DNA of 39,425 nucleotides from a virus. The translations under genes were made by a program, and so were the position numbers. Where the stretch lies: IMG/VR virus record IMGVR_UViG_3300046011_002771, positions 1 to 39,425 of that record. One strand, 5' to 3'. Shown in pieces: positions 1 through 39,425 of the stretch. Numbering within the stretch: position 1 is the first letter of the stretch; every line of letters starts with the position of its first letter. Under the pieces are notes generated by a model that saw only the letters and a program-made list of their open reading frames with translations, had not been told where the DNA came from and did no database searches.

Positions 1-5
1 AGGGA

Positions 6-147
6 TCAAGGGTCTTTTTAGTGAGTTGCGTCACATTATTACTCGAACAGATGTTCGAACGATTCCCCCTATTCTTCCCCTGAATGGAACCCTAACTCTT
101 TACTATAGGTCTAGGGTTATGGATTATTTCTGGATTATTCCCCCCCC
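6..147. repeat. Left copy of terminal direct repeat (142 bp exact)
   Basis: Positions 6-147 are identical to 39219-39360. The exact match runs into a C homopolymer that is 12 C long here (140-151) and 8 C long in the right copy. Beyond the tract about 25 more bases resemble each other (shared gcggggagatagtcat) with several mismatches, then similarity fades. It may be a terminal redundancy of a linear phage genome, or the overlap of a circular assembly with strain variation. It carries a LexA-type palindrome at 43-58. Confidence 0.9.
43..58. promoter_or_regulatory. LexA/SOS-box palindrome, left copy
   Basis: TCGAACAGATGTTCGA is a perfect 6+6 bp inverted repeat (TCGAAC-N4-GTTCGA). It matches the Gram-positive/actinobacterial LexA operator pattern, including A at the first and T at the last spacer position. 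A second copy lies at 39256-39271. It suggests that the host DNA-damage response, or a phage LexA mimic, acts at the genome ends. Binding is inferred. Confidence 0.7.
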
Positions 148-240
148 CCCCGAGATAAGACGCGGGGAGATAGTCATCTCCCGTTTAAACTTCCATCTCT
201 TGCTCTTTATTCTTATTATTACCCTAGAAGTCGGATTTAA

Positions 241-677
241 ATAACTATCTATAAAGACTTAAGGCAGAAAAGAAACTAGACACCTCCTCGGGGAAGACCT
301 ACAGCCAGACCAGACGCACCACTCAGGGAGGTTTGACCCCAGACTAGTTAAAATCGTCGTATATATATACTATATAGTCACCCAAAATATTTCTGTTATA
401 TTCGCCCTATATACCTCTGAACAGGACTTTTATCGCCCAAAGGGCGAATATTAATATATTTTAAAAATACTTTATATAAATCTGTTCGGTTTTACGATTT
501 GAACAGGTTTTCTTATATGTATAGATATTTATATATCTATAGGAGCGTCGCTCCGCCTCTTGCGGGCTACGCGACTTAATATAATATATATTAATATTAT
601 ATATATATAGACCAAGGTGCCCATATTCTGACCGTTTATAGAGGGCCGTTTATAGTAGTTTTTAACGGGGGTATCTG
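241..677. other. Non-coding structured AT-rich leader
   Basis: About 440 bases without a credible gene before the terminase. Visible structures: nested inverted repeats AACTAG (274-279)/CTAGTT (344-349) enclosing ACCTCC (282-287)/GGAGGT (327-332); CTGTTC (482-487)/GAACAG (501-506); an 8-bp palindrome ATAGATAT (521-528)/ATATCTAT (533-540) followed at once by the hairpin GGAGC-GTC-GCTCC (542-554); and a long A/T run at 570-610. The region may hold the late promoter, a packaging site or an origin. No clear -35/-10 pair was found. Confidence 0.5.
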
Positions 678-2543
678 GTGGGACGAAAAGCAGGAAAAGT
701 AGACATCCCAAAGGGCGAGGCTATGGAGCGGGTGCTCCTTCAACTGAGCCAAGGTAGCACTATCAAGGGTGCTATGGAGTCGGTTAACCGCAATGAGGTT
801 ACCTTCCGCCAATGGACGATGGCTAGCCCTGACTTTAAGGAAAGAGCCGACAAGGCCCGCCTAGAGGGCAAAGGCGTTAAGGCCGACTTTAAGAATCTAA
901 AAGATATTACCTTTGAGGAATTCTCTGAGCAGTTCCTAGACACCAAGTTATTCCCACATCAACTTGACTGGATTGACCTGATTGAAGGTCGTGAGCCCCG
1001 CTGGGTCCACCCTAGTATGATTTTTGAAAAGGGCGCTGATAACCGAGTTCTGATTAACGTTCCCCCTGAGCACGCTAAGTCCACGGTACTGACCATCAAC
1101 TATGTCACCTACCGAATTGCTACTGACCCTAATATAAGAATTATTTTGGTCTCTAAGACCCAGGGTATGGCTCGTAAGTTCCTCTCAGCAATTAAGACAA
1201 GGTTAAGCCATCCTTCCTGGATTAAACTCCAGACTGCTTTTGGTCCTAATGGAGGTTATAAAGCGGACTCGCCTACGTGGTCCGCCGATATGATTTATCT
1301 AGGTACAGGTCGTGACTCTGGCGAGAAAGACCCTACGGTTCAAGCCCTAGGCTTTGGTAGCCAAATCTATGGCGCTCGCGCTGACCTGATTATCCTTGAT
1401 GATGTCGTGATGAACTCAAATTCCCACGAGTGGGAGAAGCAAATTGAATGGCTTCAAAAAGAAGTCATCACGCGTTTGGGACGACACGGGCGACTATTAA
1501 TCGTAGGAACCCGTGTTGCTCCTGTCGACTTATACAAACAGATAAGGGACGGCTCTAACTGGACTGGTGGGAAATCGCCTTTCACTTATTGCGCGATGCC
1601 AGCAGTCCTCGAGTTTGATGAGAAGCCAGAAAACTGGAAAACTCTATGGGCAAAAACTGACCGCCCTGAAGGTGGAGAAGATAGCCCTGATGCCGAAGGA
1701 CTTTACCCAAAGTGGGATGGCCCCGCTCTCTTTACAAGAAGAAGCGAAGTTGCTCCCTCTATATGGGCTATGGTCTATCAGCAAGAGGATGTTACAGAGG
1801 ACGCAATATTTCCGCCAGCAGCGGTTGCAGGATGCGTCAATGGTATGCGAAAGCGTGGCCCCCTTAAACCAGGCGCTGCAGGTCATCCACAACAAGTCGA
1901 GGGGTATACCGTTATAGGGCTAGACCCTGCTATGACTGGTAATACCGCAGCCGTTGTAACAACTTACAACAAGGCTGACGGAATGATTTATATTCTTGAT
2001 TGTGTAAATATGACCGACCCTACTCCCGCAAAGATTCGTACTCTTATAGAAGATTGGGTACAAAGATACAAAGCACAAGAACTAAGGATTGAAATAAATG
2101 CCCATCAGAAAGCCTACGCACTCGACGACGAATTGCGCAACTGGCTCTCGATGTATGGCTGCCAACTCAACTCTCACTTTACTGGTAAAAATAAGTGGGA
2201 TACTAACTTTGGTGTGGCTTCTATGTCAGGTCTTTTCGGCAGTCTTAGAGATGGAAGATTCCAAGATAATAATTTAATAGAACTACCTAGCAACGAAGGT
2301 AGCGAAGGTCTTAAGGCGCTAGTACAGCAATTGATTACTTGGAAGCCTGATACCAAAAACGCTACTGACTGTGTTATGGCTCTTTGGTTTGCCGTCATCC
2401 GCATACGTGAGATGATGCAACAAGGAACTTCTCAGCAACGCTGGGTGCATAATCGTTGGGCTACTAAGGCTCAAACTTACCGCAGAACAACAATTAATCT
2501 TGACGAAGCCTTTGCAGAGCAATGGCAAGATATATACGGATAG
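678..2543 (+). CDS. terL: Terminase large subunit
   Basis: DNA-packaging motor, 621 aa. Residues about 1-75 look like a short helical, small-terminase-like N-terminal extension (a charged helix around 51-66). The ATPase shows a Walker-A-like VPPEHAKST near 128-136, Walker B LIILDD at 237-242 and a coupling motif LLIVGTRV near 273-280. The RNase H-like nuclease begins with IGLDPAMTG (413-421), has LRIEIN near 469-474 and a C-terminal TDCVMALWF acidic segment. The start is GTG at 678 behind a poor GGGGG-type ribosome site; ATG 723 is the alternative. No separate small-terminase gene is seen nearby. The portal follows after 6 bases. Confidence 0.95.
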   Translation: MGRKAGKVDIPKGEAMERVLLQLSQGSTIKGAMESVNRNEVTFRQWTMASPDFKERADKARLEGKGVKADFKNLKDITFEEFSEQFLDTKLFPHQLDWIDLIEGREPRWVHPSMIFEKGADNRVLINVPPEHAKSTVLTINYVTYRIATDPNIRIILVSKTQGMARKFLSAIKTRLSHPSWIKLQTAFGPNGGYKADSPTWSADMIYLGTGRDSGEKDPTVQALGFGSQIYGARADLIILDDVVMNSNSHEWEKQIEWLQKEVITRLGRHGRLLIVGTRVAPVDLYKQIRDGSNWTGGKSPFTYCAMPAVLEFDEKPENWKTLWAKTDRPEGGEDSPDAEGLYPKWDGPALFTRRSEVAPSIWAMVYQQEDVTEDAIFPPAAVAGCVNGMRKRGPLKPGAAGHPQQVEGYTVIGLDPAMTGNTAAVVTTYNKADGMIYILDCVNMTDPTPAKIRTLIEDWVQRYKAQELRIEINAHQKAYALDDELRNWLSMYGCQLNSHFTGKNKWDTNFGVASMSGLFGSLRDGRFQDNNLIELPSNEGSEGLKALVQQLITWKPDTKNATDCVMALWFAVIRIREMMQQGTSQQRWVHNRWATKAQTYRRTTINLDEAFAEQWQDIYG

Positions 2544-2549
2544 GAAACT

Positions 2550-4337
2550 ATGACACTTTCAATCGAACAGGTAGCAGCGCGAGTCGAATCTCTTCGCTAC
2601 CGCGCCTCAGATAGGGATGCTCGTAATCTAGACGTCCTTGCTGTTCGCAAAGGTCAAATTGCTAGCGTATATCCTGACTTCTTTCCAGATGGGGTAGATG
2701 CCAATGTCGTGGCAAATTTTGTTGATATTGTAGCGCGAGACCTTTCAGAGGTTATGGCACCACTACCAGCAGTTAACTGCAACGCGGCGAATTCAGTTTC
2801 TGACCGTGCTCGCAAGTTTGCTGATACACGCACTCGCATTGCCTCTAATTATTTTGCTCACTCAGATTTATCTGTACAAATGTATCAAGGTGCAGACTGG
2901 TACCTCACATATGGATTCCTCCCGTTCGTAATTGAACTGGATGAAGAAGCAAAACTGCCTCGCATACGCCTAGAAAACCCAATAGGGGCTTACCCTGAGT
3001 TTGACCGCTACGGACGTTGCGTTGCTTTTGCAAAACGTTACACGATGACATTGGGCGAACTTGTTTCCTTGTTCCCTGAATTTGAGTATGACTTGCTTGG
3101 CAAATTACGCTATGAGCAATCTTTAACTCAACAGGTTGAAATGATTCGCTACTATGACAAAGACCAGTCAGTAGTTTATTTACCAACAAAGAGTAACCTG
3201 GTTTTATCCCAGGCTAAAAATCCTTTGGGTAAAATGATGATTGTCTGCGCTCGTAAGCCATCTGTTGATGGCGAGATGCGTGGTCAGTTTGATGACATTA
3301 TTGGTATTCAGTTGCTTCGCAACCGTTTTGCACTTCTTGCTATGGAGGCTGCAGAGAAATCTGTTCAGGCTCCTATTGTTCTTCCTTCCGACGTACAAGA
3401 ACTTATGCTTGGTGGCGATGCGGTTATCCGCACAAACAACCCAGCGGGCGTTCGTCGCGTAGAACTAAACTTACCGCAAGGTGCATTCACAGAACAGACG
3501 CTTCTTAATCAAGAAATGCGTGTAGGTGCACGTTACCCTGAAGGACGTACGGGTAACATTGATGCATCTGTTGTCACAGGACAAGGTGTTCAGGCGCTTA
3601 TGGGTGCCTTTGATACCCAAGTTAAGTCCGCTCAAGCAATCTTTGCTAGCGCACTTCGTGATGTTATTCAGATTTGTTTTGAAGTAGACGAAAACATATT
3701 CCCAGATGTTAAAACTATTCGTGGTGTTGATTCTGGTTCACCATATGAAATTACCTATAACCCTGTTAAGGACATTAAAGGCGATTACTCAGCCGATGTT
3801 CGTTATGGAATGCTTGCGGGTCTAAACCCAGCACAGGGTCTTATATTTATGCTACAGGCTCTAGGTGGAGGACTTATCTCCAAAGACCTAGCAATGCGTG
3901 AACTACCATTTACAGTTAACGTCACACAAGAACTTGAAAAGATTGAAGTTGAGAATATGCGTCAGGCTTTACTTGGTTCTCTAACTGCATATACTCAAGC
4001 AATTCCTGCTATGGCAACACAAGGCGGAGATGCTAGCGATGTAGTTCGTAAGATTGCTGCAGTAATTAGGGCTCGCCAAAAGGGTGTAGCCCTTGAGGAT
4101 GCGATTGAAGAAACATTCGCACCTGCAGAGCAGGTTCCTTCTGCTGGGGCTGCCGAACAAATGGTTGAGCAACCGTCCCCTGCTCCCTTAGGCGCTCCAG
4201 TAGAAGGCGCTCTTCCTGGTGAAGCACCAGTAGAATTACCTCCTGCAGAAGCAGCACCAGATATCTTAAGTCTTCTTTCGAGTATTTCTGGGGCTGGTGA
4301 AGCCAACGCAAGTGTAAGAAGTATTCGCCGAAGATAA
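2550..4337 (+). CDS. Portal protein
   Basis: A 595-aa protein directly behind the terminase, after AGGAAACT. Length, position and overall make-up fit a podovirus-type portal, the dodecameric ring through which DNA enters and leaves the head. The middle is mixed alpha/beta, with a long helical stretch around residues 430-520. The last 80 residues are rich in Ala, Pro and Glu, as portal C-termini often are. I see no short diagnostic motif, so the call rests mainly on synteny and size. Confidence 0.8.
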   Translation: MTLSIEQVAARVESLRYRASDRDARNLDVLAVRKGQIASVYPDFFPDGVDANVVANFVDIVARDLSEVMAPLPAVNCNAANSVSDRARKFADTRTRIASNYFAHSDLSVQMYQGADWYLTYGFLPFVIELDEEAKLPRIRLENPIGAYPEFDRYGRCVAFAKRYTMTLGELVSLFPEFEYDLLGKLRYEQSLTQQVEMIRYYDKDQSVVYLPTKSNLVLSQAKNPLGKMMIVCARKPSVDGEMRGQFDDIIGIQLLRNRFALLAMEAAEKSVQAPIVLPSDVQELMLGGDAVIRTNNPAGVRRVELNLPQGAFTEQTLLNQEMRVGARYPEGRTGNIDASVVTGQGVQALMGAFDTQVKSAQAIFASALRDVIQICFEVDENIFPDVKTIRGVDSGSPYEITYNPVKDIKGDYSADVRYGMLAGLNPAQGLIFMLQALGGGLISKDLAMRELPFTVNVTQELEKIEVENMRQALLGSLTAYTQAIPAMATQGGDASDVVRKIAAVIRARQKGVALEDAIEETFAPAEQVPSAGAAEQMVEQPSPAPLGAPVEGALPGEAPVELPPAEAAPDILSLLSSISGAGEANASVRSIRRR

Positions 4338-4351
4338 TTTAGGAGGGGACA

Positions 4352-4888
4352 ATGACAACGATTATCGGAATTGAGTATAACGACAAAAGCATACTAGTTG
4401 CTGACAGTCGTGTTATTGATGACTCTGGTCGGGTATACGCTCACAAAGTGATGAAGAAGATTGCTAAACGTGGCTCTGTACTTATTGCAGGAGCAGGAGA
4501 AGTTACTCCTTGCGATATAGCACAAAACATATGGGTTCCGCCACAGTTTACGGCGAAGGATAAAAAAGACCCATACCGCTATATGATAGTAAAGGCTATG
4601 CCTTCGCTACGCAAATGCTTAACTGACAACGGTTATACATTTGATGATGACAAGAAAGATGGAATGAGATTCCAGTTCTTGATGTCAGTAGGTGGGGAAA
4701 TCTTTGATATCGATGAAGACTTATCGGTTATGAAGAGTGAAGATAATATTTATGCAATAGGCTCAGGTGGGCCTTATGCTTTAGGCGCACTTCACGCAGG
4801 AGCAGAGCCTATGCAGGCTATGGAGATTGCATCTAAAGTAAGTGCTTACTCATCACCTCCCTTTTATCAAGAAGTGCAAAGCAAATGA
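4352..4888 (+). CDS. Proteasome/HslV-like Ntn hydrolase, probable head-maturation protease
   Basis: 178 aa starting M-T-T-I-I-G. Removing Met exposes a Thr as residue 1. Counted from it, the acidic residue of VADSR falls exactly at position 17, and the lysines of HKVMKKI (31, 34, 35) cover the place of catalytic Lys33 in proteasome beta/HslV subunits. A Gly-rich AIGSGGPYALGAL motif near residues 136-148 and a C-terminal helix AMEIASKVSAY also match that fold. It lies between portal and scaffold/capsid genes, where phages usually keep the prohead protease, and no other protease gene is present there. Ribosome site AGGAGGGG. The family call is from visible motifs; the maturation role is inference. 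Confidence 0.75.
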   Translation: MTTIIGIEYNDKSILVADSRVIDDSGRVYAHKVMKKIAKRGSVLIAGAGEVTPCDIAQNIWVPPQFTAKDKKDPYRYMIVKAMPSLRKCLTDNGYTFDDDKKDGMRFQFLMSVGGEIFDIDEDLSVMKSEDNIYAIGSGGPYALGALHAGAEPMQAMEIASKVSAYSSPPFYQEVQSK

Positions 4889-5112
4889 GTAAGTTTAATG
4901 ATGCTATTAATAAAGCAATGAGAGTTCTTGCTGAAGAACTAGAAGATTCAGAGAGCCAAATCTGTACAGGATGGGTTCTAGTAAGCGAGTGGTCTGATTT
5001 TGAAGGCACTCGATATCTAATGACAGACGTAAGCGAGAATATGAATCCTTGGTTAGCCAAAGGAATGCTATTAAGCGCTGAAGAATATTCATATATACCA
5101 GAGGAGAAGTGA
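4885..5112 (+). CDS. Hypothetical protein in head operon
   Basis: 75 aa, acidic, beginning MSKFNDAINKAMRVLAEELED, with an N-terminal helix and a short C-terminal beta-like part. It overlaps the Ntn hydrolase stop by ATGA, so translation is probably coupled. No recognised family. Context suggests a small head or maturation accessory protein. Confidence 0.7.
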   Translation: MSKFNDAINKAMRVLAEELEDSESQICTGWVLVSEWSDFEGTRYLMTDVSENMNPWLAKGMLLSAEEYSYIPEEK

Positions 5113-5615
5113 TGGTTAGCGGAGGATATAGACCTGATGCATCACAAAATAACCCTATGAGCGTATCTGGTAATGGTGGCAATGGTCAATCAGGTAAATT
5201 TGTGGCTGAGAAAGTAGCAAAGGCTACTCAACTTCGTATGTCTGGACTTCCTCAAGGAGAAAACACTGCTATGGCAGAACAAATTCAACAAGGTGGAGGG
5301 GTAAAAACTACCGCCTCTGCTGCTAATCCAGCACCAAGAATGCCTAGAGGCGAAGGTCTTGCTGAAATACTTGGCGCTTTAGAACCACTTGACTCAGAGC
5401 CAGCAGAGTTTAGACCAATTTCAGATGGTGCTGATATTGGCGAAGGACGCGGAAGTGAAGTTCTTCCAAAAAGTTTAAATCCAGATATGCGTCAGATTGA
5501 AAATATCGAATTAATCAAGCGATATAGAAACGATTTAGTTAACGCAGCACGTATGCCAGGAGCGCCCGATTCTTATAAAAGAATGGTTAACGCCCTCCTA
5601 CGGGAGATATTGTAA
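5112..5615 (+). CDS. Hypothetical Gly/Ala/Pro-rich head protein
   Basis: 167 aa. I chose ATG 5112 (TGATG overlap with the preceding stop, GAGGAG at 5101-5106) over the in-frame GTG at 5109. Residues 1-110 are low-complexity and Gly/Asn/Ala/Pro-rich, probably disordered; residues about 120-167 look helical (IENIELIKRYRNDLVNAAR). No family recognised. Its place between protease and giant virion ORF suggests a minor head component. Confidence 0.7.
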   Translation: MVSGGYRPDASQNNPMSVSGNGGNGQSGKFVAEKVAKATQLRMSGLPQGENTAMAEQIQQGGGVKTTASAANPAPRMPRGEGLAEILGALEPLDSEPAEFRPISDGADIGEGRGSEVLPKSLNPDMRQIENIELIKRYRNDLVNAARMPGAPDSYKRMVNALLREIL

Positions 5616-5821
5616 TGAGATGGATGGAAAATACTTTTTTCGACCATCTTGACAAATTCGGCAACTCACTTGGTTACGAAAACTTTGCTATTGCTTTTAC
5701 TTTGTCAATGATTCCTTGGGAAAGTCCAACTGATAGAGATGACTTTATTAGAGAGATTACTAATGAGGATGTTAAAGGTGGAGAACCTTCTACTTTTAAT
5801 CCAGAATATTCGGGGTTCTAA
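5615..5821 (+). CDS. Small hypothetical protein
   Basis: 68 aa, aromatic-rich, start overlapping the previous stop (TAATG) and stop abutting the next ATG. No recognised domain. Tight coupling on both sides supports a real gene. Confidence 0.65.
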   Translation: MRWMENTFFDHLDKFGNSLGYENFAIAFTLSMIPWESPTDRDDFIREITNEDVKGGEPSTFNPEYSGF

Positions 5822-8800
5822 ATGTCTTTTTGGAGTGACTTTAGAAAATCCCTTACTGGCGACAAAGATTCAATGGAAAAAATTGTTGACAGACTTTCCC
5901 CTTGGAATATTGGCAAGAGGGCTGTGCAGCAAAACGTTAAAGATGCTTTAACTGCAACCAAGTTTGTCGCAGAAGCCATACCAGAACCAATTAAAAAAGG
6001 TTTAGGGGCTGCTGCTAGCCAAATTGGTAAAGGAATTACTGCTCCTTTTCAGGCTCTTAATACCCAAATTATGGGCGGTCCTAGTGGTGGCGTTCTTGCA
6101 GCGGGCGCAAAAATTGGTGTAGCACGTCAAGCAGCACAAGTATCACAAGGTCTTTCAAAGTCACAAGAAGCCAGCCTAAACTCTTTTCTTAAAGATGGTA
6201 TGGCTGATTATGCAGTACAGACCGCAGCAGAAGCAGTCATTCCTTTTGACCCATTATTACAAGTTGCTATCAAACTTGAAGAAAATGTATTTAGTCCTTT
6301 AGTTAAGCGCCCAATCTCAACTGCAGCGCTTTTAACTGACCCAGAAAGTCCTTTATTTGAAGACGATGCCTATGGCAAAGGGATTCAGTTAGACGATATT
6401 CAAACTGCTTATAATCGAAGCAAGGATGTTTCTTTAGGTGTAGCCCTTACTAAGTCTTATTTAAACCCATTTCATATAACTGGCATATCTGATGTTATCC
6501 TTGAAGATGGCGGAATAGATATTGACCGTGTTAATTTATGGAATGATGAAGACATTCAGGCTAACTTTGTGGATAACACAACGGGCCGTTGGCTTACTGG
6601 TTTTACAGACGCTATAGTTGGTAACGTAGCAATATTTGGTGCGGTATCTGGTGGTGTATCTGCTGTTAAGGCTGCTGCAAGAGCCTCGGGCCTAAGTAAT
6701 AAACTTAATGTTTATGATGTAAACGCTATGGCTAAGTTAGAGAAACTAGCAGATGACCAAATTTCAGGCAGAGAAACAACTGTATTTGGTACTGATATAG
6801 TTAACCTTGCTAATACAAAAGACATTGTTCTTATTAACAAGATTTTAAAGCCTCATACTAATAACCCTCGCATAGCAACTTTGATTAAAGAAACCGAAGA
6901 CCCTAACTTTGTTCGTGACTTAATCCTTGCTGATAAGGGATATGCTCCAGCCATAGAACGCTTAATGCAGGCTCAAAAGGCTGATGATTTATGGTATCTA
7001 TCAGATGCAGCAGCAGAAATATCTTCAGACTTTATGAAGAATGGTGCATATCGTTCTTATAATAATCAAGCGCGAGAGCGCTGGAGTCAAGCATTCGATG
7101 ATGCGATTGCTAAGAACCCAGAGGCCGAGCGTATTTTTAATGCCTTTATGCGTGATGAGTTCGATGTTCAGACAGGTACATTTTTACCTCAACCGCGTGT
7201 ACTTGGTGAAGCCTATAAACCAATTGAACCAGTAATTCCATTTACTCAAATTCCATTTGCTCGTGGGGCTGTATCTAAAGTCCGCACAAGGAAGCAAGAG
7301 TTGGCAGCAGCAACTACAGTTCGTGACTATAGCAACGTTGGCGGAGTAACACAGATTCTTATTGGAAGCGGTAAGCGCGGTGGCGCTGCTACTGCTTTAG
7401 TACAATTTACTGGCGGTAAACTTCCTCGTGGATTTATATCTCACTCAGGTTTAAGACCTGGTGATACCTTAGAAGAGTTAAATGCTTGGTTGGATGATAT
7501 TCCATTATTTGCTCAAGGAACCAGAACAGTACAACTTAAAGATGGTTCAGTAATTCCTTCGTCAGAGTATCGCAGAAATCTTACCGAAAGAGTTTTAGCA
7601 GCAAAGACTGACGGTCAACGAGAAGTTCTTTTTCAGGAAATAAACAAAGAAGTAGCAGTTGATGTTTTGGCAACTATGGGTCTTAGCCGTAATCAGGCTC
7701 AAGCATTCATTAATGAGTTTTCAGAAAACCTTACTAAGTATCATTCTGACTTAAAACGCGATTCTTTTGCTATGGACCCAAGCGGTGTTAGAGCAGTGAT
7801 TGACCCACAGACTCAACGCCAACTAGCCAGTTCTACTCCACTCATACCAGTCGGTAAAATTGTTCGTGAGGCAGGCGGTGTAGATGGTGCTTTAAATCCA
7901 ACTAAGATGACCTTTACTTCTGCTGGTCGTTTTCTTTTTGAAGGTGGCAATAGGTTATTCTCGTTGGCTCAATTGGTTCGTCCAGCATATATTCCTAAAA
8001 ACTCTATCTTTGAGCCAATGAACGCAGCAATTATGTCTCAAGGTTCTAAATTTGTTGCCGACAGTGCACAGACTTTTACTAGAAATACTCTCTTTAATAA
8101 TAGACAAAGATTTAATCAGTTGGTCAATAAAGCCAATATTAAAAGTAAACAACGCCGAGAGGCTATCAAAGAAGAATACGGTCTATTAACAGACCAGTAT
8201 GACAAGGCTGTAGATATAGTTGATAATGCTGTAGCCGAATGGGTCGAGTTCTTTGTTGCACCAAATGCCCGTTCTCCTATGACCAAGGCTGATAATGCTG
8301 CTCAAGTAGCAGATGACCTTAAAGCAGCCGAGCGATTGATTAACAATCTAGAAACAAGAATGCGTGATAGGGCTAGGGAGTTTGGATTACAAAGAGAAGA
8401 AGTCCCAACTCTTTATGGTTTAATTCGACGAGTTCAATATCTTAAGACATTAAAAGACCCAAAGATTGCAGGAGAAATCCGCGCTGCGGAGTTGGCTATT
8501 ACAAAGGCTGCAGGAGATATTAATACTCTTGCCCCTGACCTTAATACAGTAAATGCTACAGTTAAAAGCGCTTATGACGATATCGATGCACTACTGGTTT
8601 CTATGGGCCCGACCCGTAAAGAACTTGCTGATGAGTTTTCTGTTGTAGATAATGCTCGGATTCGTAAACGCGGACGTCAAGAAGAAGAAGGTTATGTCTT
8701 AAGTAATGGACAAACTGTTATGCTTCCTCGTCTTGAAAGTCAAAATCATTTAGGTTCTGCTTATAAGGCTGAAATATCTAACCGCAATACACGCGAGATA

Positions 8801-11089
8801 GAAATTCTTGGCGATAAACAATTTGCTGCTCGTAGTAAAATGTTAGGTCGTCGTACAGCAGGTAATATTACTGATGTTACTAACCCATTATATTTTGACG
8901 AACTTGCTTATACTGTCAATAACTATATGCGTGGAGACCCATTAGTTGACCAGATTCTTGCTGGTCGTTCTCGTGATGAAATTATTCAGACTTGGGGCCT
9001 AAAGCGTCCAGGACGTTCTTATGCAGATGAATTTGGTCGTGACCCTTCGGAAATCATAGATATAATTGATGACCAGATTTCATATGTCAATCGTTATCTA
9101 CCGACTTTAGAGGCAAGAGCCGCTGCTCTTCAAGGTGAGGTTCGTGGAAATCAGTTAGCCCAACTATTGGGCGACAAGTTAGATAGACTGACTCCTATTA
9201 ATCCACTTGAGAACAAGTACGCAACACCTCTTATGCAATCTAAGAGTTTCCTAGATGGGTTCGACAGACTTACAGGAAAAGCCTGGGCAGGTCTTGCTGC
9301 TCCTGAAAATATTATTCGTTGGGCTTGGGGTAGCGTAGAACTTAAAACACGTACTGCCCAAAAATTAGAATTACTAGCATCTCAAGGCTATGAAATTACA
9401 ACGGGAACTGTTAACTCAGTTCGTCAAGCAGCAGCAATTGAGATGGTTAGAGAAGCAGAAAAAACATTCTATTCGGTACGTCGTCAGAATAGAGCATTGT
9501 TTGCTGCTCGTACTGTTCTTGCTTTCCCTAACGCATCTGCTAGCGGTATATATCGTTATACTCGCTTTGCTGCTAAATCGCCTCAGCGTATGTCTGGGTT
9601 TCTTAACTCTTACTATGGAGTTTATAACTCCTTCGGTGTAGATAAATATGGAAATCCAGTTGAAGATGTTTTAGATGCAGAATATTTATTGGTTCCTGGA
9701 ACTAAAGAACTTGGCCTAAAAGATGGCCGAGGGATAATGGTTGGAACTAGGGCTATAAACTTCCTTGCTAACTTTGCTGGTCCTTCATATATTGTTCCTG
9801 CTGCTTTAGGTCAAGTATTGGCCTTAAAGCCTGGAAACGATAAGATTATTAAGCAAGCAATTGAAGATACATTTGGTCAATTACCTGGTTATTCTTACGA
9901 AGAGTTATTCCCATATGGTCTTGAAACAGATTTAGGTAAGGCTGCAGGACAGGTATTTACCCCTGCTTGGGCCCGAAACCTTGCACTATGGGCAAACGGA
10001 GATGACTCAAAGAAAGAATGGGTTGACTCTTATACCTCTGAGTGGAATTACCAAATGGCTTTATATGATATGGGAATTGGTAAAAAACCTACAGACAAAT
10101 CAGTAACTAAAGCAGCAAGAGCAAAATTTGGTGAAAAGTTTCTTTGGCAGTTTGCTTCTATTCTTGGAACTCCAGCAATAGTAGATTCTCGTCCTGACAG
10201 TATCTTCTCAACATACTTTAGAAATGCTGTTGATAAGTACAAGGCTCAAGGTATGAGTGATAGAGATGCCAAGGCTGCTGCTGAGGTTGAACTCAATACT
10301 CAGGTTGTAGCATTTGGAGCAAAAAGTCCATTTCCAATGGAGCGTTTGTATTATGCCTCAAAGCGTCGCCCTAAAGCCACTTATGGAATTTCAACGGCTG
10401 AAGGATACAAGAGAGTATGGGAAGAGTTTTCAGGTCTTGCAAAAGAATTGGCTGTTAAAGATAAAAATCTTATCGGTCTTATTACCGCCGACCTTGCTGG
10501 TGAAAAGTCAGACCCTAATATAGTCAGGATTTTAAACAAACCAGGAGTTACTCTACCTGACGGAACAACGTTAAATTTACCACTTAAGTCAATAGCAGAT
10601 GTTGAAAAAGACATTGAAATAGGTAGGGTATGGAATGCGTATATAGCCTATAAGTCTGACCTTAACAAACTTGCTAGAGATAAAGGATATGCAAGTTATG
10701 CTTCCGTAGAAGTTTTACGCGATGCACTTAAAAACTATGCAAATCAATTAGGCGAGTTTAGTCCAGATTGGAAATACGCATTTAAATTAAGAAAAACTCA
10801 AAATACTCCTTATAAATATGCTTGGGGTTTAACTAAGATTGTTAACAATGATGCTTTTATGAAAAAACACGGTAACACTCAGTTCTGGGTAGACACAGAA
10901 GCATTGATGCGATATAGAAATGATTATGTTAAGTTATACCAAGATGCTCCTTCGGGGAGTAAATCAAAAGTACAGAATGCTTGGAATGAATATCTTAATC
11001 AAGTGATTCCATTAGTAGACCCAAAACTTGCAAACATCATTGACATATATTTTGAAAACGATATTTTAACAGAGGTAGGTAATGAGTAG
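5822..11089 (+). CDS. Giant virion-associated protein, possible internal/ejection protein
   Basis: 1755 aa, the largest ORF, about 13% of the window. Early residues contain amphipathic and weakly hydrophobic stretches (a Gly/Ala/Val-rich segment near 265-290). The middle (about 770-1000) is strongly helical and charged, and a second helix-rich part lies near 1180-1400. No enzyme motif was identified. It sits between the portal/protease genes and the scaffold/capsid genes with two more large unknown ORFs. Internal virion proteins of podoviruses are often of this size and helical make-up and are ejected with the DNA, so that role is plausible but inferred. It overlaps the next ORF by 8 bases (ATGAGTAG). 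Confidence 0.75.
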   Translation: MSFWSDFRKSLTGDKDSMEKIVDRLSPWNIGKRAVQQNVKDALTATKFVAEAIPEPIKKGLGAAASQIGKGITAPFQALNTQIMGGPSGGVLAAGAKIGVARQAAQVSQGLSKSQEASLNSFLKDGMADYAVQTAAEAVIPFDPLLQVAIKLEENVFSPLVKRPISTAALLTDPESPLFEDDAYGKGIQLDDIQTAYNRSKDVSLGVALTKSYLNPFHITGISDVILEDGGIDIDRVNLWNDEDIQANFVDNTTGRWLTGFTDAIVGNVAIFGAVSGGVSAVKAAARASGLSNKLNVYDVNAMAKLEKLADDQISGRETTVFGTDIVNLANTKDIVLINKILKPHTNNPRIATLIKETEDPNFVRDLILADKGYAPAIERLMQAQKADDLWYLSDAAAEISSDFMKNGAYRSYNNQARERWSQAFDDAIAKNPEAERIFNAFMRDEFDVQTGTFLPQPRVLGEAYKPIEPVIPFTQIPFARGAVSKVRTRKQELAAATTVRDYSNVGGVTQILIGSGKRGGAATALVQFTGGKLPRGFISHSGLRPGDTLEELNAWLDDIPLFAQGTRTVQLKDGSVIPSSEYRRNLTERVLAAKTDGQREVLFQEINKEVAVDVLATMGLSRNQAQAFINEFSENLTKYHSDLKRDSFAMDPSGVRAVIDPQTQRQLASSTPLIPVGKIVREAGGVDGALNPTKMTFTSAGRFLFEGGNRLFSLAQLVRPAYIPKNSIFEPMNAAIMSQGSKFVADSAQTFTRNTLFNNRQRFNQLVNKANIKSKQRREAIKEEYGLLTDQYDKAVDIVDNAVAEWVEFFVAPNARSPMTKADNAAQVADDLKAAERLINNLETRMRDRAREFGLQREEVPTLYGLIRRVQYLKTLKDPKIAGEIRAAELAITKAAGDINTLAPDLNTVNATVKSAYDDIDALLVSMGPTRKELADEFSVVDNARIRKRGRQEEEGYVLSNGQTVMLPRLESQNHLGSAYKAEISNRNTREIEILGDKQFAARSKMLGRRTAGNITDVTNPLYFDELAYTVNNYMRGDPLVDQILAGRSRDEIIQTWGLKRPGRSYADEFGRDPSEIIDIIDDQISYVNRYLPTLEARAAALQGEVRGNQLAQLLGDKLDRLTPINPLENKYATPLMQSKSFLDGFDRLTGKAWAGLAAPENIIRWAWGSVELKTRTAQKLELLASQGYEITTGTVNSVRQAAAIEMVREAEKTFYSVRRQNRALFAARTVLAFPNASASGIYRYTRFAAKSPQRMSGFLNSYYGVYNSFGVDKYGNPVEDVLDAEYLLVPGTKELGLKDGRGIMVGTRAINFLANFAGPSYIVPAALGQVLALKPGNDKIIKQAIEDTFGQLPGYSYEELFPYGLETDLGKAAGQVFTPAWARNLALWANGDDSKKEWVDSYTSEWNYQMALYDMGIGKKPTDKSVTKAARAKFGEKFLWQFASILGTPAIVDSRPDSIFSTYFRNAVDKYKAQGMSDRDAKAAAEVELNTQVVAFGAKSPFPMERLYYASKRRPKATYGISTAEGYKRVWEEFSGLAKELAVKDKNLIGLITADLAGEKSDPNIVRILNKPGVTLPDGTTLNLPLKSIADVEKDIEIGRVWNAYIAYKSDLNKLARDKGYASYASVEVLRDALKNYANQLGEFSPDWKYAFKLRKTQNTPYKYAWGLTKIVNNDAFMKKHGNTQFWVDTEALMRYRNDYVKLYQDAPSGSKSKVQNAWNEYLNQVIPLVDPKLANIIDIYFENDILTEVGNE

Positions 11090-12200
11090 ATATAGAAAGA
11101 CACAACTTCCAACGCCAGTCCTTCCAGACACCGCCGACAAGGGCAGCACAAAAGTTATTAACTATATATGGATGCCAGATAAAGATGGTAATCTAGTTAA
11201 AAAAGATTCTGCCTTTATTAAGAAGTCTTTTTCTACCCTATCTAAATCTGCTCAAAGAATTCTTGCCGAGTATGTAATTGCTGTCCAGAATCGTCAACCT
11301 ACCGATGCTGCTCGCAGGACCGTATTTAATAGTCTTATAGATGCTGCAGTTGCTTCTTACAAAGAGGGCAAAAAAAATACTCCTTGGGACATCTTGGAGA
11401 TTCAATTAAAGAATGCCCCTAAGACCAGTGATACGGCTATAACCTATACCTCATACGACAAGATTTCCTCTGATGCAATATTGAGTAATGCTGCCAAGCA
11501 ACTAGGTTTTTCACAAGGTTCATTTGCTCAATTTGGGGAACAAGACCTTGCTGACTTTTATGAGAAACTAACAGAAGCAGCCAAGGCTGGTGGCAAACAA
11601 ACCCAAGTTAAAATTCTTCCAGATGGAACTCAAGAGACAATTATTAGTGGCGCTGGCTTTGATGCAAACTCTTTTGCTAGAAACTACTTATGGTCTAAAG
11701 TAAACATTGGTAACGTTAAGACCCTACCTTCTTCAGTTATTAATCAAATTGATGCCTTAAGAAGTATACTTAAATCTAATGGCTTAGGGTATTTAAGCGA
11801 TAAAGAAGTTGCTAACTATGCGGTTCAACTAGGCAAAGGTGAAGTTGATTTAAATAGCCTACAAAAAGAATTTAATGCTAAGGCTGCTGAACTTTATCCA
11901 CTATTTGCTGAACGCCTTAAAGCAAATCCAAATCTTACTGTTAGGGACTTGCTCCAACCAAATATAAACTTGATGGCTAAATGGTGGGAAATAGACCCAT
12001 CTATGATTGAATTAGATGACCCAGACCTAGATAAGTTTGTTCGTCCAGACGGCACAGCGGGCAAGGTTCCTATGGGTAGCCTTGCTGACTGGACTAATTA
12101 TCTTAAAAACCATCCAAATGCTGAAAAGACATCTTGGGCTAATGATGCTGCACGAGAACTTGCTACAGGTTTTGGTCGCATAGCGGGATACGGAGTATAA
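11082..12200 (+). CDS. Virion-associated hypothetical protein
   Basis: 372 aa, starting within the end of the giant ORF. The sequence alternates Lys-rich helical segments with short loops; residues 1-30 are Pro/Thr-rich. There are no membrane segments and no catalytic motif I recognise. With its neighbours it forms a three-gene block that probably supplies internal or connector proteins. Confidence 0.7.
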   Translation: MSRYRKTQLPTPVLPDTADKGSTKVINYIWMPDKDGNLVKKDSAFIKKSFSTLSKSAQRILAEYVIAVQNRQPTDAARRTVFNSLIDAAVASYKEGKKNTPWDILEIQLKNAPKTSDTAITYTSYDKISSDAILSNAAKQLGFSQGSFAQFGEQDLADFYEKLTEAAKAGGKQTQVKILPDGTQETIISGAGFDANSFARNYLWSKVNIGNVKTLPSSVINQIDALRSILKSNGLGYLSDKEVANYAVQLGKGEVDLNSLQKEFNAKAAELYPLFAERLKANPNLTVRDLLQPNINLMAKWWEIDPSMIELDDPDLDKFVRPDGTAGKVPMGSLADWTNYLKNHPNAEKTSWANDAARELATGFGRIAGYGV

Positions 12201-13739
12201 ATGGCTAAAGAAACTAAAGAAGAACGCCGCGCTCGTATTGAGAAAGAAGTTGCAGAAGCCTCTGCTGCCCGTCAAAAGGCTTACTTTGAAGCACAAGCAA
12301 AATCTAAAGCAGAAGCAGAATCTAAACTTGCTCCTCTTCCAAAGCCAGATGCTTATGTTTATGACTACTCTTGGAGACAAGGCGTTGGTACTCCTGAAGG
12401 CCAACTTAAACTAATTAAATCTCCTAACGCATACTATGATGCTTCTACTAATACAATCGTAGACCCTGCCACTGGCGAAAGAACAGATGCTACTCAGTCG
12501 ATGGTATCTGGAGTATCTACTTCTAGCGATGCTTTATATGACGCAAAGCGAGCAGCAGGATACGGTTTAGACACACAAGGTAGACCTATAACTACATCTA
12601 GTGATTCTTTGTATGCTGCTAAATATGCAGCAGGCTATGGTATGGATACTGCTGGAAATCAATATCGCGGTTCTGGAACTACTGCAGATTTATTTACTGT
12701 AAATGGAAATCCTTTTACTGGAACTTGGGGTGGAAAGAATTATCAAAGCGGAATCCTAGTTACGCCTAATGTTTCAGGTAATAATTTGCTTAGAGACGGC
12801 TCAACTGGATTCACTGGTTTAGGAGTTCCTACAGGTCCAAGCCTAGCCAGAGATACATTTAAAAATACTTTAGCATTATTCTTTGGGGCAACTGAGGCTG
12901 CTAAGCCTTGGGCAGATGCTCTTTACGGTGCAGTATCAAAGTTTTATAGAACTGGCTCATCAGTAGATGATTCTTTTAATCTAGCCTTACTTGATGCCCG
13001 TAATAATCCAGAACTAAAACCATTTACTGACAGATTTAAAGGCATCTATGCCCTTCAAGATTTAAAGGCCAGCGGTAAACCAGTGCTTGTTCCGACCATT
13101 GCAGAGTATGTTGTATCCCAGGCAAAAATGGCAGATGTTTTAAACGAAGCAAATCTTGGGAGTATCGCAACAGAAGAATTTACAACTGAACTCATTAGCA
13201 AGGGCAACTCGGTTAGCACTATTGCCGACAAGATAGCCAAAGTATATCAACGTATTGATATGGCTCCTAAAGCCATTAAGGATACTTTGGGTCGTTACTT
13301 CCCAACTGTCGATAGAACTACTCTTGCTAAAACCCTTCTTACTGGACAAAAAGGTGTCGACGAACTTGTTGATGAACTTGAGCAGTATGAAGTCCTAGCC
13401 GCTGCAGAGCAACAAGGACTTGGAGCAATTAGCCGAGCAGGCGGAGTAACTGCAGAGCGAGCAAAAGAATATGCTCGTACTGGTGGAACTTTCACATCAT
13501 TACTACCTAAGTTTGGACAAATAGCAACAGCACTACCTACAACAACAAAACTATCTCAGATTTCTAAAGTTGAAGATGTTGGTCAAGTAGGTTTAGAAAA
13601 GGCTATTATTAGTCAATCCGCAAAAGAACTTGAAAAATTACAAGAGTTGACCGAACAAGAAGAAGCAAGATTTAGAAGCAAAGCAGGACGAGCAGAACTC
13701 GGACTTGCATCACAGCGCAGAGCAAATCGCGCTTTTTAA
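12201..13739 (+). CDS. Virion-associated hypothetical protein with tandem repeat
   Basis: 512 aa. Residues 1-45 form a highly charged coiled coil rich in Ala, Glu and Lys. Around residues 105-150 is a tandem duplication of about 25 aa built on TSSD-LY-AK-AAGYG-DT. The remainder is helical, with a charged C-terminal helix near 475-512. No known domain. The two repeats differ in codons, so this is old protein-level duplication and not a recent DNA repeat. It is the last gene before a 120-base structured gap and the scaffold gene. Confidence 0.7.
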   Translation: MAKETKEERRARIEKEVAEASAARQKAYFEAQAKSKAEAESKLAPLPKPDAYVYDYSWRQGVGTPEGQLKLIKSPNAYYDASTNTIVDPATGERTDATQSMVSGVSTSSDALYDAKRAAGYGLDTQGRPITTSSDSLYAAKYAAGYGMDTAGNQYRGSGTTADLFTVNGNPFTGTWGGKNYQSGILVTPNVSGNNLLRDGSTGFTGLGVPTGPSLARDTFKNTLALFFGATEAAKPWADALYGAVSKFYRTGSSVDDSFNLALLDARNNPELKPFTDRFKGIYALQDLKASGKPVLVPTIAEYVVSQAKMADVLNEANLGSIATEEFTTELISKGNSVSTIADKIAKVYQRIDMAPKAIKDTLGRYFPTVDRTTLAKTLLTGQKGVDELVDELEQYEVLAAAEQQGLGAISRAGGVTAERAKEYARTGGTFTSLLPKFGQIATALPTTTKLSQISKVEDVGQVGLEKAIISQSAKELEKLQELTEQEEARFRSKAGRAELGLASQRRANRAF

Positions 13740-13860
13740 ATAGAATCCTGAGCGGACCTATCGGCCCCGCCAGTGTAACAGACCGATAGCAAGAGCCAAC
13801 CCACAGTCCCCGCGTGGTCATTGAGGCTTGCGACTAACAACGAATAGAAGGGTGGTTGCT
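13740..13860 (+). other. Structured intergenic RNA before scaffold gene
   Basis: A gap in an otherwise tightly packed operon. CTATCGG (13758-13764) pairs with CCGATAG (13783-13789). Directly next, GCAAG (789-793 of the 13-kb block) plus CC pairs with GGCTTGC (13825-13831), enclosing CCAC/GTGG (13801-13804/13814-13817). It could be a processing site or translational control element setting scaffold and capsid yield. No U-tract, so not an intrinsic terminator. Confidence 0.5.
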
Positions 13861-14331
13861 ATGAGCAACAACTACTGGGAAGACGAAGAAGACGAACTAG
13901 ATACCAATGATGGTCTAGATGGCAATGACTTAGTTAAGAAACTACGCAAAGCCAAAAGGTCAGATGAAAAACGTATCAAGGAACTTTCTGAACAACTTGA
14001 GGGATTCCTCAAAGATAAGAAAGAATCAACCGTCCGTCAGGTCCTAGAAAAGAAGGGCGTAAACCTAAAGGCTGCACGTTTAATTATGAAAGACTTGGAA
14101 GAAATTAACGAAGAGACAGTTAATAACTGGCTTGGAGATAATGCCGACCTATTCGGAATTAAAATGTCAGATGCCCCCGAAATAGACAAGAACAATCTTG
14201 CTGCATTACGCAATCAAGATGTTCTTACTCAGGGAGCGGTTACTCCCGACAAAACGCAAGATGTTGAATCGCGCTTAGATAGCGCATCCTCTACCGAGGA
14301 AATTCTAAGTCTCTTGCGTTCACAACAATAA
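13861..14331 (+). CDS. Capsid scaffolding protein
   Basis: 156 aa, strongly acidic N-terminus (MSNNYWEDEEDELDTND) followed by a long charged helix (about residues 25-65) and a helical C-terminus. Immediately upstream of the major capsid gene, as scaffolds are. It would co-assemble with the capsid protein inside the procapsid and then leave. I chose ATG 13861 behind AGAAGGGTGG; an in-frame TTG at 13828 would add 11 residues without a better ribosome site. Confidence 0.8.
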   Translation: MSNNYWEDEEDELDTNDGLDGNDLVKKLRKAKRSDEKRIKELSEQLEGFLKDKKESTVRQVLEKKGVNLKAARLIMKDLEEINEETVNNWLGDNADLFGIKMSDAPEIDKNNLAALRNQDVLTQGAVTPDKTQDVESRLDSASSTEEILSLLRSQQ

Positions 14332-14360
14332 TCCGTTCATAGTCAAGGAGACTAAAACTA

Positions 14361-15563
14361 ATGTCACAATATACATCAACCGCGAGCACATCTCTCGGTG
14401 GAACAGTTGGTGGCGCAGGTCTCGTACAGAAGGCGTATGACCGTCTTCTCGAGTTCGCTCTCCGTTCAGAACCACTACTTCGTTCTGTCGCAGATAAGCG
14501 TCCTGCCCGTCAAGCAATCCCAGGTTCAACTGTAGTGCTACAGCGCTATGTTGACTTGGATGCAAAAACTTCAACACTAACAGAGACAACTGACCCAGAT
14601 GCAGTTGCTCTAACAACCCCAACATCAGTAACCATTACTCTTAACGAGTACGGTAATGCTGTCCTAGTAACCCGCGCTCTTGAGTTATTCTCACTAGCAG
14701 ACGTAGACCCAGCAATTGCAAACATCATTGCATACAACCTTGCTGATTCTATCGACAAGGTTGTTTCAACAACTCTTATCGGCGGAACTAACGTAATTTA
14801 TGGTGGTAGCACTGCTACAAGCACCGCAACAATTACTGCAGCCGCAACAATTGATTCAGCAGACATCCGCAAGGCTGTCGCTAAACTCCGTGCTAATAAG
14901 GCCAAGGCTCGCCGTGGTTCTTACTACTGGTGCGGTATCCACCCAGAAGTTTCCCACGACCTGCGTGCAGAGTCTGGAAACCTAGGCTGGAACTTCGCTC
15001 ACATCAACTCTGACCCAGCCGTTAATAACGTATGGGCAGGAGAAATTGGCGATTACGAAGGAGCATTCTTTGTTGAGTCTTCTCGTTTGCCAAATGCTAA
15101 AGATGGCGCAGACCAGGCTACTCTTGCCACAACCGCAGTAACCGTTGCAGGTACATCAGCAGGCTTCACCTTCGGTGTTGCTTCTTCTGCTGTAATTGCA
15201 ACCCGCGCTGAGGTTGGCGACAAGATTTCTGGAACTGGCATTGCATCTACTGCAAAGATTACTGCTATCTCAACTTCAGGTTCAACAACAACCTTTACAG
15301 TTGACGTAGCAAATACTGCTGCAGTTACTGTCTCAACAACTGTAACTGTAACTCCAGTAACACGCGTATTTGATACTATCCTCTGCGGACAGCAAGCACT
15401 TGCTGAGGCTGTTGCAGAAGAGCCACACATTGTTATCGGAAACGTAACCGATAAGTTGATGCGCTTCCGCCCAATGGGCTGGTACGGCGTACTCGGCTTT
15501 GCACGTTATCGTGAAGAAGCACTGTATCGCATTGAATCTGGTTCCTCAATCGCTGCTCTCTAG
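14361..15563 (+). CDS. Major capsid protein, N4-gp56-like
   Basis: 400 aa behind AAGGAG. The LLRSVADKRPARQAIPGSTVV region (about 39-59), the TLTETTDPD-AVALTT segment, VTITLNEYGNAVLVT and IANIIAYNLADSIDKVV resemble the N4 gp56 family of major capsid proteins (HK97-type fold). Residues about 247-333 are an extra segment of alternating Thr/Val/Ala/Ser beta strands between two conserved halves, probably an Ig-like surface domain inserted in the capsid protein. Regular, translation-friendly codon use fits very high expression. Followed by a hairpin region. Confidence 0.88.
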   Translation: MSQYTSTASTSLGGTVGGAGLVQKAYDRLLEFALRSEPLLRSVADKRPARQAIPGSTVVLQRYVDLDAKTSTLTETTDPDAVALTTPTSVTITLNEYGNAVLVTRALELFSLADVDPAIANIIAYNLADSIDKVVSTTLIGGTNVIYGGSTATSTATITAAATIDSADIRKAVAKLRANKAKARRGSYYWCGIHPEVSHDLRAESGNLGWNFAHINSDPAVNNVWAGEIGDYEGAFFVESSRLPNAKDGADQATLATTAVTVAGTSAGFTFGVASSAVIATRAEVGDKISGTGIASTAKITAISTSGSTTTFTVDVANTAAVTVSTTVTVTPVTRVFDTILCGQQALAEAVAEEPHIVIGNVTDKLMRFRPMGWYGVLGFARYREEALYRIESGSSIAAL

Positions 15564-15574
15564 TTGATTGACTC

Positions 15575-15609
15575 TGAGGGGTAGGCCTAGAAATCTACCC
15601 CTTCGGGGT
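15575..15609 (+). terminator. Alternative hairpins after capsid gene
   Basis: GGGGTAG (15578-15584) pairs with CTACCCC (15595-15601). The same CCCC can instead pair with the following GGGG across a TTC loop. No T-run follows, so this is more likely an RNA-stability or attenuation element than a full terminator. It would let capsid mRNA outnumber downstream messages. Confidence 0.5.
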
Positions 15610-15628
15610 GAGTTCATTAGGAGGACTT

Positions 15629-15901
15629 ATGACTGAATATATTTTTACAACCCCTGTGGTTGAAGAAGGCCCAGCAGGTCAAGCCCGCCTATTCTACTTT
15701 TATAAACTTGACAGGGGCATTACAATAGTACTAAAGCCTACGGGTGGGTACGCACAAATTCGCTACCCAGTTGATGGTGACTTGTCAGCATATCCTGCAG
15801 TATATGCAGGTGGCTATAATCACACAGTAGATGATGCTACTAAGGCAGCACTAATTGCTGGCGGTGTAGGTGTCACAGAGGATAACTTTACAGCGATATG
15901 A
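15629..15901 (+). CDS. Small conserved structural-type protein
   Basis: 90 aa. ATG 15629 follows AGGAGGACTT; an upstream in-frame TTG (15608) is disregarded. Beta-rich (LFYFYKLDRGITIVLKPTGGYAQIRYP), ending in a short Ala-rich helix. No family recognised. First gene after the capsid gene; may be a head-decoration or completion protein. Confidence 0.65.
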   Translation: MTEYIFTTPVVEEGPAGQARLFYFYKLDRGITIVLKPTGGYAQIRYPVDGDLSAYPAVYAGGYNHTVDDATKAALIAGGVGVTEDNFTAI

Positions 15902-16209
15902 AACATTGGGAACATCACCCTGAGCCAGTAGAAGGATGCTTTGGTTGCAAGGGTTTGAGTATACAGATGAACGCTGGCGATGCAGATAGTCGTAGAACTA
16001 TTCCAAATAAAAAGTTCAATAAAGAATTGGATGCCTACAAAGAGGCGAGAGCCCAAGGTATCCAGCCCGCTGGAACTTCTATGAAGAAGATTCAAGAGGC
16101 AGTAAAGGCTAGTGAGATACTGGGTAAACCTTATGACTCTAGCAAAATGGCACCAACAAAACATATAAACAAACAATCAGCAGCAGTACTTAATCAACTA
16201 GGAGCATAA
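15898..16209 (+). CDS. Small protein with Cys-x-x-Cys motif
   Basis: 103 aa, overlapping the previous stop (ATGA). N-terminus has HH-PEPVEGCFGCKG with CxxC at 14-17 and nearby His, a likely metal-binding knuckle; the rest is a Lys-rich helix. No function can be named. Confidence 0.65.
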   Translation: MKHWEHHPEPVEGCFGCKGLSIQMNAGDADSRRTIPNKKFNKELDAYKEARAQGIQPAGTSMKKIQEAVKASEILGKPYDSSKMAPTKHINKQSAAVLNQLGA

Positions 16210-16210
16210 T

Positions 16211-16357
16211 ATGCCAATGGTAAACGGAAAAGAATTTTCATACGGTAAAAAAGGTATGGCTATGGCAAAGAAAGAAGCCAAGAAGTCAGGTAAGAAAATG
16301 GTTATGAAGGCTGGAGCCAAGAAGATGGCTATGAAGAAGATGGGCAAGAAGAAGTAA
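16211..16357 (+). CDS. Very basic Lys/Met-rich mini-protein
   Basis: 48 aa; about one residue in three is Lys, with many Met and Ala (KKMAMKKMGKKK at the C-terminus). Starts MPMVNGKEFSYG. Too short for most ORF callers, but framed by coupled genes: 1 base after the preceding stop and overlapping the next start (TAATG). Histone-like composition suggests a DNA- or RNA-binding, possibly packaged, protein (inference). Confidence 0.65.
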   Translation: MPMVNGKEFSYGKKGMAMAKKEAKKSGKKMVMKAGAKKMAMKKMGKKK

Positions 16358-16542
16358 TGAAAGCAAAAAAAGGAATGGGCTTTAAGGCAGCACAAAAATC
16401 AATAGCCAAGAAGCAAGGTGTGTCGATGGAGAGTGCTGGTGCAATCCTCGCATCTGGAGCCCGCAAAGCCTCACCAGCAGCCAAGAAGAAAAACCCCAAC
16501 CTGAAGAAGGTTAAAGGCGTTACGAAAAAAGGCAAGAAGTAG
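16357..16542 (+). CDS. Basic Lys/Ala-rich mini-protein
   Basis: 61 aa, starting on the last base of the previous stop. Contains KSIAKKQGVSMESAGAILASGARKAS, a pattern seen in small conserved phage and environmental proteins, and a poly-Lys tail. Likely nucleic-acid binding; part of a run of basic small genes between capsid and adaptor genes. Confidence 0.65.
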   Translation: MKAKKGMGFKAAQKSIAKKQGVSMESAGAILASGARKASPAAKKKNPNLKKVKGVTKKGKK

Positions 16543-16571
16543 TAGTCAATCTAACTATAGAAAGTAAAACA

Positions 16572-16853
16572 ATGAACGAGCAAGAATACGAGAATAAAAA
16601 ATCGTGGCTTATAGACACGGCAGAAACGCCTAAAGATAAAAAGAATCTTCCAAAAGAGTTGGCTGCCCTTAAGAAACTTTATAAGGCTAGCAGAAAAGCA
16701 GGCGGAATAGATAACCCTAACGCTAAGTCTCACGTTGCTGAACTCTATAGAAACACTTCATCAATCAAAAAGAAACCAAATACTAAACTTGGTGGACGCG
16801 AGATGGACCCTACAAAGATTCCAGGTTTTAAATTTGGAGGAGGAACAGAGTAA
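16572..16853 (+). CDS. Basic hypothetical protein
   Basis: 93 aa, Lys-rich, helical N-terminal two thirds and a Gly-rich tail (IPGFKFGGGTE). Weak ribosome site; 29-base gap upstream. No known family. Confidence 0.6.
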   Translation: MNEQEYENKKSWLIDTAETPKDKKNLPKELAALKKLYKASRKAGGIDNPNAKSHVAELYRNTSSIKKKPNTKLGGREMDPTKIPGFKFGGGTE

Positions 16854-16855
16854 AA

Positions 16856-17152
16856 ATGGCAAAGATACGCAGAATGCAAGGTTACAGTCCTACTGCATCA
16901 CAGATATCAGGTTTAAGGAAAAAACCAATTGCGGCAGAAGATTATATTTATGCCCTTGAGGTAGCAGGTCAACCTGCTGCAACCGATAAAGAAAGAGCAA
17001 TTAAGGCACAAGCACAACAAGACGTCAAATATCTTGAGGCTAAGTATCCTGGTATTGCTGGAAAATTTAAATTGTTTGAAGACCGTGTTAAAAACACAGA
17101 GCCTATGAAAACTGTAAACCAAAAGAAAAGTAAATTAGGAAAGGCTAACTAA
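16856..17152 (+). CDS. Basic hypothetical protein
   Basis: 98 aa, 2 bases after the previous stop. Begins MAKIRRMQGYSPTASQISGLRKK; central helix rich in Ala/Gln/Lys; basic C-terminus. No family recognised. Part of the small-gene cluster. Confidence 0.6.
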   Translation: MAKIRRMQGYSPTASQISGLRKKPIAAEDYIYALEVAGQPAATDKERAIKAQAQQDVKYLEAKYPGIAGKFKLFEDRVKNTEPMKTVNQKKSKLGKAN

Positions 17153-17170
17153 TGGAGAAGGAACAGAGTA

Positions 17171-17377
17171 ATGCCAACAAGAATAGGTAATTTATCTAAA
17201 CAATTTGATGGTATGCCAGGACGAATTCCTGTGCAACCTACTCCCTCGCCTTCTCCAACACCAACGCGGAAAAAATTACCAGACAAACCAAAAAGAATAA
17301 AAGGCGGCGTTAACCCTATGGGTTACACTCCTTCTATAGGTGCTAGCGGAATGTCTTTTGACCATAAGATGAGTTAA
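17171..17377 (+). CDS. Pro/Lys-rich small protein
   Basis: 68 aa with a PTPSPSPTPTRKK linker, so largely unstructured. Ribosome site GAAGGA. No function can be inferred beyond the shared basic character of this cluster. Confidence 0.6.
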   Translation: MPTRIGNLSKQFDGMPGRIPVQPTPSPSPTPTRKKLPDKPKRIKGGVNPMGYTPSIGASGMSFDHKMS

Positions 17378-17379
17378 TA

Positions 17380-17529
17380 ATGTCATCAGGACAATTGAAA
17401 CCGCACTACGGTTTTAACTCTGTGCAAATCAAAGACGGATATGTAGTGCGGTTAAACAAGAATGGAACAGTAAGAGCAGTACTAGGAAAGTATGGGGAAT
17501 ATGGCAAGCAAAGCAGACCCAAGGCTTAA
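17380..17529 (+). CDS. Small beta-rich hypothetical protein
   Basis: 49 aa, from ATG 17380 (2 bases after the previous stop) to TAA 17529. Reads MSSGQLKPHYGFNSVQIKDG and continues as a beta-hairpin-like VVRLNKNGTVRAVLG. Overlaps the next gene by about 38 bases in another frame. Confidence 0.6.
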   Translation: MSSGQLKPHYGFNSVQIKDGYVVRLNKNGTVRAVLGKYGEYGKQSRPKA

Positions 17530-17791
17530 GAGGGCTGGCGTAGCAGGTTTTAATAAACCTAAGCGCACCCCTGGACATCCAAAGAAGTCACACATTGTAG
17601 TGGCTAAACAAGGCAGCCAAGTCAAGACTATTCGTTTCGGCGAACAAGGTGCTGAAACTGCAGGCAAACCTAAGGCTGGAGAGTCTGAAAGAATGAAGAA
17701 CAAGCGTGCATCTTTCAAAGCACGCCATAGCAAGAACATTGCCAAAGGTAAACTAAGTGCTGCCTATTGGGCAGATAAGGTGAAGTGGTGA
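17492..17791 (+). CDS. Basic DUF6321-like protein
   Basis: 99 aa from ATG 17492, or 96 aa from ATG 17501 (MASKADPRLKRAG). The pattern KKSHIVVAKQGSQVKTIRFGEQG, followed by RASFKARHSKNIAKGKLSAAYWADKVKW at the end, is a conserved small phage protein family that I associate with DUF6321. Strongly basic; function unknown. Family name from memory, moderate certainty. Confidence 0.7.
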   Translation: MGNMASKADPRLKRAGVAGFNKPKRTPGHPKKSHIVVAKQGSQVKTIRFGEQGAETAGKPKAGESERMKNKRASFKARHSKNIAKGKLSAAYWADKVKW

Positions 17792-17982
17792 AGAAGAAAG
17801 CAAAGCCTAAGGCTAAATCTAAAGTCAATGAGGCTGGCAACTACACTAAGCCTGGTATGCGTAAAGCACTATTCAATAAAATTAAAGCAGGTTCCAAGGG
17901 TGGAGACCCAGGAGAATGGTCTGCTCGTAAGGCACAGTTACTTGCTGTGCAATACAAGAAGGCAGGCGGAGGATACAAATAG
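17785..17982 (+). CDS. DUF5872-like protein, N-terminal part
   Basis: 65 aa from GTG 17785 (a second GTG follows at 17788). Ends GEWSARKAQLLAVQYKKAGGGYK, a motif I know from the front half of longer DUF5872-type proteins. It overlaps the next cistron by one base (TAGTG), and that cistron carries the matching rear half, so the family protein appears to be split in two. Basic; function unknown. Confidence 0.65.
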   Translation: MVKKKAKPKAKSKVNEAGNYTKPGMRKALFNKIKAGSKGGDPGEWSARKAQLLAVQYKKAGGGYK

Positions 17983-18218
17983 TGGCACTGGCTAAATCAC
18001 AGAAGTCTTTAAAGAGTTGGACTAAGCAGAAGTGGAAAACTTCTGATGGCAAACCTTCTAAGGGTAAGAAGAGATATCTACCCGAAGCAGCGTGGGCTAA
18101 TCTAACTCCTGCTGAGAAGGCTGCTACTAATAGAGCAAAAGCCCAAGGTAATAAAAAGGGCAAACAATTTGTTAAACAACCAAAATCGATAGCAAAGAAA
18201 ACGGCTGGGTATAGATAA
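17982..18218 (+). CDS. DUF5872-like protein, C-terminal part
   Basis: 78 aa, GTG start overlapping the previous TAG. Contains SLKSWTKQKWKTSDGKPSKG, then RYLPEAAWANLTPAEKAATNRAK and GKQFVKQPKSIAKKTA, typical of DUF5872-type proteins. Very basic. Probably pairs with the preceding gene product. Confidence 0.7.
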   Translation: MALAKSQKSLKSWTKQKWKTSDGKPSKGKKRYLPEAAWANLTPAEKAATNRAKAQGNKKGKQFVKQPKSIAKKTAGYR

Positions 18219-18493
18219 TGGCAACAGGTGTAGCAGGTAGTTCATTCACAAGCGAACTTAATCGCTTAGCAAATAGTGGGACATATCCAGCATTGAGTTC
18301 ATATCTGACTGCTACTGCTGCTGCTAATGGGTATGCAGGAACAACAGGCAAGACACTCATTGGAGCACTTAACCTAGAGGCTGATGCTAATCGTCAACCT
18401 AATGACTTTAAGGCTTTGGGCGGTATATGTAATGAACTTGCTGGAACTACTAACCTTTCACCTATGGAAGCCTTAAGGAGTATTGACGTATGA
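18218..18493 (+). CDS. Small Ala-rich conserved hypothetical protein
   Basis: 91 aa, start overlapping the previous stop (TAATG). Helical, Ala/Asn/Leu-rich (ANSGTYPALSSYLTATAAANG). Four-base overlap with the adaptor gene. No function recognised. Confidence 0.65.
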   Translation: MATGVAGSSFTSELNRLANSGTYPALSSYLTATAAANGYAGTTGKTLIGALNLEADANRQPNDFKALGGICNELAGTTNLSPMEALRSIDV

Positions 18494-19407
18494 CAACACT
18501 TGCAGAAATGATTGATGAAGTTCTTATCAATCTTTCAGGCTATACCTATCAACAAGACAGAAGCACATACCTTACTGCTGCAGTCACAACATTAACTTCC
18601 CCTAGTTCTTCGCCAACAATCTTAAGCCTCGGCTCCACCGATTCAGTAGGTAAAGGTGTCCTAGAGGTAGGCGAAGAGTTGATGTGGGTTGACTCATTTG
18701 ACCGTATTGCTAATACAGCAACTGTTGCGCCCTATGGGCGTGGTTATCTAGGCACTACTGCCTCAACTGCTGCCGTAGATACCAAGGTCACAATCTCCCC
18801 TATATTTCCTAGGTATGTAATTAAGAAGGCTATCAACGATACTATCCGAGCAGTCGGAACTCAACTGATGGTTGTAAAGCAAACTACCTTTACCTTTAAC
18901 GCAGCCCAAAACACTTATGACTTAAGTAATCTTAATATTGAATCTATCCTTACTGTTATGTGGCAAGACATTGGGCCATCTTTGGAATGGATTAGAGTCA
19001 ATCGTTATGACTTTGACCCCTTAGCAGAGGCAACTTACTGGGGTGAGGGCAGTCAAACAATTAGCATTTATGATTATATTACCTCTGGTCGTACAGTAAA
19101 ACTTATGTACGTTACCCAACCTACGGCATTTACATCTAACAGCCAGACTTTTACAACTCAGACAGGATATCCCGAATCAGCAAGAGACGTAATAATTTTA
19201 GGTGCAGCGTATAGACTACTTGCTTATCTTGACCCAGCACGTGCGTCTCAGATTAGCCCACAGGCTGATGAGATTGACGCCAAGCGTCCGTTCGGTTCAT
19301 CTAATAATGCTACTCGTCAACTCTTTGCTCTCTATCAGCAGAGACTAAGAGAAGAAATTTCTTCTTTCCAAGGTCAGTACCCTCCCCGCATTCGTTTTAA
19401 CCGATAG
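18490..19407 (+). CDS. Head-tail adaptor/tail-tube A-like protein
   Basis: 305 aa. An N-terminal helix (TTLAEMIDEVLINLSGY), a beta-rich insertion with GVLEVGEELMWVDSFD, then a conserved PRYVIKKAINDTIRAVG helix and a C-terminal helical bundle (ARDVIILGAAYRLLAYLDP). This resembles phage adaptor proteins that sit below the portal and start the short tail. Position after the capsid and before the fibres supports it. No sequence signature is decisive. Confidence 0.6.
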   Translation: MTTLAEMIDEVLINLSGYTYQQDRSTYLTAAVTTLTSPSSSPTILSLGSTDSVGKGVLEVGEELMWVDSFDRIANTATVAPYGRGYLGTTASTAAVDTKVTISPIFPRYVIKKAINDTIRAVGTQLMVVKQTTFTFNAAQNTYDLSNLNIESILTVMWQDIGPSLEWIRVNRYDFDPLAEATYWGEGSQTISIYDYITSGRTVKLMYVTQPTAFTSNSQTFTTQTGYPESARDVIILGAAYRLLAYLDPARASQISPQADEIDAKRPFGSSNNATRQLFALYQQRLREEISSFQGQYPPRIRFNR

Positions 19408-19415
19408 GAACATAA

Positions 19416-21053
19416 ATGCCAACACGTCAATACTCGTCTCGTAGCCAACAGTCAACACTGACTAGTGCTATAACCGCAGGTGCTGCTACTATGACAGTAG
19501 TTAACGGCTCAGCCTTAATGGGTGGTCAGAGCATTCCTGCAGGTAGAACCTTTACTTTAGTTATAGATGTAGATACTGCTCTTGAAGAAATCGTAGATGC
19601 TACGGCGGTATCTACCAATACATTTACAATCACCCGAGCCATTGATGGTTCATCTGCACAGTCACACTCAGCAGGTGCAGTAGTAAGACATATGGCTATC
19701 GGTAGAGATTACCGTGATGCCAACCTACATACACAGGCTTCTGCCTCTTATAATGATGGCGCAGGTAATGCCCAGTCAATGCACGGCATTGCATCTGGTG
19801 AAGGTGATGTAGTAGGTACAGCCAAGACACAGACCCTTACTAACAAGACTCTTACTAGCCCAACAATTTCTAACCCTACAATTACTGGAACATCTGGTGT
19901 TGAAACCAGCATAGTATTTGAAGGTGCTACGGCTGATGCCCACGAGACTACCCTGACTGTAGTTGACCCTACTCAGGATAATACAATCACCCTACCTAAT
20001 ACCTCAGGTACGGTAGTCATTGCTGATGCTACTCAGACCCTGACCAATAAGACCCTGACCAGCCCTACTATCTCTGGTAGCCCTGTCATCACTGGTCTAT
20101 CTAGCGCAGGTATGGTTGCCTCCTCGGCTACGCCGAAGGATTATGTAGATAGCATTCTAGGCTCAGCAACGTCTGCAGCCACTTCAGCAGCATCGGCTGC
20201 TACAAGCGCTGCTTCTGCTGCTACCAGTGCTACAAGTGCCTCTAATAGCGCCACAGCCTCGGCAACGAGTGCCTCAGCAGCAGCCACAAGTGCTACTAGC
20301 GCAGCCACCTCGGCTACTTCTGCAGCGGCTTCTGCCACAGCAGCATCTACTAGTGCTACCTCATCTGCTACATCGGCTAGCGCAGCAGCAACCTCTGCTA
20401 CTTCGGCTGCTACCTCAGCCACATCTGCTGAGACAAGTGCTACATCATCGGCTACTTCAGCCAGTGCTGCTGCTACTTCGGCAACATCAGCAGCGGCATC
20501 AGTAACGGCTGCAGCAACTAGTGCTACATCTGCAGCAGCATCTGCTACCGCAGCAGCCACATCAGCAACTTCTGCTGCTGCTAGTTATGACCAGTTTGAT
20601 GATAGATACCTTGGCAACAAGTCATCTGACCCTACTTTAGATAATGATGGTGGCGCACTACTAACTGGTGCGCTTTACTTTAATGACGTGCTTGATGCTA
20701 TGAAGGTTTACAACGGCGCATCTTGGGATTTAGTAGCCCCTGACACATCAGCCTTTATTGACAAAGCAATTCTTACCGCCAAGGGCAGTATCATCTCAGC
20801 AAGCACAGCCTCAACCCCTGTAGCCCTGACTGTTGCTGCTACTGACGGTTATCTTCTTAGTGTTAGTTCATCAACTACCTCAGGGCTTGCTTGGACTGCA
20901 CCACCAGTAGATGTACTTTCACTTAACTTACAAACACTATCATCGGACTATACGATTGAAAGTGGATATAATGCAAATAGCGTTGGTCCTGTAACAATAG
21001 CATCAGGAATCACAATAACAATACCATCAGGCGCCGTCTGGTTGGTTGATTAG
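19416..21053 (+). CDS. Tail fibre with Ser/Ala/Thr repeat stalk
   Basis: 545 aa. Residues 1-140 are a beta-rich attachment domain. TLTNKTLTSPTIS appears twice (near 140 and 205), a motif common in phage fibres. Residues about 247-390 are an almost pure Ala/Ser/Thr tract of overlapping SATSAA-type units, likely a fibrous trimeric stalk. The C-terminal 150 residues (beginning YDQFDDRYLGNKSSDPTLDNDG) are a beta-rich tip. Host recognition is the likely role. Confidence 0.8.
   Translation: MPTRQYSSRSQQSTLTSAITAGAATMTVVNGSALMGGQSIPAGRTFTLVIDVDTALEEIVDATAVSTNTFTITRAIDGSSAQSHSAGAVVRHMAIGRDYRDANLHTQASASYNDGAGNAQSMHGIASGEGDVVGTAKTQTLTNKTLTSPTISNPTITGTSGVETSIVFEGATADAHETTLTVVDPTQDNTITLPNTSGTVVIADATQTLTNKTLTSPTISGSPVITGLSSAGMVASSATPKDYVDSILGSATSAATSAASAATSAASAATSATSASNSATASATSASAAATSATSAATSATSAAASATAASTSATSSATSASAAATSATSAATSATSAETSATSSATSASAAATSATSAAASVTAAATSATSAAASATAAATSATSAAASYDQFDDRYLGNKSSDPTLDNDGGALLTGALYFNDVLDAMKVYNGASWDLVAPDTSAFIDKAILTAKGSIISASTASTPVALTVAATDGYLLSVSSSTTSGLAWTAPPVDVLSLNLQTLSSDYTIESGYNANSVGPVTIASGITITIPSGAVWLVD
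20156..20585 (+). repeat. Degenerate Ser/Ala/Thr-coding repeat tract
   Basis: Roughly 140 codons of Ala, Ser and Thr within the fibre gene, e.g. tcagcagcatcggctgct. The peptide is nearly periodic but synonymous codons are scrambled, which lowers DNA-level identity between units. This would limit recombination and slippage. Confidence 0.8.
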
Positions 21054-21062
21054 GAGAAATAA

Positions 21063-21728
21063 ATGAGTCTATTAAAAACAGCGGGTATCCAACACCCAAA
21101 TTTGGGTACTCAATCTATTACAATCGATGGGTCAACTGGAGCAGTTACGTTTCCTAATGGTGGCCCTGGTGATTTAACAGCAGTGTCTGCAGGTACTGGT
21201 ATTTCAGTTGCCTCAAGCACTGGACCAGTTCCTACTGTATCTATTGATACTTCCGTAACTGCCGATTTAACAACTGCTCAAACACTTACTAACAAAACCC
21301 TGACAACTCCAGTAATTAACACTGCAACTTTTTCAGATGGTGTTGTTAAAGGTCTTGAAGAAGATGTAAATGTCGTTGCTTCTGCAGCAACTGGAACAAT
21401 TAACTTTGATGTTTCAACTGCCTCAGTTTGGTACTACACATCAAATGCAACAGCCAATCATACTCTAAACTTTAGATATTCAAGCGGTGTATCGCTTAAT
21501 ACTGCTTTAGCCACAGGTGATGCAATTACTCTTGTATGGCTTAATACTAATGGAACAACCGCTTACTATCCAAACACAATCCAGATTGATGGAACTACTG
21601 TAACCCCTAAAGTTCCTGCTGCTATTGCTGCTGGTAATGCTTCAGCAATTGATGCATATTCATTTACTATTATTAAGACCGCATCTGCTACATTTACTGT
21701 ATTAGAAACTCAAACTAAGTTTGCTTAA
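21063..21728 (+). CDS. Tail fibre/tail-spike accessory protein
   Basis: 221 aa after GGAGAAATAA. It begins with a motif GIQHPNLGTQSITIDGSTGAV also used by other phage fibre proteins, contains another TLTNKTLTTP unit near residue 78, and is beta-rich throughout. Probably a short fibre or the distal part of the preceding fibre. Confidence 0.65.
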   Translation: MSLLKTAGIQHPNLGTQSITIDGSTGAVTFPNGGPGDLTAVSAGTGISVASSTGPVPTVSIDTSVTADLTTAQTLTNKTLTTPVINTATFSDGVVKGLEEDVNVVASAATGTINFDVSTASVWYYTSNATANHTLNFRYSSGVSLNTALATGDAITLVWLNTNGTTAYYPNTIQIDGTTVTPKVPAAIAAGNASAIDAYSFTIIKTASATFTVLETQTKFA

Positions 21729-21737
21729 GGAGCAATA

Positions 21738-22673
21738 ATGCCTATTATAGGAACGTTTAGCAACTCGTCTGCTAGAGGATTTGGTGGGTTAAGAACCTTT
21801 CTTCCGCCTGTTTCTACAAAAGCGTTTTTCGGCGGGGGAGCATACTCAGGAAACAATACAAGCAATATTATCGACACTTTTGAAATTGCCTCTACAGGAA
21901 ATGCTACAGACTTTGGTGACCTTGCGGTGTCAACAACTCGCTCTGGCGCGTGCGGTTCTACTGTTTATGGATTCTGGGCAGGTGGTGGTTTCTTTGGGGG
22001 TCCAGCATATGCCGATATTCAACAGATTACATTTAGCACTCAAGGAAATGCTACGGATATAGGCGACTTAACACAAGGTCGTTGGGGCACCTCTGGTGCA
22101 AGTAATAATACAAGAGGGTTATGGGCTGGTGGATTTACTGGTAGTAGTAGCAACGTAATTGACTACATTACAATGGCATCAGCAGGAAACGCTACAGATT
22201 TTGGTGACTTAACTGTAGCGGGGCATCAGACTTGTGCTCTTGCTTCACAGACAAGATTTGTATCTGGCAACAGAGATGCATCTGGGACTCAAAACCCCAC
22301 GATGGACTATGTAACTATTGCTACTACAGGAAATGCTACTGATTTTGGCGATATGGGCAATTCAAGTTCTTCAACAGGTTTTTCCTCCAATACTCGCGGA
22401 GTTTGGGCTGGAAATATGACGAATACTATTGAGTACATAACAATAGCCTCGACTGGAAATGCTACTGACTTTGGTAATACTTTAGATAATGCAGGTAATC
22501 TTATGGGTTCAACTTCTAATAGCATTAGAGGTGTTATTGCTGGAAATGATAGTAATAGCAATGTTATTCAATATGTAACAATAGCCTCTACGGGAAATGC
22601 TACAGACTTTGGTGACTTAACACAAGGTCGTAATGGTTTATCTGGAACTTCAGCAAGCCACGGAGGAATTTAA
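21738..22673 (+). CDS. Kelch-like repeat (beta-propeller) tail protein
   Basis: 311 aa with six copies of a GNATDFGDL motif (DNA copies start near 21897, 22045, 22187, 22328, 22456 and 22590). Each is preceded by a short beta strand ending in AS/TTG and followed by a Gly-Trp-Ala-Gly strand; the period is about 43-49 residues. This is the pattern of a beta-propeller, here six-bladed. Such proteins are often receptor- or glycan-binding tail components. Confidence 0.7.
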   Translation: MPIIGTFSNSSARGFGGLRTFLPPVSTKAFFGGGAYSGNNTSNIIDTFEIASTGNATDFGDLAVSTTRSGACGSTVYGFWAGGGFFGGPAYADIQQITFSTQGNATDIGDLTQGRWGTSGASNNTRGLWAGGFTGSSSNVIDYITMASAGNATDFGDLTVAGHQTCALASQTRFVSGNRDASGTQNPTMDYVTIATTGNATDFGDMGNSSSSTGFSSNTRGVWAGNMTNTIEYITIASTGNATDFGNTLDNAGNLMGSTSNSIRGVIAGNDSNSNVIQYVTIASTGNATDFGDLTQGRNGLSGTSASHGGI

Positions 22674-23525
22674 ATGGAGATAGAAAAGTCAAATGAAAGA
22701 CAATTTATGGAGATAGCGTTACAAGAAGTAAGTAATGAGTTAGCAATAACTCCTGAATACAAAGGTATGCTAGAGCATATAAATGCTAACCTTCCTGCTA
22801 TTAGTCGTGACTCTGAAAACTTCCATAAGTCTGCTTCTCAATTTAAAAATGTTACTTTAGATGTTACCGAATTAACTCCAATGGGTTCGCTCAAGCATAT
22901 ATTAGCAGTTATTAATAAAACCCGTATGGCTTTAGAAGAAGCCCATATTTCAGTAAAGCGCAAACAAATTGAGTTAAAGAAAAAAACACTTGAATATGAC
23001 AATCTTGAAGAGGGTTACGATAAAGAACTTATTTGGGTTGATATTGTTGAAATTAACAATCATCTCAACAACTCAGAAAACTCAGTTAAAGGTGCTTTGC
23101 GCAAGTTAAGTTTCTTTACCACTCAATATCAAGCCATTATGGAAAAAATAGGTAAGACAGAAATTACCGAGGAAGATTACGAACTGAACGAATCTCGTCA
23201 TCATATTATGACCGCTATGAAACAAGCCCTTTGCGCCGCTAGAACTAGGGGTGGGCTAATTGATGAAGGTAATCAAATCTATTTATTTGATATGGGTATT
23301 AATGGAACAGTTGCTCAAGCAGAAATGTTTGCTTATATACAGGCAGAGCAAGAAATGCTTGCTAGAGGCGAAGAGCCAACACACGAATTTACAATCAAAT
23401 GGCTTGAGGCTTGCGCCGATAAGTTTGCAAATTGTGGAGCAGAATTTGCAGAACTCCGTGGCTTTATTCCACTAGACAAAAAATCACTAGCAAAGGAAAT
23501 CACAAGTGGCAAAGAAAGTAATTAG
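22674..23525 (+). CDS. Hypothetical coiled-coil protein in tail region
   Basis: 283 aa, immediately after the propeller gene. Residues about 85-130 form a charged coiled coil (KTRMALEEAHISVKRKQIEL); the C-terminal half is helical, with Cys residues around 190 and 240-250. No recognised domain. May be a fibre chaperone or tail accessory protein (inference from position). Confidence 0.6.
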   Translation: MEIEKSNERQFMEIALQEVSNELAITPEYKGMLEHINANLPAISRDSENFHKSASQFKNVTLDVTELTPMGSLKHILAVINKTRMALEEAHISVKRKQIELKKKTLEYDNLEEGYDKELIWVDIVEINNHLNNSENSVKGALRKLSFFTTQYQAIMEKIGKTEITEEDYELNESRHHIMTAMKQALCAARTRGGLIDEGNQIYLFDMGINGTVAQAEMFAYIQAEQEMLARGEEPTHEFTIKWLEACADKFANCGAEFAELRGFIPLDKKSLAKEITSGKESN

Positions 23526-23802
23526 TTATAAGTTAAACACAGATGGCACCATTCCTGATTATGTAGAAGATGGTGGCTATTTACCAACAGACGGTGATTC
23601 GTTTAATATGATTTTACTTGGTGTTTCAAAAGACGGTGCTGATATTTCAGAAGCCCAGGCTGTATTTTCTACAGAACCAGAAGCACTTGTTTATGTTAGA
23701 ACTTATCGTTCAGATGTAATTTATATTGACCCAATAACTGGTCAAGAAGAAAAATATATTATTGCTGATGCAATAGCAGATTTGTTTGCTAAACTAAACT
23801 AA
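23506..23802 (+). CDS. Small hypothetical protein
   Basis: 98 aa from GTG 23506 with ribosome site AAGGAA, overlapping the previous gene by 20 bases. Beta-rich, acidic; reads MAKKVISYKLNTDGTIPDYV. No family recognised; a tail accessory role is possible. Confidence 0.65.
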   Translation: MAKKVISYKLNTDGTIPDYVEDGGYLPTDGDSFNMILLGVSKDGADISEAQAVFSTEPEALVYVRTYRSDVIYIDPITGQEEKYIIADAIADLFAKLN

Positions 23803-23818
23803 AAGAATAGAGGGGACA

Positions 23819-24550
23819 ATGATACAAAAGCAAGAGACAGTAGCCATCGGCTGGTGTGATAATGGCACTACCGATGGTAAGTTTACTGAAGGGTTAATGA
23901 CAGCAGTAATTGCTGGTCCTAACAATGGTATGCGCTTTACTACCAGCATACGTGTGCAGGGTAATCAGATAGGCAGACAACGCCAGATACTCTTTGATTA
24001 CTGGGCAGATAAACTAAAGACAGACTGGATACTATGGGTAGATTCAGACATAGTTCTAAGCCTTGAGGCTATCCAGAAACTCTGGCAGACAGCCGATAAG
24101 ATTAACCGCCCTGTAGTTAGCGGTGTTTACTTCATATCTAAGGAGAACGAGGGCAGTCTTATGCGCCCGTTCCCTGTTCTATTTGATGATGTAGATGAGT
24201 TTCAAGTCCGCTATCACCACCCGTTACCTGACAACCAAGTAATCAAGGTTGACTGTGCAGGGTTTGGCTTTGTCCTAATGCATAAGTCTATTATTCCTAA
24301 ACTGCGTGAAGCACACCCTGGTAAGGGTATGTTTATGGAGACTGGTGATGGCAAAGATGAGCATTTTGTTGGCGAAGATATTATTTTCTTCCGCCGTATG
24401 AAGGCAGCAGGTGTACCACTACACGCCCATACTGGAGCACTGGTAAAACATATGAAACGCTTTAGCGTTGACTATGACTATTATGCATTGTATTGGGCTA
24501 ACGAACATTTAAAGACAAAACTTATAGAACAAGAGCAACAAGGAGAATAA
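23819..24550 (+). CDS. GT-A-type glycosyltransferase
   Basis: 243 aa after GAGGGGACA. The DSD motif (75-77, in WILWVDSDIVL) binds the metal and nucleotide-sugar in GT-A folds. Downstream, FVGEDIIFFRRMKAAG (183-198) carries the ED pair of the acceptor region, followed by a His-rich LHAHTGALVKH. Encoded among tail genes, so it may glycosylate a virion protein or a host surface glycan. The sugar cannot be predicted. Confidence 0.75.
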   Translation: MIQKQETVAIGWCDNGTTDGKFTEGLMTAVIAGPNNGMRFTTSIRVQGNQIGRQRQILFDYWADKLKTDWILWVDSDIVLSLEAIQKLWQTADKINRPVVSGVYFISKENEGSLMRPFPVLFDDVDEFQVRYHHPLPDNQVIKVDCAGFGFVLMHKSIIPKLREAHPGKGMFMETGDGKDEHFVGEDIIFFRRMKAAGVPLHAHTGALVKHMKRFSVDYDYYALYWANEHLKTKLIEQEQQGE

Positions 24551-26779
24551 GTGGCTGGTCGTGATATTACAGAAGGTCGCGGTTCTAATGTCGCGGACGT
24601 TGGTTATGCTATCGCTGTTGATGTTGGTGTAGTTGCTACTGATGCTATCTGGCAGAATACTGATATAGCCTATGATGTTGCTATCGGTGGTATGCCATTC
24701 ATCTATGCCATCAATGATGCTAACCCATATATTCGCCAGACTGCTCCTTATAGAAAAGAACAATTCGATAATCAAACCGAGCCTGGTGAGCAGACCCTCA
24801 CTGGTTGGTGGATTAGAAGCCAGACTTCCTTTCATAGCGGAACAGGAATTACTTTCTTTGACCCTGCTTTAGTAATCAATGAAAGCACATATCGTTTTGC
24901 TGACAGCCGTAATGTAGACGTTTGGACTAAAGGCGAAGTAACCCTACTTAATGCTGTTGCTGAAGAGCACTATGTAACAGGAGCAGTATCTAGTAACCTA
25001 AGAGCAAATCAATCTTTACGCTCTATTAAATATGGCAGCACTCAAGGTGTTCTTCTAAGAGATGAATACGATGTTGACAAGATTGCCGAAGATGGAACTG
25101 TAACCCACTTTGTTGATTATGTTTCTGGCACCGATGACAAAGTATTTGCTATCTGTGATGATGGAACTACTGCCTATTGGGTCACCAATGATACTGGCCC
25201 ATCAGGCAAACTAGAGGTAAATAAGAAAGCCCTTACTGGTGATGCTTCTACTTCTGCAACAGTTATGTTTACAGCCAATGGTATTACTGTAACTAATGCG
25301 GTAATGGAGTTTGTCAAAGAGCGTATTGTTATGTGTGCTAATGACAAGGTATATGAGTTCTCCTCAGCAGCCTCAGCCCTACCTACTGCAGTCTATACAC
25401 ATCCTTCTAGCGCTCACGTTTATACCAGCATAGCAGCATCAGGTCCTGCAATATATGTTGCTGGTTATAATGGCATTCAATCAACCATATTAAAATTTAC
25501 CCTCAGTACCGCAGGTGTTATGCCTACCCTGACCCAAGCGGTAGTAGCAGCAGAGATGCCAGTGGGCGAGATTATCCATAAGATTCATTACTACTTAGGC
25601 TATATGATTATCGGAACCAATAAAGGTATTCGAGTATCTGTAGTATCTGATGTAGATGGGTCTATAAACTATGGTCCTTTGATTGTTGAAACTGACCAGC
25701 CAGTGTATGACTTCTGTTCACGTGACCATTATGTATGGGCAACGGCTGGGGTCGATGGATACCCAGGGTTAATTCGTATTGACTTAAGTCAGCAACTAGA
25801 GCCTTTAGTTTTTGCTTACGCAAATGACATTTATTATGGCACTTCACTTGGTCACGAAACCACAGCCTGTGCTTTTGCTGGTGATACTGATAGACTTGTC
25901 TTCTCATCAGAATCCAACACTGTTGGCGGGACTATTACTAATAAAGCACTTACAAGCAATGTTGCTACCTTGACAACTGCTACAGCCCACGGATTAAGCG
26001 TTGGAGATGAAGTATGGGTTCAGGGTGTTGATTCAACATTTAACTCTACAGATTTATTTACAATTACCGCTGCTACTACAACTACATTTAGTTATACCAA
26101 AGCAGCCACAAACGTAGCCTCAACTGCAGTAACCTCGGCAACTGCTTTAACAAATGTACCTGGTTATACTTACATTGAAAGCGCTAGTGAAAAAGCCACA
26201 AGTGGATATCTACAAACAGGCTTTATCAGATACAACACATTAGAGCCTAAGAACTTTAAACGTTTGATAGGTCGAGGTGAATTTGAATTCGGCTCTATGT
26301 CCCTACAAACAGTAGATAAAGATGGTTTGGCATATGATGTAGTCAGTTATGACGCATCAGTTCCAGCAGTAGAAGTAACTACCAGCCAGCCAGCAGGAGC
26401 ACAAGAATTTTTAGCATATAAATTTGTTCTAACCAGAGACGCTACAGATAATACCAAAGGTCCTACATTCAAAGGCTATCAGGCTAAGGCCACTATCGCT
26501 ACACCTCGACAACGAGTAATTAGATTTCCCGTCTATTGTTTTGACGTGGAGACAGACAAGTACAATGTTCTAGTCGGCTATGAAGGCCGAGCCTTAGACC
26601 GAATCAATGCTCTAGAAACCATTGAAGAAGATGGCGACATTGTTACCTGGCAAGACTTAACCACTGGCGAATCTCGTCAGGTTTCTATAGAACAAATACA
26701 ATTCACTCGTATGACTCCACCAGATAGAGGATTTACTGGCTATGGAGGAATGCTCACTATGACTGTAAGGACTGTGTAA
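24551..26779 (+). CDS. Large beta-rich tail (nozzle-like) protein
   Basis: 742 aa from GTG 24551 behind CAAGGAG. Starts MAGRDITEGRGSNVADVGYA. Repeated beta-strand units throughout residues 150-450 suggest a propeller; residues 460-530 are a Thr/Ala-rich Ig-like segment; the C-terminal 200 residues look like a globular domain. Size and position between adaptor/fibres and lysis genes fit the tail nozzle of a short-tailed phage. The assignment is by context. Confidence 0.6.
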   Translation: MAGRDITEGRGSNVADVGYAIAVDVGVVATDAIWQNTDIAYDVAIGGMPFIYAINDANPYIRQTAPYRKEQFDNQTEPGEQTLTGWWIRSQTSFHSGTGITFFDPALVINESTYRFADSRNVDVWTKGEVTLLNAVAEEHYVTGAVSSNLRANQSLRSIKYGSTQGVLLRDEYDVDKIAEDGTVTHFVDYVSGTDDKVFAICDDGTTAYWVTNDTGPSGKLEVNKKALTGDASTSATVMFTANGITVTNAVMEFVKERIVMCANDKVYEFSSAASALPTAVYTHPSSAHVYTSIAASGPAIYVAGYNGIQSTILKFTLSTAGVMPTLTQAVVAAEMPVGEIIHKIHYYLGYMIIGTNKGIRVSVVSDVDGSINYGPLIVETDQPVYDFCSRDHYVWATAGVDGYPGLIRIDLSQQLEPLVFAYANDIYYGTSLGHETTACAFAGDTDRLVFSSESNTVGGTITNKALTSNVATLTTATAHGLSVGDEVWVQGVDSTFNSTDLFTITAATTTTFSYTKAATNVASTAVTSATALTNVPGYTYIESASEKATSGYLQTGFIRYNTLEPKNFKRLIGRGEFEFGSMSLQTVDKDGLAYDVVSYDASVPAVEVTTSQPAGAQEFLAYKFVLTRDATDNTKGPTFKGYQAKATIATPRQRVIRFPVYCFDVETDKYNVLVGYEGRALDRINALETIEEDGDIVTWQDLTTGESRQVSIEQIQFTRMTPPDRGFTGYGGMLTMTVRTV

Positions 26780-26982
26780 TGACACCTACCGAATGGGCTG
26801 GCCTAGCCGTAGCCGTATTAACTTTAGTTGCTGGATTTGCTGGCGCTGTGCGCTGGATGGTAAAGCATTATCTATATGAACTACGCCCCAATGGTGGCTC
26901 AAGTCTTAAGGATAAAGTCAACTTACTCGAAGAAAAAGTAGAACTATTAACTGAATTAGTTAAGGAAGCATTGAGGAAATGA
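26779..26982 (+). CDS. Membrane protein with coiled coil, holin-like
   Basis: 67 aa. One hydrophobic segment (residues about 6-28, WAGLAVAVLTLVAGFAGAV) followed by a basic turn and a leucine-zipper-like helix (LKDKVNLLEEKVELLTELV). Directly before the endolysin, TAATG start overlap. Holin or spanin-like lysis accessory is the likely role. Confidence 0.7.
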   Translation: MTPTEWAGLAVAVLTLVAGFAGAVRWMVKHYLYELRPNGGSSLKDKVNLLEEKVELLTELVKEALRK

Positions 26983-27507
26983 ATGAAACGTGTGGTGAAG
27001 GTCGCGAGTCCTGCTGCTATTGCTGTGCTTCGTCAAGCGACAGCGCTGTTTCCGAAGCGCAAGAAACTGTCAGACGGGTTGTTGCCTTCGTTAGCGCATC
27101 AGAAAGCCAGCCCGAATTCGGACCACAATACTGGGCTAGCAGTAGATTTGACCCACGACCCTGAGAGCGGTATTGATTGTGCTGTCATTTTTGAAAAACT
27201 TAAAGAAGATGAACGAGTGGATTACCTCATATACAATAAAAAAATTTGGTCAAGAGCCAGACGCAAAGAAGGCAATAGGAAGTATACAGGTAGTAATCCT
27301 CACGTTAAGCATCTACATATTTCTATTAATGATACTCACCGCAGTGACACTAGCCCCTGGTTCTGGTGGCTAAGTCAACCTAAGATTGTGAATCAGATTG
27401 TGGCAAATTTACAGCCACAACCTAAGAAGAAGGTTGCTGTTAGTACCATTGTGGTACCAGTATGCACCTGCTGTAAGGTTCACAATACAAAACGAAAGGC
27501 AATCTAA
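26983..27507 (+). CDS. Endolysin, M15-type peptidoglycan peptidase
   Basis: 174 aa. SDHNTGLAVDLTHDP (46-60) supplies the H and D zinc ligands and HVKHLHISI (107-115) the third His, the pattern of M15 L-Ala-D-Glu or D-Ala-D-Ala peptidases. A Pro/Lys-rich linker and a short C-terminal VCTCCKV cluster (Cys near 162-165) follow. Cuts the stem peptide of the host wall at lysis. Flanked by two small membrane proteins. Confidence 0.85.
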   Translation: MKRVVKVASPAAIAVLRQATALFPKRKKLSDGLLPSLAHQKASPNSDHNTGLAVDLTHDPESGIDCAVIFEKLKEDERVDYLIYNKKIWSRARRKEGNRKYTGSNPHVKHLHISINDTHRSDTSPWFWWLSQPKIVNQIVANLQPQPKKKVAVSTIVVPVCTCCKVHNTKRKAI

Positions 27508-27693
27508 ATGGAAACACTAAAGCAAGTATCGCTGACCTGGTTCCGTGCTGCAGCATCTGCTGCTATTGCACTCTACCTCGCAGGCGAGACCAACTTTAAG
27601 ACCCTCGGAGCAGCAGCCCTCGCAGGGTTCCTCGGACCAGTTCTTAAGTGGCTCGACCCATCTGCAAAAGAGTTCGGCAGAAACGCAGAGTAG
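27508..27693 (+). CDS. Holin-like small membrane protein
   Basis: 61 aa, abutting the endolysin stop. Two hydrophobic stretches (about 8-24 and 32-48) separated by a short polar turn, and a charged C-terminus. Typical class II holin layout; it would release the endolysin. Last gene before the terminator. Confidence 0.75.
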   Translation: METLKQVSLTWFRAAASAAIALYLAGETNFKTLGAAALAGFLGPVLKWLDPSAKEFGRNAE

Positions 27694-27730
27694 CCCTTTA
27701 AACGCCCTATAAGGCGATTTAAGACCATAA

Positions 27731-27780
27731 GACCCCCAACCTAAGGTGATTACCTTGGGAAGGGGGTTCTTTTTCTTTTT
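27731..27780 (+). terminator. Intrinsic terminator of late operon
   Basis: ACCCCC (27732-27737) pairs with GGGGGT (27762-27767), with an inner AAGG/CCTT stem (27743-27746/27753-27756), followed by TTCTTTTTCTTTTT. A classic strong stem plus U-tract. A small CGCC/GGCG hairpin lies just before it. Ends virion/lysis transcription ahead of the early promoter. Confidence 0.85.
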
Positions 27781-27806
27781 GTCGGCGTGTCGGTTTGGTA
27801 AAAACT

Positions 27807-27836
27807 TTGACATCGTGTGTATAATTTATCTATAAT
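27807..27836 (+). promoter_or_regulatory. Strong sigma-70-type promoter, rightward DNA-metabolism operon
   Basis: TTGACA (27807-27812), 18-base spacer, TATAAT (27831-27836): both hexamers perfect. Sits just after the terminator and about 140 bases before the nuclease gene. Predicted start near 27843, so the message begins with the GC hairpin at 27851-27863. Confidence 0.85.
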
Positions 27837-27895
27837 AGATAATATATATAGGGGCGAAGCCCCTTATTATATATATAATATATTATAATATATAC
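27837..27895 (+). other. AT-rich palindromic hairpin with GC cap
   Basis: GGGGC-GAA-GCCCC (27851-27863) flanked by long A/T arms that are partly complementary. The left leader has a comparable arrangement (GGAGC-GTC-GCTCC at 542-554 beside AT palindromes). Could be a 5' stabiliser of the early RNA, an origin-like element, or both. Confidence 0.5.
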
Positions 27896-27906
27896 AACTA
27901 AATATT

Positions 27907-27971
27907 CCTAGCCCAAGTGTTGAGTACTCTCCTGTCCTCCGCTTAGGGCTAGGATATCTAACGACAGGAGA
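27907..27971 (+). promoter_or_regulatory. Leader hairpin with anti-Shine-Dalgarno loop
   Basis: CCTAGCCC (27907-27914) pairs perfectly with GGGCTAGG (27946-27953), with AAG/CTT extending it. The loop contains TCTCCTGTC (27928-27936), the exact 9-base complement of GACAGGAGA (27963-27971), which is the ribosome site of the next gene. A pseudoknot or alternative helix would hide that site, giving translational control. Function is inferred. Confidence 0.65.
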
Positions 27972-27976
27972 AGTAA

Positions 27977-28165
27977 ATGATTCAATTACAGGGCTATGAA
28001 CTGCCAGCCCATATATCTTATTCGGCATTCACCACATACCTGACTTGTGGGTATCAGTATTATCTAGGTCGACTATTAAAACTACCCGAAGAGCCAAGCA
28101 TCTGGTCTGCTGGTGGTAGAGCATTCCACGCAGCAACTGAGGAATGGGACTTAGCAAATGACTAA
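27977..28165 (+). CDS. PD-(D/E)XK Fe-S nuclease, N-terminal ORF of split gene
   Basis: 62 aa behind GACAGGAGAAGTAA. SYSAFTTYLTCGYQYYL (14-30) with Cys24, then GGRAFHAATEEWD (46-58) with His51 and Glu55, are the N-terminal motifs of Cas4/AddB/RecB-like nucleases. The remaining catalytic residues and three Cys lie in the next ORF, in the +1 frame. The two overlap by ATGACTAA. See the next entry for the split. Confidence 0.75.
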   Translation: MIQLQGYELPAHISYSAFTTYLTCGYQYYLGRLLKLPEEPSIWSAGGRAFHAATEEWDLAND

Positions 28166-28760
28166 TACGTTGTGGGCTAAAGCCTGGAGTGATGAGACTA
28201 AGGAACTTGATTTTACTAAGGCTAGAGTTGCTGGGCGAGCAACCATTGCTAACCCGAATAAGGAAGATGCTAACTGGTGGAATGAGAAGGGCCCACAGTG
28301 GGTCGATAACTACATATCTTGGCGTAAGAGCAATACTAATTGGAAGATTTGGAAAACCCCTCAAGGGGCTAGAGCAATCGAAATAGAACTCAATCCCATC
28401 ATCGCAGACGTGCCTGTGAAGATGGTGATTGACCGTGTCTTTGAGGTTGATGGTGAACTTATTATCGTTGACCTTAAGACATCAGCGCGTAGACCAATAT
28501 CTGACCTACAACTTGGCTTCTACAAAGTCGGGCTAGAGATGATGCTTGGTGTAAAAGTCAATCAAGGAAACTACTGGATGTCCAGAGACTCTGGGACAGG
28601 AGAGATGATTGACCTAAGTAGATATACCGTAGATATGCTCGAATATTTAGTGTCGGGCTTTGATAAGGCTCGCAAGGCTGGTATATTTCTTCCTAACCTA
28701 TCCAGTTGTAGTTTCTGTGGACTCACAGAACACTGCACATTTAAGAAAGAGAATAAATGA
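28158..28760 (+). CDS. PD-(D/E)XK Fe-S nuclease, C-terminal ORF
   Basis: 200 aa. VKMVIDRV (D92) and IIVDLKTS (D105, K107) are the PD-(D/E)XK core; DLQLGFYKVGLE is the RecB-motif helix. CSFCGLTEHC (Cys184, 187, 193) would complete a 4Fe-4S cluster with Cys24 of the preceding ORF. So the cluster ligands and the active site are shared between two ORFs. Reinitiation at ATGACTAA, a frameshift, or a sequencing indel could explain this. Exonuclease in replication or recombination. Confidence 0.8.
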   Translation: MTNTLWAKAWSDETKELDFTKARVAGRATIANPNKEDANWWNEKGPQWVDNYISWRKSNTNWKIWKTPQGARAIEIELNPIIADVPVKMVIDRVFEVDGELIIVDLKTSARRPISDLQLGFYKVGLEMMLGVKVNQGNYWMSRDSGTGEMIDLSRYTVDMLEYLVSGFDKARKAGIFLPNLSSCSFCGLTEHCTFKKENK

Positions 28761-29140
28761 ACAACGACGATTGGAAGATTCAAGTCTCCATCAAATCATC
28801 AGCATCTAAGGATGCAGATATGATTAACGTTCGCGCTAATACTGCTGATGAACTCAGTGTATTACTAGAGGGCGTATCTAATTACTCAACACAAATAGCA
28901 GCAACTGCTAAGATGGTTCAGGCAGCGTACACAACACTCCCTTTAGTGACGCCGCCTTCAATTCCCGCCACGCAGCCACCAGTCTCCTCCGTACCAGACC
29001 AGGCGCAGCAAGCAGGCCCTACTTGTATTCACGGACCTAGAGTGTGGAAGAGCGGTATAAGCAAAGCGTCAGGAAAACCATATGCATTTTGGTCTTGCTC
29101 ACAACCAATGGGCGCTACACAATGCAAACCAGTTAGTTAA
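28757..29140 (+). CDS. Hypothetical protein with C-terminal zinc-ribbon
   Basis: 127 aa, ATGA overlap with the nuclease. N-terminal alpha/beta part, a Pro/Gln-rich linker (about 65-88), and a C-terminal CIHG-16-residue-spaced CSQ-QC cluster (GKPYAFWSCSQP) that looks like a small zinc ribbon. Could be a ssDNA-binding or replication accessory protein; unproven. Confidence 0.65.
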   Translation: MNNDDWKIQVSIKSSASKDADMINVRANTADELSVLLEGVSNYSTQIAATAKMVQAAYTTLPLVTPPSIPATQPPVSSVPDQAQQAGPTCIHGPRVWKSGISKASGKPYAFWSCSQPMGATQCKPVS

Positions 29141-29153
29141 TAACCTATAAGAA

Positions 29154-29209
29154 TTGAGACCACTTGCTGTTCGGGGAAGGTGGTAAGTGGTTTCAACTTA
29201 AGACAGGAG
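29154..29209 (+). promoter_or_regulatory. 12-bp leader hairpin abutting CTTAAGACAGGAG
   Basis: TTGAGACCACTT (29154-29165) pairs with AAGTGGTTTCAA (29185-29196), one G-U, and the start-associated motif follows with no spacer at 29197-29209. It resembles the hairpin-plus-motif at 39157-39183 on the other strand. Confidence 0.6.
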
Positions 29210-29213
29210 CAAG

Positions 29214-29996
29214 ATGAAAACATTAGCAAGGTCAGTTGGTAGAAGTGATATAGGCGGAGAGCCTTTGCCCTCTGTGTTTAAAGCATTTGAAACTAATAAG
29301 ATTATATTTCGTAGGGCAGAAGTATCAATGATGGCGGGAACGCCAGGTGTAGGTAAGTCAACACTCGCGCTAGGTTTAGCACTTAAGATGAAAGTTCCAT
29401 CCCTTTACATCTCAGCAGATACCAATGCACATACTATGGCTATGCGATTAGCCTCAATGATTAGTGGTAAGAATCAAACTGACGTTGAGTATCTATTACA
29501 AAATGACTTAGGTTGGACTAGGGCTACCCTTGCTAAAGGTAGTCACATTGTGTGGTCATTTGAATCTAGCCCTAGCCTTGTCGATATTGATGAAGAGGTT
29601 CAGGCATTTGAAGAACTATGGGGTTGTCCTCCTGTGGCTATCTTTGTAGATAACCTGATGGATGTAGCCACCGACGGGGGCGAAGAGTTCGCCTCTATGA
29701 GGGCGATTATGAAGGAGTTGAAGTACCTTGCTAGAGCGACTAACGCTGCGATTATCGTACTACATCATACATCGGAGGCTGTGGAAGGCAAACCGTGTCA
29801 GCCAAGGTCTGCACTCCAAGGAAAGGTTGCTCAACTCCCAGCGCTTATCTGTACTCTCGGAGTTGTCGGAACTGCAATGGCTGTTGCGCCTGTCAAAAAC
29901 CGCTACGGTAGGGCAGATGCAAATGCAAATCTTAACGCGTGGTTAGCATTTAACCCTGAATATATGTATATTGAAGACATCCCAGAGAACGCATAG
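29214..29996 (+). CDS. RecA/DnaB-like AAA ATPase, probable replicative helicase
   Basis: 260 aa. Walker A GTPGVGKST (42-50), then LYISADTNAHTMAMRLAS, Walker B VAIFVDNLMD (141-150) and a HH-containing IIVLHHTSEAVEG (about 180-192). This is the RecA-like core of DnaB/RepA helicases without the N-terminal DnaB domain. Followed by resolvase and primase genes, so a replication role is likely. Uses the full CTTAAGACAGGAG site. Confidence 0.8.
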   Translation: MKTLARSVGRSDIGGEPLPSVFKAFETNKIIFRRAEVSMMAGTPGVGKSTLALGLALKMKVPSLYISADTNAHTMAMRLASMISGKNQTDVEYLLQNDLGWTRATLAKGSHIVWSFESSPSLVDIDEEVQAFEELWGCPPVAIFVDNLMDVATDGGEEFASMRAIMKELKYLARATNAAIIVLHHTSEAVEGKPCQPRSALQGKVAQLPALICTLGVVGTAMAVAPVKNRYGRADANANLNAWLAFNPEYMYIEDIPENA

Positions 29997-30004
29997 GAGC
30001 GATT

Positions 30005-30193
30005 ATGGATGATGATTATTTAGAAATACACGCCAAAGAGATGGCTCAGGCTGAATACTTAAGACATAACGCCAAGTGCATACAAAAGATTAATGATGCC
30101 AAACCGCAAGTAAAAGATGAATATACACAAGGTGTCCAGGATGGACTAGACTGGGCAATACGCATACTAGAAAAGGATAAAAGTGCTTACTAA
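30005..30193 (+). CDS. Small hypothetical protein
   Basis: 62 aa, acidic and helical, behind AGGAGCGATT. Overlaps the next small ORF. No recognised domain. Confidence 0.6.
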   Translation: MDDDYLEIHAKEMAQAEYLRHNAKCIQKINDAKPQVKDEYTQGVQDGLDWAIRILEKDKSAY

Positions 30194-30350
30194 ATCATCA
30201 ATTAACAAAAGACTAACTAATCGTTTATGGTTTACCGCAGGGTTTTCTTTTAATAGAATTGCTTTGGGTATTTCTTTGCACCGTAATTACCTTGATGTAG
30301 ATTTAATCTTTATCTATATTGGATTTGAATTTTACTATGGCAAATCCTAA
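30183..30350 (+). CDS. Small aromatic-rich hypothetical protein
   Basis: 55 aa from GTG 30183, reading VLTKSSINKRLTNRLWFTAG and ending FIYIGFEFYYGKS. Beta-rich or membrane-associated. Overlaps genes on both sides. Kept because it fills the gap with a coherent amino-acid pattern. Confidence 0.5.
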   Translation: MLTKSSINKRLTNRLWFTAGFSFNRIALGISLHRNYLDVDLIFIYIGFEFYYGKS

Positions 30351-30687
30351 TGGTCGCAAAGGTGCTCAGTTTGAAACCGATGTAATGAAATGGTTTAGGA
30401 CTATGGGTGCTGTATGCGAACGACTCACTAAGACTGGTGCCAAAGATGAGGGCGACCTTGTCGCTATTGTTGCTGGTAAGACATACATCTTAGAACTTAA
30501 GAACCGAAAGAAGATGGACCTACCTGCTTTCTGGGACGAGGCTCAGGTAGAAACAAAGAACTATACGAAGGCTCGTGGTCTTAAGACAGAACCACCTGCC
30601 TTTGTTATAGTTAAACGTCGCAACGCAGGCATAGAGAAGGCTTGGGTCATACAGGATTTGGAACAATGGCTAGACGAGAGGAAGTAA
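30337..30687 (+). CDS. Hjc-like PD-(D/E)XK nuclease (Holliday-junction resolvase-like)
   Basis: 116 aa from ATG 30337 (MANPNGRKG); an in-frame ATG at 30319 adds 6 residues. QFETDVMKWF (Glu13), GAKDEGDLVA (Asp40) and YILELKNRKK (Glu53, Lys55) form the resolvase active site. Likely resolves branched DNA before packaging. The next gene starts inside its end. Confidence 0.8.
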   Translation: MANPNGRKGAQFETDVMKWFRTMGAVCERLTKTGAKDEGDLVAIVAGKTYILELKNRKKMDLPAFWDEAQVETKNYTKARGLKTEPPAFVIVKRRNAGIEKAWVIQDLEQWLDERK

Positions 30688-31049
30688 ATGACCTACCTAG
30701 TATCGCGGAAGTACTCCGTCACTATGGAGCAAATCTTCGAGCAACCCACGGGCAAGTTAATCTCCGTTGCCCTTTCCACTCGGACACTCACCAAAGTGGT
30801 ACAGCCAACCTCGGTAAAAATATCTTCATCTGTTTTGCCTGCGGAGTGCAGGGAAATAGTTTACAAATCATAGCCAGACAGGAGAATGTGAATATCAATG
30901 AAGCAAAGCGCATTGCAGAAGGAATTACTGGGACGAGCAGCGGACAAGTACGCGGCAAACATTTATCAGGCGGAAGATTACCTCAAAAGCAGAGGCATTC
31001 CAATGGAGACAGCACGGCTGGCTCGATTAGGCGTAGTCGTAGAGGCTGA
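30666..31049 (+). CDS. DNA primase, CHC2 zinc-finger part
   Basis: 127 aa from ATG 30666. LRCPFHSDTH (Cys35, His38) and FICFACGVQG (Cys56, Cys59) are the CHC2 zinc ligands that recognise template DNA. After about residue 90 the peptide turns into low-quality Ser/Gly/Arg-rich sequence, while the +1 frame takes over with a good helical protein. That matches a primase split between two overlapping ORFs. Confidence 0.8.
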   Translation: MARREEVNDLPSIAEVLRHYGANLRATHGQVNLRCPFHSDTHQSGTANLGKNIFICFACGVQGNSLQIIARQENVNINEAKRIAEGITGTSSGQVRGKHLSGGRLPQKQRHSNGDSTAGSIRRSRRG

Positions 31050-31512
31050 AGTAGGACACGAAGCGTATCAAGGAAGGTTGAGTATCCCTTATGTTACTAA
31101 GACTGGCGTTGTGGATTTACGGTTTCGTTCGCTCAATCCTGCAGTGGAGCCGAAGTATATGGGACTCACTGGGGCTGATACTAAAATGTATAATGTTCTT
31201 GATATTGAGCGGGCAGGTGATTTTATTGGTGTATGTGAAGGCGAGTTGGATACTCTTACTATGTCTTCCTGTGTCGGTATTCCTTGTATTGGTGTTCCAG
31301 GGGCTAATAGTTGGAAGAAACATTACACGAGACTCCTTGCCGATTTCGAACGAGTCTATGTCTTTGCTGACGGGGACCAGCCTGGAAAAGAATTTGCTAC
31401 CAGCCTCGCCCGAGAACTACCAGTTACTATCGTCCAATTCCCAGACGGAGAAGATGTTAACTCGTTCTATATTTCAAACGGGGCGGAAGCAATTAGACAG
31501 AAGATACATTGA
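30898..31512 (+). CDS. DNA primase, TOPRIM catalytic part
   Basis: 204 aa from ATG 30898, overlapping the zinc-finger ORF by 152 bases. TOPRIM motifs: GVCEGELDTL (Glu114) and VYVFADGDQPGKE (Asp158, Asp160). AGACAGGAG at 30876-30884 lies 13 bases before the ATG, so it can be translated on its own. Synthesises RNA primers together with the zinc-finger part. Confidence 0.85.
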   Translation: MKQSALQKELLGRAADKYAANIYQAEDYLKSRGIPMETARLARLGVVVEAEVGHEAYQGRLSIPYVTKTGVVDLRFRSLNPAVEPKYMGLTGADTKMYNVLDIERAGDFIGVCEGELDTLTMSSCVGIPCIGVPGANSWKKHYTRLLADFERVYVFADGDQPGKEFATSLARELPVTIVQFPDGEDVNSFYISNGAEAIRQKIH

Positions 31513-31877
31513 TGAATGAGGAAGACCTATATTGTGACGGATGTGGGGAGCATTTCGACAACTCTTTTGAAATGGTAGACCACCACCTAGAGGATGGAGA
31601 TGAGTTCGACCCAGCGATAGTCCTGCCCAATGGGGTCAGGCTCCTTGTTGGTAGCCTACTTAGGTTTATCTATGAACACGCAGACCAACCAGAACAAATC
31701 AGACAAATAACACAATCCACATATGTTACACTTTACGCTGCTGAATCTAATAGTGAAGTCTTGGATGAAATCATCGAAGAAGTTGTGGTTGGGTCTGAAA
31801 TGTTGAAGTTTGATTCAAGTCTTAAGACACTACTAGATGAAAGCAAACCCGATGAAACTGACGAAAGCGGAGCGTGA
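31512..31877 (+). CDS. Hypothetical protein with single C2H2-type knuckle
   Basis: 121 aa from ATG 31512 (TGATG overlap; a TTG at 31509 is ignored). LYCDGCGEHFDNSFEMVDHH holds Cys8, Cys11, His24 and His25 in zinc-finger spacing. The rest is acidic and helical. May bind nucleic acid or a partner. Confidence 0.65.
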   Translation: MNEEDLYCDGCGEHFDNSFEMVDHHLEDGDEFDPAIVLPNGVRLLVGSLLRFIYEHADQPEQIRQITQSTYVTLYAAESNSEVLDEIIEEVVVGSEMLKFDSSLKTLLDESKPDETDESGA

Positions 31878-31883
31878 AGAAGT

Positions 31884-32261
31884 ATGGCAGATTACAGAGC
31901 ATCTAACAAGGATGGGTTATCAGATTACGCAAGTAGAATCAGAGAAGCAAACTCTAACTCTAACAATAGTAATCCCCCTGCTTTCGTCCAAAATGTAGAA
32001 GAGACTTTTAATGAACTTAAAATATTACTATTACAAAAGCACTTTGATTACGGTCCGAAGAACATTAGCGAATCACCAGGTGGACCTGTCAATGGACTGC
32101 GAGTTCGTATGTGGGACAAACTTGCCCGCATTAACAACCTCGTCGATAAAGGAATCTATAATCCACAATACGAATCGCTCGAAGACTCCTTCAAAGACTT
32201 GGCTAACTACGCCATCATCGGCCTTCTAGTCTTAAGACAGCAATGGGAAAGTGAGAAGTGA
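31884..32261 (+). CDS. DUF1599/Nmad1-like protein
   Basis: 125 aa. QKHFDYGPKNI, GLRVRMWDKLARINNLV and ESLEDSFKDLANYAIIGLLVL match the DUF1599 (nucleotide-modification-associated, MazG-like helical) family. Members occur with modified-base pathways in phages. No modification enzyme is visible here, so the substrate is open. Confidence 0.7.
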   Translation: MADYRASNKDGLSDYASRIREANSNSNNSNPPAFVQNVEETFNELKILLLQKHFDYGPKNISESPGGPVNGLRVRMWDKLARINNLVDKGIYNPQYESLEDSFKDLANYAIIGLLVLRQQWESEK

Positions 32262-32641
32262 AGAACTCTTCGTTTGATTTAGATTTTTCTTATGGCAGGG
32301 TAGGCGAAACGCTGGTAGATGAACTACTTACTGGCGGTAAGACTGTCGAAGTAAAGCGAGATAGACGATGGCACGAGACGAACAATGTTTATATCGAAGT
32401 TAGATGTTGGTATAACAACTCTCAGTCTTGGGAGCCATCAGGTTTATCTGTCAGTGAGGCATCCTACTGGGCCTTTGTCTTAGAAAGTTCTGTGTTTATA
32501 ATCCCAACTGAAGTCTTAAGAAGTGCTGTGTCAAAGTATGGAAGAGAAATAACCTGTGAAATACCACCTAATAAATCCACGGGCTATCTAATCAGGATAG
32601 AAGATTTACTATCCGAAACAAAAGAACATAGGAGTTTATGA
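32258..32641 (+). CDS. Small PD-(D/E)XK nuclease-like protein
   Basis: 127 aa from GTG 32258, overlapping the previous stop. GRVGETLVDELL (Glu17), KTVEVKRDRRWHETNNVYIEVR (Glu31, Lys33, Glu47; length trimmed to key residues) resemble the restriction-like E-x-K core. Possibly cleaves host DNA or repairs phage DNA. Confidence 0.65.
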   Translation: MKNSSFDLDFSYGRVGETLVDELLTGGKTVEVKRDRRWHETNNVYIEVRCWYNNSQSWEPSGLSVSEASYWAFVLESSVFIIPTEVLRSAVSKYGREITCEIPPNKSTGYLIRIEDLLSETKEHRSL

Positions 32642-33036
32642 GAGAGCCCGAACTATTCGAGTGGCTGAAGGATAATCTATATCCTGACCTATCTCGTTCC
32701 GAGTCTGAGTTTGATGGCTTCGACTGTAAATCAGATGAGAAGAAATTATTTATAGAACTTAAGTCACGAAACACTCACTACGATGAATTACTTATTGAGA
32801 AATATAAGTTTGATTTTCTTGTCGTAGAGGCGGGGAAGTTATCTTACGCACCTTGCTATGTGAATTACACCCCGCAAGGGGTATATTTTTTTGACCTTGA
32901 TTCCATACTTAAGAATGAATTCGATATGAAGTGGCAAGACAAATGGCTTCCCGTCACAACCGAATTCCAAAACACCAACAACCGAATGAAGAAAGTCGGT
33001 ATGTTAGATATCAAATGGGGAACTAAATTACTATGA
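32638..33036 (+). CDS. Second small PD-(D/E)XK nuclease-like protein
   Basis: 132 aa, ATGA overlap with the previous gene. FDGFDCKSDEKKLFIELKSR gives Asp26, Asp29, Glu40 and Lys42 in nuclease order. Follows a similar-sized nuclease with unrelated sequence; the pair may act together. Confidence 0.6.
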   Translation: MREPELFEWLKDNLYPDLSRSESEFDGFDCKSDEKKLFIELKSRNTHYDELLIEKYKFDFLVVEAGKLSYAPCYVNYTPQGVYFFDLDSILKNEFDMKWQDKWLPVTTEFQNTNNRMKKVGMLDIKWGTKLL

Positions 33037-33710
33037 ACTGGGAACGCATTCAACATTGGCAGTATGTAGTAGATGCTGTCGCTCTGGAATACTCTCGCAA
33101 GTTTGAGATGGTAGAACTTGATGACTTAAGACAGAGCCTGTATCAATGGTTTGCTGAGCACCCTAATAAGTTAGATGAGTGGGAAGCAATTGGAGAGAAG
33201 GATGCTAAGAATTTAATCTATCGTAGCCTACGGAATCAGGCTTTAGATTACTGCCAAAGATGGAAGGCTAAGTCTGTTGGCTATGACATCTCTGACCTTT
33301 ACTACTACGCCCCTGAGGTAGTCGAAGCGTTGATGCCTCCTGTCTTAAGAGGTGAGTTTAATTCAACCCATAAGTTTAACCTTAGTAGAACTGGTCGCCC
33401 CACTGCGCCCGCTGAAGGTGGCAACTTGGTAGCGATGATGGTAGAAATTGATTATGTTTATTGGAAGTTAGGTAAGGAAGATAGAAAGATTTTATTTATG
33501 CGTCACGCTGAGTCTTTAGACTTCAAAGAAATTGCTAACCTATTTAACCTTGGCTCTGAAGATGCTGCTCGTATGAGGCATAAGCGGGCTGTTAATAGGT
33601 TGATTAGAAAAATTGGTGGCTTCAAACCCTTCCCTGATTATGACTTGCCAGATAAGGAAGAGGAAGAACCTGAGGTTGTATCTGAGGTAGAGCCTACCCC
33701 TGAAGATTAG
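33033..33710 (+). CDS. Sigma-factor-like DNA-binding protein
   Basis: 225 aa. N-terminal helices (EYSRKFEMVELDDLRQSLYQWF) resemble sigma region 2. About residues 150-195 form a sigma-4-like helix-turn-helix (KEDRKILFMRHAESLDFKEI, then RMRHKRAVNRLIRKI). The tail is very acidic. Probably redirects host RNA polymerase, perhaps to late genes. It converges with the minus-strand operon by a 4-base overlap. Confidence 0.7.
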   Translation: MNWERIQHWQYVVDAVALEYSRKFEMVELDDLRQSLYQWFAEHPNKLDEWEAIGEKDAKNLIYRSLRNQALDYCQRWKAKSVGYDISDLYYYAPEVVEALMPPVLRGEFNSTHKFNLSRTGRPTAPAEGGNLVAMMVEIDYVYWKLGKEDRKILFMRHAESLDFKEIANLFNLGSEDAARMRHKRAVNRLIRKIGGFKPFPDYDLPDKEEEEPEVVSEVEPTPED

Positions 33711-33880
33711 TTTTGGTTATCTGTTTTATAGAATCCACTGCCCTTGAATTGAACACCAGGGGCAGACCAAACTCGCTTCATAGTTCGATAACATACTGGG
33801 CACTCTGGCCCAACTTCAAAATGAATCTGCGTTTCTTGATATGCTAAACACTCTTCACATCTAAACTCATATCTTGGCAT
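33707..33880 (-). CDS. FmdB-type zinc-ribbon protein
   Basis: 57 aa from ATG 33880 (MPRYEFRCEECLAYQE). Cys8/Cys11 and Cys27/Cys30 (CPVC) form a zinc ribbon, with the VWSAPGVQFKGSGFYKTD tail of FmdB-family regulators. Last gene of the minus operon. Confidence 0.8.
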   Translation of the reverse strand: MPRYEFRCEECLAYQETQIHFEVGPECPVCYRTMKRVWSAPGVQFKGSGFYKTDNQN

Positions 33881-34056
33881 TACATCTCCTCGTCTATTGG
33901 TGTCGGCGCGGTGGCTAGCGCTCCGCACTCTTTACATTCTTGTCTTAAGTCATACCAACTTACTTCACGACTCTCGTCGTCCCACATAACTGTAATCTTC
34001 CACATCTTACTGCCACAAATACATACTGTTGTCGGTGTGCCTTGTAAATCTAACAT
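33880..34056 (-). CDS. Small double-CxxC protein
   Basis: 58 aa from ATG 34056 to TAA 33880 (reads MLDLQGTPTTVCICGSKMWK). Cys12/Cys14 and a later CKECG suggest a zinc ribbon. Start overlaps the lysozyme-like gene stop (TGATG) and its stop overlaps the next start (TAATG). Confidence 0.65.
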   Translation of the reverse strand: MLDLQGTPTTVCICGSKMWKITVMWDDESREVSWYDLRQECKECGALATAPTPIDEEM

Positions 34057-34472
34057 CAGTAATTGTTATGTCTTAAGTGATGTTTCATTGCTTCGCAAGG
34101 GGTTTTGTATCTGTGTTGGATATATTTGTATGCGTGGAGGATTTGTATGGCGGGCTCTTTGCTAGTTTCCTTAAGCCTTTGCCCAATACCAAATGCCGAT
34201 GAACCTTGCTTGTTCTTTGCGAGGTGGTCATAACGAGCCTCTTTAGTAAAGATATAATCAAGACATCTCCATTCCATATTACGCCACCCATATCCTACCC
34301 AAGCGTAGCGTTTTGCTAAGGCTTTATTTGCCCTCTTCTCTTCCATTGTTGCCTGATTTCTTCCTTCGATTATCGGCGTTCTGTTTTTGATTAAGGGTTG
34401 GAGTAGGGGTGGCGCACTCGCTATGAGTATCACGCCAGCCACCACACTCACCGCAAGGGGGCTCGTTTTCAT
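34056..34472 (-). CDS. Lysozyme/transglycosylase-like exported protein
   Basis: 138 aa. Residues 5-25 are a hydrophobic signal/anchor. WRCLDYIFTKEARYDHLA has the catalytic-type Glu78, followed by GSSAFGIGQ (90-98), the SLT/Gp13-like lysozyme pattern. Cuts peptidoglycan glycan strands; complementary to the M15 endolysin or used during entry. Confidence 0.7.
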   Translation of the reverse strand: MKTSPLAVSVVAGVILIASAPPLLQPLIKNRTPIIEGRNQATMEEKRANKALAKRYAWVGYGWRNMEWRCLDYIFTKEARYDHLAKNKQGSSAFGIGQRLKETSKEPAIQILHAYKYIQHRYKTPCEAMKHHLRHNNY

Positions 34473-34822
34473 TACGCAATTCTACCAACTTTCTTCCTAA
34501 CACGCGAGGTCATCTGCCTCTCGCTCTGAATTAACTTTAAGTTCATAGTCTTTTTAGCCATAGTCCTACGCTCAAATGCTGTAAGCCCGCCCCATATGGA
34601 GCCAAGATGTAGGTTCTCATCTTCTAGTCCTTGCTTAAGACATAACTCTCGGACAGGACATTGATTACATATTGATATGGCCTCAGCCATTCTTAGAACT
34701 TGAAGTTTCTTTTCGTCTTCTATTTTATAGAAGTAATACCACCATAGTTCAGGGTCAGGATGATTACCGCAAGAGGCTTTCTCGTGCCAGTTAGGAGGGA
34801 CGGAGTAAGAACCTTGTAGCAT
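34472..34822 (-). CDS. WhiB-family Fe-S transcription regulator
   Basis: 116 aa. Cys18, Cys52, Cys55 and Cys61 (CNQCPVRELC) are the 4Fe-4S ligands and GSIWGGLTAFER (78-89) is the WhiB turn; the C-terminus is Lys/Arg-rich. WhiB proteins are restricted to Actinobacteria and their phages, so this is the best host indicator. Likely modulates host sigma-factor activity. Confidence 0.9.
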   Translation of the reverse strand: MLQGSYSVPPNWHEKASCGNHPDPELWWYYFYKIEDEKKLQVLRMAEAISICNQCPVRELCLKQGLEDENLHLGSIWGGLTAFERRTMAKKTMNLKLIQSERQMTSRVRKKVGRIA

Positions 34823-35043
34823 TACGACACCGTCCTTAGGTTGCGTCTTAGTTCTATGATAGATGAGGCTTTGCCATACTCGATATCCTCATTGACTAGC
34901 ACCGAGAAATCTTGATGTTCATAAAGCCACTCGTCTTGTTCTTGTGTCTTAAGACTTTCCCAGTTCTCAGGAAGAGGGGCTTTAGTTGTGACATCAATTA
35001 TGCGAACACCTTTCAATTCGTAGGTCACCCTATGCGTTTTCAT
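34822..35043 (-). CDS. Small hypothetical protein
   Basis: 73 aa, beta-rich start (MKTHRVTYELKGVRIIDVTT), acidic middle. Overlaps both neighbours by a few bases. No family recognised. Confidence 0.65.
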   Translation of the reverse strand: MKTHRVTYELKGVRIIDVTTKAPLPENWESLKTQEQDEWLYEHQDFSVLVNEDIEYGKASSIIELRRNLRTVS

Positions 35044-35317
35044 TCTCTAGTTCCTTCTCTGCTAGGTCTGCTAGGTAGGAATCAACTGCTTCTTCTGCCC
35101 TTGTTTCTTTGTATAGTTGTATCTCTGCGTCAATAAGTATGTCTTGAATGCGGTCCTTGAATAGGGCTAGTAAGTCTTCCTCGTCCCATATCTCTACCGC
35201 TTTGCGCCATAGGTCGGCCTTCATCTCTTTATATTCTGAACCGAGAACGAATCCCATCACCTCTTGCTCAGATGTATAACGATTATTTATATACTCGATT
35301 AGTTGCTTTGCTTTCAT
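35030..35317 (-). CDS. Small helical hypothetical protein
   Basis: 95 aa, highly charged and helical, start overlapping the preceding stop (ATGA). The upstream gene encodes the start-associated motif as its own C-terminus (LKTGARK). No known domain. Confidence 0.65.
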   Translation of the reverse strand: MKAKQLIEYINNRYTSEQEVMGFVLGSEYKEMKADLWRKAVEIWDEEDLLALFKDRIQDILIDAEIQLYKETRAEEAVDSYLADLAEKELENENA

Positions 35318-35484
35318 TTCCTTGCTCCTGTCTTAAGTCGTTTGATTAGGTCATTGATTACTATTGAACCCCACCAGAACCCCACCGCTACAGCGAATAG
35401 GATTAAAGTATAGAGAGTCATTTGTAATAGTGCGAAGATACCGCCTAAGTGTAGTCCTGTCAAGATTTCTTTAAGCGTTTCCAT
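35314..35484 (-). CDS. Small membrane protein
   Basis: 56 aa from ATG 35484 (METLKEILTG). One or two hydrophobic helices at about 12-45 (GGIFALLQMTLYTLILFAVA), basic tail. Longer in-frame extension upstream belongs to another gene. Possible inner-membrane or superinfection factor. Confidence 0.65.
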   Translation of the reverse strand: METLKEILTGLHLGGIFALLQMTLYTLILFAVAVGFWWGSIVINDLIKRLKTGARK

Positions 35485-35626
35485 AATTACCTTGCTCCTC
35501 TTGATTAAGGTTTGCCAATTTAAGCCAATGTCTATAGGCTTCCTCCGATAACCTGTAAGAGCAGTATGCGTTGCCAATAATTCCTTGAAGTTCCCGCAGT
35601 AGGGCGGGCTCTATAACCTTATTCAT
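35471..35626 (-). CDS. Small hypothetical protein
   Basis: 51 aa from ATG 35626 to TAA 35471 (reads MNKVIEPALLRELQGIIGNA). Overlaps the stop of the gene before and the start of the gene after. Ribosome site AAGGAGGAAGC. No family. Confidence 0.6.
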   Translation of the reverse strand: MNKVIEPALLRELQGIIGNAYCSYRLSEEAYRHWLKLANLNQEEQGNYGNA

Positions 35627-35735
35627 TTGCTTCCTCCTTTAGTTGTGATGAGATTAAAGTAGTTCCATTTACATAGTTAAATAAAGCGGGGTCTATCTCG
35701 CTTTCTACCTCTGTTATTACTATCCATTTAGACAT
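35619..35735 (-). CDS. Mini-protein
   Basis: 38 aa from ATG 35735 (MSKWIVITEVESEIDPALFN) to TAA 35619. Coupled by TAATG to the upstream stop. Very short, but fits the unbroken chain of overlapping genes. Confidence 0.5.
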   Translation of the reverse strand: MSKWIVITEVESEIDPALFNYVNGTTLISSQLKEEANE

Positions 35736-35893
35736 TACGAGTGCCAGCCTTCGCTCTTTGCTCGCTTTAGGTCTTGCTCGCAATAGGTAGTTCCTTCATA
35801 GTGATAGACATTTGTCTCACTACTATCAGCCCAGCACACCTCACAGGAGGCGAGGTTAGGTTTATATGGGCTAGGGTTTATTGGCCTAGACAT
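35735..35893 (-). CDS. Small zinc-ribbon-like protein
   Basis: 52 aa from ATG 35893 (MSRPINPSPY). Cys17/Cys20 and a later HYEGTTYCEQD suggest a metal site. Start overlaps the preceding TAG. Confidence 0.6.
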   Translation of the reverse strand: MSRPINPSPYKPNLASCEVCWADSSETNVYHYEGTTYCEQDLKRAKSEGWHS

Positions 35894-36128
35894 TTGCTTC
35901 CTCCTTGTTGTATGCCTTGTTATGGGTAGCCTCATCTAATTCACTAGCGAGGTCGTGTTCATTTTCGTATTCATCGCGTAGGCTCTCAGGCAATTTATCA
36001 AAGCCCTTTATCTCATATCCATTATCTCTTGCCCAAGATAAGTTGATTAGATAACTCTCGCCTTGATAGGTAATCGCTATCGTTCTTTCCCACTCGGTGT
36101 CGTTATGGTCTATTAGATTTACTTTCAT
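35886..36128 (-). CDS. Acidic hypothetical protein
   Basis: 80 aa from ATG 36128 (MKVNLIDHND) behind GAAGGAGAGGACAAG, ATGA overlap upstream. Beta start, acidic helical end. Possible DNA mimic or inhibitor; no evidence beyond charge. Confidence 0.65.
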   Translation of the reverse strand: MKVNLIDHNDTEWERTIAITYQGESYLINLSWARDNGYEIKGFDKLPESLRDEYENEHDLASELDEATHNKAYNKEEANV

Positions 36129-36256
36129 TTCTTGTCCTCTCCTTCGCTCATTAAATCGCACTTAACATTAGGGAATTCGTGTTCTGCCTTACATAATAAA
36201 CATAAGCCATAACCGATAGAGTTAATAGCCTCTTGTAGTGTATTAAATACTTTCAT
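36125..36256 (-). CDS. Mini-protein with Cys pair
   Basis: 43 aa from ATG 36256, reads MKVFNTLQEAINSIGYGLCL then LCKAEHEFPNVKCDL. Cys19, Cys22 with His26 and Cys33 may bind zinc. Preceded by CTTAAGACAGGAG at 36264-36276. Confidence 0.6.
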   Translation of the reverse strand: MKVFNTLQEAINSIGYGLCLLCKAEHEFPNVKCDLMSEGEDKK

Positions 36257-36257
36257 T

Positions 36258-36416
36258 TTATTTCTCCTGTCTTAAGATATAATTGTGCGCACACTCTGTT
36301 AATGGCGTTAAGCACTCGCCACACATAACGGGCGAGTAAGTAATCGCTCCGCCTGTTGCTCCGTTGCCGAGGTCTTTATTGTTAAGCGTGACTGTGTAAT
36401 AGTCGTAGCCTTTCAT
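36258..36416 (-). CDS. Small hypothetical protein with CxxC
   Basis: 52 aa from ATG 36416 (ATGA overlap) to TAA 36258; contains MCGEC (31-35) and ends LRQEK, encoded by the start motif of the next gene read in another frame. No family. Confidence 0.6.
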   Translation of the reverse strand: MKGYDYYTVTLNNKDLGNGATGGAITYSPVMCGECLTPLTECAHNYILRQEK

Positions 36417-36742
36417 TTACTTGCCTCTTCTTTCTCTGAAATCATTTGGCCTGTGCGTATGCCAGCGATTAGACTTCGCAAGGTGCGCTCCGCCTCTGCC
36501 TTAGTTCCTCCGAGGTAATCACTAAACCCGCGAGGCTCCCAATGCCCCGAGCCATATTTGCTACCGCCCGAGAAATGGACACGAAAAGCCCGCCCGTAAG
36601 TCTTGCTCCCTTCCTGTAAAACTAAATGCGGGCGCTTGTTTGATTCGTAGGTGTCTTCCACCTCTTCCCCTTCTAGTAAGGGTCTTACCAATTCTTCAAG
36701 CACTCCAACTAATCGGCGTAAATCCTCCATTGTTGTATTCAT
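36413..36742 (-). CDS. Hypothetical protein of early operon
   Basis: 109 aa behind CTTAAGACAGGAG (36754-36766). N-terminal helix (MNTTMEDLRRLVGVLEELVR), a beta-rich Gly/Ser middle, and a C-terminal helix. Preceded by the three-way-junction element at 36795-36848. Confidence 0.65.
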   Translation of the reverse strand: MNTTMEDLRRLVGVLEELVRPLLEGEEVEDTYESNKRPHLVLQEGSKTYGRAFRVHFSGGSKYGSGHWEPRGFSDYLGGTKAEAERTLRSLIAGIRTGQMISEKEEASK

Positions 36743-36794
36743 TTTTTTTATTTCTCCTGTCTTAAGTAGTAAAGCGAGACTCTCCCGCCTTACT

Positions 36795-36848
36795 CGTGCC
36801 CCGTTATTGTCTCGCTCAATTCGCCTTCTGTAAAGGGTGCGGGGCTGT
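36795..36848 (-). ncRNA. Unknown three-way-junction RNA element, copy A
   Basis: GCCCCG (36845-36840, minus) pairs with CGGGGC (36803-36798). Inside, CCUU-UACAG-AAGG and AUUG-AGCGAGA-CAAU form two hairpins. Homologous to copy B: shared ACAGCCCC, GCACC, TACAGA(A/G)GGCG and CGGGGCACGA. No CUGANGA core, so not a hammerhead. Might be tRNA-like and a substrate of RNase P/Z, or another ribozyme class. Confidence 0.55.
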
Positions 36849-36856
36849 GAGTTGCC

Positions 36857-37003
36857 TCACTTTTTGCGCTTGTATCTCCTAACTATTTTTAGAGTAATAA
36901 CTGCGAGGGTAATTCCTGCGATACTGTGCCAAGGTAGATAAATAGCCCCTAAGAAACTATCTAATTCCAACCCGTATTCGTTAGTTATGTTTAGGTTTAA
37001 CAT
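36857..37003 (-). CDS. Small membrane protein
   Basis: 48 aa from ATG 37003 to TGA 36857. Starts MLNLNITNEYGLELDSFLGA; a single hydrophobic helix (about 17-39), then RRYKRKK. Preceded by the start motif at 37013-37025, which is translated as the KTGEK end of the upstream gene. Confidence 0.65.
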   Translation of the reverse strand: MLNLNITNEYGLELDSFLGAIYLPWHSIAGITLAVITLKIVRRYKRKK

Positions 37004-37004
37004 T

Positions 37005-37361
37005 TTATTTTTCTCCTGTCTTAAGTAGTGAGTTCCCTAAATTGTGGAGTGTTTCTCTTGCGATGATGTCGAAAGGTAGAGAGCCCTGCCCCTGTAGTAT
37101 TTGAGCGATGAATAGCCCTGCGGTTTCGCTGACTTTATCTCTTACTAGGTCGGTCACTTGCTCCGCTAGTGTTTCCCATTCTTCGCGCAACTTATCCGAT
37201 AAGGCCACCATACCTTCGGCCTCTCGCGCCTCTCGCATTAATTCGGTGTAGGTTTCTTGGTCATTTTCTGCCACCATCATCCACTCGGTGGCGAATTGCT
37301 CGGCTAGAATAAAGCGCTTTGCCATATCGCTAACCGTTTCTGTCTGTGTTTCTGTAGTCAT
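37005..37361 (-). CDS. Acidic helical hypothetical protein
   Basis: 118 aa, Glu/Thr-rich, all helical (REAREAEGMVALSDKLREEW). Ends LLKTGEK, whose codons are CTTAAGACAGGAGAAAAA, i.e. the next gene's ribosome module. No family recognised. Preceded by element B. Confidence 0.65.
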   Translation of the reverse strand: MTTETQTETVSDMAKRFILAEQFATEWMMVAENDQETYTELMREAREAEGMVALSDKLREEWETLAEQVTDLVRDKVSETAGLFIAQILQGQGSLPFDIIARETLHNLGNSLLKTGEK

Positions 37362-37404
37362 TTTCTTTTCTCCTGTCTTAAGTAATAAGGGAACTCTTCC
37401 CCTA

Positions 37405-37456
37405 TCGTGCCCCCGCTAGGTCTTGAACCTGCGCCCTCTGTAGGTGCGGGGGCTGT
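37405..37456 (-). ncRNA. Unknown three-way-junction RNA element, copy B (tRNA-like)
   Basis: GCCCCCGC (37453-37446, minus) pairs with GCGGGGGC (37416-37409), 8 bp. The 29 bases between hold CCU-ACAG-AGG and AGG-UUCAAGA-CCU, the latter like a T-loop arm. Followed by ACGA. It resembles a tRNA lacking the D-arm and half the anticodon arm. Too short for a functional tRNA. Confidence 0.55.
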
Positions 37457-37460
37457 TGCT

Positions 37461-37910
37461 CTATGCGCTTGCCTCTTGGGCCTTGAGATACTTATCCATT
37501 AAGGCTTGAACCTTTGGCTGAAAAATTTCGTCATCTCTGCGCCATAGTTCCGAGGCTTTCGCCCGTTGTGCTTTCATCTCGTTTGTTTGATAGACCTCGG
37601 ATTGAATCTTGACTTTCTCCTCGAATGCTATTTCGCGCAATTTTTGAGCCTTGCTCATTAGTTCCTGCGCTTGCTTTTCTAGTTCGTTTGCCTCTTCTCG
37701 CGCCTTGGCTTCAATGGCGTCGGTCTTTTCAAGATTAGCGCGAATGAATGCGATACGGATTTCTTCTTCTTGGCAGTATGCGTTGCGGTATTCTTCCGAC
37801 GCTTTAGCGCTCTCTAGTTCGCGGTAAGCCTTCCAGAATGCGCGGGCCCTTGGCTCGCTTAGATTTTCTTTTGCCCACCAGTATGGATTAACTTTTTCGG
37901 TTGTTTCCAT
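37461..37910 (-). CDS. Coiled-coil hypothetical protein
   Basis: 149 aa, nearly all one long charged coiled coil (EAKAREEANELEKQAQELMS around 70-90). Start fixed by CTTAAGACAGGAG (37918-37930). Lies between a hammerhead upstream and element B downstream. Confidence 0.7.
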   Translation of the reverse strand: METTEKVNPYWWAKENLSEPRARAFWKAYRELESAKASEEYRNAYCQEEEIRIAFIRANLEKTDAIEAKAREEANELEKQAQELMSKAQKLREIAFEEKVKIQSEVYQTNEMKAQRAKASELWRRDDEIFQPKVQALMDKYLKAQEASA

Positions 37911-37944
37911 TTCTTTTCTCCTGTCTTAAGTCTGAAAGTCTTTT

Positions 37945-38010
37945 AGGCTCATCAGTCGGGGCACTTACCCCGAGACCGTTGCCCCGATTTCTCGGGGCTA
38001 GGTTTCGCCT
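37945..38010 (-). ncRNA. Type II hammerhead ribozyme HH-C
   Basis: Read on the minus strand: stem II 5' arm AGGC (38010-38007), GAAA (38006-38003), stem III closed with GCCCCGA-GAAA-UCGGGGC inside ACC/GGU, then GUC with the cut after 37974. Stem I is a perfect UCGGGG-UAAGUG-CCCCGA (37973-37956), then CUGAUGA (37955-37949) and stem II 3' arm GCCU (37948-37945). Every conserved core base is present, including the A-U closing pair of stem III. It starts 5 bases after the SprT gene and ends before the next ribosome module. Confidence 0.92.
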
Positions 38011-38014
38011 TGCG

Positions 38015-38638
38015 CTAGTTTGCCTTAATAAACAACTCCCCGCAACCCTCACAGGTCACACCCTGCTCAATGACTTTAGCACTTGCGCGAATTGATGAGC
38101 ACTTACAGTTCGCTTTAAGGAGGTTCTTATTTCTTCCTGCGCCCTTCTTAACTTGCTCCGAGTCTGCCATAAGTGAGAGCGCCTCCTCGATTAGGGCTAG
38201 GGCCTCGGCCCATCTATTGGCGCACTCGTCCGACACCTCGGTGTTGCTCCATCCAATGCCCTTGGCTTGAGTGATGGTTAGACCTAGGCTCTCGGCTGTG
38301 GCCTTGAATTTCTGGTTGTGATACCCGTCACCGCTCACGCCCTTAATTCCCGCCTGTAGGTCTAAGGAATGGGCCACCTCGTGGAGGAGGGTCCCGAGGA
38401 TGGCGCGGGCGCCTCTCTCGAAGTAGTTCGCGCTTATCATTATCTCGTGGAAATTATCCTCGCCCGATTTCCAGATTTTGGCGTGCGTGAAGTGGCCCAT
38501 TGTGCGCCCTGTTTTACGGGTGACTAGAATCGTGGCGCGGGGAGCGCCTGTCTTCTCTCTGATAATCTCGTGAGCATTTTCGAGAGCGCTAGCGATGTTC
38601 GATAGTCTCTCGGTCTTCTCTAGTGTTGCGCTGGTCAT
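38015..38638 (-). CDS. SprT-like zinc metallopeptidase
   Basis: 207 aa from ATG 38638 (MTSATLEKTE), chosen because the ACAGGAG module precedes it; a longer frame to 38698 would run through the ribozyme. HEVAH (86-90) is the zinc catalytic motif, and two C-terminal Cys pairs (NCKC, CEGC) form a zinc ribbon. SprT/Spartan proteins cut proteins bound to DNA; phage versions are common but of unclear target. Confidence 0.85.
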   Translation of the reverse strand: MTSATLEKTERLSNIASALENAHEIIREKTGAPRATILVTRKTGRTMGHFTHAKIWKSGEDNFHEIMISANYFERGARAILGTLLHEVAHSLDLQAGIKGVSGDGYHNQKFKATAESLGLTITQAKGIGWSNTEVSDECANRWAEALALIEEALSLMADSEQVKKGAGRNKNLLKANCKCSSIRASAKVIEQGVTCEGCGELFIKAN

Positions 38639-38664
38639 TTCTTCTTCTCCTGTCTTCTTGGCTT

Positions 38665-38721
38665 GGCTCTTCAGTTGGTAGGGGGCCACCCTATCCAAGA
38701 CCGCCCGAGGGCGGTTTCGCC
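38665..38721 (-). ncRNA. Type II hammerhead ribozyme HH-D
   Basis: Minus strand: stem II GGC (38721-38719), GAAA (38718-38715), stem III ACCGCC-CUCG-GGCGGU, C at 38699 with the cut after it, stem I UUGG-A-UAGGG-UGGCC-CCCUA-CCAA (38698-38675), CUGAAGA (38674-38668), stem II GCC (38667-38665). Position 7 is A instead of U, which hammerheads tolerate. The stop codon of the upstream gene (38723-38721) overlaps stem II, so ribosomes finishing that gene would disturb the fold. Confidence 0.9.
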
Positions 38722-38882
38722 TAGGCTTTCTTAACGGTTTGAATCGCTATCTCGAGGCCCTTGATTTTCCCGTATAGGGTCTGGCTGTAATAATCCGCGC
38801 TGTTGCCCTCGGCGTGATAATCTTCCTGTTCTTCCTTGATTCTTGAGATTTCCATCTCAAGCATTTTCACTAGTTCTTTCAT
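38721..38882 (-). CDS. Small coiled-coil protein
   Basis: 53 aa from ATG 38882 to TAG 38721; reads MKELVKMLEMEISRIKEEQE, helical, ends QTVKKA. Flanked by hammerheads HH-E upstream and HH-D downstream, so cleavage would release it as a monocistronic RNA. No family. Confidence 0.7.
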   Translation of the reverse strand: MKELVKMLEMEISRIKEEQEDYHAEGNSADYYSQTLYGKIKGLEIAIQTVKKA

Positions 38883-38910
38883 TTCTTCTTCTCCTGTCTT
38901 TCTGTAGCCT

Positions 38911-38966
38911 GTCTCATCAGTAGGGGGAGGCTAGCCCGCCCTAGACCCCCTCACGGGGGTTTCGAC
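38911..38966 (-). ncRNA. Type II hammerhead ribozyme HH-E
   Basis: Minus strand: stem II GUC (38966-38964), GAAA (38963-38960), stem III ACCCCC-GUGA-GGGGGU, C at 38944 with the cut after it, stem I UAGGG/CCCUA with inner GG/CC (38943-38921), CUGAUGA (38920-38914), stem II GAC (38913-38911). Stem II is only 3 bp. It begins at the end of the 60-aa gene (stop at 38966-38968). Confidence 0.88.
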
Positions 38967-39148
38967 TATTTCTCAATAACACCGCAAGCAATTAGAAAAC
39001 GAATTGAATCAAAACGAGGGTTCATCGCCTTAAACTGATGTGCCAAGCCCTTGGCTACAAAATCAACTACTTTCTTCTGGCTTTCTTCAACTGTCTCTCT
39101 ATCTACGAAAATTGAGCGGGCTATTAGTTCATAATCTTTTCTAGTCAT
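38966..39148 (-). CDS. First gene of leftward early operon
   Basis: 60 aa, MTRKDYELIARSIFVDRETV and on, helical and charged, ending FLIACGVIEK. No family recognised. Start behind AAGACAGGAGAAAAGAAA. About 40 bases of leader separate it from the predicted transcription start; its stop overlaps the start of HH-E. Confidence 0.75.
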   Translation of the reverse strand: MTRKDYELIARSIFVDRETVEESQKKVVDFVAKGLAHQFKAMNPRFDSIRFLIACGVIEK

Positions 39149-39156
39149 TTTCTTTT

Positions 39157-39183
39157 CTCCTGTCTTAGCGTGTATCTCACGCT
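39157..39183 (-). promoter_or_regulatory. Leader hairpin abutting ACAGGAG module
   Basis: AGCGTG-AGATA-CACGCT (39183-39167 on minus), a perfect 6-bp stem, runs directly into AAGACAGGAG. It replaces the ribozyme at the 5' end of the operon, where no upstream cistron needs separation. Confidence 0.6.
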
Positions 39184-39193
39184 TACAAGTGGA

Positions 39194-39222
39194 ACTTTAC
39201 GCCTTAAGCCCTAACTAGTCAA
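39194..39222 (-). promoter_or_regulatory. Promoter of leftward early operon
   Basis: On the minus strand TTGACT (39222-39217), 17-base spacer, TAAAGT (39199-39194). Predicted start near 39187. The -35 lies at the very edge of the terminal repeat and is TTGATC at the left copy, so only the right end has this promoter in this window. The LexA box is 34 bases upstream. Confidence 0.7.
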
Positions 39223-39360
39223 GGGTCTTTTTAGTGAGTTGCGTCACATTATTACTCGAACAGATGTTCGAACGATTCCCCCTATTCTTCCCCTGAATGG
39301 AACCCTAACTCTTTACTATAGGTCTAGGGTTATGGATTATTTCTGGATTATTCCCCCCCC
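39219..39360. repeat. Right copy of terminal direct repeat
   Basis: Identical to 6-147; ends in 8 C where the left copy has 12. The 65 bases after it are related to, but not the same as, the left end (shared gcggggagatagtcat). Confidence 0.9.
39256..39271. promoter_or_regulatory. LexA/SOS-box palindrome, right copy
   Basis: TCGAACAGATGTTCGA, same as 43-58. Lies 34 bases upstream of the -35 of the leftward early promoter, so a bound repressor could act there. Confidence 0.7.
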
Positions 39361-39425
39361 TAGAAAAGATGCGGGGAGATAGTCATCCTCTCCTTACACT
39401 CTCATTATCTGCTACGCATTCCTAT

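Follow-up and report, generated by a model that had tools for sequence, protein, structure and literature searches.

Hammerhead ribozymes and a tRNA-like element occupy the same intercistronic junctions in related actinophage-like contigs

Introduction

What bacterial and phage hammerheads do has, to our knowledge, been an open question since 2011. In that year, clustered type II hammerheads with a pseudoknot between loop I and the tail were described, several of them in series and flanking single (pro)phage genes, and that paper both proposes the cutting of phage transcripts into gene-length messages and reports cleavage of the tandem hammerheads, in E. coli as well as in vitro (Perreault et al. 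2011, PMC3088659). An earlier, sequence-only reading of the locus described here knew of no serial intercistronic array of this kind; that claim to novelty is ruled out, as such arrays were published there together with cleavage data and an identical proposal for mRNA processing (PMC3088659). Our array shares with the published ones the type II fold, the pseudoknot, the serial arrangement and the flanking of single genes, and it differs in that the hammerheads are mixed and swapped with tRNA-like elements, which the excerpt does not describe (PMC3088659). It differs further in its setting, namely freshwater actinophage-like contigs, where it surrounds an SprT gene and is kept across a phage clade.

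In mitochondria, tRNAs or tRNA-like folds lying between genes (tRNA punctuation, t-elements) mark the RNase P and RNase Z cuts that release the mRNAs, and the two enzymes also free the mascRNA and menRNA. Phage substrates of RNase P other than tRNAs include bacteriophage M3 RNA and the C4 RNA of P1/P7 (PMC11143913). RNase P measures the distance from elbow to cut along the stacked T and acceptor stems (PMC4919913), and the bacterial enzyme favours RCCA ends (PMC11143913), a preference also given in the excerpted text of PMC12710915.

Here we analyse a viral stretch of 39,425 nucleotides (IMG/VR record IMGVR_UViG_3300046011_002771, positions 1 to 39,425), referred to as the window, together with related phage loci.

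Results

Three type II hammerheads in a leftward operon

The operon runs on the minus strand around a gene for an SprT-like metalloprotease of 207 aa (38015..38638; PF10263, E = 1.8e-6), preceded by genes of 60 aa (38966..39148) and 53 aa (38721..38882) and followed by genes of 149 aa (37461..37910), 118 aa (37005..37361) and 109 aa (36413..36742), all five recognized by open reading frame and conservation and lacking a Pfam match. One extended ribosome-binding site, AAGACAGGAG and often CTTAAGACAGGAG, precedes nearly every gene of the operon; it recurs in relatives and is found on the minus strand of the window at 39165, 38899, 38655, 37926, 37378, 37021, 36762, 36272 and 35333. A WhiB-like protein, an actinophage marker, is encoded at 34472-34822 (transcription factor family PF02467, E = 7.6e-12). 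The search for a leader promoter-like site of the operon gave a single candidate, with a score at chance level.

The sequence-only reading had placed type II hammerheads with intact cores in three minus-strand gaps, each cut falling between two genes, and the covariance search on that strand bears this out. Hammerhead 1 (38911..38966) follows the 60-aa gene, hammerhead 2 (38665..38721) lies between the 53-aa gene and SprT, and hammerhead 3 (37945..38010) stands directly after SprT. The Rfam model Hammerhead_II (RF02276) finds exactly these three, at 38967-38903, 38722-38656 and 38010-37941, with 43.3, 35.1 and 23.3 bits and E-values for the whole record of 2.3e-9, 3.2e-7 and 3.9e-4; hammerhead 1 alone passes the curated gathering cut-off of 37 bits, and the whole record holds no fourth match. 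All three alignments span model positions 1-66, the full length, and the score of hammerhead 3 is reduced because its stem III has an internal loop. A structural descriptor requiring the full core and closed stems I and III returned 38966-38911, 38721-38665 and 38010-37945, plus one weak AT-rich chance match elsewhere in the record. CUGANGA, GAAA, the A-U closing pair and C17 are present in all three, and the Rfam alignments show stems I and III closed and stem II open. With core bases and C17 in place, the cut sites given earlier are correct, the predicted positions being 38944/38943, 38699/38698 and 37974/37973 for hammerheads 1, 2 and 3. The pseudoknot between loop I and the tail has 6 bp in hammerhead 1 (UAGCCU/AGGCUA), 4 bp in hammerhead 2 (UGGC/GCCA) and 4 bp in hammerhead 3.

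Each hammerhead is intergenic, with the next start codon 26-34 nt downstream. For hammerheads 1 and 2, stem II shares a base with the stop codon of the preceding gene, the last of the codon being the first of the stem, from which we infer that a terminating ribosome would sit on these two ribozymes. The three gaps contain no genes except a 55-codon frame across hammerhead 3, which is probably spurious. Intrinsic terminators were considered as an explanation of the hairpins and rejected as far as the hammerheads are concerned, since a terminator scan of the minus strand called none at any of the three; the scan flagged 37403-37388, further downstream.

Conservation of the hammerheads in related phages

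Related loci were collected from viral contigs by means of the SprT-like protein, which yielded 197 relatives, from which 32 and later 80 loci were kept; they are metagenomic contigs, many of them incomplete, and the two sets have some contigs in common. One related contig, IMGVR_UViG_3300016665_000074 (L022/L151), is likewise exactly 39425 bases long, with an SprT 76% identical to that of the window, which is probably a coincidence. No relatives were found among GTDB genome contigs, and the only ones found in GenBank were OX376640 and OX376641, which are phages E7 and F5, both cultured on 'Ca. Planktophila' (PMC10202952).

The kept SprT loci contain about 42 distinct hammerheads, besides one chance match in L073; conservation of the core among these 42 is circular, as the descriptor demands it. 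Free of this circularity is the slot directly after SprT, where an intact hammerhead stands in 23 of 23 rows of the window's SprT clade, a strong conservation across related phages. That reading had also taken the differing stems around a kept core as covariation, which holds among the relatives: stem I position 2 occurs with all four Watson-Crick pair types and stem II varies between GC, TA and CG. The covariation extends to the pseudoknot, which appears as UAGCCU/AGGCUA, UUGGUCU/AGACCAA, CUAGUC/GACUAG and UGGCU/AGCCA; it covaries among relatives of the hammerhead 1 class and is weak or short in the hammerhead 3 class. Neither E7 nor F5 has a type II hammerhead.

The sequence of window hammerhead 2 (38721-38665) is also found at L005 3966-4022 and L024 3907-3963, beside different genes, as if cassettes of gene plus element were shuffled between phages.

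A covarying tRNA-like element in the next two gaps

Although the sequence-only reading stood as regards the ribozymes, their type, cut sites, hairpin ends and covariation, though not their novelty, it missed tRNA-like elements, named A and B, in the next two gaps downstream of hammerhead 3. In both, an outer stem encloses two hairpins, in the layout 5'-GCCCC(C)G, mini-hairpin, hairpin with a seven-base loop, A, CGGGG(C), ACGA, followed by a further hairpin and the ribosome-binding site. Element A (37409..37453, minus strand), between the 149-aa and 118-aa genes, has an 8-bp acceptor stem, a mini D-hairpin and a 3-bp T-arm with loop UUCAAGA; its predicted RNase P cut is 37454/37453 and its fold z-score -4.7. 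The hairpin after it (37384..37405, minus strand) lies directly upstream of the ribosome-binding site and is kept in relatives; it is the hairpin flagged by the terminator scan, and termination may therefore occur there. Element B (36798..36845, minus strand), upstream of the 109-aa gene, has an acceptor with one mismatch, a mini D-hairpin and a 4-bp T-arm with loop AGCGAGA, and its predicted RNase P cut is 36846/36845. Just 5' of it stands a hairpin, GUGAG-GCAA-CUCAC (36847..36860, minus strand), of the kind that precedes most type B elements, and another folds after it (36769..36793, minus strand); the stretch of element B with its flanking hairpins has a fold z-score of -4.3.

In an alignment of 12 type B sequences, from whose L016 row one base was removed to hold column register, all three helices covary: 98.3% of cells are paired, 7 pairs are changed on both sides, and there are 15 double-changed cells against a mean of 3.5 in shuffled alignments and 0-1 in slid controls. 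The covariance model R1, built from type B sequences only, found, across the window and 32 SprT loci, 42 confident copies, among them type A, for which E-values, rough owing to short calibration, went down to 3.5e-10. Every one of the 42 is in gene-sense orientation, and a clear gap sets them off from the next score. Element A scores 40.1 bits (E = 3e-9, equally rough) and element B, with its own row in the model, 78.7 bits; a second set of 63 loci gave 103 matches, and both E7 and F5 carry the element, at 80.4 and 75.7 bits, in the regions 1383-1437 of E7 and 23535-23589 of F5.

In layout the element is the acceptor/T-arm half of tRNA; its D-like hairpin is small and an anticodon arm is missing. 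Using a parser that gave no preference to 12, we counted acceptor, linker and T-stem as exactly 12 layers in 39 of 41 parsed distinct elements, reached through different splits (8+1+3, 7+1+4, 7+2+3, 6+2+4, 7+0+5 and 8+0+4). Among distant copies after SprT, 12 layers were found in 16 of the 16 parsed, including 7+5 and 5+7 splits, other distant copies having loops that depart from the set rule, e.g. UUCACAA, so that they were left unparsed; a few elements have 11 layers. The 5+0+7 split occurs with a tRNA-type loop, UGCAAAU, in L199 and L210. T-type loops mostly read NNCRAGA, and most elements have C56 and R57-A58 (NNCRANN), with UUCACAA, GUCGUGC and AGCGAGA lying off the canonical T-loop. The D-like loop usually has one conserved G rather than GG, invariant in A3 and nearly so elsewhere, which together with C56 of the T-loop fits the expected G19-C56 elbow pair. 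Nearly all elements have an A at both -1 and 73, which keeps the stem open at its base. At the 3' end the tail reads RCGA, RCUA or RCAA; no parsed element has a C at position 75, and a CCA end is therefore absent.

The two devices exchange at the same junctions

Of the 62 tRNA-like elements 60 are followed by a ribosome-binding site and start codon, as are 50 of the 51 hammerheads, the three exceptions lying near contig ends. In the slot directly after SprT, 26 rows have a hammerhead, 42 a tRNA-like element (part of these labelled from model matches or by reading the sequence) and 4 neither. The hammerhead occupies this slot in the window's clade and one other clade, the tRNA-like element in the other relatives, and no more than two changes of state are needed on the SprT tree. 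Exchange is also seen in the slot directly before SprT: among the members of one closely related group, it is filled by a hammerhead in L060 and L117 but by a tRNA-like element in L099 and L100. Because the devices replace each other at the same junction, they probably do the same job.

The four rows with neither device after SprT are L193, L197, L204 and L172, three of which have a plain strong hairpin. Distant relatives further show a TGTGA-N6-TCACA palindrome of CRP/GlxR type with a TTGACA-like -35 box behind it, in most cases immediately downstream of the tRNA-like element in the slot after SprT (L173:4093, L174:4649, L192:4668, L205:4538, L088:3883 and, on the minus strand of L052, reverse-complement position 2670); this is perhaps a phage promoter under a CRP-like operator.

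Comparison with known RNA families

ARAGORN found no canonical tRNA gene in the window, and Rfam no other known RNA family above cut-off in the operon. Assignment of element A or B to a known Rfam family was rejected, all matches falling below cut-off, and RAGATH was dropped as a name for the element, there being no Rfam RAGATH match. The nearest family is DUF2693-FD (RF02926), probably described in a 2017 paper by Weinberg, which has a 7-bp outer stem, a small inner hairpin and a 5-bp hairpin with the identical loop AGCGAGA. It matches weakly in L028 (21.8 bits, E = 0.0031) and G016 (28 bits, E = 6.6e-6), the best element thus staying below the gathering cut-off of 44.5, and the window's own elements give no match. 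A true DUF2693-FD RNA (76 bits) lies on the minus strand of a viral contig, at L121 1313-1361; its position, 7 nt downstream of an 83-aa reading frame, resembles that of the window's tRNA-like elements.

The element is also like mascRNA/menRNA (RF01684) in its acceptor, small D-arm and T-arm; that model gives element A 15.8 bits on the sense strand and another match 10.9 bits, below its cut-off of 42.5, and describes an animal nuclear RNA with a CCA tail, whereas our element is intercistronic in phages. Mitochondrial punctuation differs in that here the setting is a bacteriophage, the anticodon arm is missing and the element is interchangeable with ribozymes, and M3 RNA and C4 RNA are single RNAs, in contrast to the serial intercistronic elements found here. 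The covarying tRNA-like structure is the new part of the finding, a candidate RNA family without an Rfam counterpart, although it may have been published before.

Discussion

We consider it probable that the leftward operon (from 39148 towards 36400) is punctuated by two interchangeable intercistronic cutters, hammerheads and a tRNA mimic for host RNase P and RNase Z. In three gaps, the hammerheads would fold during transcription and cut the polycistronic mRNA themselves, leaving the upstream message with the stem III hairpin and a 2',3'-cyclic phosphate at its end and the downstream message with the stem I hairpin and a 5'-OH at its start; the earlier reasoning that both new ends bear hairpins stands. 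In the two further gaps, host RNase P would cleave the mimic on the 5' side, and a second cut, past the discriminator base, may be made by RNase Z, releasing the mimic. The message downstream would then begin with a hairpin followed by the ribosome-binding site, and the hairpin at 36847..36860 would end the message upstream of element B. We infer that the hammerheads cleave in this phage; RNase P, perhaps also RNase Z, would be what cuts the mimic, and the benefit would be stable, hairpin-ended single-gene messages.

The main point against RNase P is that the mimic has no RCCA, which weakens this reading. RNase Z avoids CCA ends, and the absent CCA would for that reason fit RNase Z. The non-canonical T-loops, the elements with 11 layers and the single G of the D-loop likewise count against an RNase P mimic, and the same position at a junction does not prove the same function. 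We put forward a wider claim tentatively, as something that may or may not hold in full: in a large group of freshwater actinophages, polycistronic mRNAs would be punctuated by a minimal tRNA mimic that recruits host RNase P and RNase Z, and this mimic and the hammerheads would be functionally interchangeable, each having taken the place of the other at the same junctions.

The missing RCCA would also suit an arrangement in which only the hammerheads cut and the tRNA-like element is an uncleaved barrier, or a structure bound by a protein or a tRNA enzyme, that protects message ends or tunes translation. A 12-layer stack flanked by hairpins could alone block exonucleases. Such a barrier needs no fixed tRNA-type helix length, T-loop-like loop or conserved unpaired A at -1 and 73, however, and the junction at which the element stands is in other phages held by a ribozyme that cleaves itself, which makes this explanation unlikely. 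Less probable again is that the conserved elements are mainly recombination junctions at which gene cassettes are shuffled among phages. Near-identical elements beside different genes, as with the hammerhead shared by the window, L005 and L024, fit this explanation and count against ours, and the relatives have a variable 8-kb island (PMC10202952). Recombination needs identity, though, whereas the sequences of the elements diverge while compensatory changes keep pairing and core, and their matches lie on one strand only. A third possibility, that the tRNA-like element cleaves itself and represents a new class of ribozyme, is very improbable, for although Weinberg and colleagues reportedly found new ribozyme classes beside hammerheads in 2015 and the element stands where hammerheads do, the bases it conserves correspond to the elbow and discriminator of tRNA and do not make up an internal loop of catalytic appearance, and the 5+7 forms have almost only the tRNA geometry in common.

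Returning to punctuation by two cutters, replacement of a hammerhead at the same junction by an unrelated RNA resembling an RNase P substrate is comparative evidence for intergenic cutting as the selected function. The tRNA-like element adds a candidate to the RNA families and may be a phage counterpart of the tRNA punctuation of mitochondria, and its presence in E7 and F5, which grow on 'Ca. Planktophila', makes the proposal directly testable. The sequences thus suggest that these phages divide a long message into single-gene messages by two means, either of which can stand in for the other.
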